A stretch of DNA of 64,000 bases from Rodentibacter heidelbergensis (lineage in GTDB: Bacteria > Pseudomonadota > Gammaproteobacteria > Enterobacterales > Pasteurellaceae). The stretch lies in contig NZ_MLHH01000012.1 of assembly GCF_002000125.1 (NCBI RefSeq), positions 1 to 64,000 of the forward strand. Reading direction: 5' to 3'. Below the pieces are notes generated by a model. It made no database searches, had not been told where the DNA came from, and saw only the letters and a program-made list of their open reading frames with translations. The position numbers were made by a program, and so were the translations under genes. Positions 1 through 64,000 of this stretch are shown here, piece after piece; the stretch's first letter is position 1, and each line of letters opens with the position of its first letter.

Positions 1-230
1 GGGAAATTGCTTGGATAATGGTGCGATAGAGAGCTTTTTTGCTCGATTAAAAACGGAATGTTATTACGGCAAGCAATTTGAAACGTTTGAGCAACTTGAA
101 AAAGCCATCCATGAATATATTCATTACTATAATCATGAACGGATTCAAGTTAAATTAAAAGGACTAAGCCCTGTGGAATACAGAACTCAGTCCTTGAATT
201 AAATGAGTCTAACTTTTTGGGGTCAGATCA
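1..230 (+). mobile_element. 3' end of an IS3-family insertion sequence (transposase C-terminus plus right terminal repeat)
   Basis: The reading frame is open from base 2 and ends at the TAA at 200-202. It encodes the last part of an IS3/IS150-type DDE transposase: [14 protein letters not shown] carries the final catalytic glutamate, followed by the YYNHERIQ segment typical of the integrase-core C-terminus. Just after the stop, 204-230 reads as a right-end inverted repeat containing AACTTTTTGGGGTCAG, a pattern seen at ends of this family. The rest of the element lies outside the window, so intactness and target duplication cannot be judged. It sits about 33 bp from the 3' end of valS. Confidence 0.85.
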
Positions 231-263
231 AAATTCCTGCTTTTCTCATTTTTAATGAGCGGA

Positions 264-3128
264 TTATAAAGCTTCTATGGCTTTATACTGCTCACGGATT
301 TTTTCTAATCCCGATTGGTATTCAGCCATTTTCTCACGTTCTTTGGCGATTACTGCTTCCGGTGCTTTGGCAACAAAGGCTTCGTTGCTAAGTTTACCTT
401 CGATACGTTTGACTTCCTGTTGATATTTTTCCATCTCTTTGGTCAAACGGGCAAGCTCGGTTTCTTTGTTGATAAAACCCGCCATTGGCACAAGAAGTTC
501 CGTATTGCCTACCAATTTAGCCACGGCAAGCGGGGCATTTTCCCCTTCCGTTAACACGCGTGCCTCACCCAATTTTGCCATTGCACATAAAAGTGCGGTC
601 TGTTTTTCAAGAATTTTTTGTTCTGTCGCATCAATGTTACGGAACAATAAATCTAATCCTTTACTTGGGGCGATATTACATTCTGCCCGAATGTTACGCA
701 CAGCCACAATCACTTCTTTTAACCAATTAATTTCACGCTCGGCTTCATCATCAAAGGCAGTTTCATCCACCGTTGGGAACGGTTGCAACATAATGCTATC
801 CGCTTCAATGCCGACAAAGCCTTTTACTTTTTGCCAAATTTCTTCCGTGATAAACGGAATTAACGGGTGTGCTAAACGCAATAATTGTTCTAACACACGC
901 ACAAGAGTTTGGCTTGCCGCACGAATTTGCGCCGGTGTACCCATTGCAAATACTGGTTTGGTTAACTCCAAATACCAGTCGCAGAATTGGTTCCAGGTAA
1001 ATTCGTAAATCGCATTAGCTGCTAAGTCAAAACGATATTGGCTTAATGCTTCACGGAAATCCCCCACAGTGCGGTTAAAACAAGATTCAATCCAACGATC
1101 TGCCACGGAAAATTCAATTTCCCCTTCGCTTAAATCCAATTTTTCATTGGTTAACACAAAACGGCTGGCATTCCACAGTTTATTACAGAAATTGCGATAC
1201 CCTTCAAGGCGTTTCATATCCCAGTTAATATCACGCCCATTGCTGGCAAGGGCTGCCAAGGTAAAACGTAACGCATCCGTACCATGTGCGCTAATGCCTT
1301 CGGCAAACTCTTTACGGGTTGCTTTGGCAATTTTTTCCGCAAGTTGTGGTTGCATCATATTACCGGTGCGTTTTTCCAGTAAATCTTCAAGGCTGATACC
1401 GTCAATCATATCAATCGGGTCAAGCACATTGCCTTTCGATTTGGACATTTTCTGTCCTTGCTCATCACGGATCAAGCCCGTAACGTAAACCGTTTTAAAC
1501 GGTACTTGCGGTTTACCATTTTCATCTTTGATGAAGTGCATGGTGAACATAATCATCCGAGCCACCCAGAAGAAAATGATGTCAAATCCGGTGATTAATA
1601 CATCTGTCGGGTGGAACATTTTGAGTTCTTTGGTTTGTTCCGGCCAACCCAGTGTAGAGAACGTCCACAAGCCGGATGAGAACCAAGTGTCTAACACATC
1701 TTCATCTTGTTTTAAGGCTAAATCCGCAGGCAAATTGTATTTTGTGCGAACCTCTTGCTCGTTGCGTGCAACGTAGATATTGCCCTCAGCATCATACCAT
1801 GCCGGAATACGGTGTCCCCACCAAAGTTGGCGTGAAATACACCAATCTTGAATGTCCCGCATCCAAGAGAAATACAGGTTTTCATACTGTTTCGGTACAA
1901 ATTGGATTTCACCGTCTTCTACCGCTTTCGTTGCCACTTCAGCGAGCGGTTTAACGCTCACATACCATTGATCTGTAAGCATTGGCTCAATCGGCACACC
2001 GCCACGGTCGCCATAAGGCACTTTGAGATCGTGCGGTTTAATCTCTTCCAACAGCCCCATTGCCTCAAAATCCGCAACGATTTTCTTACGGGCTACAAAA
2101 CGCTCTAAGCCACGGTAATCTTCAGGAATAAGTGCGGTGTAATTTTCCAAAGGTTTATTGTTGTAGCCGATGACTTCCGCTTCGTCACGAATATCCGCAT
2201 TGAGCGTCAACACATTCACCAACGGTAAATTATGGCGTTTCCCCACTTCATAGTCGTTAAAATCGTGAGCAGGGGTGATTTTTACCACACCGGTACCAAA
2301 TTCACGATCCACATACTCATCCGCCACAATCGGAATTTCACGATTAGCGAGTGGGAGCATCACGGTTTTACCAATTAATGATTGGTAACGTTCATCTTCC
2401 GGATGAACTGCCACCGCCGTATCACCCAACATGGTTTCAGGACGGGTGGTCGCCACCACCAAATAATCTTTGCCATCTGCTGTTTTTACGCCATTGGCGA
2501 GTGGATAACGGAAATGCCAAAGCGATCCTTTGCTTTCTTTGTTTTCCACTTCCAGATCAGAAATCGCTGTATGCAATTTAGGATCCCAATTCACCAAGCG
2601 TTTACCACGATAAATCAAGCCTTCTTCGTGCAGACGAACGAACACTTCTTTTACTGCATTGGATAGCCCCTCGTCCATGGTGAAACGTTCACGTTCCCAG
2701 TCGATTGAGTTCCCCAAACGGCGCATTTGTTGGCTAATTGTGCCACCTGAATAAGCTTTCCAATCCCAAATTTTGTTGATAAAGGCTTCACGCCCATAAT
2801 CGTGACGGTTTTTGCCCTCTTCCGCCGCAATTTTACGTTCCACCACCATTTGGGTGGCGATGCCTGCGTGATCGGTGCCCGCTTGCCATAGGGTGTTATG
2901 CCCTTCCATACGATGAAAACGAATCAGCGTATCCATCAGGGTTTGCTGGAACGCATGCCCCATATGCAAACTCCCCGTCACATTCGGTGGCGGAATGGCA
3001 ATACAATAACTCGGTACATTCGGATTTTCACTCGGTTTAAAATACCCTTTCTCTTCCCAGTGTTGATAAAGGGCTTGTTCTACCGCAGACGGATTAAAAC
3101 GGTCTGCCATTTGGAGGTTTTGTGTCAT
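264..3128 (-). CDS. valS: Valine--tRNA ligase
   Basis: Class I aminoacyl-tRNA synthetase that charges tRNA-Val in the cytoplasm and edits mischarged threonine. At 954 residues it matches the usual length (E. coli about 951). The HIGH-type motif is HMGH at residues 55-58 within [15 protein letters not shown], and the KMSKS loop appears as KMSKSKGNV in the second half. The C-terminal 70 residues are charged and helical, matching the coiled-coil tRNA-binding arm. The start at 3128 has a GAGA ribosome site; the internal Met7 does not. It lies at the end of the holC-side cluster, in the usual holC-valS neighbourhood. Confidence 0.98.
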
Positions 3129-3219
3129 TGTTAATCTCTTTTTGTATAACGTGGACTTTCTTAGTCCACTATAATTACTTAATGATGAAGCTAGTTTTTC
3201 TCTACTCCATATAGGAATA

Positions 3220-3480
3220 TCATTTAGATTTATAAAAGAAAAACACTCCTGTTAAAAGAATTAATAAGGCAAAAATTAAGGGACCAAACAATACTGCCTG
3301 TTCGCCACCTAACTGAAACAGAAATTTAGCTGTAAAAGTTAAAGAATCAAAATTCATTTCTCCGTCAGTATTTTGAACCTTGCTATAATCAAATATTCCT
3401 AGGAAAGCTATTAGAGGAAAGGCTAAAAAACAAATCTTAGCTTGTTTAGCATATTTTTCTTTTTTATCTTGATTTTTCAT
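3220..3480 (-). CDS. Small predicted inner-membrane protein, unknown function
   Basis: An 86-residue protein with a basic N-terminus ([15 protein letters not shown]) and two hydrophobic segments, about residues 18-32 and 60-82, ending in KSK. I do not recognise a family. The upstream in-frame ATG at 3495 would overlap yqfB, but the ATG at 3480 has a GGGGAT ribosome site 7 bases before it and leaves an 11-base gap, so I prefer 3480. It probably shares a transcript with yqfB. Membrane location is inferred from hydrophobicity alone. Confidence 0.65.
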
Positions 3481-3491
3481 AAGATCCCCAG

Positions 3492-3803
3492 TCAATTTTT
3501 AGTAAATGCAATTAAATAGAACAACTCTTCATTCGGATAAATCTCTCTAATCACTTTTTTCAACTCAGCCAACGTCATATTTTCTTGCTCAGCATGTTGT
3601 TCCGTTAATTCATCTAAGGTAATAGGCGAAACACTTAATACTTCAATCGTGCAGAAATATTGATTATCCTCGAAGCGCCCAACACGCAAAACATCACCCG
3701 CTTTAAAATGACTTTCGGATTTATCCCGAATGGTGATGGTTTTCAGCCCTGCGAGAATATCGGCTTCAAAGCGTTGGTAGAAAGTAATATCGTTTGGTGG
3801 CAT
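3492..3803 (-). CDS. yqfB: ASCH-domain protein, YqfB-type N4-acetylcytidine amidohydrolase
   Basis: A 103-residue single ASCH-domain protein. The family member E. coli YqfB hydrolyses N4-acetylcytidine to cytidine and acetate. Typical features are the N-terminal [20 protein letters not shown] segment, with the lysine and threonine of the proposed catalytic set, then [12 protein letters not shown] and a C-terminal EELFYLIAF strand. The start has an AAGGAA ribosome site. It is followed at once by the small membrane protein and is probably cotranscribed with it. Function is by family only. Confidence 0.85.
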
Positions 3804-3889
3804 TTTGTTCCTTAAAAGAGCGGTTAAATTTTAGGGATTTTTTGTAACCCGTGAGTTAACCAATTTTTCTAAAACATTAGAAAACAGCT

Positions 3890-4057
3890 TTATTTCGCAT
3901 AACCTACAATTTTTTCTTTTCCATCAGGATAATGTTCAACAATAGTCCCATTCCGCTTTTGAAAGGTCACGACTTCGTGTTTCATTTTCTCTTTCATCCA
4001 TACTGAGAAAAGAAGTTTAAGCTGTCTCTGTTGCGCTAAAATTTCTTCTTTAGTCAT
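3890..4057 (-). CDS. Short conserved-looking ORF, 55 residues
   Basis: A 55-codon minus-strand frame, MTKEEILAQQRQLKLLFSV... ending in DGKEKIVGYAK, with an AAGGAA ribosome site 8 bases before the ATG. It begins 11 bases after the stop of the upstream lipoprotein gene. The first 30 residues look helical and charged; the rest (VTFQKRNGTIVEHYPDGKE) looks like a small beta hairpin. No family recognised. The tight spacing and good ribosome site argue for a real gene rather than chance. Confidence 0.6.
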   Translation of the reverse strand: MTKEEILAQQRQLKLLFSVWMKEKMKHEVVTFQKRNGTIVEHYPDGKEKIVGYAK

Positions 4058-4068
4058 CTGACTATTCC

Positions 4069-4581
4069 TTATTGATTAACCCGAATCTCCCCTTTCACAC
4101 GTTTAATTTCGGATAATAAACGGCGTTCTTCTTGGCGGCAAAAACTATTCTCACCTAATTTAGCCGCCTCTGCAGTGCAACGGATCTGTTGATATTGGGA
4201 TTCAAGCACTTTCAATAAGGCTTTTTGTTCTTTTAAGTAGCGATTTGTGGCCGTTTTACGCACTTTTTCTGAATGACGTACCACTTTTTTTTCTGCCATG
4301 TCATCTTTCTTACCATCAGAATCAGCGGTGGTTCCCATTTCTTCAACAGTTTTTCCCACAGCTTCAACCTTATCAGTCTTTTCCACCGCTTCACCTTTCG
4401 CTGCTGGGGATGGGATTTCCTCTTTAACAGCTTCTGACGTTACCGATACCGCTTCTGTTTTATTTTCAGAAAGTGCGGTCATTTTTTCAGGTGTTTTTGC
4501 CTCTTGGTTATCACAAGCCGCTAAAGTTAAAACACTGCTACCTATTAAAAGAGAGAAAGCAAATTTCATTGTCAATTTCAT
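4069..4581 (-). CDS. Predicted lipoprotein with C-terminal helical region
   Basis: A 170-residue protein with a lipoprotein signal peptide (MKLTMKFAFSLLIGSSVLTLAAC; lipobox LAAC), a low-complexity stretch rich in Glu, Lys, Thr and Ala, and a charged helical C-terminus (residues about 105-170) with two cysteines. A linker, unknown function. An ATG five codons upstream (4596) exists, but its own GGAG forms the ribosome site for the ATG at 4581, so 4581 is the better start. An uptake signal near 4470 encodes part of the linker (MTALSEN), suggesting that region is structurally tolerant. It lies between holC and the 55-residue ORF. Confidence 0.75.
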   Translation of the reverse strand: MKLTMKFAFSLLIGSSVLTLAACDNQEAKTPEKMTALSENKTEAVSVTSEAVKEEIPSPAAKGEAVEKTDKVEAVGKTVEEMGTTADSDGKKDDMAEKKVVRHSEKVRKTATNRYLKEQKALLKVLESQYQQIRCTAEAAKLGENSFCRQEERRLLSEIKRVKGEIRVNQ

Positions 4582-4611
4582 ATTAGTTAGCTCCATAAGG
4601 TTTATCTTAAA

Positions 4612-5043
4612 TTAGGTATTTTCCGTGGAAAGTTGCCAGCCTTGCATACGAAGTTGTTTATAACGTTCTCGTGCTTGCGCTTTAGGCGTTTCTTCCACCG
4701 GTACAAAATCAATCAGCTGAGTAAAACTATGGCTAAATTCCGGTACGGTTTGTTGCAAGTTAATCAGCAAATCCCGTTGTTGGGCATTGCGTTTTCCTTT
4801 CCATGAAATTTCAATCGGAGTGGGATATTGGGTCGCTTCACCAGATAAATTATGGGGTACAAATTCATCGGGTTCCCGTTGCCAAAGTGCTTCATCAATA
4901 TCGAGGGCTTGCTGCTCTGTTTCACAAGCAATCAGCACTCGCTTACCCAAGCGCCAAGCGGAAGCCGCCAAGTTACACGCAAGCTGTTCAACACTCAGCG
5001 GGGTTTGTTCCGTTAAAATGTAAAACTGCGCATTTTTTACCAT
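4612..5043 (-). CDS. holC: DNA polymerase III subunit chi
   Basis: The chi subunit of the DNA polymerase III clamp-loader complex, which binds psi and single-strand-binding protein. The 143 residues show the characteristic pattern FYIL, the QLAC segment, GKRVLIACETEQQALDIDEALW, FVPHNLSGE and the C-terminal ARERYKQLRMQGW. I use the GTA-adjacent ATG at 5043 because a GAG ribosome site lies 7 bases upstream; the ATG at 5049 would overlap that site. Its location upstream of valS is conserved in many gammaproteobacteria. Confidence 0.93.
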   Translation of the reverse strand: MVKNAQFYILTEQTPLSVEQLACNLAASAWRLGKRVLIACETEQQALDIDEALWQREPDEFVPHNLSGEATQYPTPIEISWKGKRNAQQRDLLINLQQTVPEFSHSFTQLIDFVPVEETPKAQARERYKQLRMQGWQLSTENT

Positions 5044-5166
5044 TTTCATCTCAATTTTACCAAGCTGTAAACTGGCGAATTTTACCGAAAAATCAGGGAA
5101 AAATAAATGGTTAAATCATGCTTTGAGCCAATAGAAAAAACGCTCATTAAACCGACCGCACTTTTT

Positions 5167-5182
5167 TATGATCTAAATCACA
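5167..5182 (+). promoter_or_regulatory. CRP-like (possibly FNR-like) site upstream of fumC
   Basis: TATGA-TCTAAA-TCACA matches the CRP pattern TGTGA-N6-TCACA at 9 of 10 positions. The core TGATCTAAATCA also resembles an FNR box. It lies about 100 bases before the fumC start, and either regulator would make sense for a fumarase. The assignment is by pattern only. Confidence 0.45.
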
Positions 5183-5281
5183 AAACTGATTTTTCGCTTT
5201 TTTGTTACATTCCATTCATACCTCTGAAGTGTTAAAATCAGGTCGTTTTTTCGTTTCATCTTATTGAATAGGAGTATCATA

Positions 5282-6676
5282 ATGGCATTTCGCATTGAAA
5301 AAGACACCATGGGTGAAGTTCAAGTTCCTGCCGATAAATATTGGGCTGCACAAACTGAACGCTCACGCAATAATTTTAAAATTGGGCCTGAAGCCTCCAT
5401 GCCGGCTGAAATTATTGAAGCCTTTGGTTATTTGAAAAAAGCCGCTGCCTTTGCCAACCATGATTTAGGTGTGTTGGCCGCTGAAAAACGTGATTTAATC
5501 GCCCAAGCCTGCGATGAAATTTTAGCGAATAAATTAGATGATCAGTTCCCGCTTGTGATTTGGCAAACCGGCTCCGGCACGCAATCTAATATGAATGTGA
5601 ATGAAGTGGTGGCAAATCGTGCTCATGTGTTAAATGGCGGAAAATTAGGTGAAAAATCCATTATTCACCCAAACGATGATGTTAATAAATCCCAGTCTTC
5701 TAATGATACTTTCCCAACGGCAATGCACATTGCTGCCTATAAAAAAGTGGTGGAACACACTATTCCTTGTGTTGAACGCTTACAAAAAACCTTTGCCGCA
5801 AAATCTGAAGCGTTCAAAGATGTGGTGAAAATTGGTCGTACCCATTTAATGGATGCAACCCCCCTCACCTTAGGTCAAGAATTTTCAGCCTATGCCACAC
5901 AATTGGATTTCGGCTTGCGTGCATTAAAAAATACCCTTCCTCATTTGAGCCAATTAGCCCTTGGCGGTACAGCAGTCGGAACAGGATTAAACACACCAAA
6001 AGGCTATGATGTGAAGGTAGCCGATTACATTGCCAAATTTACCGGACTTCCATTTGTTACCGCTGATAATAAATTTGAAGCATTAGCGGCGCATGATGCC
6101 ATTGTGGAAACTCACGGTGCATTACGCCAACTTGCAATGAGTTTGTTCAAAATCGCAAACGACATTCGCTTATTAGCCTCCGGCCCTCGTTCCGGTATCG
6201 GTGAAATTTTAATTCCTGAAAATGAACCGGGTTCTTCCATTATGCCGGGTAAAGTGAACCCAACTCAATGTGAAGCCATGACAATGGTTTGTGCACAAGT
6301 GTTCGGTAACGATACCACCATTGCCTTTGTCGGCTCACAAGGTCATTTTCAATTAAATGTATTTAATCCGGTGATGATTGCCAATTTCCTCCAATCGGCA
6401 CAATTATTAGGTGATGCTTGTGTTTCCTTTGATGAACATTGTGCGGTAGGCATTGAGCCGAATTACCCACGCATTAAACAACAGCTTGAAAATTCATTAA
6501 TGTTAGTCACCGCACTGAATACGCATATCGGTTATGAAAATGCGGCGAAAATTGCCAAAACCGCCCATAAAAACGGCACAACCTTGCGTGAAGAGGCCAT
6601 TAATCTTGGCTTAGTATCAGCGGAAGATTTTGACAAATGGGTGCGCCCTGAAGATATGGTGGGTAGTTTAAAATAA
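5282..6676 (+). CDS. fumC: Fumarate hydratase class II
   Basis: Oxygen-stable, iron-independent fumarase interconverting fumarate and malate in the TCA cycle and reductive branch. It has 464 residues, as usual for FumC. Visible signatures are [27 protein letters not shown], the [10 protein letters not shown] segment and the superfamily signature [13 protein letters not shown]. The frame extends six codons upstream, but the ATG at 5282 follows an AGGAG ribosome site. The gene is monocistronic, with a CRP-like site upstream and a hairpin terminator downstream. Confidence 0.98.
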
Positions 6677-6698
6677 ACTTAGCCATAAAATAACGGTC

Positions 6699-6726
6699 AA
6701 AGGCGGGGATACTCTCGCCTTTTTTT
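6699..6726 (+). terminator. Rho-independent terminator after fumC
   Basis: Arms AGGCGGG and CTCGCCT (7 bp with one G-T pair) around a 6-base loop, followed by a run of T. It lies 23 bases after the fumC stop. Confidence 0.85.
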
Positions 6727-6818
6727 ATCGTGAATTAAACGGGCAACGCGCTACATAGAGGATAAACCGTACAGCAAGATAGCTAACACCATATCATTGA
6801 AATTTTAATTCGCTCTAT

Positions 6819-6848
6819 TTGAGATTTTAAAGAGGCTTTTGTTATAAT
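6819..6848 (+). promoter_or_regulatory. Sigma-70 promoter for the exported protein gene
   Basis: TTGAGA (6819-6824) and a perfect TATAAT (6843-6848) are separated by 18 bases. The expected transcription start is about 25 bases before the ATG at 6879. Confidence 0.6.
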
Positions 6849-6878
6849 CTGCGCCTTACTGAACCGTGAAAGAACAAT

Positions 6879-7481
6879 ATGAAAATGAAATCCCTTTTCG
6901 TGACAATTTTAGCTTTTTTTTCAACCGCACTTTCTGCCCATTGGCAACAGGTCGGTCATGCTGAATATACTTGGGGGCCTTTCCATGTATATAGTGTCGG
7001 ACTTTTTTCCGAAAACGGTTCATACCAAGAAAATCAATCTCCATTGATGTTCTCTATCAAATATGAAAAACCTATTGAAGGCAAAAACTTTGCGATCACC
7101 CTCATCAAAGAAATGGAAGCCCAGCAACTCAGTGCCGATGACACCAATGCTTGGTTGAAAAAAATGCAGGAAATTTTTCCTGATTTTTCACCCAATGACA
7201 TTTTAAATTTCGTGGCATTAGAAAATAAAGGCTATTTTATTGCCAACGATACCGTGCTAAATCATGAATTTGATGCCAAATTTACTCAAGCCTTTATTGA
7301 TATTTGGCTTTCTCCAAAAAGCAGCTTTGTGAAATTACAGCCTCAATTATTGGGTAAAGAAAAGGGCGAGCAAAATCCTCAAGAATTTCAATATCAGCCG
7401 GCAAGCGAACCTTTTGATGAAGAAAATACCATGCCGGAGTTACCACCAAACTACGATCCACAAAATAATTTAAACGGATAA
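6879..7481 (+). CDS. Predicted exported protein, possibly chalcone isomerase-like fold
   Basis: A 200-residue protein with a cleavable signal peptide (MKMKSLFVTILAFFSTALSA, cleavage probably before HWQQVG). The mature part begins VGHAEYTWGPFHVYSVGLFSENGSY, includes a YEKPIEGKNFAITLIKEM segment, and ends in an acidic, proline-rich tail. The order of strands (W-G-F-x-V-Y-x-x-G-L-F) and the later ANDTVL segment recall chalcone-isomerase-like periplasmic proteins, but this is a fold guess. It stands alone between two terminators. Function unknown. Confidence 0.7.
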   Translation: MKMKSLFVTILAFFSTALSAHWQQVGHAEYTWGPFHVYSVGLFSENGSYQENQSPLMFSIKYEKPIEGKNFAITLIKEMEAQQLSADDTNAWLKKMQEIFPDFSPNDILNFVALENKGYFIANDTVLNHEFDAKFTQAFIDIWLSPKSSFVKLQPQLLGKEKGEQNPQEFQYQPASEPFDEENTMPELPPNYDPQNNLNG

Positions 7482-7486
7482 AACCA

Positions 7487-7515
7487 AAAGGCGAACAGAT
7501 TGTCTGTTCGCCTTT
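7487..7515. terminator. Bidirectional terminator between the exported protein gene and rimK
   Basis: A perfect 13-bp stem (AAAGGCGAACAGA and its complement) with a 3-base loop, flanked by A and T runs. It lies between two convergent genes and can serve both. Confidence 0.85.
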
Positions 7516-7518
7516 CTC

Positions 7519-8415
7519 TTATGATTGCACCATTTTTTCCAAATAGAGCATGATCTGCAATGCAATATCCACTCCACTGGTTTTCTCGATCATTTCCAAT
7601 CCCGGACTGGCATTAACTTCCAACACCAATAAACCGTCCTTAGAGCGAATAAGATCCACGCCCGAAACCACAAGCCCCAAGGCTTTTGTGGCGCTAACCG
7701 CCAACTGTTTTTCTTCCTCCGTTAAAAGAACAGGTTGTGCACTGCCACCACGATGAAAATTCGCCCTAAACTCCCCTGCTTGCCCGATACGCTGCATACT
7801 GGAGATAACCTTATCCCCCACCACAAAACACCGAATATCTTCGCCTGCGGCTTCTGCCACAAAATCTTGTAGCAATACCGACACATTCGCTTGTTTTAGC
7901 GTTTCCAAAATACTAACGGCACTTTGTGACTTTTCCGCCAACATCACGCCAATCCCCTGAGATCCCTTTAAGGTTTTGATAATTAAAGGACAATCCATCG
8001 CTTCCACCACGGCTTTAGACTCACTTTCGATGCCTGACAATCGGCTATTCGGTACGGCAATGCCATGACTTCGCAAAACTTGTAAACTTTCCCATTTATC
8101 CCGCGCCATTAAAAATGCCTTTTCCTTATTCAAGCAATAGACCCCTTTGGCTTGAAAGTGGCGTAACACCGCACAGCCCATTTTGGTGCTTGCTGTGCCG
8201 AAACGGGGTAATACGGCATCATAATCAGGCAAAAGATAAACCTCTCCTTCCTTTGGTTGATAATAAATCTCAAAGTGCGGTGTATTTTCTGTGAGTTTTA
8301 GAATACAACGATTTGGATCTAAAATATCCATTTCATGCCCACATTGTGTTGCAGCTTCTTTTAAACGTTGACAACTGTATAAACGAGGCTCACGGCAAAG
8401 CATCAATAATTTCAT
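7519..8415 (-). CDS. rimK: RimK-family ATP-grasp glutamate ligase
   Basis: A 298-residue ATP-grasp enzyme of the RimK family, which adds glutamate residues to the C-terminus of ribosomal protein S6 and can make poly-glutamate. Visible elements are the N-terminal [21 protein letters not shown], the ATP-binding loop [41 protein letters not shown], and the metal-binding end [18 protein letters not shown]. It is divergent from the adjacent glutaredoxin gene, a neighbourhood also seen in enterobacteria. Confidence 0.92.
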
Positions 8416-8531
8416 CGAAAATTTCCAATCAAAAACGGCAATGCATTATACCAATCATAGCAATCCTGAAAAACGGTTTATGGTCTATCAAAAAAAGAGT
8501 AGAATGGCGAAAATTTAACATAGAGGAGAAA

Positions 8532-8798
8532 ATGATGTTTGTTGAGATTTTTGGCCGCTCCGGTTGCCCTTTTTGTATCCGTGCAAAAAACCTTGCTGAA
8601 AAATTAAAAGATGAATTGGCTGATTTTGATTATCGCTATGTGGATATCAATGAAGAAGGTATGACCAAAGACGATTTATCCAAACTAGTCGGAAAAGAGG
8701 TGAAAACCGTCCCACAAATTTTCATTGATAAAAAACCGATTGGCGGTTGCACAGATTTTGAAGCCTTAATGAAAGCACAATTCGGTATCACTTCTTAA
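8532..8798 (+). CDS. grxA: Glutaredoxin (GrxA type)
   Basis: An 88-residue dithiol glutaredoxin using glutathione to reduce protein disulfides such as ribonucleotide reductase. The redox motif is CPFC (residues about 12-15) in GRSGCPFCIRAKN, with the cis-proline TVPQIF and the C-terminal GGCTDFEAL segment. The frame is open far upstream, but ATGATG at 8532-8537 follows a strong GAGGAG ribosome site, fixing the start. It is divergent from rimK. Confidence 0.95.
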   Translation: MMFVEIFGRSGCPFCIRAKNLAEKLKDELADFDYRYVDINEEGMTKDDLSKLVGKEVKTVPQIFIDKKPIGGCTDFEALMKAQFGITS

Positions 8799-8859
8799 TT
8801 CCCAACCTAATTTAAACTGCCGTAAAGTGCGGTCAATTTTTGAAAAGTTTACAAAATTT

Positions 8860-8898
8860 AAAGGCTAAGCCCTGTACTCACAGTACTTGGCCTTTTTA
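8860..8898 (+). terminator. Terminator after grxA
   Basis: An imperfect hairpin with AAAGGC and GCCTTTTT outer arms and an inner TACT/AGTA pairing, ending in a T run. An uptake signal lies just upstream at about 8824. The rest of the 325-base grxA-icd gap holds the icd promoter region. Confidence 0.65.
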
Positions 8899-9031
8899 TT
8901 TTCACTTGAAGACGCAACATCACAACCGTTCTCTTTCGTTTAAAAACGCATTTCCATGAAATCGACCTTTCATCTTCGAAATCCTATTCAACCCTAAATT
9001 GTTTTTTCCTTATTATATTTTTGTAAAGATA

Positions 9032-9061
9032 TTGTTATTTGTTGTGTATAAAGATTATACT
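9032..9061 (+). promoter_or_regulatory. Candidate promoter of the icd-acnB-gltA cluster
   Basis: TTGTTA (9032-9037) and TATACT (9056-9061) are separated by 18 bases. The overlapping GTTATTTGTTGT stretch resembles an ArcA-type repeated half-site, which would fit a TCA operon, but the match is loose. Confidence 0.45.
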
Positions 9062-9069
9062 AGCTCCCA

Positions 9070-9091
9070 GTTGAGGAAAATTTTTCTCAAC
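9070..9091 (+). promoter_or_regulatory. 22-base inverted repeat in the icd leader
   Basis: Arms GTTGAG and CTCAAC enclose a near-self-complementary A/T core, giving an 11-bp stem with one mismatch. It falls at the predicted start of the transcript and about 30 bases before the icd ATG, so it could be an operator or a 5' stem that affects mRNA stability. Confidence 0.4.
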
Positions 9092-9123
9092 CCATCCCTA
9101 ACTCAAATCTGTGAGGTGAAACT

Positions 9124-10371
9124 ATGCAACACAAAGTAGCAACAGCTAACGGTCAAGCAATTACACTCAATCACGATGGCTCCCTCAATGTCCCAAACAA
9201 TCCTGTTATTCCCTTTATCGAAGGTGATGGTATCGGCGTAGATGTGACACCCGCAATGCGTTTGGTTATTGATGCTGCCGTATCGAAAGCCTATGGTACG
9301 ACACGAAAAATTGATTGGTTAGAAATTTATGCCGGTGAAAAAGCCAATCAAATTTACGGTGAAAACACCTGGTTGCCGGCAGAAACATTAAAGGCAATCA
9401 AACAATATCATATTGCAATTAAAGGCCCATTGATGACACCGGTGGGCGGCGGCATTCGTTCATTAAATGTCACCATGCGACAAGAATTGGATTTGTATAA
9501 CTGTTTACGTCCTATCCGTTATTATGATGGCACACCAAGCCCGGTCAAACACCCTGAATTCGTTGATATGGTTATTTTCCGTGAAAACTCGGAAGATATT
9601 TATGCCGGCGTGGAATGGCAAGCAGGATCAGCAGAAGCCGATAAAGTGATGGCATTTTTACGCCATGAAATGGGAGTGAAAAAAATTCGTTTCACCGAGC
9701 AATGCGGTATTGGCATTAAACCGGTCTCAAAAGAGGGGACACAACGCCTCGTACGTTCTGCATTGCAATATGTAATTGATAATGATCGCCGCTCACTCAC
9801 TTTGGTACATAAAGGCAATATTATGAAATTTACCGAGGGGGCATTTAAAGAATGGGGTTATCAAGTTGCACAAGAATTGGGTGCTGAAATCATTGATAAC
9901 GGCCCATGGCACAAATTGAAAAATCCCAAAACCGGACGGGAAATTATCATAAAAGACTGCATTGCTGATGCATTTTTACAAGAGGTACTGCTCCACCCTA
10001 AAGATTACGATGTGATTGCGACCTTAAATCTGAACGGTGACTACATCTCCGATGCCTTAGCAGCCCAAGTTGGCGGTATCGGTATTGCACCCGGTGCGAA
10101 TATTGGGGTAGAAAGCGCTATTTTTGAAGCCACTCACGGCACCGCACCTAACATTGCAGGGCAAAATAAAGCCAATCCAAGCTCCATTATTTTGAGCGGT
10201 GAAATGATGCTACGTCATTTGGGCTGGACGGAAGCGGCCGATTTAGTGGTAAAAGGGGTGGCAAAAACCATTGCCAATAAAACCGTCACCTTGGATTTAG
10301 CCGAAACACTGGAGAATGCTAAATTGCGTTCTACTATGGAATTTGCCCAAGACATTGTGAGTAATATGTAA
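9124..10371 (+). CDS. icd: Isocitrate dehydrogenase, probably NAD-dependent
   Basis: Converts isocitrate to 2-oxoglutarate and CO2. It has 415 residues, aligning with E. coli Icd almost without gaps ([21 protein letters not shown] with the regulatory serine, [20 protein letters not shown]). The residues that read the NADP 2'-phosphate in E. coli are changed: K344 to N, Y345 to I, V351 to A, Y391 to L, R395 to E ([12 protein letters not shown] and TLDLAETL). Ile345 and Ala351 are the residues found in NAD-using homologues and in the engineered NAD-specific E. coli enzyme, so I infer NAD use. It is first in a run with acnB and gltA; GTGAGGTG ribosome site. Confidence 0.95.
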
Positions 10372-10468
10372 ATCATTAACTTTTATCGCTGTATTCGTTT
10401 TCCATGATAAATTCACTGAGGCTTTACTCACGACTTTCTATCCTTTTTCATTCAGACGGAGATCGCCT

Positions 10469-13072
10469 ATGTCATTTTTTACTGAATACCAAACCCATGT
10501 TAACCAACGGGCTGCTCAAGGTGTCGCCCCTCTTCCACTCAATGCCCAGCAAGTGGCAGAATTAGTCGAATTGCTAAAAAACCCACCACCTGAAAATCAA
10601 AATCTATTCGTTGAATTATTTGAAAGCCGCATTCCCACAGGCGTTGATGAAGCCGCCTATGTGAAAGCGGCTTTTTTAGCAGATTTAATTAAGGGAAACA
10701 CACAATCACCCTTGATTTCACCACAAAAAGCCGTGCAATTATTAGGTACAATGCAAGGGGGGTACAATATCGCTCCTCTCATTGATACATTGGATATTGA
10801 CGAGCTTGCACCATTAGCCGTGAAAGCTTTATCGCATACCTTATTAATGTTTGATAACTTTTATGATGTTGCGCAAAAAGCCAAACAAGGCAACGCCTAT
10901 GCCCGGCAAGTTCTACAATCTTGGGCAGATGCCGAATGGTTTTTATCCCGCCCTCAATTAGCTGAAAAATTAACCTATACCGTTTTTAAAGTTTCCGGTG
11001 AAACCAATACAGATGATCTATCACCGGCACAAGATGCTTGGTCACGTCCTGATATCCCTTTACATGCATTAGCCATGTTAAAAAACCCGAGAGAAGGGAT
11101 TGAACCGGACGAAGCCGGTGTCATTGGGCCGATGAAACAAATTGAAGCACTAAAACAAAAAGGTTTTCCATTAGTCTATGTGGGCGATGTTGTAGGAACA
11201 GGATCCTCACGCAAATCTGCCACGAATTCCGTGTTATGGCTAATGGGTGAAGATATGCCTTATATTCCCAACAAACGGACAGGTGGTGTGGTACTTGGTG
11301 GCAAAATTGCACCGATTTTCTTTAACACTATGGAAGATGCCGGCGCCCTCCCTATTGAGCTGGATGTCAGTCAATTCAATATGGGCGATGTCATTGATAT
11401 TTACCTTTATGCAGGTAAAGTGTGTAAACATAATACCGATGAAGTTCTATCAACCTTTAAACTGAAAACAGATGTATTACTTGATGAAGTGAGAGCCGGT
11501 GGTCGTATTCCCTTGATCATCGGCCGAGGCTTAACGCACAAAGCACGAGTAGCACTAGGCCTACCGGAAAGCGATGTGTTTGCCAAACCGCAAATCGCCA
11601 ATGAAAAGAATAAGGGCTTTACACTTGCTCAAAAAATCGTAGGGCGGGCCTGCGGAGTCACCGGAATTCGAGCTGGACAGTATTGCGAACCACGAATGAC
11701 CAGTGTTGGCTCACAAGATACCACAGGGCCAATGACCCGTGATGAATTAAAAGATTTAGCCTGCTTGGGTTTCTCTGCTGACTTAGTGATGCAATCATTC
11801 TGCCATACCGCAGCCTATCCCAAACCGGTCGATGTCATCACTCACCATTCCTTACCGGATTTTATTATGAATCGAGGCGGCGTTTCATTACGTCCCGGCG
11901 ATGGTGTTATCCATTCTTGGTTAAACCGTATGTTATTACCGGATACGGTCGGCACCGGCGGTGATTCCCACACTCGCTTTCCAATTGGTATCTCCTTTCC
12001 TGCCGGTTCCGGACTTGTGGCCTTTGCTGCCGCAACCGGCGTTATGCCGTTGGATATGCCTGAATCTGTCTTAATTCGCTTTAGCGGAGAAATGCAACCC
12101 GGCATTACACTACGGGATTTAGTCCATGCCATCCCTTATTATGCGATTCAACAAGGTCTTCTCACGGTAGAAAAAGCAGGCAAAAAGAATATTTTTTCCG
12201 GCAAAATCCTTGAGATTGAGGGGTTGGAACACCTAAAAGTAGAGCAAGCTTTTGAGATTTCCGATGCCTCGGCTGAACGTTCGGCGGCGGCTTGCAGCAT
12301 TAAACTCAATAAAGAACCGATCATCGAATACCTTAATTCTAATATTGTGCTACTCAAGTGGATGATCGCTGAAGGTTATGGCGATAAAACCACACTTGAA
12401 CGCCGCATTCAGGCTATGCAAGATTGGCTTGCCAATCCACAATTATTGGAGGCGGATAAGGATGCTGAATATGCGGCGGTTATTGATATTAATCTCAACG
12501 ACATCAAAGAGCCTATTGTCTGTGCCCCAAATGATCCCGATGATGCCCGCCTATTATCGGAAGTACAAGGTGATAAAGTCGATGAAGTTTTTATTGGTTC
12601 TTGTATGACCAATATCGGCCATTTCCGTGCCGCCGGCAAATTACTCAACCAACATCAAGGCATGCTCCCAACCCGTCTGTGGATTGTGCCACCCACTAAA
12701 ATGGATGCCCATCTCTTAAGTGATGAGGGATATTATAGTATTTACGGCAAGAGCGGAGCACGAATTGAAGTGCCGGGTTGTTCCCTTTGTATGGGCAATC
12801 AGGCACGAGTAGCAGATGGTGCGACCGTTGTTTCCACCTCAACCCGTAACTTCCCAAATCGAATGGGTAAAGGCGCTTTCGTTTATCTCGCCTCCGCAGA
12901 GCTTTCCGCTGTCTGTGCCTTACTAGGCCGTATTCCAACACCGGAAGAATATTTGCAATATGTGCAAAGTCTTGAAACAGACAAAGAGGATACCTATCGC
13001 TATATGAATTTCGACCAAATCAACAGCTATCTCAACAAAGCTGAGGGTTTGATTTTTCAAACAGCAGTATAA
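10469..13072 (+). CDS. acnB: Aconitate hydratase B
   Basis: A bifunctional aconitase B that interconverts citrate and isocitrate through a 4Fe-4S cluster. The 867 residues match AcnB (E. coli 865) rather than AcnA. The AcnB-specific order is seen: N-terminal helical-repeat domain, then the swivel domain with [16 protein letters not shown], then the cluster domains with [58 protein letters not shown] and the cluster cysteines of [12 protein letters not shown]. It lies 97 bases after icd and 24 before gltA, in the same direction. Confidence 0.98.
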
Positions 13073-13096
13073 CGAAAACACAAAAGGAGACTTAAT

Positions 13097-14371
13097 ATGC
13101 CAAACTTACATCCAACTTTAACTGCAGAACTTCATTTAAGTGATGGTCGTAAAATCGCCTTACCAGTTTACCAAGGTTCTTTAGGCTATGATGCAATTGG
13201 TGTAGAAAGCTTGCAAAAACAAGGTTTATTCACCTACGATCAGGGACTAACCTCCACCGCACTTTGTGAATCCAGTATTACTTACATTGACGGTGATCAA
13301 GGCACTTTATTACATCGAGGTTATCCCATCGACGAATTAGCCTTTAATAAAACCTATCTTGATACGGCATATTTATTGTTAGAGGGAGAAATACCGACAG
13401 AACAACAACTCTCTGATTTCAAAAAAGAAATTTGTTCACATTATATGGTAAACGATCAATTTACCCGCCTATTCCAAGGGTTTCGGCGAGATTCCCACCC
13501 TATGGCGGTGATGTGTGCGGCAAGTAGTGCGTTGGCCGCATTCTACAATGATGATTTCCAAGCAGACAAAGATATTGATCGCACAGCCATCCGCTTATTA
13601 GCCAAAATGCCAACCTTGGCAGCAATGTGCTACAAATATAGCATTGGCCGCCCATTTATGTATCCACAGTATCACCTCTCCTATGCGGGTAACTTCTTAT
13701 ATATGATGTTCGCCACCCCTTGTGAGCCTTATGTGGTAAATCCCGTGTTAGAACGAGCAATGGATAGAATTTTTACCCTGCATGCCGATCACGAACAAAA
13801 TGCCTCTACCTCATCCGTGCGTAGTGTTGCCTCCTCAGGTTCAAATCCCTTTGCCTGTATTGCAGCAGGCATTGCCTCTTTATGGGGTGCTGCTCATGGC
13901 GGTGCAAACGAGGCTTGCATACGAATGTTAGAAGAAATCGGTACGGTGGACCGTATTGCGGAATTTATCGCCAAAGCGAAAGATAAAAACGATCCGTTCC
14001 GCTTAATGGGGTTCGGACACCGAGTGTATAAAAACTACGATCCTCGTGCCAAAGTGATGCGTGAAACCTGCCATGAAGTGTTACAAGAGCTGGGTATCAC
14101 CACCCCATTATTAGAAGTTGCGATGGAGCTTGAACGCATTGCGCTAAGCGATCCTTATTTTATTGAACGAAAACTCTATCCAAATGTGGATTTCTATTCC
14201 GGTATTATTTTAAAAGCTATCGGTATTCCAGTGTCAATGTTCACCGTCATCTTTGCCCTAGGCAGAACTGTCGGTTGGATTGCGAACTGGAAAGAAATGA
14301 ACGAAGAACACCTAAAAATTGTCCGTCCAAGACAAATTTATACCGGTCATCAAGCGCGCCATTTAAAATAG
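13097..14371 (+). CDS. gltA: Citrate synthase, type II
   Basis: Condenses oxaloacetate and acetyl-CoA to citrate, entering the oxidative TCA branch. The 424 residues fit the hexameric, NADH-sensitive type II enzymes. Active-site regions are present: [14 protein letters not shown] with the first catalytic histidine, [17 protein letters not shown] with the second, and the aspartate of [15 protein letters not shown]. It starts 24 bases after acnB with an AGGAG site, so it is very likely cotranscribed. One uptake signal occurs in frame near 13256, and an uptake-signal pair forms the terminator. Confidence 0.98.
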
Positions 14372-14392
14372 GCAAGAAATCTTGACTCATTC

Positions 14393-14424
14393 AAAGTGCG
14401 GTTAAAATCAACCGCACTTTTTTC
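14393..14424. terminator. Uptake-signal-pair terminator between gltA and lacZ
   Basis: Two uptake signals in opposite orientation (AAAGTGCGGTT and AACCGCACTTT) pair perfectly with a short loop, followed by T. They lie between the convergent gltA and lacZ and can stop both. Confidence 0.88.
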
Positions 14425-14437
14425 CATTAAGCCTTCC

Positions 14438-17509
<3,072 letters not shown>

Positions 17510-17511
17510 TT

Positions 17512-17517
17512 ACTATA
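17512..17517 (-). promoter_or_regulatory. Candidate -10 element of lacZ
   Basis: TATAGT on the minus strand, with no good -35 hexamer. It would start transcription near 17505, putting the CRP site centre about 60 bases upstream, the position used by class I CRP-activated promoters such as E. coli lac. Confidence 0.45.
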
Positions 17518-17543
17518 ACTGAATTTGACTTTCCATTCAGAAA

Positions 17544-17585
17544 GGATATTGGATTTTGTGAGAGTGATCACAATATCCAATATCC
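17544..17585 (-). promoter_or_regulatory. CRP site nested in a 42-bp palindrome upstream of lacZ
   Basis: TGTGA-GAGTGA-TCACA (17557-17572) is a perfect match to the CRP core. It is exactly centred inside outer arms GGATATTGGAT (17544-17554) and ATCCAATATCC (17575-17585), which are perfect 11-bp complements. The outer arms could bind a second, dimeric regulator or form a hairpin at the end of the manA transcript, although there is no long T run. Confidence 0.8.
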
Positions 17586-17602
17586 TTTATGCTATTCGCT
17601 CA

Positions 17603-18802
17603 TTAAGGCAGTTTGGCGATAACGGCATAGCCTTCTAATAATCCTTCAACTTCATAAGAAGAACCGGAGGTGATAAAGGCCGATTCGCCTTGTTTAAGGG
17701 AAAGTACGATGGTTTCCGAACGTAAATTAATTTGCCCTTTCATTACCATTAGAATACCTGCACTTTGGATTTTAAGGCGATGGGTTTCACCACATTCATA
17801 TTGAATATTTTGTAAAGCGAAATCTTTTGCCGGCGTGGAATAAGTGAAGACACGCATATCATGAGGGGCAACAGGGATAATCTGTGGTTCAACCTCACGA
17901 CAATCCACCACTTTCAATAATTCCGGAATATCCACATATTTTGGCGTCAAACCACCACGGATAACGTTATCGGAACAGGCCATCAATTCAATATTTTGCC
18001 CACGCAAATAAGCGTGTGGAATACCTGCTTCTTGATAAATGCCTTCGCCTTTTTTCAGATGAACAATATTGAAAAGATAAAAACAGACTAGCCCCGCATC
18101 TAATTTTTCCGGTGAAATCGCCATGGCTTCCATCGTATAAAGCAGCCAATAATCGGGATTATTCGGTGTAAGTTCATTTGCGTGATAGGCTTTACGATTT
18201 TGCTCAATAATCGGGACAAGCCATTGAGATAATTGGGTTTGATCCGCTTGCATCACTTCCGCATAAAAGGCATGGCTATCTTGTGTGTGTAATTTTTCGG
18301 CCAATGGTGCAAGAGAAGGACGTATAGCCAATGTTGCGAGGATTTTTTCTTTCTTTTTAAAACCATGCAACAACCAAAAATCAGATAAAGCAATCATCAT
18401 TTCCGGTTTATGATTATCATCTTTATAAGTGCGTTTTGGATCTTTTAAATCAATGCCTTTGTCATTTTCTGCGGCATAGCCGATTTCCGCTTGTTGTTTG
18501 GTGGGGTGCAATTGGATAGAAAGCGGCTTTGCCACATCAAGAATCTTCAATAAATAAGGCAATGCCTCACCAAAGATTTCCCGACTTTTCTCACCCAGTG
18601 CCGTTGGATTTTGCTGTAAAAATGCTGTCAGCGGTAAATCTTTACCCTCAATCTCAATGATCGCAGGAGCAGAAGGATGCGCACCAAGCCACCATTCGGC
18701 ATAATGTTGGTTTTCTTCTGCTTCAAAATTTAACAGTTGCGGAAGATAATGTGCTCCCCCCCAAACATAATGCTGCAAAGCACCGGTTAATTTATAAATC
18801 AT
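17603..18802 (-). CDS. manA: Mannose-6-phosphate isomerase, class I
   Basis: Zinc-dependent isomerase of mannose 6-phosphate and fructose 6-phosphate, linking mannose uptake to glycolysis and sugar-nucleotide synthesis. The 399 residues contain LSIQLHPTKQQA and DDNHKPEMMIAL with zinc ligands, then GIPHAYLRGQNIELMACSDNVIRGGLTPKYVD, the type I signature with the catalytic arginine. The frame opens nine codons earlier, but the ATG at 18802 has a GGAGGG ribosome site. It follows crr in the same direction, separated by a terminator. Confidence 0.96.
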   Translation of the reverse strand: MIYKLTGALQHYVWGGAHYLPQLLNFEAEENQHYAEWWLGAHPSAPAIIEIEGKDLPLTAFLQQNPTALGEKSREIFGEALPYLLKILDVAKPLSIQLHPTKQQAEIGYAAENDKGIDLKDPKRTYKDDNHKPEMMIALSDFWLLHGFKKKEKILATLAIRPSLAPLAEKLHTQDSHAFYAEVMQADQTQLSQWLVPIIEQNRKAYHANELTPNNPDYWLLYTMEAMAISPEKLDAGLVCFYLFNIVHLKKGEGIYQEAGIPHAYLRGQNIELMACSDNVIRGGLTPKYVDIPELLKVVDCREVEPQIIPVAPHDMRVFTYSTPAKDFALQNIQYECGETHRLKIQSAGILMVMKGQINLRSETIVLSLKQGESAFITSGSSYEVEGLLEGYAVIAKLP

Positions 18803-18815
18803 TTTTCCCTCCAAA

Positions 18816-18844
18816 TAAAAAATCCGCACAACGGCGGACTTTTC
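18816..18844 (-). terminator. Terminator after crr
   Basis: On the minus strand, AGTCCGC and GCGGATT arms with a 6-base loop run into T6. It separates the pts operon from manA. Confidence 0.85.
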
Positions 18845-18857
18845 ATCTTATATAAAA

Positions 18858-19358
18858 TTATTTTTTAAGGCTTAGCACCACAGATTCGCCCGCAACGACT
18901 TCACCTGCTTTTTTCTCAATACTTGAGATTTCATCCATATTCGAAATCACCACCGGTGTTAATACAGATTTAGCTTTCGCTTCAAGCAACTCGAGATCGA
19001 ATTCAATCACGGTATCACCCCGTTTTACCGATTGTCCTTCTTGTGCAATGCGGGTAAAACCTTCACCTTTTAATTCGACAGTATCAATACCGAAGTGAAC
19101 GAATAATTCCACGCCTTCGTTTGATTCCATTGAAAATGCGTGATTAGTTTCAAAAATTTTACCAATAACGCCATCAACCGGGGCAACAATTTTATTTCCT
19201 GTCGGACGAATGGCGACACCATCCCCAACAATTTTCTCAGAAAATACCACATCAGGAACATCTTCAATATTTACAATTTCACCGGAAAGCGGTGCATAAA
19301 TCTCAACGTTCACTGATTTGTTTTCTTTAGAGCCGAAGAGTTTGTCAAATAAGCCCAT
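18858..19358 (-). CDS. crr: PTS glucose-specific EIIA component
   Basis: Soluble EIIA-Glc, which takes phosphate from HPr, donates it to EIIB domains, controls adenylate cyclase and excludes inducers. It has 166 residues. The phosphorylated histidine lies in [18 protein letters not shown] and the partner histidine in TNHAFSMES. It is last in ptsH-ptsI-crr. It is the likely phosphate donor for the EIIBC at 50.8 kb, which lacks an EIIA domain. Confidence 0.98.
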
Positions 19359-19417
19359 TTTAATCTCCTATCCATTAAAGATAACTGATATTTTAGCTTA
19401 AAATGCTAATTTTGTAT

Positions 19418-21145
19418 CTAATTTAGTGATTTTTCCACCAAAAATTCTTCAATTAATTGTTCAATTTCCGCTGCGGTTGGTTTCTGCAATGCCTGGTCTG
19501 CAAGCCCTTTAACCTCTTGGAAACTCACACTACGAATCAGTTTTTTAATACGAGGTACAGAAATTGCACTCATACTAAATTCATCTAATCCCATTCCTAA
19601 TAAGAGCAAGGTTGCACGCTCATCACCGGCCAATTCTCCGCACATCCCCGTCCATTTTCCTTCTGCATGGGAAGCATCAATAACCTGTTTAATTAAACCA
19701 AGTACCGAAGGTTGCATTGGATTGTAAAGATGGGAAATTAATTCATTACCACGATCCACCGCTAATGTATATTGTGTTAAATCATTCGTACCGATACTGA
19801 AGAAATCCACTTCTTTCGCTAAGAATTTCGCATTGACGGCCGCAGATGGGGTTTCCACCATCACACCAATTTGAATATTCTCATCAAAGGCTTTTCCTTC
19901 TGCTCGTAATTCAGCTTTCAGGGTTTCAATCACGGCTTTTAATTCACGAATTTCTTCCACCGAAATAATCATTGGGAACATAACGGCTAATTTACCAAAA
20001 GCAGAAGCACGCAACACGGCACGCAACTGGGCATGAAGAATTTCACGACGATCTAAAGCAATACGAATCGCACGCCAGCCTAAGAACGGGTTCATTTCTT
20101 TTGGAAGATCTAAATAGGGTAAATCTTTATCACCACCAATATCCATCGTACGAAGCACAACCAAACGCCCTGCCATGGCCTCGACCACTTCTTTATAAGC
20201 AATAAATTGTTCTTCTTCTGTTGGAAGCTGATCACGATCCATAAAGAGGAATTCGGTACGATATAAGCCCACACCTTCTGCACCATTACGGTTTGCTCCC
20301 TCGCAATCACGAATCGTCCCGATGTTGGCGACCACTTCCACTTTATGCCCATCTAATGTGACTGCCGGGAGATCTTTTAATTTCGCCAATTCCGCTTTTT
20401 CTTCCGCCAATTTGGCTTCTAAGGCTTTTAATTCATCAATTTGGGCTTGAGTTGGATTAACATAAACCTTGTTATTGACCGCATCAAGAATCAGGAAATC
20501 ACCGGTATTGACTTGTTCTGTTACATTATTCGTGCCCACAATTGCCGGTAATTCCAAAGAACGGGCCATAATAGAGGTATGGGAAGTACGTCCGCCAATA
20601 TCCGTAATAAAACCAAGAACTTTATCAAGATTTAACTGTGCGGTTTCCGATGGGGTTAAATCATAAGCAACAAGAATAGATTCTTCGTTAATATCACCTA
20701 AATCAACAATCGGCATACCAAGAATATTTTTAACTAAACGATTACCGATATCACGAATATCACCTGCACGCTCTTTCAAATATTCATCATCAATTTCGGA
20801 CAACATCGCCACTTGTTGATCAATGATTTTGCTTGCAGCCACACCGGCATTCACTTTATGTGAACGTAAATAATTAATAATTTCTTCTTCAAGTTCTTCA
20901 TCTTCAAGAATCATTAAATGACCTTCAAAGATGGCGGCTTTTTCTTCACCCAATGAAGCAAAAGCACGATCTCTAATAGAATTTAACTGCTCAACTGCCG
21001 CACTACGGCCTTCATAAAAACGTGCAATTTCAGCGTCAATTTGCTCATCGGTAATTTTTGTTGTATCCAGTACGATCTTTTCTTCTTTAAGCACTAATGC
21101 CTTACCAAAAACAATACCGGGGGATGCAGGGATACCTGAAATCAT
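19418..21145 (-). CDS. ptsI: PTS enzyme I (phosphoenolpyruvate-protein phosphotransferase)
   Basis: Transfers phosphate from phosphoenolpyruvate to HPr. The 575 residues match E. coli EI. Visible sites are the active histidine of [21 protein letters not shown], the [12 protein letters not shown]-type loop (here [21 protein letters not shown]), the metal and PEP region [19 protein letters not shown], and MCGELAGDE with the acid/base cysteine. A hairpin separates it from ptsH. Confidence 0.98.
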
Positions 21146-21176
21146 GTTTACCTTCCGAAATTTTAATAGGAGTTAA

Positions 21177-21239
21177 ACAAAAAATAGCCACAAAACCCTG
21201 CATTTACCTAAGTAAATTTAAAACGGATTTTATGGCTAT
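21177..21239 (-). terminator. Terminator-like hairpin between ptsH and ptsI
   Basis: On the minus strand, arms ATAGCCATAAAA and TTTTGTGGCTAT are followed by T6, and the loop contains a second hairpin (TTTAC/GTAAA). It has all parts of an intrinsic terminator although it lies inside the operon, so it probably gives partial termination, making more HPr than EI, or stabilises the upstream message. Confidence 0.7.
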
Positions 21240-21247
21240 GCTCAAAA

Positions 21248-21505
21248 TTATTCTAACGTTGGAATTAACGCCACTAAATGCTCAACAGCTTGTTGTTCGT
21301 CTTCTCCTTCCGCTGAGATAGTAATGACAGTTCCTTGTGTTAAACCTAAAGTTTGTAATTTAAACAAGCTTTTCGCACTCGCACTTTTCCCTGCAGATGT
21401 CACAGTAATATCAGAAGCGAAAGCTTTCGCCTCTTTGACAAATTGTGCTGCCGGACGAGTGTGTAAACCATTAGGGGCGGTGATTTCTACGTCTTTTGAA
21501 AACAT
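21248..21505 (-). CDS. ptsH: Phosphocarrier protein HPr
   Basis: An 85-residue phosphocarrier between enzyme I and the EIIA domains. The phosphorylated histidine is in [15 protein letters not shown] (residue 15) and the regulatory-site serine region [16 protein letters not shown] is present. It is first in the ptsH-ptsI-crr operon, with a promoter 60 bases upstream. Confidence 0.98.
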
Positions 21506-21562
21506 AATGTTACCTCTATTTTCGTAATTGTTTAATTTAAAACCTGTCTTTCAAGCGGGGAT

Positions 21563-21591
21563 AGTATCCTTGTTAAAGGCTAAATAATCAA
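21563..21591 (-). promoter_or_regulatory. Promoter of ptsHI-crr
   Basis: On the minus strand TTGATT (21591-21586) and GATACT (21568-21563) are 17 bases apart. The expected start is about 50 bases before the ptsH ATG. Confidence 0.5.
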
Positions 21592-21652
21592 GGAAAAAGG
21601 CAAAAAAACTTGAGTTACATCATAAAAAAATCACGGATTTTTTCATTTTAAT

Positions 21653-22693
21653 TTAAACGGTTGAAAAATGCCGTTGGGATTTGGTTTCTTCTAAACTTGC
21701 AATCAATTTATGATAGTTTTCATAACGAACCGAAGAAATTAGACCACGATCAACCGCTTCCCGCAACGCACAACCGGGATCCTGTAAATGTTGGCAATCA
21801 CGGAATTTACAGGTTCCTAACACATATTGAAACTCTCGGTATCCTTTGGTTATCTGATCTTTATCTAAATGCCATAAGCCAAATTCCCGAATCCCCGGTG
21901 AATCAATTAAGCTCCCACCTTGAGGCAAGTGATAAAGACGTGAGGATGTGGTCGTATGCTGACCTAATCCCGAAGTTTCACTCACCTCCCCTACTTGTGC
22001 CTTCACTGTTGGGAAAATATGATTAATCAGGCTTGATTTCCCCACACCGGATTGCCCAACAAAAATGGATGTTCCTTCACGGAAAAGTGCAGTCAATTTT
22101 TCCATATTTTTTCCATTTTGAGCGGAAACCATAAGGGTTTGATAGCCAATATCACGATAAATTTTTAACTGTTCCTCAACCTCTTTTTCTTGTGCCGAGG
22201 TCAAGAGATCTGCTTTATTCACCACAATAACAGGGTCAATCCCTGCGTTTTCACACACCACAAGATAGCGATCAATAATGTTGAGAGAAAGGGCGGGTAA
22301 AACAGCGGAAACGATAATAATGCGATCAATGTTTGCTGCAATGGGTTTCAAACCATCATAATAATCCGGCCGGCTCAGTTCATTTTTTCTTGGTTGAATG
22401 GCTTCAATTACCCCACTGACACCTTGTAATTGCTCGTTGCCTTTTCGCCAAATCACGCGATCGCCCACCACCAAACTTGAAAGAGTACGGCGTAAATTAC
22501 AACGGCAAATTTCCCCTTGTGTATTCTCCACATCCGCATGCACGGAATAACGGGTCACCACAATCCCTTCTTGCGACTCCCCTAACATGTCATCTTGCCA
22601 TTCAATGTCTTTTTTATGATGACGATGCAAAGTGCGGGCATGGTTGGATTCAATTCGGCGGGCTTGGTTTCGGGTCAGTTTTCGTTTAGCCAT
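21653..22693 (-). CDS. rsgA: Small ribosomal subunit biogenesis GTPase RsgA
   Basis: Circularly permuted GTPase that checks late 30S subunit maturation. It has 346 residues. Order: basic N-terminus, OB fold, then the permuted GTPase with NKADLL (G4) before [12 protein letters not shown] (G1) and DSPGIREFG (G3), and a C-terminal zinc site ([14 protein letters not shown]). It is divergent from orn, as in other gammaproteobacteria. An uptake signal lies in the gap. Confidence 0.97.
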
Positions 22694-22763
22694 AAAAGTG
22701 CGGTCGTTTTTTATTGTGATTTTGATAGAATGGAAAAAATTTTTACATAGGATACCTTATATT

Positions 22764-23312
22764 ATGCCATTAGATAAACAAAATCTGATTTGGATTGATC
22801 TGGAAATGACAGGGCTTGATCCAGAAAAAGAACGCATTATTGAAATCGCCACCATTGTCACCGATAAAAACTTAAATATTCTGGCTGAAGGCCCTGTGCT
22901 TGCCATTCATCAAAGCGATGAATTATTAGGAAAAATGTCAGAATGGTGTGTCAAAACCCACACAGAAAACGGTTTAGTGGATCGGGTAAAAGGCAGCAAA
23001 CTCACCGAACGGGCCGCCGAATTACAAACTTTGGATTTTTTAAAACGCTGGGTGCCCAAAGGGGCATCGCCGATTTGTGGTAACAGTATCGCTCAGGACA
23101 AACGCTTTCTTTATCAATATATGCCGGAATTGGCTGATTATTTCCATTACCGTCATTTAGATGTCAGCACCTTAAAAGAGCTGGCAGCACGATGGAAACC
23201 TGAAATTTTAGAAGGTTTCAAAAAAGCAAATACCCATTTAGCACTAGATGATATTCGTGAATCCATCAAAGAACTTGCCTATTATCGAGATCATTTCATT
23301 CAATTAGATTGA
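22764..23312 (+). CDS. orn: Oligoribonuclease
   Basis: DEDDh 3'-5' exoribonuclease that degrades di- and oligoribonucleotides, the last step of mRNA turnover. It has 182 residues. It contains [10 protein letters not shown] with the first Asp and Glu, [18 protein letters not shown], and the H-x-A-L-D motif in [11 protein letters not shown]. The frame is open well upstream, but [10 protein letters not shown] is the family start and gives the standard length. Confidence 0.97.
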
Positions 23313-23334
23313 TGAAAACTTAATCAGGCAACGC

Positions 23335-23380
23335 ATTTTGATCAATTTGCCCTTGCAAGGGATCAAAATATTCGTATAAT
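23335..23380 (+). promoter_or_regulatory. Promoter of the tRNA-Gly pair, with overlapping palindrome
   Basis: TTGCAA (23353-23358) and TATAAT (23375-23380) are 16 bases apart, followed by a GC-rich GCCTCCCC discriminator as in stringently controlled stable-RNA promoters. A palindrome with arms ATTTTGATC (23335-23343) and GATCAAAAT (23361-23369) and centre CCCTTGCAAGGG covers the -35 element. Confidence 0.7.
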
Positions 23381-23405
23381 GCCTCCCCATTCACTTAAGT
23401 GAACT

Positions 23406-23481
<76 letters not shown>

Positions 23482-23495
23482 ATCCTACATTCTCT

Positions 23496-23571
23496 GCGGG
23501 AATAGCTCAGTTGGTAGAGCACAACCTTGCCAAGGTTGGGGTCGCGAGTTCGAGCCTCGTTTCCCGCTCCA
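23496..23571 (+). tRNA. tRNA-Gly (anticodon GCC), second copy
   Basis: Same as the first copy except for one compensated pair in the anticodon stem (CAACC/GGTTG instead of CGACC/GGTCG). The 14-base spacer suggests cotranscription and processing. Confidence 0.98.
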
Positions 23572-23577
23572 AATTCC

Positions 23578-23607
23578 AATCCATTGCCGAAAGGCGATGG
23601 ATTTTTT
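23578..23607 (+). terminator. Terminator of the tRNA-Gly unit
   Basis: AATCCATTGCC and GGCGATGGATT arms around a GAAA loop, ending in T6, directly after the second tRNA. Confidence 0.9.
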
Positions 23608-23729
23608 GTTGAGAAAACGCTGAACATTTTTTATCAAATAAGCACTAATAGCAGGAAAATCCCCTTAGCGAAAAACACAAAAGTGCGGTAGAATTTCAGC
23701 CTGTTTTTGACTTCGATAATCATCAATCC

Positions 23730-24200
23730 ATGAATGCGTTAACCCAGTATATTCCTGATGAAGCCACAATGTTGCGTTTTGGCAAAAAATTGGCCGAAAC
23801 CATTTTAGGCTGTCATGCCAAACGTGCCGTTATATTATATTTAAACGGTGATTTAGGTGCGGGCAAAACCACACTCACACGAGGTATGGTGCAAGGTTTA
23901 GGTTTTCAAGGTAAGGTAAAAAGCCCTACTTACACCCTTGTGGAAGAATACAATATTACCGGGAAAATGATTTATCATTTTGATTTGTATCGTCTTGCCG
24001 ACCCGGAAGAATTGGAATTTATGGGCATTCGGGATTATTTTGCCAAAGAGGCGATTTGCCTGATTGAGTGGGCTGAAAAAGGGGCGGGTATTCTTCCGCC
24101 GGCTGATTTATTGGTCAATATTGATTATTATGATGATGCAAGAAACATCACATTAATCGCCCAAAATGATTTAGGTGAGCAAATTCTTCAACAACGTTAA
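23730..24200 (+). CDS. tsaE: tRNA threonylcarbamoyladenosine biosynthesis ATPase TsaE
   Basis: ATPase partner of TsaB-TsaD for the t6A modification of ANN-decoding tRNAs. It has 156 residues, with the P-loop GDLGAGKTTLTRGMVQGLG, the switch KSPTYTLVEEY, and the HFDLYRLADPEELEFMGIRDYF and LIEWAEKG segments. It is first in the tsaE-amiB-mutL-miaA-glnE run. An uptake signal precedes it. Confidence 0.96.
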   Translation: MNALTQYIPDEATMLRFGKKLAETILGCHAKRAVILYLNGDLGAGKTTLTRGMVQGLGFQGKVKSPTYTLVEEYNITGKMIYHFDLYRLADPEELEFMGIRDYFAKEAICLIEWAEKGAGILPPADLLVNIDYYDDARNITLIAQNDLGEQILQQR

Positions 24201-24218
24201 TTTTTTATCTGTTTTACC

Positions 24219-25751
24219 ATGAAAACAAAATTTTTATTTTTTTTAGGAATAATACTCTCCGTTTTTTCATCTCCCCTTTTGGCGGCACCATGGACCATCG
24301 CTATTGATCCCGGTCATGGCGGGAAAGACCCCGGTGCTATCGGGCGTAATCTTGGTATTTACGAAAAAAATGTCACCCTTTCTATTGCCCGTGAACTCAA
24401 AGCCTTATTAGATAAAGATCCTAATTTCCGTGGCGTTCTCACCCGCAACGGGGATTATTATATTTCCGTGCCGGAACGTTCGGAAATCGCCCGTAAATTT
24501 AAAGCCAATTATTTGGTTTCCATTCATGCCGACTCATCACTCAACCCAAGCCAACGGGGGGCATCGGTTTGGGTGCTTTCAAACCGCCGGGCCAATGATG
24601 AAATGGGGCAATGGTTGGAAGATGATGAAAAACGCTCTGAATTATTAGGCGGGGCGGGAAAGGTTCTCTCTCACAATAACGACAAATATTTAGATCAAAC
24701 GGTGCTTGATCTGCAATTTGGCCATAGCCAACGTACCGGTTATGAAATCGGCAGAAATATTTTGCGCCGCTTTTCTAAAATTACGACATTAAGTCGCAAC
24801 ACGCCACAACATGCCAGCCTCGGTGTGTTGCGTTCACCGGATATTCCTTCTGTTTTAGTGGAAACGGGTTTTCTTTCCAATGCCGAAGAAGAACAAAAAC
24901 TCAATTCCCCAGCCTATCGACGCCGTATCGCTTATATGATTTATGAGGGCCTTGTGGCTTATCGTAACGGTAATTTGAAATCTATTGTGGCGTTTGAAGA
25001 GAACGATAAAGAAAACAGCAACAAAACCAACCGCACTTTATCCTCAAAAGGGGAAATTAAAGACAGCTTAATTCGCCATAAAGTAAAAAATGGCGAAAGT
25101 TTAGGTAGTCTTGCCAATAAATATGACGTGAAAGTCACCGATATTGTGGCACTCAATAATTTGAAACGAAAAGAACTCTGGGTGGGTGAAACCATTAAAA
25201 TTCCGGATAATGGGAAACAGAAAAAATCGGAAGAAACCGCCTCTAGCGATAAAAAAGCACAAGAAAAAAATACGGAAAAAACCGACCGCACTTTATCCCC
25301 GAAAGGGGAAATTAAAGACAGCGGTATTCGTCATAAAGTGAAAAATGGCGAAAGTATTGGCAGCCTTGCCAATAAATACGAGGTCAAAGTAGCGGATATT
25401 ATTGCCCTTAATAAATTAAAACGTAAAGAACTCTGGATAGGTGAAACGATTAAAATTCCGGATAACGGTAAAAATCAAAAAATAGCGGAAGCCCCAAAAA
25501 CGGAAAAAACAACAAAATCAGCAGAGAAAAAAGACAATAAAAAAACCGATAAAAAAGCGGAGAAGAAAAACAGTAAAACGGATGGAAAAAAAGCGGATAT
25601 TCCTCGCTATCACACTATCCAAAAGGATCAGACAATTTATGCGGTTTCACGGGAGTATAATATTCCGGTAAACCAAATTTTAAAACTCAACCCGACATTA
25701 AAAAACGGTAAAGTCGTGACCGGTCAAAAAATTAAATTAAAGGAAAAATAA
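24219..25751 (+). CDS. amiB: N-acetylmuramoyl-L-alanine amidase with three LysM domains
   Basis: Periplasmic septal amidase that cleaves the stem peptide from muramic acid during daughter-cell separation. It has 510 residues: signal peptide (residues 1-22), Amidase_3 catalytic domain to about 245 with [21 protein letters not shown] and VETGFLSN (zinc and catalytic residues), then three LysM repeats in a Lys/Glu-rich linker. The first two LysM units are nearly identical. The stop overlaps the mutL start by one base. Confidence 0.94.
25030..25470 (+). repeat. In-frame tandem duplication of a LysM unit
   Basis: Two copies of a roughly 187-base block start at 25030 and 25285, offset by 255 bases (85 codons). 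Each begins with an uptake signal encoding RTLS, then KGEIKDS and a LysM domain ([10 protein letters not shown]... IKIPDNGK). Divergence is low, indicating recent duplication. Confidence 0.85.
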
Positions 25752-27655
25752 TGGCGATTAAAATTCTTTCCCCCCAACTTGCCAACCAAATTGCCGCCGG
25801 TGAAGTGGTGGAACGGCCTGCTTCGGTGGTGAAAGAATTGGTTGAAAATAGCTTGGATGCCGGTGCGAATAAAATCCAAGTGGATATTGAAAATGGCGGT
25901 GCAACGCTTATCCGTATCCGTGACAATGGCAGCGGTATCCCGAAAGCAGAATTAAGCCTCGCTCTTGCCCGTCATGCCACCAGTAAAATTGCCGATTTAG
26001 AAGATCTCGAAACGATTTTAAGTTTAGGCTTTCGTGGCGAAGCTTTGGCGAGTATCAGTTCCGTTTCCCGTTTAACCCTCACCTCACGCACGGCTGAACA
26101 AAACGAAGCATGGCAAGTGTATGCCCAAGGGCGTGATATGGAAACGACCATCACGCCGGCCTCTCACCCGGTTGGCACCACAGTGGAAGTGGCAAATTTG
26201 TTTTTCAACACCCCGGCCCGCCGTAAATTTTTGCGAACCGATAAAACCGAATTTGCCCATATTGATGAAGTCATTCGCCGCATTGCACTGGCAAAATTTA
26301 ATATCGCGTTCACCCTCACCCACAATGGCAAAGTGGTTCGTCAATATCGTCCGGCTGTCGAGCTTTCCCAACAACTCAAACGGGTGGCGGCCATTTGCGG
26401 GGAAGAATTTGTCAAACATGCACTGCGTATTGATTGGAAACACAATGATCTCCACCTTTCCGGCTGGATTGCTACCCCCAACTTTAGCCGCACACAAAAT
26501 GATCTGAGTTATTGCTATATCAATGGACGAATGGTGCGTGATAAAGTCATTACTCATGCCATTCGCCAAGCCTATGCAGCGCATTTACCTAACGAAAACT
26601 ACCCGGCTTTTGTGCTGTTTATTGATCTCAATCCTCATGAGGTGGATGTGAACGTACACCCCACCAAACACGAGGTACGTTTTCATCAACAACGCCTTAT
26701 TCATGATTTCATTTATGAAGGGGTAAGCCACGCATTGGAGAGCCAACAGGCGATTCCACTTGTCTACCCGAAAGAAAGAGCGGTTGAAAATCGCTCAGAA
26801 AATGCGGTGCGTGAGCCTGCTGCGACTTATCACAAGGATTACTCTCCTAAGCCCAATCGTGCAGCAGCCGGGCAAAATATGTTCGCAGCGAATTTTTCCA
26901 TGGAAAAAGATGCGCCAAAATCGGTACAAAATCTACCGCACTTTTCTGCCCACAATATCCCTTCATCACACCCAGGATATCGTGATTATCGGGGAAATTA
27001 TCGTGCCGAACAGCCGAGCAAAACCGAGCAGAAACTCTATGGCGAACTATTGGGTGCGCCACAACATGATGAAAAAACGACAAAACCTACCCCGCCATCA
27101 ATCATTGTGCCAACAGAGATGAGCGACAATCCGTCACATTTGCGTGCCTTATCGCTCATAGAAAACCGTGCATTGTTGCTCCAACAAAACCAAGATTATT
27201 TTTTACTTTCTTTGGAAAAATTACAACATTTGCAATGGAAACTGGCTTTACAGCAATCCCAAATTGAACAACAACCTTTGTTGATCCCTATCGTATTTCG
27301 TCTAACGGAAAAGCAATTTAACGAATGGGAAAAAAAAGCAGAAGATTTTGCACAAGTTGGTTTTGAATTTATCGGCAACAAAGCGCAACTACGCCTAACC
27401 CTCAATCGAGTACCGCTCATATTACGCACACAAAACTTACAAAAATGCGTGATGGGATTACTCAACGAAACTGAAAATTCAACCCCATTTTTGACCGCAC
27501 TTTGCACACAATTAGAAAGTAAAATCTTCACCGTATTTGCCGATGCGGTTAAATTATTAAGCGATGTGGAACGCTTGCTCAATAACGACAATCGGGATGA
27601 ATTTAACCCATTACTCAAGCCGATAAATTGGCAACCTTTATTAGACGAACTCTAA
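25751..27655 (+). CDS. mutL: DNA mismatch repair protein MutL
   Basis: GHKL-type ATPase linking MutS mismatch recognition to MutH nicking. It has 634 residues: N-terminal ATPase with [33 protein letters not shown], then PTKHEVRFH at the end of the conserved region, a variable linker (about 345-430) and a dimerisation domain. The DQHAAHER nuclease motif is absent, as in MutH-using species; mutH is present at 39 kb. The start shares one base with the amiB stop. Confidence 0.97.
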
Positions 27656-28591
27656 ATGAAACCAACTGCAATTTTTTTAATGGGGCCCACCGCCTCCGGT
27701 AAAACAGATTTAGCCATTCAACTGCGTCAACAGTTGCCGGTGGAAGTCATTAGCGTGGATTCCGCCTTAATTTATAAAGGAATGGACATTGGCACGGCAA
27801 AACCCTCTAAAGAAGAATTGGCTTTAGCTCCCCACCGCCTCATTGATATTTTAGATCCGGCGGAAAGCTATTCCGCCATGAATTTTCGTGAAGATGCCTT
27901 ACAGGAAATGGCAGACATTACCTCAAAGGGCAAAATCCCTCTGCTTGTGGGTGGCACTATGCTCTACTACAAAGCCCTACTTGAAGGGTTATCCCCTTTA
28001 CCCTCAGCAGATGAAGCAATCCGTGCCGAGATTGAACAAAAAGCTTCACAGCAAGGTTGGGTGATGTTGCACCATGAACTGGCAAAAATTGATCCGATTG
28101 CTGCACAACGCATCAATCCTAATGATAGTCAACGCATCAATCGAGCCTTAGAAGTTTTCTATATTACGGGAAAATCCCTCACTGAGTTGACTGAACAAAA
28201 GGGCGAAACTCTACCCTATGAGATCATGCAATTTGCCATTGCCCCTGAAGATCGCCATATATTACATCACCGTATCGAACAACGTTTTCATAAAATGATT
28301 GAATTGGGTTTTCAACAAGAAGTGGAAAAACTCTATGCACGAGGTGATCTCACAGCAGATTTACCTTCCATCCGTTGCGTGGGCTATCGCCAAATGTGGG
28401 ACTATTTGCAAGGCAAATATAACCACGATGAAATGGTATTTCGTGGTATTTGCGCCACCCGCCAACTCGCCAAACGCCAAATCACTTGGTTACGGGGCTG
28501 GAAAACACCGGTTCAATGGTTAGATAGTCTCAATCCTACCCAAGCCAAAGAAACGGTGTTACGCCAAATCGAAGCACAGATAAAGAGTTAG
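27656..28591 (+). CDS. miaA: tRNA dimethylallyltransferase
   Basis: Adds the isopentenyl group to A37 of tRNAs that read UNN codons. It has 311 residues, with P-loop [53 protein letters not shown] and the C-terminal [14 protein letters not shown]. The ATG directly follows the mutL stop with no gap, implying translational coupling. Confidence 0.97.
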
Positions 28592-28596
28592 CAAAA

Positions 28597-31539
28597 ATGA
28601 CCGCACTTTCCTCGCTTATAGAACAAAAACTTACCGCACTTGGTTCGATTTTGTGCCAATCTTTTCCTGAAACGGATATCCATGTCATCACCCAACAAAT
28701 TCAGCAATATCAACAAGAAAAAAGCCACCCAATTGGGCGATTAGGCTATGCTGTGGCGATGTCGGAGTTTGTAGAAAAAGTGCTGCAAAAACAACCGCAC
28801 TTATTGGCACAATGGTGGGAAAAAAGCCCGACTTTTGCAGAGTGCGAACAATATTCGGCACGTTTAAACAATCAACTGGCGAATATTTCCGATGAAGCGG
28901 CGTTTTATAAGACCTTACGCATTTTCCGCAATATGGAAATGGCAAAACTCAGTTTTTGCCAAAGCCTCAACCTTGCCACGGTTGAAGAGATTTTTATCCG
29001 TCTTTCACAGTTGGCTGAAAACCTTATTATTGCTGCTCGGGATTGGCTTTATCGCCAAGCCTGTGAGGAAATGGGCACACCGTTGGACGAACAAGGCAAA
29101 GCCCAACCACTTTATATTTTAGGTATGGGAAAACTCGGCGGGTTTGAGCTTAATTTTTCTTCCGATATTGATTTAATCTTTACTTATCCCACTCAAGGAG
29201 AAACGAATATCGAAGGAAGCCGGGCTAGAAAACCGGTAGATAACGCCAAATTTTTCACTCGCCTAGGGCAACGCTTAATCAGTGCCTTAGATGATTTCAC
29301 CGTAGATGGTTTTGTTTATCGTGTGGATATGCGCCTACGCCCTTTTGGTGAAAACGGGGCGTTAGCCCTAAGTTTTGCCGCCATGGAGCAATACTATCAA
29401 GACCAAGGACGGGATTGGGAACGCTATGCCATGATTAAAGGGCGTATTTTGGGCGCGCAAAGTGATGACCCGAATATCGCCTATTTGGAAAAAATGCTCC
29501 GCCCTTTTGTTTACCGCCGTTATATTGATTTCAGCGTAATTCAATCATTACGGGAGATGAAAGGAAAAATTGAACGGGAAGTTCGCCGCCGTGGGTTGAA
29601 AGAAAATATCAAACTGGGCGCAGGCGGGATCCGTGAAGTCGAATTTATCGCCCAAGTTTTTCAATTAATTCGTGGGGGACGGGAAATTGCCTTGCAACAG
29701 CAGGGGTTGCTTCATATTCTGCCTAAAATTACCCAATTGGGGCTTATTACCCCAACGCAATATCAGCATTTGCGGGAAAGTTATCTTTTCTTACGCCGGG
29801 TCGAAAATATTCTACAAGCTATCAATGATCAACAAACCCAAACCCTGCCCTCCCATGAAATAGACCAATGGCGATTAATTGAGGCCTGTCGGCATTTCAT
29901 TTGCTTAGATGAGCAAAATCAGCAGATTGAACGCCACTATATAATAAAAAACTGGCAAGATTTTCACCGCACTTTACAACAGATGCAGGAAAAAGTGCGG
30001 GCGGTGTTCAATCAACTTATTGGTGAAGAAACTGAGGAAAACAGGGAAAAAGAAAACCAATGGCTGGATTTTTTAGAAGCGGATTTTGATGATATAGCGC
30101 AAATGCTACAAGAAAGCGACATTCTGCCCGAAGATATTGATGAAATATTAAACAAACTCGGGCAATTTAAGGAAAATTTACATCGCCGAGTGATTGGAAA
30201 CCGTGGTCGGGAAGTGCTGGCACAATTAATGCCAACGGTGTTTTCACTGATTTTTAAACAAGAAAACTACCGCACATTATTACCACGAATTTTGCATCTC
30301 ATTGAGAAAATTTCCAGCCGAACCACCTATTTAGAGCTGTTACTTGAAAATCCTCAGGCCTTACGTCAAGTGATCGAACTGAGTGCCCAATCTCAGCTGA
30401 TTGCCGATCAACTTGCACAGCATCCGATTTTGCTTGATGAGCTTCTTAACACGGAAAGTTTGCGTCATCCCCTCCCCTTCACCCAATATGCTGATGAACT
30501 TCAACAATATTTATTGCGCTTACCCCAAGATGATGAAGAGCAATTTATCAATGCCCTACGCCAATTTAAACAAGCCACGTTGTTGAGGGTGGCGGCTGCG
30601 GATATTTTAGGCGCATTGCCGGTGATGAAAGTCAGTGATCATCTCACCTATTTGGCAGAAGCCATCATTCAATCCGTGGTGAATTTGGCGTGGAAACAGG
30701 TTTCTGCCCGCTTTGGTGTGCCTCAACATTTACAACATGGTGAAAAAAACTTCTTGGTGGTGGGCTATGGAAAGCTCGGAGGGATCGAATTGGGTTACAA
30801 ATCCGATCTCGATTTGGTTTTTCTTTATGAGGCAGTGGAAGGTCAAACGGCAGGCGGAAGAAAAATCATCGATAATAATCAGTTTTACCTCAAACTTGCC
30901 CAAAAAATTGTGAGCATTTTTAGCTTAAATACCAGTGCGGGGGTACTTTATGACATTGATATGCGATTACGCCCCTCCGGTGAAGCCGGTTTACTGGGTT
31001 GTTCCCTCTCCGCCTTTGAAAATTATCAATTAAATGAAGCTTGGACTTGGGAAAAGCAAGCGTTAGTGCGGGCCCGCCCAGTTTTTGGTGAAACCTCCTT
31101 GCGGGAAAAATTTGAAATCATTCGTCAACGGGTTCTTTCCACCCCAAGAGACGGTGCTACGCTAAAACAAGAAGTGTCAGCCATGCGTGAGAAAATGTTT
31201 ACCCACTTATCCCATTCTCAAGACAATGAATTTAACATTAAAACCGATCGTGGCGGCATCACGGATATTGAATTTATTGCCCAATATTTAATGTTGGCTT
31301 ATGCCCCACAAAACCCTACATTAACCAAATGGTCGGACAATGTGAGAATTTTTGAATCTATGGCAAAAGCGGGCATTATTCATCAATCGGATGCCACCCA
31401 ACTCAAACAGTGCTATGTGGATTTACGCAATAAAATTCATCACCTCAATTTGCTCGGTAAAAATGCCGTGGTGTCCAATGATGAATTAATACCTGAAAGG
31501 ATATTTATCAAGCAATTTTGGGATAAACTGTTTCACTAA
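28597..31539 (+). CDS. glnE: Bifunctional glutamine synthetase adenylyltransferase/deadenylase
   Basis: Adjusts glutamine synthetase activity by adding or removing AMP. It has 980 residues and two nucleotidyltransferase halves: [20 protein letters not shown] for deadenylylation and [23 protein letters not shown] for adenylylation, each followed by a helical domain ([13 protein letters not shown] and [12 protein letters not shown]). It starts 5 bases after miaA. It ends 9 bases from the convergent tyrR with no clear terminator between them. Confidence 0.97.
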
Positions 31540-31548
31540 CGCTGACCG

Positions 31549-32502
31549 TTATTTACCAATCCCATACTGCTTTAATTTATTGGCAATGGCGGTATGGGAA
31601 AGACCCAAACGTTGTGCCAGTTTTCTTGTGCTGGGGAACGCTTTATAAAAGGTACGCAGTACTTTTTCTTCGTATTGTCCGATAATCTCTTCGAGGGTTT
31701 GATGTTCAAATTCATTGATAGAAATGACCGCACTTTGTGGCATTGTCAAATCTAAACTGGCAATCGTTAAATGATTTTTTTCTGATAATGAACAGGCTCG
31801 ATAGAGCGTATTATAGAGTTCTCGGACATTGCCCTGCCAATCATATTGGGCTAAATAAGTGAGAAAATCAGGCTCAAAGGTTGGCAATGGAATATTGAGT
31901 TGATCGCTAATTTCTTGCAAAAAACCTTGTACAAGAGAAGGAATATCCTCAAGCCGTTTACGCAATGGCGGCACATTAATTGTCAATACATTGAGGCGAT
32001 GAAATAAATCCGCTCTCACCTTGCCCTGCTCAACCAACCGATTAAGTGGCACTTGTGAGGTACAAATCACCCGTACATTGGCATAATGCTCTTTCTCTTC
32101 GCCCACTCGGCGAAACGAACCATCTGTTAAAAAACGCAGCAATTTTGCTTGAAGATTAAGTGATAATTCAGCAATACCATCCAACAATACCGTGCCTTCA
32201 TTAGCATATTCAAAAAAACCGATGGTTTCACTTTCCCCCACTTTTCGCCCAAACATTTCGCTTTCGGCATCTTCATCAGGCAAGCCAGCACAATTGACCG
32301 CAATAAATTTTTTATCTCGGCGTAAACTTTGAAAATGGCAGGCTTTTGCCAATAAATCTTTTCCCGTTCCTGTTTCACCTTGGATCAATAAAGGCACATC
32401 AAACATGGCAAAACGCTGTGCATTTTCTACCGCACTTTTCATGGTTTCGCTTTGGCTGACAAAGCAACTAAAAGGATGTTGAGGATCAAATTTGAAAGTC
32501 AT
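31549..32502 (-). CDS. tyrR: Short-form TyrR transcriptional regulator
   Basis: Aromatic amino-acid-responsive regulator. It has 317 residues against about 513 in E. coli TyrR, because the N-terminal ACT and PAS domains are missing; the same short form is known in Haemophilus. It keeps an AAA+ module (GETGTGKDLLAKACH, GTVLLDGIAELSL, DLFHRLNVLTINVPPLRKR, WQGNVRELYN) and a Fis-type helix-turn-helix (RKLAQRLGLSHTAIANKLKQYG). The sigma-54 contact loop GAFTGA is absent, so it should act as a repressor at sigma-70 promoters. It has TyrR half-sites in its own promoter. Confidence 0.93.
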   Translation of the reverse strand: MTFKFDPQHPFSCFVSQSETMKSAVENAQRFAMFDVPLLIQGETGTGKDLLAKACHFQSLRRDKKFIAVNCAGLPDEDAESEMFGRKVGESETIGFFEYANEGTVLLDGIAELSLNLQAKLLRFLTDGSFRRVGEEKEHYANVRVICTSQVPLNRLVEQGKVRADLFHRLNVLTINVPPLRKRLEDIPSLVQGFLQEISDQLNIPLPTFEPDFLTYLAQYDWQGNVRELYNTLYRACSLSEKNHLTIASLDLTMPQSAVISINEFEHQTLEEIIGQYEEKVLRTFYKAFPSTRKLAQRLGLSHTAIANKLKQYGIGK

Positions 32503-32535
32503 CGAGCGTGGCTAAAATGAATTGAAAGTATCGCT

Positions 32536-32576
32536 ATAATAAGGGGTTTACAAAAAGGTGTAAAGATTGTTTTACA
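32536..32576 (-). promoter_or_regulatory. tyrR promoter with an array of TyrR half-sites
   Basis: TGTAAA-GATTGT-TTTACA (32559-32576) is a perfect TyrR box (TGTAAA-N6-TTTACA). An additional half-site TTTACA at 32547-32552 gives three alternating half-sites at 12-base spacing. On the minus strand the middle half-site reads TTTACA and is also the -35, 17 bases from a TATTAT -10 at 32541-32536, so bound TyrR would block RNA polymerase. Confidence 0.85.
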
Positions 32577-32584
32577 GAAAAGCC

Positions 32585-32613
32585 AAAAGTGCGGTGAAAA
32601 TCAACCGCACTTT
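32585..32613. terminator. Uptake-signal-pair hairpin downstream of mepM
   Basis: Inverted uptake signals (AAAGTGCGGT and ACCGCACTTT) with a short loop, 9 bases after the minus-strand stop of the endopeptidase gene. The T run is weak. Confidence 0.65.
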
Positions 32614-32621
32614 GAGCTGAA

Positions 32622-34067
32622 TTATAGTTTTAACATCCGTATCGCTTCTTTTGAGCTGATGAGGAATTGTTTGCGCTCTGCTGTTGCCATGCCGCTGCTA
32701 CTTCCCGGTAATTTCACAGTAAGCGGATTAACCGCTCTGCCATTAATATGGAATTCATAATGTAAATGTGGCCCGGTGGAAATACCGGTATTACCGGAAA
32801 GGGCGATGCGTTCACCTTTTTTCACCGTTTGCCCTGCCCGCACCAATGGACGGCTTAAATGCATATAAACGGTTTGATATTCACGACCATGGCGTAACAC
32901 CACATAACGCCCTGCCCCTCCGGCTTGGTAAGCCACTTTTTCAACCAATCCGTCTGCCGGTGCAATGATCGGTGTACCTGTTGGAACAGAGAAATCGACC
33001 CCTTTATGCGGACGAACCCGACCGGTCACCGGGTGGCGGCGACCTGGATTAAACGGCGAGGAAATTCGGGCCTGACGTTGCAATGGATAACGAGCAAAAC
33101 CTTTGCCTAAGGTTTCACCTTGTTGGTTATAATAACGGCCATTTGAGGCTTGAATAGCATAATAACTTTTCCCCTCAGCAATAATGTGAATACCTTCCAC
33201 ATTGCCTTGACCGGTTAATTTATCCCCTAAATATTCCCGTGAAACCAACACGGCAAACTGCGTGCCTTTTTTGAGTTTTTGTAAGCTCACTTGCCACTGT
33301 AAGGCAGAGCTTAGTTGTGAGATCTGACGGGAGTCTAACCCCAATGCCCGTAAACTCGTTGCAAATGAACCCTTGACCTGACCTTTCAAGACTTCTTTTT
33401 TCCAAACACTTTGTTTTTCTAGAATTTGGCGTTTAAATTTGCCCTCTGCAATACGTTCATAGATTCGTTCCTCTTTTTCGGAAACGAGCCAATTTAAGTA
33501 TTCTAGTTGATCGTTTTTATCTAAAATCCAGTAGAATTGTTGCCCTGCCCGCAGATTTTTTAATTCCGGATAAGCCGCAATGAGTGATTTTGCCGTTTCA
33601 TCATCCAAACCTGAAAGCCCTAAGACATCACTTAATTTATCACCACGCACAACAGTATGGCTAAATTGATCGGTAATCCGCAACGCTTCGTCCGCTGCAT
33701 CCAGTAAACTGGTTAGGGCATCTTGTGCATTTTGAGGAAGGGCATCTAGCTCATCGAACTCCGGTTTCACTTCCTCAACTTCATCATCTTGGGCTTGTAA
33801 TTCGTCATCATAAGAGGTGGCGTCTTCCTCTGTGTGTTGAGGTGAAGTGGTATGATTGACCGTTTCTTCCGGTATGAGGGATTGATATTGCACATCATCA
33901 ACCATTTCAGGTTCAAGATCACTTTGGACAGAAGGCGCCAATTCTGCGTTATCTTTTAACCCCAACATAATACCGCTAAAAATTAACGCCAATGAAACAA
34001 AAAAAATCACCGCTTTGATACGGGATTTTCTTTTTCTTCTATCTCGGGCTAATTTAACGTGTTGCAA
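32622..34067 (-). CDS. mepM: M23-family murein DD-endopeptidase, MepM-like
   Basis: Envelope peptidase predicted to cleave peptidoglycan cross-links to allow growth. It has 481 residues: one N-terminal membrane segment (about 19-40), an acidic linker, a LysM-like/OapA-type region ([18 protein letters not shown]), then an LytM/M23 domain with [20 protein letters not shown] and [12 protein letters not shown] carrying the zinc-site histidines and aspartate. It is divergent from znuCB, as E. coli mepM is near znu genes. Whether it is an enzyme or an amidase activator is inferred from the intact metal ligands. Confidence 0.9.
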
Positions 34068-34255
34068 AATGGGCTACCTAATGAAAACAATATCGCTTTT
34101 CAGACTACAAATTATAAAAGAGGTTCATTCTACCTTAAAACCCATAAAAAGAATGGCTAAATATTCAGCATAAAAACGGAATATCTTGAGAAAGCAATGA
34201 AAATAAGATAAGGTTAGCCACCAAATTTGGCACTGACAGGCATTAAACTGGGGCT

Positions 34256-35050
34256 ATGCAAATCCACTCCATTCAACGTGATCCACGCTCTCCCTTAATC
34301 GAACTCAAAAATATCAATGTGGTGTTTGAACAAAAAACGGCGTTAAATAATATTAATTTAACTCTTTATCCAAACGCCATTATTACTATTGTCGGACCTA
34401 ACGGTGGCGGAAAATCAACCCTATTAAAAACCTTGCTTAAATTACAACAGCCTACTTCAGGTGAGGTGATTTACGGTAAGGATGTGCGCATTGGTTATGT
34501 GCCACAAAAAATTCATTTAGACCACAGTTTACCGCTCACCGTAGAACGTTTTCTTGCCTTAAAAAAAGGGGTAAAAACACAAGAAATTTCCACCGCACTT
34601 GAGCAACTTTCCATTACGCATTTACGCCAAAATACCATGCAAAAACTCTCTGGCGGAGAGATGCAGCGGGTGCTTCTAGCCCGAGCGATATTAAACCGCC
34701 CAAATTTATTGGTATTAGATGAGCCAACCCAAGGGGTGGATATCACCGGTCAAGCGGAGCTATATCAACTTATCCGCCAAACACAACAAAAACTCAATTG
34801 TGCGGTGTTGATGGTTTCCCATGATTTACATATTGTGATGGCAGACAGCCACGAGGTGCTTTGTATTAACCAACACATTTGTTGTGCCGGTACGCCGGAA
34901 ACGCTCTCAAACGATCCGGCTTTTATTCGTTTATGGGGTAATCAGCTTTCTCAAAATGTGGGATTTTATACACATCATCACAACCATCACCATAACTTAC
35001 ACGGCGATGTGTGCGACTGTAATGGCTCGTCAACCCATTGTCAAAATTAA
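34256..35050 (+). CDS. znuC: Zinc ABC transporter ATP-binding protein ZnuC
   Basis: ATPase of the high-affinity zinc importer. It has 264 residues, with Walker [14 protein letters not shown]-loop VPQK, signature [15 protein letters not shown], Walker [13 protein letters not shown] and H-loop VSHDLH. The C-terminus is rich in histidine ([17 protein letters not shown]...), which may bind zinc and sense internal levels. The periplasmic binding protein gene znuA is not in the window. znuB follows after 9 bases. I see no clear Zur box in the 188-base upstream gap. Confidence 0.96.
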
Positions 35051-35059
35051 GGATAATGA

Positions 35060-35845
35060 ATGTTTGAAATTCTTTTTCCGGCGTTGTTAACCGGTGTCTT
35101 ATTATCGCTTATCACTGCCCCACTTGGGGTTTTTGTGGTGTGGCGTAAAATGGCCTATTTTGGCGATACCCTTTCCCATTCCGCCTTACTTGGTGTGGCT
35201 TTAGGTCTTTTTCTCCAAATCAATCCCTACTTGGCGATTATTGTGCTGACTTTAATTATCGCGCTCTTAATGGTTTGGTTAGAAAACCACACCCCTTTTT
35301 CCATTGATACGCTATTAGGCATTATTGCACACAGTTGTTTATCTCTCGGTGTCGTCACCGTTGGATTGCTCAAAAATGTGCGGGTGGATTTAATGAACTA
35401 TCTGTTTGGCGATTTATTGGCGATTAATTACTCAGATTTAGTGTATATCGGTATCGGTGTCATGATTGTCATATCAACCTTATTCTATTTCTGGAAAGAC
35501 CTGCTTTCCACCACCGTTTCACCGGAACTTGCCCAAGTGGAAGGCATCAACATCAAAAAAATGCGTTTTATTGTGATGATTTTAACCGCATTAACCATTG
35601 CATTGAGCATGAAATTTGTCGGCGCATTAATCATCACCTCGCTTTTAATTATTCCTGCCGCCACCGCCCGCCGTTTTGCCAAAACACCGGAAGCGATGGT
35701 CGGCTTTTCGGTTATCATCAGTATTCTTTCGGTGGTAGGCGGCTTAATGCTTTCCGCATTTTACGATACTGCTGTCGGCCCTTCTGTTGTCATTTGCTCG
35801 ACATTTTTATTTGCCTTATCGTTACTTAAAAGAACGAGTTTGTAG
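35060..35845 (+). CDS. znuB: Zinc ABC transporter permease ZnuB
   Basis: Membrane permease of the ZnuABC zinc importer. The 261 residues are strongly hydrophobic with seven to eight predicted helices and conserved family segments GVFVVWRKMAYFGDTLSHSALLG and SLLIIPAATARRFAKTPE. It is cotranscribed with znuC. The neighbouring accA starts 88 bases later with its own uptake-signal-containing leader. Confidence 0.96.
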   Translation: MFEILFPALLTGVLLSLITAPLGVFVVWRKMAYFGDTLSHSALLGVALGLFLQINPYLAIIVLTLIIALLMVWLENHTPFSIDTLLGIIAHSCLSLGVVTVGLLKNVRVDLMNYLFGDLLAINYSDLVYIGIGVMIVISTLFYFWKDLLSTTVSPELAQVEGINIKKMRFIVMILTALTIALSMKFVGALIITSLLIIPAATARRFAKTPEAMVGFSVIISILSVVGGLMLSAFYDTAVGPSVVICSTFLFALSLLKRTSL

Positions 35846-35933
35846 CCTCCCCCAACCAGTGAAAACTATTTGCGCCGCCTGTTAATTCTTGATAAAGTGC
35901 GGTAGATTTTTACGGTGTTTTTAGGATAAGAAA

Positions 35934-36881
35934 ATGACCCAAGAATATTTAGATTTTGAATTACCTATTGCAGAGTTGGAAGCAAAAATCGAAGCATTAC
36001 GCACCGCCTCTGACGATAAAGTCGATTTAACCGATGAAATTACCCGCTTACAAAAGAAAAGTGATGAATTAACCAAAAAAACCTTTGCCAATCTTGATGC
36101 ATGGCAAGTTTCACGAATGGCTCGTCACCCAAACCGTCCTTATACCCTTGATTATATTGAACATATTTTTACTGAATTTGAAGAGCTTGCCGGCGATCGT
36201 GCCTTTGCCGATGATAAAGCCATTGTCGGCGGATTAGCCCGTTTGGACGGACGTCCAGTCATGGTGATTGGCCATCAAAAAGGCCGTACGGTGAAAGACA
36301 AAGTGAAACGTAACTTTGGTATGCCTGCACCGGAAGGGTATCGTAAAGCGCTACGTTTAATGGAAATGGCAGAGCGTTTTAAACTCCCGATTATCACCTT
36401 TATCGATACCCCCGGCGCTTACCCGGGCATTGGGGCAGAAGAACGGGGACAAGCAGAAGCCATTGCCCGCAATTTGCGTGAAATGTCGCAATTATCCGTG
36501 CCAGTCATCTGTACGGTTATCGGTGAGGGCGGCTCAGGCGGCGCCTTGGCAATTGGCGTAGGCGATAAAGTGAATATGTTGCAATACTCCACCTATTCTG
36601 TGATTTCTCCGGAAGGTTGTGCTTCTATCTTGTGGAAAAGTGCAGACAAAGCCTCAACGGCTGCTGAAGTGATGGGATTGACCGCTGCACGTTTAAAAGA
36701 ACTCAATTTAATTGATAATATCGTGCCGGAACCGCTTGGTGGTGCACACCGCAATTATACGTTAATGGCAGAGAATTTGAAAAAGCGCTTAACTGAAGAT
36801 TTAGCCGAACTTGACGGATTAAACCAAGAAGAATTATTAAACCGCCGTTATGAGCGTTTAATGTCTTATGGTTATTGCTAG
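35934..36881 (+). CDS. accA: Acetyl-CoA carboxylase carboxyltransferase subunit alpha
   Basis: Alpha subunit of the carboxyltransferase step that forms malonyl-CoA for fatty-acid synthesis. It has 315 residues. Typical segments are [49 protein letters not shown] (not split), [25 protein letters not shown], the oxyanion region [15 protein letters not shown] and [11 protein letters not shown]. Confidence 0.98.
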
Positions 36882-36889
36882 CATAGATA

Positions 36890-36918
36890 AAAAGAGCGGA
36901 AAATGACCGCTCTTTTTC
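36890..36918 (+). terminator. Terminator after accA
   Basis: AAAGAGCGG and CCGCTCTTT arms with a short loop followed by T; perfect 9-bp stem. Confidence 0.88.
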
Positions 36919-37045
36919 AATTTTACGACATGGTAGTGTAGGCGGAGAAAACCTTTTAAAACACCCTATTTTTAAACCATAACCCCATAGGGCGCACATA
37001 AACTCTCATACCAAATCCGCAATACAAAACAGAAAAAATGGCCTA

Positions 37046-38335
37046 ATGGATTTATTTTCAACCTTTGAACAATCACTTAAACAAACTAACGCTCAACACT
37101 ATCTTATCGCATTGAGCGGTGGTTTGGACTCTACCGTTCTGCTTGCCTTATTGGCAAAACACCGCCAAATTCAACCGCACTTTCATCTCCGTGCAATTCA
37201 TATTCACCATGGTCTAAGCCCCAATGCCGATAATTGGGCTGAACATTGTCAGTCTTTGTGCAACCGATATGCCATTCCGTTTATCCTTGAAAAGGTAAAA
37301 ATTGACCGCAAAAATGGCATCGAAGCCGGTGCGCGTGAGGCACGTTATCAGGCCATTTTACGACATATTCAACCTCATGAAACTCTCGTTACCGCCCACC
37401 ATTTAAACGATCAAACGGAAACCTTTTTTCTCGCCCTAAAACGGGGAAGTGGTTTACAAGGTTTGGGGGCGATGCAACCTCAAAGCGAATTATGGGGTAT
37501 GAAAATTTTTCGCCCCCTGCTTTCTTTTACCCGAGAGCAATTAGCCCGGTATGCACAAAGTGAAAATTTGACTTGGGTTGAGGATGAAAGTAACCAAGAT
37601 AGCCGTTACGATCGCAACTTTTTACGCAATGAAATCCTGCCAACACTTCGTGAACGTTGGGCTTCTTTTGATCGCACGGTTCAACGCACGGCACAACATT
37701 GTTTTGAACAGCAACAGCTGATTCATGCACTTTTACAAGATACCTTTCTTGAGCATTGCCAAATACCAACGGAATTTCAACTTCACCATTTCAGTCAATA
37801 TTCATCGGCAAAGCAGAGGGCCTTGTTGAGAATGTGGTTTTCCCACAATCAATGGGCAATACCGACCAAACGCCAATTGGAACAGCTCCTCAATGATGTG
37901 GTTTTCGCTAAAAAAGACGCCAATCCACAGTTTCATTTAGGAAAACAGATTGTCCGCCGTTATCAATCCTGTTTGTATCTCACCTCCGATTTTGCGGATT
38001 TAACGAATGTTTGCCTTGAGATGCGGGATACCTCGATTTTACTTCCTGATAATTTGGGTGAACTGGCGTTAAAACGAACCCTACAACAGTTTATTTTTTC
38101 TTGGCAACAGCATACTTCCACCTTGCCACCTACTGACTTGCCCATTCAAATCCGCTTCGGTTATTCGGGAAAAATCCAACATCATCCAAAACGTCCAAGA
38201 GAGGAAATCAAGAAAATTTGGCAAGAATTAGGTGTGCCGCCTTGGCAACGAGGGCGCATCCCACTGATTTTTTATGGCAATCAATTACAAAGTGCGGTCG
38301 GTTTCTTCAAAGTTTTTGACGATGCCGAAAAATAG
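37046..38335 (+). CDS. tilS: tRNA(Ile)-lysidine synthase
   Basis: Converts C34 of tRNA-Ile(CAU) to lysidine so it reads AUA. It has 429 residues: N-terminal PP-loop ATPase with LSGGLDSTVLLALL, IHIHHGLSPNADNWA, AHHLNDQTETFFL and NFLRNEILP, then central and C-terminal tRNA-binding domains ending in the PPWQRGRIPLIFYGNQL segment. An uptake signal lies near the 3' end, another just after the stop. Confidence 0.96.
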   Translation: MDLFSTFEQSLKQTNAQHYLIALSGGLDSTVLLALLAKHRQIQPHFHLRAIHIHHGLSPNADNWAEHCQSLCNRYAIPFILEKVKIDRKNGIEAGAREARYQAILRHIQPHETLVTAHHLNDQTETFFLALKRGSGLQGLGAMQPQSELWGMKIFRPLLSFTREQLARYAQSENLTWVEDESNQDSRYDRNFLRNEILPTLRERWASFDRTVQRTAQHCFEQQQLIHALLQDTFLEHCQIPTEFQLHHFSQYSSAKQRALLRMWFSHNQWAIPTKRQLEQLLNDVVFAKKDANPQFHLGKQIVRRYQSCLYLTSDFADLTNVCLEMRDTSILLPDNLGELALKRTLQQFIFSWQQHTSTLPPTDLPIQIRFGYSGKIQHHPKRPREEIKKIWQELGVPPWQRGRIPLIFYGNQLQSAVGFFKVFDDAEK

Positions 38336-38412
38336 CCAAAACTTACCGCACTTTATACGTTTAATCTGATAGAATAATTTCGAATTCTATTTTTTAACAT
38401 AAAGGGAAATGC

Positions 38413-39030
38413 ATGTTTGATTCTTTGGTTGTTCAGTTTGTTGTACTTTGGGCTGTCATTGATCCTATTGGTTCAATTCCTGTTTATCTCTCTAAAACCA
38501 TTGGTTTTTCCCTTGAGGAACGCCGAAAAATTGCGCGTAATGCGGTGATTATTTCTGCCGGCATCCTCCTTTTCTTTTTAATCGGCGGACAAATTCTCTT
38601 TGAAGCCATGCAAGTGCCTCTCCCTGCGTTCCAAATTGCCGGGGGATTGGTGTTGTTCCTCTTTGCGTTAACCATGATCTTTGGTGAAAGTAAACCGGAA
38701 CAAGAAATCAAAATGAGAGCCAATATGACCGAAATTGCCGTTTACCCTCTCGCTGTACCTTCAATTGCCTCACCGGGGGCAATGATGGCTATTGTGCTTT
38801 TAACCGATAACCACCGTTTTAATTTCACCGAACAATTTATCACTGCAGGAATTATGTTGGCGGTATTATTCATTACCTACATTTTATTGCTTGCTGCTAA
38901 CCGAATTCAGCATTTTATCGGGAACTCAGGTGCGGCAATTATCAGCCGTGTAATGGGATTAATTTTGGCAACGGTCGCGGTGAATAATGTGTTAATCGGG
39001 CTGAAAGACTTTTTTACTCAGGTGGCGTAA
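38413..39030 (+). CDS. MarC-family membrane protein
   Basis: A 205-residue integral membrane protein with six predicted helices. Family hallmarks are VIDPIGSIPVYLSKT in the first helix, the AVPSIASPGAMMAIVLL segment in the middle, and a terminal AVNNVLIGLKDFF. MarC/YhgN proteins are often annotated as NAAT transporters, but their substrate is not established. It stands alone, with an uptake signal upstream. Confidence 0.88.
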   Translation: MFDSLVVQFVVLWAVIDPIGSIPVYLSKTIGFSLEERRKIARNAVIISAGILLFFLIGGQILFEAMQVPLPAFQIAGGLVLFLFALTMIFGESKPEQEIKMRANMTEIAVYPLAVPSIASPGAMMAIVLLTDNHRFNFTEQFITAGIMLAVLFITYILLLAANRIQHFIGNSGAAIISRVMGLILATVAVNNVLIGLKDFFTQVA

Positions 39031-39096
39031 AGGATTAAGGCTAAGTTTCTGTTATAGTAGAAATGTCTTATTTTCTCTCTTTCCCCTATTGAATCT

Positions 39097-39160
39097 CCCC
39101 CTATTTCTCTATTAAATCTCCCCCCTGCCCCCCTCTTTATAAAAGAGGGGGGGATCATGG
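39097..39160. repeat. Dispersed G/C-rich palindromic repeat, copy 1
   Basis: CCCCCCTCTTT and AAAGAGGGGGG arms (39125-39154) preceded by AAATCTCCCCCC. The same plan, CCCCTCTTT-loop-AAAGAGGGG next to an AGGGGAGATTT tail, recurs at 47.4 and 47.5 kb. An extra AATCTCCCCCTATT half-copy lies at 39092. It fills most of the 200-base gap between marC and the convergent mutH. Confidence 0.75.
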
Positions 39161-39230
39161 CGTAAGTTGATATGTCATTGATATTGTTAGATTTAACAGG
39201 ACAAATAATCACCATTGCCCGCAATATAAA

Positions 39231-39893
39231 TTAGCCACCTAAAAAATCTTTCAATATTCCCGCCGTAAACTCTTTTCGCAAATAAAAACCTAAGGGTAAG
39301 GTGTCCACCACTTCGCCATGTTTTCCAATGCCTTTCGTGATGGCTTTACTGTTTGCGCCTTTGGGGCGTAATTGCATCACTTCCCCGATACGGGCGGTAA
39401 TTTCATTTAGGCGACCTAGAGTGATATAGTCCATTAACTCTTCCCAATCCTGCTTTAATTGGCGTTCTTGCTCCGGGCTGGGCTGCCATAAAATCGGTGA
39501 ACCAATATGGCGATCACGCAAAGCAATATGTCGGCTTCCTTCAATGGGTATCCAAAGCACACAAGATAATTTATGGCGAACGTGGGAATTCTCCCATTGC
39601 ACACCGGAATTTTGTATCAAAGGTGCAAGGCTAACAAAGGTGGTTTCCAACGGGAAACCTTGTTCATTAATCGGTAAGGTTTTAAGCTCCACGCCTAAAT
39701 GGGCAAAATCTTGCTCCGCTTTACTGCCCGCATTCGCACCTAATGCCCGTTCTAAAAGCATCCCTACCCAGCCTTTATCACGTTTCAAATCTGGGGGAAC
39801 CGGTATCCCCAAAGTATCGGCAAGCTCACCAAAGGTTAAACCGGCGATAGATTGTGCCTGCTCAAGAAGTTGCGTTAAAGTTTGTGGGATCAT
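39231..39893 (-). CDS. mutH: DNA mismatch repair endonuclease MutH
   Basis: Nicks the unmethylated GATC strand when activated by MutS-MutL. It has 220 residues with the restriction-enzyme-like core: [25 protein letters not shown] then the catalytic GVELKTLP (D-x-n-E-x-K type). Presence of MutH implies Dam-directed repair and fits MutL lacking a nuclease motif. Its ATG overlaps the upstream ogt stop by four bases (ATGA). Confidence 0.97.
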
Positions 39894-40429
39894 TGACGAT
39901 ATTTCTTGAAAAAACGGGGTTTCGTGTCTTCCGTTCCTTTATCAATATAAGGAATTTTTTCTAATTGAAGTAAAAAGCATTTTGCGGCAAGTCCGCCACC
40001 AAAACCGGTTAAGGTTTTATCTTTGCCTAAAATACGGTGGCATGGAATGATAATACTAATCGGGTTACTTCCCACGGCCCCACCTGCGGCTCGCACCGCT
40101 TTCGGGTTACCTATCATTTTGGCTAATTCGCCATAGCTTGAGGTTTCTCCGTAGCCAATTTGTCGTAATGCCTGCCAAATGGCTTGCTGAAATGCCGTTC
40201 CCTCTGTTTTCAGAGGAATGTCCACAAATGTTTCCGCCTCACCGTTAAAATAACGATCAAATGCCAACCGCACTTTTTGAAAAACAGGCAGATGATCTTC
40301 TTCCCGCCATTTTGGGTTTGGCTCAAACTGCTCTTTTTCAAAATCAATGTGCGTGATCTGTTCACCATCAGATAGGATCAACAGTTTTCCCACCGGGGAA
40401 GAATAATAAGTGTAATAAAGTGCGGTCAT
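39890..40429 (-). CDS. ogt: Methylated-DNA--protein-cysteine methyltransferase (Ogt)
   Basis: Suicide repair protein that removes O6-alkyl groups from guanine. It has 179 residues and contains the intact acceptor motif in [26 protein letters not shown] and the DNA-binding helix [14 protein letters not shown]. The ATG at 40429 follows a GAGG ribosome site; the frame opens four codons earlier. It contrasts with the second, cysteine-less homologue at 62.5 kb. Translationally coupled to mutH. Confidence 0.95.
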
Positions 40430-40496
40430 TTTTAGCCTCATTTTCTATAAAAAAAGCGTACCGAAGTACGCTTTATTATGCAGAATTTTCTGCTGA

Positions 40497-41867
40497 TTAG
40501 AAACTATAATTTAAATTTAAACCGTAGAGGTTTGCCGTGGCTTCAGAGGTGTAATCTGCTTTGATTGTTGCAATTCCACGCACATCTTGTGTTTCACTAA
40601 AGCGTAATTTTTTACCCCGTAAATGGGCAAAACCAGCATCAATTGAGAAATTTGGGGTGACTTTATAGGTTACCCCCACACTGTACCAAGTACGATCCGT
40701 ATCAGGAATTGACGCACTGGCATAAATCCGTTCTGCTGCCGCCTCATCATAAGCAATACCGGCTCGAACCGTGAGTTTATCATTCACATCATAAGTTGCA
40801 CCCAACGCAATACGGGAATTACTCCGGTAATTCTCATCTTTGTGGAAAGCCACTTCACCTGTGTTATAGGTGGCATGTAATGATTTCAATCGGCTCCAAC
40901 GGGTATATTTATAGCTATAATGCATCGCAAAACGATCGGTCAATTGGTGGAAACCTGAAAATTCTAAATAATCCGGTAAATGTAATGTTAAGCCACCTTC
41001 TCCGGCTTCTTCACCCCTAATTGCTCGGGTTGCACTCACCGCATTACGATCTTTAAAATCAATATCGATTTTAGAATGGTAGGCTAAACCAATGCGGTTG
41101 CGTTCATTAAATTCATATAACAAACCCGCATTCCACCCAAAGCCCCAAGCACTTCTATCTTGCAAATGGGTCAATACGGTTTCTTTCTCTAGTCCTTGAA
41201 GTCGCCCTAATGATGCAGCAGCGGTTGGTGAAATACGCCCAGCAGCAACTAACCCCGGAACTAACGGTGCGGCATTTTGCACTGCCGTGCTTAAAATACC
41301 GGCACGACGCTGAATTTCAGCTTTTGCATAAACCGCATTTACCCCAAAACCGGCACTCAACCCCTGGCTAACACGATAAGATCCGCTTAAATTAAGATTA
41401 ATCGCCGTCAAATCTGTTTTACCACCGAACACACCGGCATCATAGTCATTGCTGTATTCACTTTTTAAACCAAAATTGACATTCATTCCCCCACCCACAG
41501 CAAACTTATCGTTAATCGGTGAAACAAAGTACATATTTGGAATAAGCGAACCGGGTACAACACTTTTTTGAGAAGCAGAACCTTGTGCGATCGTACGCCC
41601 AAAAGCTGTCACGGTGACAGGGCCGCTCATGTTGATTTTAGAATCCACATAAACGCCACCAATGGAAAACTGATTGCTTTTAAACATACTCATCAATGCC
41701 GGGTTCGTTGCCACGACTGAGGCATTATCTGCTATCGCAGCTTCCCCCGCATAAGCACGACCTAAACCGGAAGTGGATACTTCTGCAAGTTGAAATGCTG
41801 CACCATGTGCACTGCTGACTCCAAACAACATAACAGTTGCTAATAAAGATAGATTAAATTTTTTCAT
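40497..41867 (-). CDS. ompP1: FadL/OmpP1-family outer membrane long-chain fatty acid transporter
   Basis: A 456-residue outer-membrane beta barrel of the FadL/TodX/OmpP1 family, the Haemophilus P1 type, which takes up hydrophobic compounds. It has a signal peptide (MKKFNLSLLATVMLFGVSSAHGA) and the N-terminal hatch signature AAFQLAEVSTSGLGRAYAGEAA, NPA box, and a terminal phenylalanine (LNLNYSF). It is divergent from yfcZ; fadL and yfcZ are neighbours in E. coli too. Confidence 0.93.
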   Translation of the reverse strand: MKKFNLSLLATVMLFGVSSAHGAAFQLAEVSTSGLGRAYAGEAAIADNASVVATNPALMSMFKSNQFSIGGVYVDSKINMSGPVTVTAFGRTIAQGSASQKSVVPGSLIPNMYFVSPINDKFAVGGGMNVNFGLKSEYSNDYDAGVFGGKTDLTAINLNLSGSYRVSQGLSAGFGVNAVYAKAEIQRRAGILSTAVQNAAPLVPGLVAAGRISPTAAASLGRLQGLEKETVLTHLQDRSAWGFGWNAGLLYEFNERNRIGLAYHSKIDIDFKDRNAVSATRAIRGEEAGEGGLTLHLPDYLEFSGFHQLTDRFAMHYSYKYTRWSRLKSLHATYNTGEVAFHKDENYRSNSRIALGATYDVNDKLTVRAGIAYDEAAAERIYASASIPDTDRTWYSVGVTYKVTPNFSIDAGFAHLRGKKLRFSETQDVRGIATIKADYTSEATANLYGLNLNYSF

Positions 41868-41900
41868 TGAAAAACCTTTAGTTATTTATGGTTATTATTT

Positions 41901-41922
41901 GTGATTTATTCAAATAAATCAC
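41901..41922. promoter_or_regulatory. Perfect 22-bp palindrome upstream of ompP1
   Basis: Arms GTGATTTATT and AATAAATCAC around CA, with no mismatch, 34 bases before the ompP1 start in the 184-base divergent gap with yfcZ. Size and symmetry fit an operator for a dimeric regulator. The regulator is not identifiable from sequence; it does not have CRP spacing. Confidence 0.6.
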
Positions 41923-42051
41923 GGAATTCTAGAACTACATTTAATCTACTGCAAATCGATTTTATTTTCTCACATTGAGGTCAGACCAGTGGAGCCATCT
42001 TATTTGAAATGCTAAAATACGGTCAATTTTATTTCAAAATAAGGATGAATT

Positions 42052-42339
42052 ATGAGCGTAAAATGCAAAGCAGAAGAATCATTAACTTGTAGCTGTGTCG
42101 ATGTGGGCGCTATTATTGACGGCTCAGACCGCACTGTTAATGTTGAGCAAATTTATGCCACCCAAACAGAAGCAGAACAAGCTCTCGCCCGTTTAACGGA
42201 AAAGGCACGCAAAACAGAAAGTGACCCTTGTGAAATTGTGAGCGAAATATCACCTGTTGAAGGTGGGGCTCAATTAAAGGCAAGCTTTACCTTTAGTTGC
42301 CAAGCTGAAGCGATGATCTTTGAATTAGCCAATCGTTAA
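42052..42339 (+). CDS. yfcZ: YfcZ/YiiS-family protein
   Basis: A 95-residue protein of the DUF406 family (YfcZ/YiiS), function unknown. Typical are the N-terminal cysteine cluster in CKAEESLTCSCVDVGAIIDG, the QTEAEQALARLTEKAR helix, and the C-terminal FTFSCQAEAMIFELANR. It is divergent from ompP1. The downstream terminator is an uptake-signal pair. Confidence 0.9.
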   Translation: MSVKCKAEESLTCSCVDVGAIIDGSDRTVNVEQIYATQTEAEQALARLTEKARKTESDPCEIVSEISPVEGGAQLKASFTFSCQAEAMIFELANR

Positions 42340-42354
42340 AAAACCTCTACTATC

Positions 42355-42393
42355 AGACCGCACTTTTACTTTTATAAAGTGCGGTCTTTTTTT
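42355..42393 (+). terminator. Uptake-signal-pair terminator after yfcZ
   Basis: AGACCGCACTTT and AAAGTGCGGTCT arms form a 12-bp stem with a T7 tail. Confidence 0.9.
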
Positions 42394-42406
42394 CCTATAA
42401 AATCTA

Positions 42407-42422
42407 TCGCAAACGTTTGCCT
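42407..42422 (+). promoter_or_regulatory. PurR operator upstream of purM
   Basis: TCGCAAACGTTTGCCT matches the 16-bp PurR consensus ACGCAAACGTTTGCGT at 13 positions, including the central CGCAAACGTTTGC. It lies 54 bases before the purM start, where it would block transcription when hypoxanthine or guanine is abundant. Confidence 0.9.
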
Positions 42423-42475
42423 AACCTGATACAATCCACGCCGATTTTTCATTTAATTACTATGGGAAAAACATT

Positions 42476-43513
42476 GTGAGCAAACCATCATTAAGCTACA
42501 AAGATGCCGGCGTTGATATTAATGCAGGCAATGAACTTGTCGAACAAATCAAACCTCACGTTAAACGCACGACCCGTCCGGAAGTGATTGGGGGCTTGGG
42601 CGGCTTCGGTGCATTATGTGCTATTCCAAGCAAATATAAAGAGCCTATTTTGGTTTCGGGTACTGACGGTGTTGGAACAAAATTACGCTTAGCTATTGAT
42701 TTGAAAAAACACGACACCATTGGCATCGATTTAGTGGCAATGTGCGTCAATGACTTAGTCGTACAAGGTGCCGAACCCTTGTTTTTCCTAGATTATTATG
42801 CCACCGGAAAATTAGAAGTCGATGTGGCAGCCGATGTGGTGAAAGGCATTGCAGAAGGTTGTGTACAATCAGGCTGTGCCTTGGTCGGCGGTGAAACAGC
42901 CGAAATGCCGGGAATGTATCACGAAGGCGATTATGATTTAGCCGGTTTTTGTGTCGGTGTCGTCGAGAAAGCCGACATCATTGACGGCAGCCAAGTGCGT
43001 AGCGGTGATGCGTTAATTGCGCTAGGCTCAAGTGGTCCTCATTCAAATGGTTATTCTTTAATCCGTAAAGTGATTGAGGTGTCAGGTGTGAATCCGGCAA
43101 CCGAACAATTAGCCGGCAAACCGCTAAGCGAACAAGTGCTTGCACCCACTAAAATTTATGTGAAATCCGTTTTATCTCTGATTAAACAAACGGATGTGCA
43201 CGCCATTGCTCACCTTACCGGTGGCGGTTTTTGGGAAAATATTCCACGAGTATTGCCGAAAAATACCAAAGCGGTAATTGATGAAAAAAGTTGGCAATGG
43301 CAGCCTATTTTCAAATGGTTACAGGAACAAGGTAATATTTCCACTTATGAAATGTATCGCACCTTTAACTGTGGTGTAGGTATGGTCATTGCTCTTCCTC
43401 AAAATCAGGTGGAAACCGCATTAGCCCTTTTAAAACAAGCCGGTGAAAATGCGTGGCTTATCGGGCATATTGAACAAGCGACTGATGGCGAAGCGCAGGT
43501 TGTCATTCAATAA
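42476..43513 (+). CDS. purM: Phosphoribosylformylglycinamidine cyclo-ligase
   Basis: AIR synthetase, the fifth step of de novo purine synthesis. It has 345 residues. It begins with a GTG codon ([21 protein letters not shown] follows), as in many gammaproteobacteria. Visible are [58 protein letters not shown] and [13 protein letters not shown]. It is first in purM-purN under a PurR box. Confidence 0.98.
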
Positions 43514-43522
43514 TTTCTGTTC

Positions 43523-43550
43523 AGGCGAATGAAAATTCGCCTTTCTTTTC
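43523..43550 (+). terminator. Terminator-like hairpin between purM and purN
   Basis: AGGCGAAT and ATTCGCCT arms around GAAA, followed by TTTCTTTTC. It is intra-operonic and may attenuate purN or protect the purM message. Confidence 0.6.
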
Positions 43551-43568
43551 TCTCTTTTTAGGATCTTT

Positions 43569-44207
43569 ATGAAAAAAATTGCTGTTCTGATTTCAGGGCA
43601 AGGAAATAATCTCCAAGCGATCATCGATGCCTGCGAAAAAGGGTTTATCCCAGCCCAAATAGCCTGTGTCGTCAGTAATAAAGCAGAGGCTTTTGGGCTT
43701 GAACGGGCGAAAAGTGCGGTCATTCCTACGGGTGTTTTTTTACGTCAAAATTTCATGAGCAATCAAGAAATGGATCACCACATTGGGGATTATTTAGAAA
43801 GTGCGGGGGTTGATCTGATCGTGCTTGCCGGCTATATGAAAATTTTAACCTCAGATTTCGTCCAACGTTTTAATGGGAAAATTATTAATATTCATCCGTC
43901 CTTATTACCTAAATACCCGGGGCTAAACACTTATCAGCGTGCATTCGATGCAGGTGACCGAGAACATGGTACAACGGTGCATTTTGTCAATGAAGAAGTG
44001 GATGGCGGTGCGATTATTTTACAAGCCAAAGTGCCGATTTTCCCTGATGACAATGTAGAAGACATTGAATTACGCACGAGAGAGCAAGAATATCGTATTT
44101 ACCCGATGGTCATTAAATGGTTTGTAGAAGATCGTTTAACCCTCAAAGAAGGTATTGCCTATTTAGATGAAAAGCCTCTACCCAAACAAGGTTATGCTTG
44201 TGAGTAA
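43569..44207 (+). CDS. purN: Phosphoribosylglycinamide formyltransferase
   Basis: Transfers formyl from 10-formyl-THF to GAR, the third step of purine synthesis. It has 212 residues with LISGQGNNLQAIIDA, VLAGYMKILT, the catalytic INIHPSLLPKYPG (Asn and His) and HFVNEEVDGGAIILQ (Asp). It is 55 bases after purM, separated by a hairpin, and ends in a strong terminator. Confidence 0.98.
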   Translation: MKKIAVLISGQGNNLQAIIDACEKGFIPAQIACVVSNKAEAFGLERAKSAVIPTGVFLRQNFMSNQEMDHHIGDYLESAGVDLIVLAGYMKILTSDFVQRFNGKIINIHPSLLPKYPGLNTYQRAFDAGDREHGTTVHFVNEEVDGGAIILQAKVPIFPDDNVEDIELRTREQEYRIYPMVIKWFVEDRLTLKEGIAYLDEKPLPKQGYACE

Positions 44208-44209
44208 AA

Positions 44210-44239
44210 GAAAGGCGATGATATTATCATCGCCTTTTT
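44210..44239. terminator. Terminator between purN and ompW
   Basis: AAAGGCGATGATA and TATCATCGCCTTT arms, perfect stem, with T5. It lies between convergent genes. Confidence 0.9.
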
Positions 44240-44262
44240 GCTAAACAGAGGAAGATTCGTTA

Positions 44263-44964
44263 TTAGAAACGATACGCAATACCTGCGAAGAACACAAATG
44301 GATCCAATTTAAGTTTCACTTCGTGTTCGTAACCTGCTGGTAAGTTAGCCAATGACTCTACAGCCGGCACTTTAAATTTCGCGGTGGTTTTAATGCGGGT
44401 GTACCACATTGCAGTGTTCAAATAAACATTATCAGTTAATTTAATATCAATACCCGCATTCACAACCGGTGCAAAAGAATGTTTTTTCACATTCACATCA
44501 GTAATTAACGGATTTGTTGATTTGGCATTAAAGAAACGTGTGTAGTTTAAACCCACACCAAGATATGGACGAGAACCTGCATCTTTATCCAAGAAATAAT
44601 ATTGTAAATAGAGGCTTGGAGGTAACTGTTTAACTTTTACTACATCACCTAAATTATCACCAACAGCACCACCTGTTAAAGTGTTTAATCCTGGTACATT
44701 TGCTTTCACTTTATGTGAGAATGGGGTTGCCGCTAATAATTCTAAACCGATATTATCAGTGAACATATAAGTACCGGTTAAACCTAATTGCGCATTATCA
44801 CTCACTTCTAAATTAACTGGCACTGCTGTTTTTGTTGTTGATTCAGAATTTGCTGATACAAACACTCCACCGGCACGCAAAATCACATCGCCTGCTTGGT
44901 GAGCATTGGCCATACCTGTGAATAACGCAGCAGTTAAACCTAACGCAAGTGCTGTTTTTTTCAT
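44263..44964 (-). CDS. ompW: Outer membrane protein OmpW
   Basis: A 233-residue eight-stranded outer membrane barrel of the OmpW family, thought to pass small hydrophobic molecules. It has a signal peptide (MKKTALALGLTAALFTGMANA, cleavage before HQAGDVILRAGG), the family segments NIGLELLAATPFSHKV, LPPSLYLQYYF, and a terminal Phe (FFAGIAYRF). Confidence 0.95.
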   Translation of the reverse strand: MKKTALALGLTAALFTGMANAHQAGDVILRAGGVFVSANSESTTKTAVPVNLEVSDNAQLGLTGTYMFTDNIGLELLAATPFSHKVKANVPGLNTLTGGAVGDNLGDVVKVKQLPPSLYLQYYFLDKDAGSRPYLGVGLNYTRFFNAKSTNPLITDVNVKKHSFAPVVNAGIDIKLTDNVYLNTAMWYTRIKTTAKFKVPAVESLANLPAGYEHEVKLKLDPFVFFAGIAYRF

Positions 44965-45057
44965 ATTGAACTCCTTAAGTCTGATATTTGAATGATAACC
45001 ATAAAAAGACTATGGCTATTTGCGATTCGTAATATACTCCATATTAAGTAGTAATTC

Positions 45058-45073
45058 TGTGATCTAGTTCAAG
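45058..45073 (-). promoter_or_regulatory. CRP/FNR-like half-site upstream of ompW
   Basis: TGTGATCTAGTTCAAG has a perfect CRP left half and a weak right half; it also resembles an FNR box. ompW is controlled by FNR and CRP in E. coli. It lies about 95-110 bases before the start. Pattern only. Confidence 0.3.
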
Positions 45074-45240
45074 TTTTTACAAAATAATAGAATTATTTAT
45101 CCACAATGACCGCACTTTTCTTTGAGAACCTAAAATCGCCAAATTTGTCTTATATCAAAAAACAGAATTTTTAGATAAGATAAATGGCACTGGCCTATAA
45201 ACAAGGTATAATTGCGCCATTTTTAACAAGAGAAAATCGA

Positions 45241-45990
45241 ATGAAAATTAACTTTACACAAGTTTTACAAGATAGTTGGAATTTTTTCCGTAATCAAAAA
45301 AAAATCATGTTTCAATTTGTCGCCATTCTCTTTATGGTACAAGTTTTTAGTGTGTTATTAAGCCCTTCAATCGTTTCAACAGAGGGCGGAGTGAGTGCCG
45401 ATACCCTTCCCCAATTTATGGAAGAAAATGCCTCAAGCATTACCTTTTCTTTTTTAATCACGCAATTAGTGACCACCTTTATTGCCTCTTGGGGATTAAT
45501 GACGATCTCTCAAATCAGCCAACAAAATCACCGCACTTTAGCCCAAAGTTTTCAAGCCACCCTGCCACGATTTTTTGGGGTGGTTATTTTAGATTTAATT
45601 GCGATTACGCCGATATTACTGGGTTTATTTGAAATCCTTGCAGCGGTGTTAACGAAAACCTCCCCCTCAATCATCTCACTGGCGGCAATTATCCTCGGGA
45701 TAGGATTTTTTATCCGTTTAAATTTATCCACCACCCACTATTTAACGACGCAAGATAACATCGGGCAAAGCCTGAGAAAAATTTGGTTACAAGGAAAACA
45801 TCAAAAAACCGCCTTATTGATTTATGCTTTACTTGTTTACTTTGTGACCCCTATTTTAATTTTTCAGCTCTCCGCTATTTTCAATCACCTCATTTTTAGT
45901 GTGTTAGTGAGTATTTTCGCCGCCGCATTAAATATCTTCATGCAGGTGGTCACTTATCGTTTTTACAGCTTGTTTATGAAAGAGGCATAA
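45241..45990 (+). CDS. yciC: YciC-family (UPF0259) membrane protein
   Basis: A 249-residue inner membrane protein with about six hydrophobic segments and an N-terminal cytoplasmic part (MKINFTQVLQDSWNFFRNQ) typical of YciC. Function unknown. The frame is open 19 codons upstream, but MKINFTQ follows AAGAGAA at 45241 and matches the family start. It is directly followed by yciB with no gap. Confidence 0.88.
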   Translation: MKINFTQVLQDSWNFFRNQKKIMFQFVAILFMVQVFSVLLSPSIVSTEGGVSADTLPQFMEENASSITFSFLITQLVTTFIASWGLMTISQISQQNHRTLAQSFQATLPRFFGVVILDLIAITPILLGLFEILAAVLTKTSPSIISLAAIILGIGFFIRLNLSTTHYLTTQDNIGQSLRKIWLQGKHQKTALLIYALLVYFVTPILIFQLSAIFNHLIFSVLVSIFAAALNIFMQVVTYRFYSLFMKEA

Positions 45991-46554
45991 ATGAAACAAT
46001 TACTTGAATTCATTCCGCTGATCCTATTTTTCATCACCTACAAACTCAGCGGTGTGCGTGATGCCGCCATCGTTTTAGTGCTAGCAACCCTTGTGCAAAT
46101 GCTCCTTCTGAAATGGAAATATGGCGGTATCGAAAAACAACAAAAAATCATGGCGGGCGCAGTGGTTTTTTTCGGCCTTTTAACCGCCTATTTCAATGAA
46201 TTGCGTTATTTACAATGGAAAGTCACCATTGTGAATGCGCTTTTTGCCATGATATTGCTTGTGGCCCAATTTCAGTTCAAAACACCTTTAATCAAAAAAT
46301 TATTGGGTAAAGAAATTAAACTGCCTGAAAAGGCTTGGAATCGCCTCAACCTCGGTTGGGCTATCTTCTTTATTATTTGTATGTTGGTGAATATTTATAT
46401 TAGCCACAATATGTCGGAAGAAGCCTGGGTGGATTTTAAATCCTTCGGTTTAATTGGTATGACACTCATTGCCACCCTTATTTCCGGGGTTTATATTTAT
46501 CAATATTTGCCCAAAGATGAACAAAACAACCATAAAGACAAGGGGAACTCATGA
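45991..46554 (+). CDS. yciB: Inner membrane-spanning protein YciB (intracellular septation protein A family)
   Basis: A 187-residue protein with five predicted helices. Signatures are the N-terminal [18 protein letters not shown] and the later NEEAW-like [12 protein letters not shown]. The homologue affects septation and envelope synthesis. The start immediately follows the yciC stop and the stop overlaps the yciA start by four bases, so the three genes are translationally coupled. Confidence 0.95.
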
Positions 46555-47033
46555 CCTCAAATTTTATTGATAAAAACGGACGCCAATCAAAAGGCGTACT
46601 TTTGCTCCGCACGCTTGCTATGCCGTCGGACACCAATGCAAATGGCGATATTTTTGGTGGTTGGATTATGTCGCAAATGGATATGGGGGGGGCGATTTTA
46701 GCCAAAGAAATTGCCCATGGACGGGTGGTAACCGTAGCGGTAGAAAGCATGAATTTCATCAAACCCATTTCCGTGGGTGATGTGGTATGTTGCTACGGTC
46801 AGTGCTTAAAAATCGGCCGTTCATCCATTCAGATTAAAGTCGAAGTCTGGGTGAAAAAAGTCGCCAGTGAGCCTATTGGCGAACGCTATTGTGTAACCGA
46901 TGCGGTATTCACCTTTGTTGCGGTGGATAACCAAGGCAAATCCCGTGCTATCCCACGAGAAAACAATGAGGAGCTGGAAAAAGCCCTCGCCTCTATTCAA
47001 GAATATGAAAACCAACAAACTCACAATATTTAA
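46551..47033 (+). CDS. yciA: Acyl-CoA thioesterase YciA
   Basis: Hot-dog-fold thioesterase hydrolysing a range of acyl-CoAs; the Haemophilus homologue (HI0827) has been structurally studied. It has 160 residues with [26 protein letters not shown], which contains the catalytic Asn/Asp region, and [23 protein letters not shown]. The ATG overlaps the yciB stop. Confidence 0.95.
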
Positions 47034-47044
47034 AGGAGAAAACC

Positions 47045-47341
47045 ATGTATTACGTTATTTTTGCCCAAGATATTCCCGGCACCCTTGAAAAACGCCTTGC
47101 GGTGCGTGAACAGCATTTGGCCCGTTTAAAACAGTTACAAGCAGAAGATCGCTTACTGACCGCCGGTCCTAACCCTGCAGTTGATGATGAAAACCCGGGA
47201 GAGGCCGGCTTTACCGGTTCAACCGTCATTGCCCAATTTGACAGCCTCGCTGCCGCTAAAGATTGGGCTGCACAAGATCCCTATGTCGAAGCGGGGGTTT
47301 ATGGTGAGGTCATCGTAAAACCCTTTAAAAAAGTCTTCTAA
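47045..47341 (+). CDS. yciI: YciI family protein
   Basis: A 98-residue single-domain ferredoxin-like protein of the YciI family, with [29 protein letters not shown] carrying the conserved His/Asp pair, and [21 protein letters not shown]. Activity is not established. It is 11 bases after yciA, in the same unit. Confidence 0.93.
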
Positions 47342-47354
47342 GGGAACTTATCGA

Positions 47355-47386
47355 CAAAAAAGCGAATCTAAGGGTTCGCTTTTTTG
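47355..47386 (+). terminator. Terminator after yciI
   Basis: AAAAAAGCGAA and TTCGCTTTTTT arms around an 8-base loop with T run. Confidence 0.88.
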
Positions 47387-47401
47387 TTAACTTATTGCCA
47401 A

Positions 47402-47533
47402 TCGCCCCTAGCCCCTCTTTTCTAAAAAAGGGGATTATATTGTGAATGGACTTGATTAACTTTGTTATAAATAAACGTTATTTAAGGTTAAGATTAGTCC
47501 CCCTCTTTAGCAAAGAGGGGCGAGGGGAGATTT
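47402..47533. repeat. Dispersed palindromic repeat, copies 2 and 3, in inverted arrangement
   Basis: 47402-47435 carries the complement of the unit (CCCCTAGCCCCTCTTT... AAAGGGGAT) and 47498-47533 carries the forward unit (CCCCCTCTTT-AGC-AAAGAGGGG then CGAGGGGAGATTT). They flank about 62 bases of A/T-rich DNA between yciI and slt. The whole looks like a small non-autonomous element with inverted ends and matches the repeat near 39.1 kb. Confidence 0.7.
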
Positions 47534-47565
47534 GATAAAAAATAAAGCATAAATTAGGAACAATA

Positions 47566-49722
47566 ATGAAAAAACGCACTGTCATTTCTTTCATCATTCT
47601 CACCGCACTTTCTCTTCCGATCAACGCAAATACTAATAGGAATAATCCCCAAAATAGACCAACCATTAATCTTGTAGAAGAACAGTTGAAATGGCAAGCA
47701 AACCAACATGCAAAAGAATTAAAACACCTTGAACAGCGGGCAACCTTTTTGCAATTTGAGGCTTTAGTGAAAAGTGCGGTAAAAAATCAGCGTGTTTTTG
47801 AAAACCGTTCTGTCTTTTTATCATTACTGCATGCTTTGGCGGGTTATCCATTACAAACGGATGCTTGGTTTACCTATTTTGACAGCCAAATCAACTCGGT
47901 GACACAAAACACACCATTAACAGAAGTGATGGCATTAAAAAAAGAGATTGAGGATTATATTGCCCAACATCCTCGACATTTTTTCCGCTCCCGTTTAGAA
48001 CAGCATATTCTGACGCTACTGAATAACAGTGGCGCCGAACAATTGGTGGACTATGCCAAAAAACTCCCCCCCGCAAGCTTAGAAATGCAACTGGCAGTAT
48101 TAAATCGGGAATATCAGATTGTTCAACAATCCTCATCATCTCCCTCCCAAGAAGCGGAAATTTTGAACCGTTTTGAAGCCCTTTGGCTTAATCATGGTGA
48201 AGTTGCCCAACAGTCCGAGCTATGGCAAAAATGGTATGCGAAAGGAGGGCGAACCACAGATAAAATTTATCAAAAAGCAGAAAAGTTATTCAGTCAAAAT
48301 GATGCCAAAGGCTTGGCTTTGCTGGCAGGCGAACTGGATCATCTCGATAATGTAAAAGAAGATCCGAGCATTTTAGCCAATTTACAACGCTACATAGATT
48401 TACTCAACAATCCGGCTAATTTCAATGCCTTTGCAGAAGCCTTGCCTGATAGGGATGAAGAGAAAATCCAACATCAATTTGCGATCATACAAGGCTTTTC
48501 CCGTTATTTACGCACCCTACCCGAAAATAAAGAAAATCCGGATTTTACCCCTTATCTACAATGGGCAAAAAATTGGCAACTGAATGAGGCTCAACTTCGT
48601 GATTGGAAAATCGCTTTTCTCAACCGTTTTTTCGATAACCCATCTTCCCAGTTTCAACAATGGCGTGATGCTGAACTCTTAACGTTAAAGGCCGATAATC
48701 TAATTGAGCGCCGTTTGAGAATGGCAATTTGGCAAAAAACCGATCTCATGCCTTGGCTCAATGCCCTTTCACCAGAGGGAAAAGCAAAACAAGAATGGCG
48801 TTATTGGCGGGCCAAAAGCGATCAACAAAAAACACAAGAAATATTAACCGCACTTTCCAAAGAACGTGGGTTTTATCCGATGTTAGCTCAAGCTATGCTC
48901 AATCCTCAACATCGTGGTGCGGATTATCGTGTTGAACGCAATCCCTCACTCATCAATGAAAGCCTTATTAAGTCCTATCAGCATGAGCTAGCGGAAATCG
49001 CCGAACTTCGCCAATTGGAGCGTTTTGGGGCGGCCAAACAACGTTGGCGTTTTTTACTCGACAATCTTCCTGATACAGAAAAACAAGCACAGCAAATTGC
49101 ACTCAGCGAATATGCCAATCAACAAGGCTGGTTTGATTTAGGGGTGGACGGCTCGATTATGGCAAAAGCATGGGATCACATCGCCCTACGCTTACCTAAT
49201 GCTTATCAAGATTATTTTGATATGGCATTAATGCCCTCTTCCATAAAAAGGGAACATGCCATAACCAAAACCTTTGCTATGGCAATTGCCCGTCAAGAAA
49301 GCGCTTGGAATCCAATGGCACAATCTTCTGCGAACGCACGAGGATTAATGCAACTTTTACCGAGCACAGCCAAAGCCACCGCCGATAACAATCAATTGCC
49401 TTATCAAACGGAAAGGGATTTGTTCAAACCATTGAATAATATTTTGCTTGGTACGGCACATTTGAATGAGCTTAATGAGAAATATCCGAATAATCGGATC
49501 CTTATTGCAGCAGCTTACAATGCCGGGGCAAGTCGGGTGGAAAAATGGTTGGCAAGAGCGGGGGGAAAATTGACGATGGATGAATTTATCGCCTCCATCC
49601 CTTTTTTTGAAACCCGTGGTTATGTACAAAATGTGTTGGCTTATGATTTTTATTACCAGCTCTTGCAACACAAAGAAAATCCACAAACCTTTAGCCAGGA
49701 AGAATTCGATCGGCTATACTAA
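47566..49722 (+). CDS. slt: Soluble lytic murein transglycosylase
   Basis: Periplasmic Slt70-type enzyme that cleaves peptidoglycan glycan strands to anhydro-muropeptides. It has 718 residues with a signal peptide (KKRTVISFIILTALSLPINA), a long alpha-superhelical domain, and a C-terminal goose-lysozyme domain with the catalytic glutamate in AIARQESAWNPMAQSSANARGLMQLLPSTA (shown in pieces: ARQESAW and GLMQLLPSTA) and AAYNAGASRVEKWL. trpR follows 32 bases later. Confidence 0.95.
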   Translation: MKKRTVISFIILTALSLPINANTNRNNPQNRPTINLVEEQLKWQANQHAKELKHLEQRATFLQFEALVKSAVKNQRVFENRSVFLSLLHALAGYPLQTDAWFTYFDSQINSVTQNTPLTEVMALKKEIEDYIAQHPRHFFRSRLEQHILTLLNNSGAEQLVDYAKKLPPASLEMQLAVLNREYQIVQQSSSSPSQEAEILNRFEALWLNHGEVAQQSELWQKWYAKGGRTTDKIYQKAEKLFSQNDAKGLALLAGELDHLDNVKEDPSILANLQRYIDLLNNPANFNAFAEALPDRDEEKIQHQFAIIQGFSRYLRTLPENKENPDFTPYLQWAKNWQLNEAQLRDWKIAFLNRFFDNPSSQFQQWRDAELLTLKADNLIERRLRMAIWQKTDLMPWLNALSPEGKAKQEWRYWRAKSDQQKTQEILTALSKERGFYPMLAQAMLNPQHRGADYRVERNPSLINESLIKSYQHELAEIAELRQLERFGAAKQRWRFLLDNLPDTEKQAQQIALSEYANQQGWFDLGVDGSIMAKAWDHIALRLPNAYQDYFDMALMPSSIKREHAITKTFAMAIARQESAWNPMAQSSANARGLMQLLPSTAKATADNNQLPYQTERDLFKPLNNILLGTAHLNELNEKYPNNRILIAAAYNAGASRVEKWLARAGGKLTMDEFIASIPFFETRGYVQNVLAYDFYYQLLQHKENPQTFSQEEFDRLY

Positions 49723-49724
49723 GC

Positions 49725-49742
49725 GCACTAGTTTAATAGTAT
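49725..49742 (+). promoter_or_regulatory. TrpR operator upstream of trpR
   Basis: GCACTAGTTTAATAGTAT matches the Trp operator pattern (ACTAGT followed at the right spacing by a near-ACTAGT half). It sits 12 bases before the trpR ATG, implying autoregulation. Confidence 0.7.
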
Positions 49743-49754
49743 AGGATAATACTC

Positions 49755-50060
49755 ATGTATATCAGTCGCAATTTAGATCAATGGCAGGCTTTCCTTGCCA
49801 TGTTACAAACCGCTTTTGAACAAGGCAAAGCACAGGATTTATTAACCTTACTTCTCACCGCAGACGAACGTGATGCCGTGGGACTACGGTTACAAATTGT
49901 CTCCCAGCTATTAGACAAAAATTTATCTCAGCGTGAAATCCAACAAAATCTGAATACCAGTGCTGCCACCATTACGCGTGGCTCGAATATGATCAAAACC
50001 ATGGATCCGAATTTTATGGAATGGGTAAAAGCACAACTTGATCGCCTTGAAAAAAACTAA
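49755..50060 (+). CDS. trpR: Trp operon repressor
   Basis: Tryptophan-dependent repressor. It has 101 residues, all-helical, with [21 protein letters not shown] and the helix-turn-helix [25 protein letters not shown] (GSNxIK being the family mark). It has its own operator and overlaps mtgA by 14 bases if the TTG start is used. Confidence 0.97.
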
Positions 50061-50790
50061 GCAAATTTTAACCGCACTTTTACGGTTACTCAGCCTAAAA
50101 TGGTGGAAGAAAAATTGGCAACCCATTGCACTGCGATTTTTCTTCGCCATTTTTGCCTTTATCCTTTTTTTCCGCTTTGTACCCGTGCCTTTTTCCTCTT
50201 ATATGGTTCAGCAACAAGTGGGACATTGGCTTCAAGGCGATTTCCATTATCGGGCAAAATCCACTTGGGTCAGCCTTGAAAAAATTTCCCCCAATATGCA
50301 ACTTGCGGTGATTAGCGCAGAAGATCAAAAATTCCCCTCTCACTTTGGTTTTGATTTCACGGCTATCCAAAAAGCCTTTAAATATAACGAAAAATCAACA
50401 CGCCAAATTCGGGGCGGCTCGACCATTTCTCAGCAAACGGCTAAAAATTTAATGCTATGGCATGGACAAAGTTGGCTCCGTAAAGGATTAGAAGTGCCTG
50501 CCACGCTGTTATTGGAACTCGGCTGGTCTAAAAAGCGAATTTTAGAAGTCTATCTCAATATTGCGGAATTTGGCGAAGGGATTTTTGGTGTGGAAGCGGC
50601 AAGCCGTTTTTACTTTAATAAATCTGCAAAAAATTTAACTCAATCCGAAGCCGCATTGCTGGCCGCCGTTTTACCCAACCCCATCATTTACCAAGTCAAC
50701 AAGCCCAGTGCCTGGGTACGCAAAAAACAGCAATGGATTATCAGACAAATGAGAAACCTAGGGATAAATTATTTAAAACGATTAGATTAA
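50047..50790 (+). CDS. mtgA: Monofunctional biosynthetic peptidoglycan transglycosylase
   Basis: Family 51 glycosyltransferase polymerising lipid II without a transpeptidase domain. It has 247 residues: one N-terminal membrane helix (about 22-42), [13 protein letters not shown] with the catalytic glutamate, [28 protein letters not shown]. There is no ATG in frame near the start; TTG at 50047 gives [11 protein letters not shown]..., the natural basic N-terminus, and overlaps trpR by 14 bases. TTG at 50038 is the alternative. Confidence 0.93.
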
Positions 50791-50830
50791 AAAAAGTGCG
50801 GTTCATCTTGATCTGACCGCACTTTTTATT
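50788..50830. terminator. Uptake-signal-pair terminator between mtgA and scrA
   Basis: AAAAAGTGCGGT and ACCGCACTTTTT arms around an 11-base loop, between convergent genes. Confidence 0.88.
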
Positions 50831-50835
50831 AGAAA

Positions 50836-52257
50836 TTAAGCTTTTAGGTTCGCACGTTTTACCATCACAAAAGATAGGCTAAATGCCACAATAAAAGAAA
50901 TAGCCATACCAATGCTATACATTGCAAGACTATCCGGTTTGATTGATGGCACACCTAAAAAACCTGCCGCCCCTAAGGCAATGGCTTTAACATTAAAGAA
51001 TGCGATGAACGCACTTGCCAAACCTGAACCAATCATTGCCGCAAAGAACGCTTGGCGATAACGTAGGTTCACACCAAACATGGCAGGCTCGGTAATCCCT
51101 AACAACGCAGAAATCCCGGAAGGCACGGCCAAACCACGCACTTTTGGATCTTTCAATGCTAATGCCACGCCTAAACAAGCGGCCCCTTGTGCAATGTTCG
51201 ACATCGCCGCAATTGGGAAAATAAAGGTTCCGCCGGTGTGTGCCACATCCGCTAATAATTGGGTTTCTACCGCAATAAAGGTTTGGTGCATACCGGTGAT
51301 CACAATCGGCGCATAGAATGTCCCGAAAATCGCGCCGCCTACAAAACCAAGGGTGTCATACAACCAAGTTAAACCGGCTGAAATGAGTGAACCTGCCTCA
51401 CGACCGAACGGCCCGATCACGGTAAATGCCAAGAAACCGGCAATAAAGAGCGAACATAACGGCGTGATAAGATTATCTAAATAAGAAGGCACAAATTTAC
51501 GGAAGTTTTTTTCTAATGTGGCTAACACCCAAGCAGAAATAATGGTTGGGATCACCGTTCCTTGATACCCGACTTTCTCAATTTCAAGCCCGAATACATT
51601 CCAATATTGAATATTGCCTTCCATTAAGGTTTTCGCATAGTTCCAGCCATCAGCCAAAGCAGGGTGAACTAAAAGCATCCCCAAAGCCGCCCCTAAGAAT
51701 GGGTTTCCTCCAAATTTACGGGTTGCGGAAAATCCGAGCAAGACGGGTAAAAAGACAAAAGGTGCATTGGCAATCGTATTGATGAAATCCACTAAATCGG
51801 ACACTTCAGGGTATTTACTAACAACAGAATGACCTTCCCAAAAGAAGCCAACCGAAGTGAGCATGGAATGAATACCCATCAACAAACCGCCTGCTACAAT
51901 CGCCGGAATAATCGGTACGAAAATATCCGCCAAGCCTTTTACCAAGCGTTGTAATAAACCTTGGTTACCGGCAGCAGCCTCCGCCACCTCGGCTTTGCTT
52001 ACATCCCCAATTCCCAGTTGCTTGGTTAATTGTTCGTGAACTTTATTCACCGTACCGGAACCGAAGATAATTTGATATTGACCGGCAACAGAAAACTGTC
52101 CTTTCACGCCCTCAATATTATCAATTCCCTCTTTATCCACTTTGCTTTCATCGTTTAAAACGATACGCAAACGTGTTGCACAATGTGCCGCTGTGGCAAT
52201 ATTACTTTTACCGCCCAGTTTTTCGATCACTTGTTCAGCAATTTTGGGAAAGTTCAT
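50836..52257 (-). CDS. scrA: PTS EIIBC permease, sucrose type (ScrA-like)
   Basis: A 473-residue sugar PTS permease: EIIB domain first (LGGKSNIATAAHCATRLRIVL with the phosphorylated cysteine), then EIIC from about residue 105 (IFVPIIPAIVAGGLLMG, GFSATRKFGGNPFLGA, GYQGTVIP, ITGMHQTFIAVE, GITEPAMFGVNLRYR). Its motifs fit enteric ScrA better than TreB, but trehalose or another disaccharide is possible. It has no EIIA domain, so Crr would phosphorylate it. No disaccharide-phosphate hydrolase gene is beside it. Confidence 0.85.
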   Translation of the reverse strand: MNFPKIAEQVIEKLGGKSNIATAAHCATRLRIVLNDESKVDKEGIDNIEGVKGQFSVAGQYQIIFGSGTVNKVHEQLTKQLGIGDVSKAEVAEAAAGNQGLLQRLVKGLADIFVPIIPAIVAGGLLMGIHSMLTSVGFFWEGHSVVSKYPEVSDLVDFINTIANAPFVFLPVLLGFSATRKFGGNPFLGAALGMLLVHPALADGWNYAKTLMEGNIQYWNVFGLEIEKVGYQGTVIPTIISAWVLATLEKNFRKFVPSYLDNLITPLCSLFIAGFLAFTVIGPFGREAGSLISAGLTWLYDTLGFVGGAIFGTFYAPIVITGMHQTFIAVETQLLADVAHTGGTFIFPIAAMSNIAQGAACLGVALALKDPKVRGLAVPSGISALLGITEPAMFGVNLRYRQAFFAAMIGSGLASAFIAFFNVKAIALGAAGFLGVPSIKPDSLAMYSIGMAISFIVAFSLSFVMVKRANLKA

Positions 52258-52340
52258 TGATTTCTCCTGCTATAAATGGTTAAAAAATAAAACGGGGTGG
52301 ATTGTACCCAAATACCTCAATAATCACTAGTCTAAAGAAC

Positions 52341-52367
52341 AAAAAAACCCGCTTTAGAGCAGGTTTT
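52341..52367 (-). terminator. Minus-strand terminator in the gap before scrA
   Basis: On the minus strand AACCTGC and GCGGGTT arms with a 6-base loop end in T7. It lies downstream of the degraded genes at 52.4-52.9 kb and probably ended their transcript. Confidence 0.75.
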
Positions 52368-52426
52368 ATAAGCAATATATTCCATGTAGCATATTATGTT
52401 ATGCATGAAAAGATGATGAAATGTTC

Positions 52427-52609
52427 TTAGAGAAAGAAGCCCCTTTTTTGTTGATACTCAGGCCGGCTAAAATGCAAATGTCCTTGATTGCTTAAAAACT
52501 CAGGACGAATTTCCACATCGCTTTTTTCTTTCAACATCTTCTGCGTTTGTTTCAGATAATCTTGAAAATGGGGCTGTTTCTCGATGATGTTGATAGGCCT
52601 ACAATCCAT
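52427..52609 (-). CDS. Short ORF of unknown origin within degraded accessory DNA
   Basis: 60 codons (MDCRPINIIEKQPHFQDYLKQ...), charged and proline-poor, starting inside the end of the relaxase remnant. It may be another piece of the same decayed element after a deletion. I do not recognise the sequence and would not assume it is expressed. Confidence 0.3.
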   Translation of the reverse strand: MDCRPINIIEKQPHFQDYLKQTQKMLKEKSDVEIRPEFLSNQGHLHFSRPEYQQKRGFFL

Positions 52610-52923
52610 GATCTAATATTTCCCCTAAATGACTATGGTGATGAGATTCCGAGGAGGGCAACAATTGAACCATTTCGGCATACCGTTTAATCGGTTTTTT
52701 ATAGGGTTCGTTATACATATCCTACGTCATAGAAACCTGTTGCCAAATTACATTTAAGTATTTTTGGCGTAAATCGGTACAAGTAATTCTGACACAGGAA
52801 AGGCGTTATCCAGCCATCACTATCAACTTTTGACATTGAAAGATTTTGATTTTCTAAATTTGAAATAACCTCAAGGGAATCCTGTTTTTTCCCTTTTAAT
52901 CTATTGAAAATTGATGAAAACAT
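52599..52923 (-). pseudogene. Remnant of a conjugative-element relaxase (MobH/TraI_2 type N-terminus)
   Basis: The first frame (52923-52711) gives MFSSIFNRLKGKK... GWITPF... KILKCNL, then the reading must shift to continue as QQVSMT-stop-DMYNEPYKKPIKRYAEMVQLL then PSSESHHHSHLGEILDHGL and a stop at 52599. RYAEMVQLLP-SESHHH...HGL is the hallmark of the HD-like N-terminal domain of TraI/MobH relaxases found in ICEs of Haemophilus and Pseudomonas. There is a frameshift plus a TAG that is one C-to-T change from CAG. The remaining several hundred residues are lost. Confidence 0.75.
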
Positions 52924-53096
52924 AAATCAATATCCCGTTACATTTTTTTAAAAAGAGTATTGATTTACGTGGTAATCTCAATGAATAAATCACTTTAAAT
53001 TGAAGAGAAATATTAATCTGTTTTAAGACTTTTAGATAAAATTTTTTAGCTTTTCACAACAATCTTTTTGAGAAAAGCGACTCAATCCTCTTGTCA

Positions 53097-55019
53097 TTAT
53101 CCTTCTTTAATAAAAGTGATTTCTTGTAAATAGATTTCATATTGCTGAAGAATATCTGCAATAAGTTCATCCTGTTCCAAAGTTTGGATGCTATAGGGGA
53201 TTTCCGTATTAGTATGCGACGCCATTAGTGTATGTTGCATTTTGTCAGTTTCTGAGTCTAATTGTTCTTTTATTTCAATTTGATAATAAAAATCCTCTGA
53301 TAAATGGTTACCAATGGTAAAAATTAATTTTTTATGATCTTCTTTAAATTGTTGCTGTAATGTGACAGTTAAATCATAAGTGCCAATTAATAATTGACGC
53401 AATTCACGCATGGCTAAAAGTGCGGTCGTTTTTAGCTGTAAAATGGCTTCTTTTTGTTTGGGTTGTTTGAGCAATGATTTTAAACGGGCACGCCAATTTT
53501 CACCGGTCCATAGTTCAGAAGATTCTGTTCCATAATACAGCTGATCTAACCGTAATCCTTTTAATAAACTCCATGCCATAATAAACATTAATAAGGCAAA
53601 AGGTAGGGAGAAAAAAAGCATACTGGATTGTAGCACTTCAATGCCACCAAAAAGATAAAGCACAAGCGTGACAATCGACATTAAGCCCCCCCAGAAAATT
53701 GATTGCCAACGAGGGGAAATTTGACTTTTATCTTTAATAGCGATGTTGTTTAGCGTATAAATCCCAAAATTAATCGTGACAATAAAAAACAACGAAATAA
53801 TAAAAAGTGCTAATGATTTGGTAAATATGGAATAAGGTAAATAATTCAAAAAATCAAATAATAATGAGCCGATATCATTGATAGATTCTCCTAGTGAACC
53901 TTGAGCCTGATGTTGGTTTACCCAAATCGCCCCATTCCCAAAAACGGTGAACCATAAAACAAAAAATAAACTGGGGACGCTTAATACACCGAAGATAAAT
54001 TCCCGCAATGTTCTGCCACGAGAAATACGGGCAATAAAAATACCGAAACCCGGGGCCCAAGAAAACCACCATGCCCAGTAAAAAATGGTCCAATTGACAA
54101 ACCAATCTAAATTCTCTGTATCGTAAGCATAGGTTTTAAAACCAGCACTGATTAATCCACTGAGATAAGTGCCAATATTTTCGGTGAAGGCGGAGATCAA
54201 ATAAACGGTCGGTCCAAGTAATAACACCAATAACATAAAGGATAACGTCACACCAAGGTTCACTTCACTCATAATACGAAGTCCATTAGCAATTCCTTGT
54301 CGTGAAATCAAAATGGCAATAATAAACACCCCCAATAAAATTAATGGAACAGCATAAGGTGAGTCGCCCATTAGGTGCATAGAATGAAAGGCAGAGGCTA
54401 AACGAATCGCACTGTACCCAAGCGTTGCAACCACGCCAAATAAGGTCGCACAAATGCCGAGTATATCAATGAGATCGCCGGCTTTCCCATTGATTTTTTC
54501 TTTCAAGAAAGGATAAAAACAAGCTCGTAAAGACAAAGGCAATTTATATCGAAAGCCAAAATAAGCTATCGCTAATGCAATTAAACCATAAATGGCCCAA
54601 GCATTAAGACTCCAGTGGAAAATACTAAAAAATAAAGCGGAATGCACCTCTTCATATTCGCCAATCGGCGATAGAAAATGTGAAAGTGGCTCTGCAACAC
54701 CAAGGAAAACAATACCTATTCCAATGCCTGATGTGAACAACAAAGCAAACCATGAAGGCAAACTAAACTCTGCTTCTTCTTCATTTGCCCCTAATTTGAT
54801 ATCACCATATCGCCCGAGTGCTAAAAAAAGCAAGAAAAAGAGAAAAAATGCACTCAGTAAAATATAAAACCAACTAAATTGACGAAAAATAAAATCTTTT
54901 GCGGCATTTAAATGTTCAATGGCTTGCTGCGTGTCAAACAAAATGGCGGCTATGATGGCAAGGCTCAATAATAAACTTCCGCCAATCACATTCGGGTTAA
55001 AGGTGCTTTTTATTTTCAT
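53097..55019 (-). CDS. BCCT-family transporter, copy A
   Basis: A 640-residue betaine/choline/carnitine transporter with twelve predicted helices and a long cytoplasmic C-terminus (from about 500). The motif SGIGIGIVFLGVAEPLSHF is the family's glycine-rich helix, and WAWWFSWAPGFGIFIARISRGRTLREF its binding-site helix with aromatic residues (given here in pieces in the finding). It is about half similar in motif to the adjacent copy B, suggesting tandem duplication then divergence. Substrate unknown. Confidence 0.88.
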   Translation of the reverse strand: MKIKSTFNPNVIGGSLLLSLAIIAAILFDTQQAIEHLNAAKDFIFRQFSWFYILLSAFFLFFLLFLALGRYGDIKLGANEEEAEFSLPSWFALLFTSGIGIGIVFLGVAEPLSHFLSPIGEYEEVHSALFFSIFHWSLNAWAIYGLIALAIAYFGFRYKLPLSLRACFYPFLKEKINGKAGDLIDILGICATLFGVVATLGYSAIRLASAFHSMHLMGDSPYAVPLILLGVFIIAILISRQGIANGLRIMSEVNLGVTLSFMLLVLLLGPTVYLISAFTENIGTYLSGLISAGFKTYAYDTENLDWFVNWTIFYWAWWFSWAPGFGIFIARISRGRTLREFIFGVLSVPSLFFVLWFTVFGNGAIWVNQHQAQGSLGESINDIGSLLFDFLNYLPYSIFTKSLALFIISLFFIVTINFGIYTLNNIAIKDKSQISPRWQSIFWGGLMSIVTLVLYLFGGIEVLQSSMLFFSLPFALLMFIMAWSLLKGLRLDQLYYGTESSELWTGENWRARLKSLLKQPKQKEAILQLKTTALLAMRELRQLLIGTYDLTVTLQQQFKEDHKKLIFTIGNHLSEDFYYQIEIKEQLDSETDKMQHTLMASHTNTEIPYSIQTLEQDELIADILQQYEIYLQEITFIKEG

Positions 55020-55092
55020 CGTAGTATTTTCAATTCAAAAAAGTGCGGCCAAAAAAAACGATATTTTTGACCGCACTGACAAAAGTGAAAAA

Positions 55093-57138
55093 TTATTCTG
55101 CCAATTCTGTTTGTTCGTGTGCCATTAACTCCTGACCTACGTCATCAAGTAGGCTTAAATAGCGTTCATATTGTTTCAACATATCGGCGATCAATTCGTC
55201 TTGATCCATATATTGCACATCGTAACCAACACGCCCGTCAAAGAAATAGGTGTAAGGCTCGTAAGTAGTGCTATGCTGAATATGCGGTAGATTTTCATCA
55301 TTGATGAGCTGTTCAGACACTTCACGCCCCACTGATTTAATCCCATACATAAAATCACGCATCGATTCTTTTTGAATCACTAACTCTACAGCAGGTTCTT
55401 CTTGATCAAACAAGGTGATAACTTGCACGCTGAGATTATATTTGCCGATAAGCTCTTGACGTAATTCACGCATTGCCGGTAGTGCAGTGTGTTTTAAGAA
55501 TCGTAAAATATCTTTTTCCTGTGTTTGGTTCATCATTTGTTCCAAACGTTCTTTCCATTTATCACCCGTCCAGAAAATACTGGTTGGATTTACTTTCGTA
55601 TCAAAGTATTTTTTATCAGCATTTAATCCTTTCCATAGGCTAAAACACATAATTAACATCAGCACGGCAAAGGGTAAGGCGACCATTAATGTCATTGTCT
55701 GCAAATTGGCTAAACCGCCCGATTGCATTAATACTATCGCAACTATCGACATTAATAGCCCCCACATCACCGTCTGCCAGTTAGGTGAGGTAAGGCTTTT
55801 ATCACGAGAGGCGATATTGTTTAGAACATAAATTCCCGAATCTGCCGAAGTGATAAAAAATAAGGAAATAATAATCAAGCTCACCAAACCACTCACAGTA
55901 GATAGAGGTAAATAATCCAAAAATTTAAACAATAGGGTTTCTGGTGATGAAATCATTTGTCCGAGTGCGCCGGCCGCTTTCCCTTCATTTAACCAAATCG
56001 CCGTGTTACCAAATACGGTAAACCAAAGGATGCCAAATACACTTGGAATAACCAATACACCAAAAATAAATTCACGGATAGTACGGCCTTTGGAAATACG
56101 GGCAATAAACAATCCAACAAAGGGCGCCCATGAACACCACCATGCCCAGTAAAGCACCGTCCAACTACTAAACCAAGTTGTGTGTTCTTGCTCATAGACA
56201 TAGGTTTTGAAACTCAGTTGAACCAAATTACTAAGGTAAGTACCAATGTTGTCGCTAAATGCAGAAAGCAAATAAAGCGTAGGGCCAACACTCAATACGA
56301 AGAGAAGCAATAAAAATGCAAGACCTAAATTTAATTCACTGAGTATTTTTACCCCTTTACCCACACCTGAAATGGCGGAGAAGACCGCCAAGCTCATCAC
56401 CACAGTAATGACGATCACTTGTAAGCCAAAACTATTTTCACTCACCCAGCCCATTTGGTGTAAACCCGCTCCTAACTGAGAAGCCCCAAAACCGAGCGTG
56501 GTGATAATACCGAATAAGGTCGCAAGTAATGCCATAATATCAATGGCATCCCCCATTTTTCCATTGATACGATCTTTTAATAATGGATAAAAACAAGAGC
56601 GTAGTGCTAGCGGTAATTTATAACGAAAACCAAAATAAGCGAGAGCTAAGGCAATGGTGCCATAGACCGCCCAAGCATGAATTCCCCAATGGAATAAGGT
56701 ATGTAACAATGCCTCTTGTTGTCGATGTTCGGTAGATCCACTTGTTATCTCTGAAAGATAATGGGTTAGAGGTTCTGCCACGCCAAAGAACATTAATCCC
56801 ACCCCCATACCGGCAGCAAACAGCATGGAAAGCCAAGAAAGAAAACCAAATTCCGGTTCTTCCTCATCATTACCCAGTTTGATATTACCCAAGCTACTCA
56901 CTGATAAAATCAGTAAAAAGCCTAAAAAAATTGAAAATGCTAAGATATAAAACCAGCTAAAATTGGCAAAAATGCCAGCTTTCGCTTGATTTAATAATGC
57001 TTGAGTCTGCTCCGGTGCGATTAAAATCATCGCTACCAACAATAAAACAAAAAATAGCGTCAATCCAATCACAAAAGGATTAAATGATGTTCGCTTTTCC
57101 ATAAATTGAGATAAAGGCAAACTTTTCCCCTTAGACAT
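55093..57138 (-). CDS. betT: BCCT-family transporter, copy B (BetT-like)
   Basis: A 681-residue transporter close to E. coli BetT (677) in length and plan: GMGVGLMFFGVAEPLTHY glycine-rich helix, WAWWCSWAPFVGLFIARIS binding helix, and a hydrophilic C-terminal domain from about 520 ending in DQDELIADMLKQYERYL. BetT transports choline for glycine betaine synthesis; betAB genes are not in the window, so osmolyte import is the safer inference. It is transcribed before copy A, with a 73-base gap containing a degenerate uptake-signal pair. Confidence 0.88.
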   Translation of the reverse strand: MSKGKSLPLSQFMEKRTSFNPFVIGLTLFFVLLLVAMILIAPEQTQALLNQAKAGIFANFSWFYILAFSIFLGFLLILSVSSLGNIKLGNDEEEPEFGFLSWLSMLFAAGMGVGLMFFGVAEPLTHYLSEITSGSTEHRQQEALLHTLFHWGIHAWAVYGTIALALAYFGFRYKLPLALRSCFYPLLKDRINGKMGDAIDIMALLATLFGIITTLGFGASQLGAGLHQMGWVSENSFGLQVIVITVVMSLAVFSAISGVGKGVKILSELNLGLAFLLLLFVLSVGPTLYLLSAFSDNIGTYLSNLVQLSFKTYVYEQEHTTWFSSWTVLYWAWWCSWAPFVGLFIARISKGRTIREFIFGVLVIPSVFGILWFTVFGNTAIWLNEGKAAGALGQMISSPETLLFKFLDYLPLSTVSGLVSLIIISLFFITSADSGIYVLNNIASRDKSLTSPNWQTVMWGLLMSIVAIVLMQSGGLANLQTMTLMVALPFAVLMLIMCFSLWKGLNADKKYFDTKVNPTSIFWTGDKWKERLEQMMNQTQEKDILRFLKHTALPAMRELRQELIGKYNLSVQVITLFDQEEPAVELVIQKESMRDFMYGIKSVGREVSEQLINDENLPHIQHSTTYEPYTYFFDGRVGYDVQYMDQDELIADMLKQYERYLSLLDDVGQELMAHEQTELAE

Positions 57139-57477
57139 AACGTCAATAAAATAAAAAAACCTGATTTATTAAAATATTGCCATAAGGCAAAAAAGAACTC
57201 TTGGAACCATTCTGTAGAGAGCACATAAAAGTAGGATTTTGACGGAAACATTCAATAAAAATTAAAGTCTGTTTCCCCAAAAAAGAAAGTGGATTCTATC
57301 AAAAAATGAACAATGCCTCAAATTAACAGCCTTATATAAACAACGTCTTACGAGTGTCTTTTTGTGCTTGTAATAGGTGAACATATATTGTATCTAGGGG
57401 GAAAATAAGGGGGAGAGAGTTAAAACTCCCTCACATTGAAATCTTAATGTGAGGAAACTTTTACCAGTGGGTTTAAT
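57139..57477. other. 339-base intergenic region between betT and torD
   Basis: AT-rich, no supported gene. A hairpin at 57429-57454 (arms CCTCACATT and AATGTGAGG) plus the palindrome GAGTTTTAACTC beside it lie just after the torD stop and are probably the end of the tor transcript. The remainder probably carries the betT promoter and osmotic control, but I see no clear box. Confidence 0.5.
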
Positions 57478-58089
57478 CTATCCTGTTTGAAAATCCTTTT
57501 TGAGAAAGTCAACCAACAATTCAACTAAAACAGGATAAAACCTTGTTTTTAGCTGTGGTTTTCTTGTTTTTTCTGCAAACTGAGGAAGCCAACTTAATAA
57601 TACGTTTTGTGCAAACTGTTGTTGATCTTGGTAAGAGCGACTTTCAATCAATTTGATTAAAATGCTTATAAGAATACTGATATGATCGCTTGGTTCATTA
57701 TAATGCGACCGATTAACTGTTAAACGGTAATGCTCCATCCAGTCATCGACTTCTTTCAAGGCATTCTCTAATGCTTTCCCTTCCAAATAAGCGGATAAAT
57801 AAGGAATCGCACTTAATGCCCCTTCCAATAAAAAACAATGAGCAAAATCTGCCGCCAGTTCTAGCCTCAAATGAGGTTGTGGACGAAGTGCGGTTTTCAT
57901 TTCATCAATTTGCCGATGAAAGCCTAATTCCGCTAAAAACTGAAAAAGACTGTCAAAATCTCCCGCTTGGTAATGGGCGATTTGTTCATCGGTCAGCTCA
58001 CTACTGAGTAGTGAGCCGAACCATTGATAAATAAATTGTCTTTCTTCCTTGCTTAAATCAAGCACTTTCAATTGCTCCGGTGAAGCCAT
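57478..58089 (-). CDS. torD: TorD-family molybdoenzyme maturation chaperone
   Basis: Cytoplasmic chaperone that holds the reductase for cofactor insertion and Tat export. It has 203 residues in the all-helical TorD fold; family segments are [32 protein letters not shown] and the hinge [20 protein letters not shown] (given here up to that). The ATG at 58089 overlaps the end of torZ by 32 bases; two further ATG codons upstream (58110, 58125) are possible. Confidence 0.9.
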
Positions 58090-60514
58090 TCGGTTTTGGC
58101 GCCTCTCCATGGAATTTTTCGACATTCACTAAGCAAGTATTGGCTGAAACCGCTTGAGCCAGCATTGAACTACCAATATCCAATGTCATGGTATTTGGGT
58201 CACCATAAGTATCTATCGCTCCAATTTCTGCACTTTCCGGTGAATACCATGCACCTTCTTGCAAACGAACTACACCACTTGGGAAGTTTTCAGATAAGCA
58301 AGCCCCCACTAAAGCCTGACCACGATCATTGAAAACGCGAACCAAATCCCCATGTTGAATACCGAGTCTTTGTGCATCCAGTGGATTCATAAAGAGTGGC
58401 TCACGTCCTTGAATACTGTAGGTTTCACGCAAATCTTTCGATTCGCAAAGCTGTGAATGTAAACGTTTATCCGGGTGAGCAGACTGTAACCAAAATGCAA
58501 ACTGATTTGATTTTGGCCCACCGTGTGAACGCTCTGCTTTTTCAAACCACATTGGATGCCCTTTACAATCTTCATAACCAAAAGAGGCAATTTTATTACT
58601 GTAAATTTCGATAAAGCCGGATGGTGTGCCCAGTGCATGAAGTTCCGGATCTTCCCTAAAATCAGCATGACGAACCCAAGGTTTACCTTCTGGGAAAAGC
58701 ACATAACCTTTTTTCCAAAACTCATCAAATGCCGGCATATCAAATTTACCTTGATTCTCTTTCCGGCAATCTTCATAGAGGCTACGAACCCATTCCATTT
58801 CATCCATATTGCGACAATATTCTTTTTCTTTGCCAAAACGGCGACAAAGTTCTTTGAAAATTTCAAAATCAGGACGAGATTGATAAAGGGGATCCACTAA
58901 TTTCTGCATCGCAATCACCCCTCGATTGCTGTATGAGCCGTAAGCATCGATATCATTCCGCTCAAATGGGGTACAAGCCGGTAATACAATATCTGAGAAA
59001 CGACAGGTTGCTGTCCAACTATAGTTGATAGATACGATCGTTTCTAATTCACGGAAAGCTTTTTTCATTTTGTTGCGATCGGAGTGTCGATGCCAGTGGT
59101 TACAACCGGTGAAAATAGCCATTTTATAGGGGGCGTACACTACTTTATTACCATTATAATTAATGGTTTCACCCGGTTGTAATAAAGAATCCGTCACACG
59201 AGCACAAGGTAACACTGAGCTATACCCTTTGTAATCAGTATTATCATATTTCGGTTTTTGATCTTCATCTAAATTTAATGGGAACGCCCCAGGCATGGCC
59301 GCCCCTGATTCAGGTACACCGATTGAGCTATAATGGTGAGCATAACTGATCCCCCCACCCGGTAAACCGATTTGCCCGAGCATCGAGGCAAGCACGGCGC
59401 CCATCCAGTAAGGTTGTTCGCCATGTTGCTGACGTTGAATAGCCCAACCAAAGATGAGCTGTGTACGCTTACCAGCGAGCATTTTAGCAAATTCACGAAT
59501 ACGCGCTGCACTAACGCCACAAATTTCTGCCGCCCATTCAGGCGTTTTCGCCACTTTATCTTCCGTTTCTCCTAAAAGGTAAGGGAGAAATTTTTCAAAG
59601 CCAATCGTGTAAGTATCAATAAATTTTTTATCGTATAAGTTTTGTGTGTAAAGCTCATACGCCAATGCCAACATAAACGGCACATCGGTTTGAGGGTTAA
59701 TATATTGGCTTTCGCAATTTAAATAATTTTGCGTTTTACTTTTAACCGGATCAATGCTGATAACATTGATTTGCTTATTCGCCACTTTTTCCTTAAGCTG
59801 TTCCAAATAGGCGTAGGCTTCGTGGGTTTCACAGTTCCAACCCACTTGTAGGTTTTTCACCGGATCACTTGCCCAAAAGATGATATTTTCACTTTCTTTT
59901 AAGATGATTTCCCAAGACGTACCTTGAGAATACACTTCAGTAGAGCCTAACACATAAGGCAAAATAGTTTGCCCTGCTCCGGTTGAATAATCACCTGCGG
60001 TACTGACACTATTCCCATGCATACTTACAGCACGAATCATGTGATTTCCACAACTATGGAATTGCCCCGTGGAACGCCAACCGACATTCCCCGTGTGCAA
60101 TGCCCACGGCCCATAGTTTTGTTGAATACGCTCAAGTTCTTCATAGAAGAAATCCAACGCTTCATCCCATGTAACACGAACAAAACGATTATCACCTCGA
60201 GAAGTGCGGTCACTTTTTTCTCGGTTTTTCAGCCAATCTAAGCGCACCATTGGATAGCGGATACGGGCTTCACTGTAAATTAACCCTTTGATACCTTTGA
60301 TCATTTCAGTAGGGTATTTATCTAATTCAAAAGGCTTAACATCCACTACTCGACCATTTTCCACTTTGGCACGAATCGCCCCCCAGTGAGAGCCGGTGAT
60401 TTTCCATTGAGTGATATCTTCATTTTCTGCTGTTTTCGCCACAAGCCAGTTTGGCATGGCACAGACTGCACCCATAAGCGACATATTTTTTAAAAATTGA
60501 CGACGAGTTTGCAT
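58058..60514 (-). CDS. torZ: Periplasmic molybdopterin N-/S-oxide reductase (TorZ/MtsZ type)
   Basis: Terminal reductase for TMAO, methionine sulfoxide or biotin sulfoxide in anaerobic respiration; the Haemophilus homologue, MtsZ, is a periplasmic S-/N-oxide reductase. It has 818 residues with a twin-arginine signal (TRRQFLKNM), no Fe-S cysteine cluster at the N-terminus, the molybdenum-ligand serine in GDYSTGAGQ, and a C-terminal cofactor-binding domain ([22 protein letters not shown]). Its start is 11 bases after torC with an AGGAG site. Confidence 0.95.
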
Positions 60515-60525
60515 ACTAAAATCTC

Positions 60526-61701
60526 CTATTTCGCATCGTGGTGTTGGGTGTCAAAATCTGAAGAATGCAATTGTAAATAACGCAATACTTCTTTACCGGT
60601 TTGCTCATCAATATTAGTAAATCCTACCATTCCTTTAAACAAACCAATCCAGGTATTCGAATCAAAATGTGAAACTTGAGGCTGTCTATGACAAGTACTA
60701 CATTGTGTTTTATAGGTATTCTCAGCACTTTCCCAAACCGCATTAATATTGCTAATTAACTGATTTGGCGCAATCCACACCGCCAATTTCACTTTTTGCC
60801 ATTCTAAGCCTGTAAGCGGATCTTCTTTCGTTTCTAACACCTCAAAGTGCGGTTCGGATTGCATAAATTCTTTAGTTAACACGGCATCAGTAATATTTTT
60901 CGCAAATTGGTTATACCAAATACGGCCAAAACCTTTATTTTTACGCCACATAGCCAATTCGACTTGATCGCCTTTTGCAGTGGATTTTAGTACATTCACC
61001 GGGACAGCCGTTTCAAGATAACCAATTTCTTGGCTTAATGCTTCATCACTAAATAACGGAACATTGCCTTTCGCATAATAGGTTTGTGCCGGCGTCAGTT
61101 TATTAATAACTAGGGAATCAAATTTCGAGCTTTTCTCTCCGCTTTCTTTTTTCGCTGGAAGATGATGAGCGATCCCTTTGTGACAATCTAAACAGCTTTG
61201 ATTACGCTCTGCTGCTGGTCTCATGGCTTTTTGAGCGGCTTTCGACATTTTATCGAAATCCATCTTTTCATAACTATGGCAAGCTTTACATTCCTTAGAA
61301 CCATTTGCTGCAAAGCGTGCCCATTCACGCTCAGCCATTTCTAAACGGTGTTGTTCAAATGCCCCTTCATCTTTGTATTTGCCGGTTAGCTCAGCAAAGA
61401 CTTCTCGACTTGCTTGCATTTTTCGTGCAAATTTGTCCGTTTTATCATGGGGAAGGTGGCAATCAGAGCAAGTAGCTTTCACACCACTATTGTTTTTCCA
61501 ATGGACGGTTTGCTTTAATTCTTCAAGAGGTGCCTGCATAGAATGACAACTTACACAAAATTCCTCTGTGCTTGTGGCATCCATCACATTATTAAACTGT
61601 TGCCAACTGATGGCACCGGCGATAAATCCGAGCGTTACCAATACGCCCATCCCAATACGATTAGCCGGCTTTAGAAAAAAAGCCTTGAGTTTATTCTTCA
61701 T
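60526..61701 (-). CDS. torC: Pentahaem c-type cytochrome TorC/TorY
   Basis: Membrane-anchored quinol dehydrogenase that feeds electrons to the reductase. It has 391 residues with one N-terminal helix (about 15-35) and five haem motifs: CVSCH, CSDCH, CKACH, CLDCH in the NapC/NirT-like domain, and CSTCH in the C-terminal extra domain. It starts with a GGAGAG ribosome site 27 bases after torE. Confidence 0.96.
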
Positions 61702-61728
61702 TATTTTCTCTCCAAATAAAATTAAAAC

Positions 61729-61887
61729 TTACACCCCAGGTAAACCGATAACAAACATTTGTAGAAGCCAGACTACAAAGCCATAAGCCCCAATAAAAAT
61801 TGTCATCCCCAAAGGTAAAATAACAAAAAGTAACAAAAGTAATTTTCCGATTTCTGAAGAGAGGGAAGTCGTGTTTAGATGTTCCAT
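61729..61887 (-). CDS. torE: TorE/NapE-family small membrane protein
   Basis: 52 residues starting MEHLNTTSLSSEIGKLLLL, with a single hydrophobic helix and the family's FVILPLGMTIFIGAYGFVVW segment. NapE/TorE proteins sit at the start of nap and tor clusters; their role is not settled. The start has a GTGGGG site. A longer frame (61691-61903) overlaps it but extends into torC and encodes no recognisable protein, so this one is preferred. First gene in torE-torC-torZ-torD. Confidence 0.9.
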   Translation of the reverse strand: MEHLNTTSLSSEIGKLLLLLFVILPLGMTIFIGAYGFVVWLLQMFVIGLPGV

Positions 61888-61948
61888 AAAACCCCACATG
61901 CATAAAAAATAAACCGTGTAATAATAAATGAAATTAACTATTCATGCT

Positions 61949-61962
61949 TAGATATAGATCAA
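61949..61962 (-). promoter_or_regulatory. FNR-like box upstream of the tor operon
   Basis: On the minus strand TTGAT-CTAT-ATCTA matches the FNR consensus TTGAT-N4-ATCAA at 9 of 10 positions. It lies 62-75 bases before the torE start, fitting anaerobic induction. Confidence 0.6.
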
Positions 61963-61990
61963 TTTATATGTAATTTATGTTTATAACATA

Positions 61991-62248
61991 TTAATGATCA
62001 TGAAAAAATTCACCAGATAGAATAATATTTTCAAGAGCTTCCCTCCCCTCAATGAAGCTATACAGGCGCCTCCCTTTATTTATATAACATTCCACTATTC
62101 CTAAATTTACATATTGTTTAAAACCTTTTAGAAAAAGCCTTTTGGCCTTTTCAGATAAGACCTTTCCCTTGGGAAAGGTTACCTTTATAGCATTACCCTT
62201 AATCCCGTTAGGGATTCCCTTAACCTTTTGGCTTTCTGGGTGTGTCAT
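61991..62248 (-). CDS. Hypothetical 85-residue protein with hairpin-rich coding DNA
   Basis: Charged protein (MTHPESQKVKGIPNGIKGNA... FFHDH), rich in Lys and Gly, perhaps with a small helix-turn-helix-like C-terminus (FKQYVNLGIVECYINKG...). No family recognised. Three near-perfect hairpins lie inside it (62131-62152, 62161-62178, 62201-62216). The ribosome site before the ATG is poor, so expression is uncertain. Confidence 0.35.
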   Translation of the reverse strand: MTHPESQKVKGIPNGIKGNAIKVTFPKGKVLSEKAKRLFLKGFKQYVNLGIVECYINKGRRLYSFIEGREALENIILSGEFFHDH

Positions 62249-62279
62249 TTAGAAAAATGATCATAACCTATAAAAAGTA

Positions 62280-62435
62280 TTGAATGAGCAACTATCTACA
62301 TTAATCGATCTAATAATTAAAAACGAGCTGCAAAGAACTCCAGCACATGAATTTATTGTTGAACTAGGAAATACGCCAGATTCATTGATTCAATTTGCTA
62401 GATTTCCAGAACTTCAACTTGCTATTGTCAATTAA
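62280..62435 (+). pseudogene. Fragment of an unidentified, possibly phage-related, protein
   Basis: A 51-codon frame open from a TTG (LNEQLSTLIDLIIKNELQRTP...) ending FPELQLAIVN. The ELGNTPDSLIQFARFPELQL segment distantly recalls the start of phage/plasmid barnase-EndoU-like nuclease domains. No good start or ribosome site; probably a remnant. It lies in the 266-base gap before the ada-like gene. Confidence 0.25.
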
Positions 62436-62514
62436 AACACAAGAATCGGGTCAATTTAGTCAATAAAAATTTCTATACTCCGATAACATTGTTTTTAATA
62501 GACTCATAACTCTT

Positions 62515-63348
62515 ATGATTAAAGAACAACAATATCAACGAATTCAAATAGCTATTGAATATTTATATGATGATGCTAAACAACAACCGAACTTAGAATA
62601 GGTTGCTCGTCAAGCACATCTTAGCCCTGAGTATTTTCAAAAAATATTTACACAATATACAGGGTTAAGTCCAAAACAAATGCTTTCATACTTAAATGTG
62701 GAGCTAGCCAAAAAACACTTATTTAATCAAAAAAATCTTCAACAAACAGCACTGGAAACCGGTTTAAGCGGTACGGGACGATTACATGATTTATTTATAA
62801 AAATCGAAGGGATGACACCTTTTGAATACAAAAACGGTGGAGAAAACCTAACAATTTATTATTCATTTTTTGATAGTCCTTTGGGTGAGTTTTTAGTCGC
62901 AAATACAGAAAAAGGAGTTTGTTCAATGAGTTTTGTCGACGAACGAGAAAAAAGTCTTGGTGAATTAAAAGCCATTTATCCTAATGCTCGATTTGTGGCA
63001 CAAATTCATCCATTACAACAAAAAGCAATGGTATTTTTCTCTGATACACCTCAAGGTCTTAAATTACACATTAAAGGTTCACCATTTCAGTTGAAGGTAT
63101 GGCAAGCATTATTACGTATTCCTGTTGGAGAATTTAGTTCTTATCGTCATATTGCCGAACAAATCCAACATAATAACGCTCAACGTGCGGTAGGAAGTGC
63201 AGTCGGGAAAAATCCCATTGCAGTGCTGATCCCATCTCATCGAGTCATTCGTGAAAACGGTATAATTGGAGAGTATCGTTGGGGGCGAGGAAGAAAAATA
63301 ATGTTATTAGCCAAAGAACAAACAGATCAAGAGGGATATCATGAATAA
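62515..63348 (+). pseudogene. Degraded Ada-like AraC/methyltransferase gene without the acceptor cysteine
   Basis: From the ATG at 62515 it encodes an AraC-type helix-turn-helix domain (MIKEQQYQRIQIAIEYL..., then VARQAHLSPEYFQKIFTQYTGLSP) and an O6-methylguanine methyltransferase domain. Codon 29 is TAG (62599-62601), one change from CAG in the expected LEQVA sequence. The acceptor site reads IPSHRV instead of IPCHRV (TCT for TGT). An in-frame ATG at 62680 could give a 222-residue product lacking part of the first HTH, still without the cysteine. The alkB remnant overlaps its last eight bases. Confidence 0.85.
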
Positions 63349-63540
63349 TTTGAATCTATTTGAACTTGAACCCAATGCCAACTTACTACCTTATGACGGT
63401 ATCGTCAATAATTACGGCATTATTTTTGAGCGCAAAACTGCCGAAATCTATTATCAAAAATTGCTACATAACATTGAATGGAGGAATGATGTCGCTATTA
63501 TTTTTAGAAAAAAATAACCACAGCAAGACAAATGGCTTTT
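63341..63540 (+). pseudogene. Truncated alkB-like gene
   Basis: Encodes the N-terminus of an AlkB-type 2-oxoglutarate/iron dioxygenase (NLFELEPNANLLPYDGIVNN, IIFERKTAEIYYQKLLHNIEW). The frame stops at 63515-63517. Adding one A to the A7 tract at 63508-63514 would continue as KKITTARQMAF, the expected AlkB sequence, before it runs into the transposase remnant. The iron-binding residues are lost. It overlaps the ada-like gene by eight bases, as in ada-alkB operons. Confidence 0.8.
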
Positions 63541-63714
63541 AGGAAGAAAATTTATATGGATTTGGCCACATTACAAGCTGATTTGGATGAATGGTTTTGC
63601 ACCATAACCATCACCGAACTCATCAAGGAAAAATGTGCTGTGGAAGAACGCCAAGCCGTTGTCAATTTTCTTGATTTACTCAGTGCAAGTTATCAAAAAC
63701 AACAAGGCAAATAA
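63530..63714 (+). mobile_element. Remnant of an IS481-type transposase
   Basis: AFRKKIYMDLATLQADLDEWF matches the C-terminal part of IS481-family transposases (continuing after the join with alkB). One frame later the text becomes HHNHHRTHQGKMCCGRTP, the family's YNxxRTHQGKMCCGRTP signature, so a frameshift lies near 63597. Only about 60 codons remain; no terminal repeats are identified. Confidence 0.75.
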
Positions 63715-64000
63715 CCAAAAGTGCGGTCAAAAAAAGCAACTTTTTTGAACCTTAGGTTTGCTCCCCCTAAGAGGTAAACAAATCTGCAAGTGAATTTGCA
63801 AACAGTTTTGCCCTTTTCTTACCCTGCCTTGTTGGCTTGATGTGGCGCATTATACCGATTAGATTTGAATTGATTAGTCGGCAAATCGCAAATTGAGTAT
63901 TAGGAAAAACCAAATAATCGCGGCATTAAAAAGAGATAAGCGAAAGAAAGTTGAAATCTAAAAACATTGGCAATGTTTTGGGATTGGCATACCCATTATT
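63715..64000. other. 286-base 3' terminal region without a supported gene
   Basis: An uptake signal at about 63718, then AT-rich DNA with several small direct and inverted repeats (for example GCAAGTGAATTTGCA near 63786). The GATGTGGCGCATTATACCGATT stretch looks like a leader upstream of a gene outside the window. No ORF of note. Confidence 0.4.

Follow-up and report, generated by a model that had tools for sequence, protein, structure and literature searches.

An isocitrate dehydrogenase of Rodentibacter heidelbergensis with a remodelled cofactor pocket that probably prefers NAD, encoded in an icd-acnB-gltA cluster at a variable site

Introduction

The cofactor choice of isocitrate dehydrogenase (Icd) sets whether the oxidative branch of the citric acid cycle feeds respiration, as NADH, or biosynthesis, as NADPH. 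In the accessible parts of the literature Lys-Tyr-Val is the reference motif of NADP enzymes, and characterised type I NAD enzymes carry Asp-Ile-Ala, with Asp at position 344 of the E. coli numbering used throughout (PMC10380307). Intermediate pockets can use both cofactors, because, as far as the available text of each source goes, the Icd of Methylobacillus flagellatus, whose motif is Lys-Ile-Ala (K-I-A), is dual-specific and prefers NAD only 5-fold (PMC5397045), and an enzyme with Arg-Leu-Val has a slight, 2.3-fold preference for NADP (PMC10380307). The accessible sections of PMC10574006 describe a Pseudomonas Icd engineered to carry Asp, Ile and Ala, with Lys as a fourth change (position of 391), in which NADP activity was lost; the same source proposes that NADP use by Icd accompanies the glyoxylate bypass. 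NAD-preferring type I enzymes are thus already known, and a route via Asn344 rather than Asp344 appears to be the variant here.

The Pasteurellaceae include pathogens and the icd-bearing succinate producer Mannheimia succiniciproducens, according to the available portions of PMC3091790 and PMC3096633. Titles and abstract openings, mostly of papers available without subscription, yielded no assay of any Pasteurellaceae isocitrate dehydrogenase.

The icd gene and its cofactor pocket

The window, the whole 64,000 nt stretch of DNA analysed here, contains the following gene:

9124..10371, + strand: icd, intact open reading frame encoding a type I isocitrate dehydrogenase of 415 aa with an NAD-like cofactor pocket

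In a global alignment with Icd of E. coli MG1655 (NC_000913, L227), 297 of the 414 aligned positions are identical, Ser113 is common to both proteins and 12 of the 12 residues checked, which we take to be substrate, metal and catalytic residues, are conserved. A PDB sequence search covers the full length of the protein with E. coli Icd chains, and the full-length match and conserved catalytic residues together identify a type I (bacterial) enzyme. Whole-protein comparisons say less about the cofactor. The top PDB sequence match is the engineered NAD-specific E. coli Icd (1iso) at 680.4 bits, only a small gap above the wild type at 676.1 bits, and a predicted single-chain structure ties 1iso with the NADP wild type (1cw7) and so does not separate the types. 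NCBIfam labels the gene as NADP-dependent isocitrate dehydrogenase, just as had been foreseen for automatic annotation, and two NADP-Icd equivalog models are matched well above their cut-offs.

The pocket differs from that of E. coli by R292H, K344N, Y345I, V351A, Y391L and R395E, so that none of the six residues of the NADP-type set (Arg292′, Lys344, Tyr345, Val351, Tyr391 and Arg395) is retained. Where no paper is cited, the roles given to individual pocket residues are general background. An earlier sequence-only reading had named the last five of these changes and stated that all five phosphate-binding residues were altered. The global alignment confirms both points; the sixth change, at an Arg292 presumably contributed by the partner subunit, had been overlooked. 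The alignment had also been described as gapless, and three single-residue gaps are in fact present (near E. coli positions 8, 16 and 250), with the pocket free of gaps. The codons concerned are as follows:

9994..9996, + strand: His codon at E. coli position 292 (NADP type: Arg)
10150..10152, + strand: Asn codon AAC at position 344 (AAA, Lys, in six icd-bearing congeners)
10153..10155, + strand: Ile codon at position 345 (NADP type: Tyr)
10171..10173, + strand: Ala codon at position 351 (NADP type: Val)
10291..10293, + strand: Leu codon at position 391 (NADP type: Tyr)
10303..10305, + strand: Glu codon at position 395 (NADP type: Arg)

Ile345 and Ala351 are part of the Asp-Ile-Ala motif of the NAD type, and both do occur, as had been claimed, in the engineered E. 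coli enzyme and, in the accessible text of PMC10380307, in characterised NAD enzymes. The Asp344 of that motif is absent and Asn stands in its place; because of Asn344, the dual-type motif Lys344-Ile345-Ala351 is likewise not found. None of the six pocket residues is clearly cationic, with the possible exception of His292.

Distribution of pocket signatures

A survey of 140 Pasteurellaceae genomes found type I icd in 78, of which 77 are intact and one, in G024, is broken by eight stops and was excluded. In G024 (L159, G024:C129) the citrate synthase gene is disrupted as well, being split in two, which gives the impression of a decaying branch. The remodelled pocket is present in 73 of the 77 intact Icds, and the E. 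coli signature RKYVYR in the other 4, which are all four genomes of genus g11. The switch had been regarded as a trait of this species; that was too narrow, since 73 of 77 carry most of the change.

All 73 NAD-like Icds have His292 and none has Tyr391. Position 345 is Ile in 72 and Leu in 1, position 351 is Gly in 44 and Ala in 29, and position 395 is Glu in 64, Asp in 6 and Asn in 3; the E. coli residue at 292, 345, 351, 391 or 395 occurs in none. At position 344, by contrast, Lys is kept in 62 and replaced by Asn in 8 and by Ala in 3; it is therefore no separator of the NAD-like and NADP-type sets. The motif at 344-345-351 is K-I-A or K-I-G in 61 of the 73 and K-L-A in one. The closest pair of a Lys344-keeping and a Lys344-lost Icd within one genus is 97 % identical, a natural experiment on the stepwise evolution of specificity. 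The icd with Leu345 (L158, G007) is long-branched and comes from a genome in which citrate synthase had no match.

Outside the Pasteurellaceae, RKYVYR is found in 75 of the best 80 named loci, and in 34 of 42 loci sampled from the order's other families (22 best matches and 20 hand-picked from the match list). Exceptions to it include Methylophilaceae (H-K-I-A) and Ignatzschineria (Asp344, Ile345, Val351). A second remodelled pocket is seen in family f3 of the same order (L189–L194), with Thr at 344 (Lys in one), Ile at 345 (Leu in one) and Ala at 351.

The E. coli-signature set comprises 114 Icds (75 named loci, 34 other-family loci of the order, 4 from g11, and E. coli), identical at the six residues by selection. 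Ten alignment columns fully separate the 73 NAD-like from these 114 NADP-type Icds: T104M, I126N/S, loss of residue 250, Q288E, R292H, Y345I/L, V351G/A, Y391 to F/A/L/S/V, R395E/D/N and C405T. Five of the ten belong to the six pocket columns; the hypergeometric P of 1.5e-8 for this share is a guide only, the rows being related and the sets defined by pocket columns. Since the NADP-type set was picked by the six pocket residues, only the five non-pocket columns are independent of the choice of set.

These columns bear on an enzyme that still prefers NADP through other basic residues reaching the phosphate, the finding which the earlier reading had said would count against it. The equivalog matches point that way, and His292 could be cationic. 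However, those models score the whole protein rather than the pocket, and at the five other separating columns (in the window T104M, I126N, loss of residue 250, Q288E and C405T) no basic residue has been gained. A preference for NADP is thus considered very improbable.

A decaying icd whose pocket has drifted under relaxed constraint is scarcely credible. The broken genes of the relative G024 provide a precedent, but dN/dS between the window icd and those of six icd-bearing congeners is 0.036–0.053, which indicates that the gene is under purifying selection; at such a value of about 0.04, with catalytic residues kept and the same pocket positions altered in all 73 NAD-like Icds, drift explains little.

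Cofactor preference

Judged from its residues, the window Icd is likely to be active and to prefer NAD over NADP. Ile345 and Ala351 would reshape the pocket for the free 2′-hydroxyl, as they do in the E. coli Icd engineered for NAD specificity, the acidic Glu395 would repel the NADP phosphate, and Asn344 would take away a cationic contact. Because of these three effects the enzyme would be expected to discriminate more strongly than its Lys344 relatives, and perhaps less strongly than with Asp344. Discrimination may be incomplete, since Asn344 differs from the Asp of classical NAD enzymes and NADP may still bind where that carboxylate is missing. Of the original proposal of NAD dependence, the NAD preference and the misannotation are well supported by the sequence; strict NAD specificity goes further than Asn344 here, and Lys in most relatives, allow.

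A dual-specific enzyme, using NAD and NADP within a few-fold like that of M. flagellatus and with Asn344 of little effect, would overlap with this explanation if NAD were favoured a few-fold. The dual enzyme's motif in the accessible text of PMC5397045, K-I-A, is shared or approached by most of the family (the 61 Icds with K-I-A or K-I-G and the one with K-L-A), and His292 recurs in three Methylophilaceae rows. The window Icd, however, lacks Lys344, has Glu395 where the Methylophilaceae have Ser, and retains in His292 a sole possibly cationic residue of six. Dual specificity is therefore regarded as rather unlikely.

Metabolic setting

When the window's own genome was searched with the window Icd, only this gene and one short, 35 %-identical match were returned, the latter probably isopropylmalate dehydrogenase. 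Monomeric isocitrate dehydrogenase (IDH), isocitrate lyase and AceK had no match in this genome, and AceK was found in 0 of the 140 family genomes. Isocitrate lyase matches occur in 2 of 140, both short and both resembling PrpB. A glyoxylate bypass in two g17 genomes was considered and rejected: the one short isocitrate-lyase match tested is methylisocitrate lyase PrpB, and the other is near-identical by eye. PntB and glucose-6-phosphate dehydrogenase are each present in 139 of 140 family genomes, the window's own genome having pntB and zwf, and other NADPH routes therefore exist.

With an NAD-preferring Icd, the gltA-acnB-icd branch from citrate to oxoglutarate would yield NADH, and NADPH would come from transhydrogenase and the pentose phosphate pathway. 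It is plausible that this species obtains NADH instead of NADPH at the Icd step, yet transhydrogenase PntB and glucose-6-phosphate dehydrogenase are still encoded in its genome. The Pasteurellaceae seem to be without a glyoxylate bypass, and this may have made giving up NADP tolerable; the absence of bypass genes fits the idea put forward in the accessible part of PMC10574006, though g11 is of the NADP type without a bypass. If the preference for NAD is true, most icd-bearing Pasteurellaceae genomes carry a wrong NADP label and metabolic models would misplace NADPH.

TIGR01798 detects citrate synthase in 83 of the 140 genomes (82 above cut-off), including 76 of the 77 with intact icd, the exception being G007. 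Six genomes with gltA and no type I icd (G010, G011, G012, G039, G040 and G083) all carry monomeric IDH, so that all 82 citrate synthase genomes have an IDH gene. Four other family genomes carry both the type I and the monomeric enzyme.

The icd-acnB-gltA locus

Gene order in the window is grxA, icd, acnB, gltA, lacZ. The features around icd are as follows, the 9-mer being one that we take to be an uptake-signal-like sequence:

8532..8798, + strand: grxA, left flank of the variable site
8825..8833, + strand: 9-mer AAGTGCGGT, uptake-signal-like, directly after grxA (from alignment)
10469..13072, + strand: acnB, encoding aconitase B and second in the cluster (TIGR00117, 1564 bits)
13097..14371, + strand: gltA, encoding type I citrate synthase and third in the cluster (TIGR01798, 682 bits)
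14394..14419, no strand: inverted pair of the 9-mer, terminator-like, between gltA and lacZ (from alignment)
14438..17482, − strand: lacZ-type beta-galactosidase, bounding the variable site on the right (its model matches fall short of the curated cut-offs)
Congener loci L280–L283, L286 and L287: citDEF-citXG-citT citrate-lyase operon, as against icd-acnB-gltA, at the grxA site

Counting the window's own, 7 of 15 genomes in the genus carry the cluster. At the site beside grxA (window 8799–14437), 6 of the other 8 congeners (G117, G119, G121, G122, G125 and G127) have citD-citE-citF-citXG-citT, in which the last gene, citT, encodes a DASS-family transporter. NCBIfam models identified the cit genes of G122, and those of the other five were assigned by 74–99 % protein identity to G122. 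Five of these six congeners also show the right flank, either lacZ or the gene that follows it, and neither type I icd nor gltA was found anywhere in the six genomes. In G128 and G129 the grxA-side site was not found within the stretches examined. In the congener G120 the lacZ beside the cluster is in short pieces only (L220 3749–4266).

The cluster and cit alleles become alike, at both ends, at copies of the 9-mer. This suggests cassette exchange by transformation, with the proviso that such copies are frequent, 52 in the 64-kb window. Just as good an explanation is that a joined cluster lost one half or the other, because cit genes adjoin icd-acnB-gltA in L126 (genus g8; 1922–12738 and on), where the two stand in tandem, and in L153 (g43; 5996–13301), where citC and citD lie downstream of gltA; since these loci carry both, the cassettes are not mutually exclusive across the whole family. 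Titles and abstract openings of papers, chiefly those outside subscription, contained no report of citrate cassette exchange.

Of 68 family loci examined, 31 (among them one with a broken icd and all four from g11) have icd next to rluE as in E. coli, and the cluster arrangement is for that reason probably derived. Quick trees without bootstrap place the genus nearest g27 and g8 for acnB (support 90) and nearest g27 for gltA (87), in both cases away from its rpoB neighbours. A single clade of g1 with g22, g14 and g5 is rejected by acnB (p-AU 7e-7) and gltA (p-AU 4e-27). For Icd, the rpoB grouping of 26 rows is rejected (p 0.006) and g1 with g22 alone is not quite rejected (p 0.051). These comparisons favour lateral acquisition of the window cluster, the Icd test being weaker than those of acnB and gltA.

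Evolution of the pocket

A phylogeny across the family had been proposed as a check. In an Icd tree of 100 rows with the six pocket columns removed, for which the bootstrap has not settled, the 56 sampled NAD-like Pasteurellaceae Icds form a single branch (support 100/100), which the 3 sampled g11 Icds join as sister (98/83). In a quick rpoB tree without bootstrap the sister of g11 is g40, a genus with an NAD-like Icd, and the Icd data reject a g11 and g40 clade (p-AU 0.0004); icd adjoins rluE in both genera, as in E. coli. The NADP type of g11 may thus have been either retained or regained. The marker valS was set aside in favour of rpoB because of its mosaic look within the genus: around window 264–3128 and in relatives it seems mosaic, some congeners being 95–99 % identical and others about 80 % with shorter frames.

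By parsimony on the best Icd tree, Lys344 changed five times within the NAD-like branch, g1, g35 and g43 lying in an unresolved fork. A single clade of all eight Asn344 rows is rejected (p-AU 2e-6), a test of their union only. Within its genus Asn344 (AAC) occurs in the window genome only, the other six icd-bearing congeners having AAA. The residue patterns thus indicate that Asn344 came later in the window's line, as one of the five changes on the best tree.

A wider scenario is offered tentatively, as somewhat less probable than its alternatives combined. The rest of the pocket would have switched early, leaving Lys344 in a dual or weakly NAD-preferring enzyme; Lys344 would later have been lost repeatedly (five times on the best tree, replaced by Asn in four genera and by Ala in one), so that NAD specificity was reached without Asp344, with Glu395 repelling the phosphate. 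In the window's genus, additionally, the citrate-to-oxoglutarate branch would behave as a cassette that can be exchanged for a citrate-cleaving operon at a single chromosomal site, perhaps via natural transformation.

Comparison with known systems

The H-K-I-A Icds of the Methylophilaceae were considered as a source of the NAD-like Icd and rejected, as their branch, shared with Burkholderiales-type rows, is a distant one. The likeness is confined to the pocket: Ile and Ala at 345 and 351 are shared with the dual-specific Icd of M. flagellatus in the accessible text of PMC5397045, where its Lys344 differs from the window's Asn344, and His292 is shared with the Methylophilaceae rows L061, L074 and L082, which are related to the Methylobacillus Icd. 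This likeness is probably convergent, because these rows occupy a separate branch of the Icd tree. Compared with the characterised type I NAD enzymes, represented by Acidithiobacillus thiooxidans NAD-Icd (PDB 2d4v), the window has Asn-Ile-Ala in place of Asp-Ile-Ala, as far as the available part of PMC10380307 describes them.

E. coli NADP Icd has the same fold, the 297/414 identity, the 12 checked residues and Ser113 in common with the window Icd. The two differ at all six residues on the 2′-phosphate side, and in AceK, which none of the 140 Pasteurellaceae genomes was found to encode. The engineered NAD-specific E. coli Icd (1iso) has the same Ile345 and Ala351, and K344, Y391 and R395 are replaced in both; the replacements themselves differ, being Asp344, Lys391 and Ser395, with Arg292 kept, in the engineered enzyme and Asn344, Leu391, Glu395 and His292 in the window.
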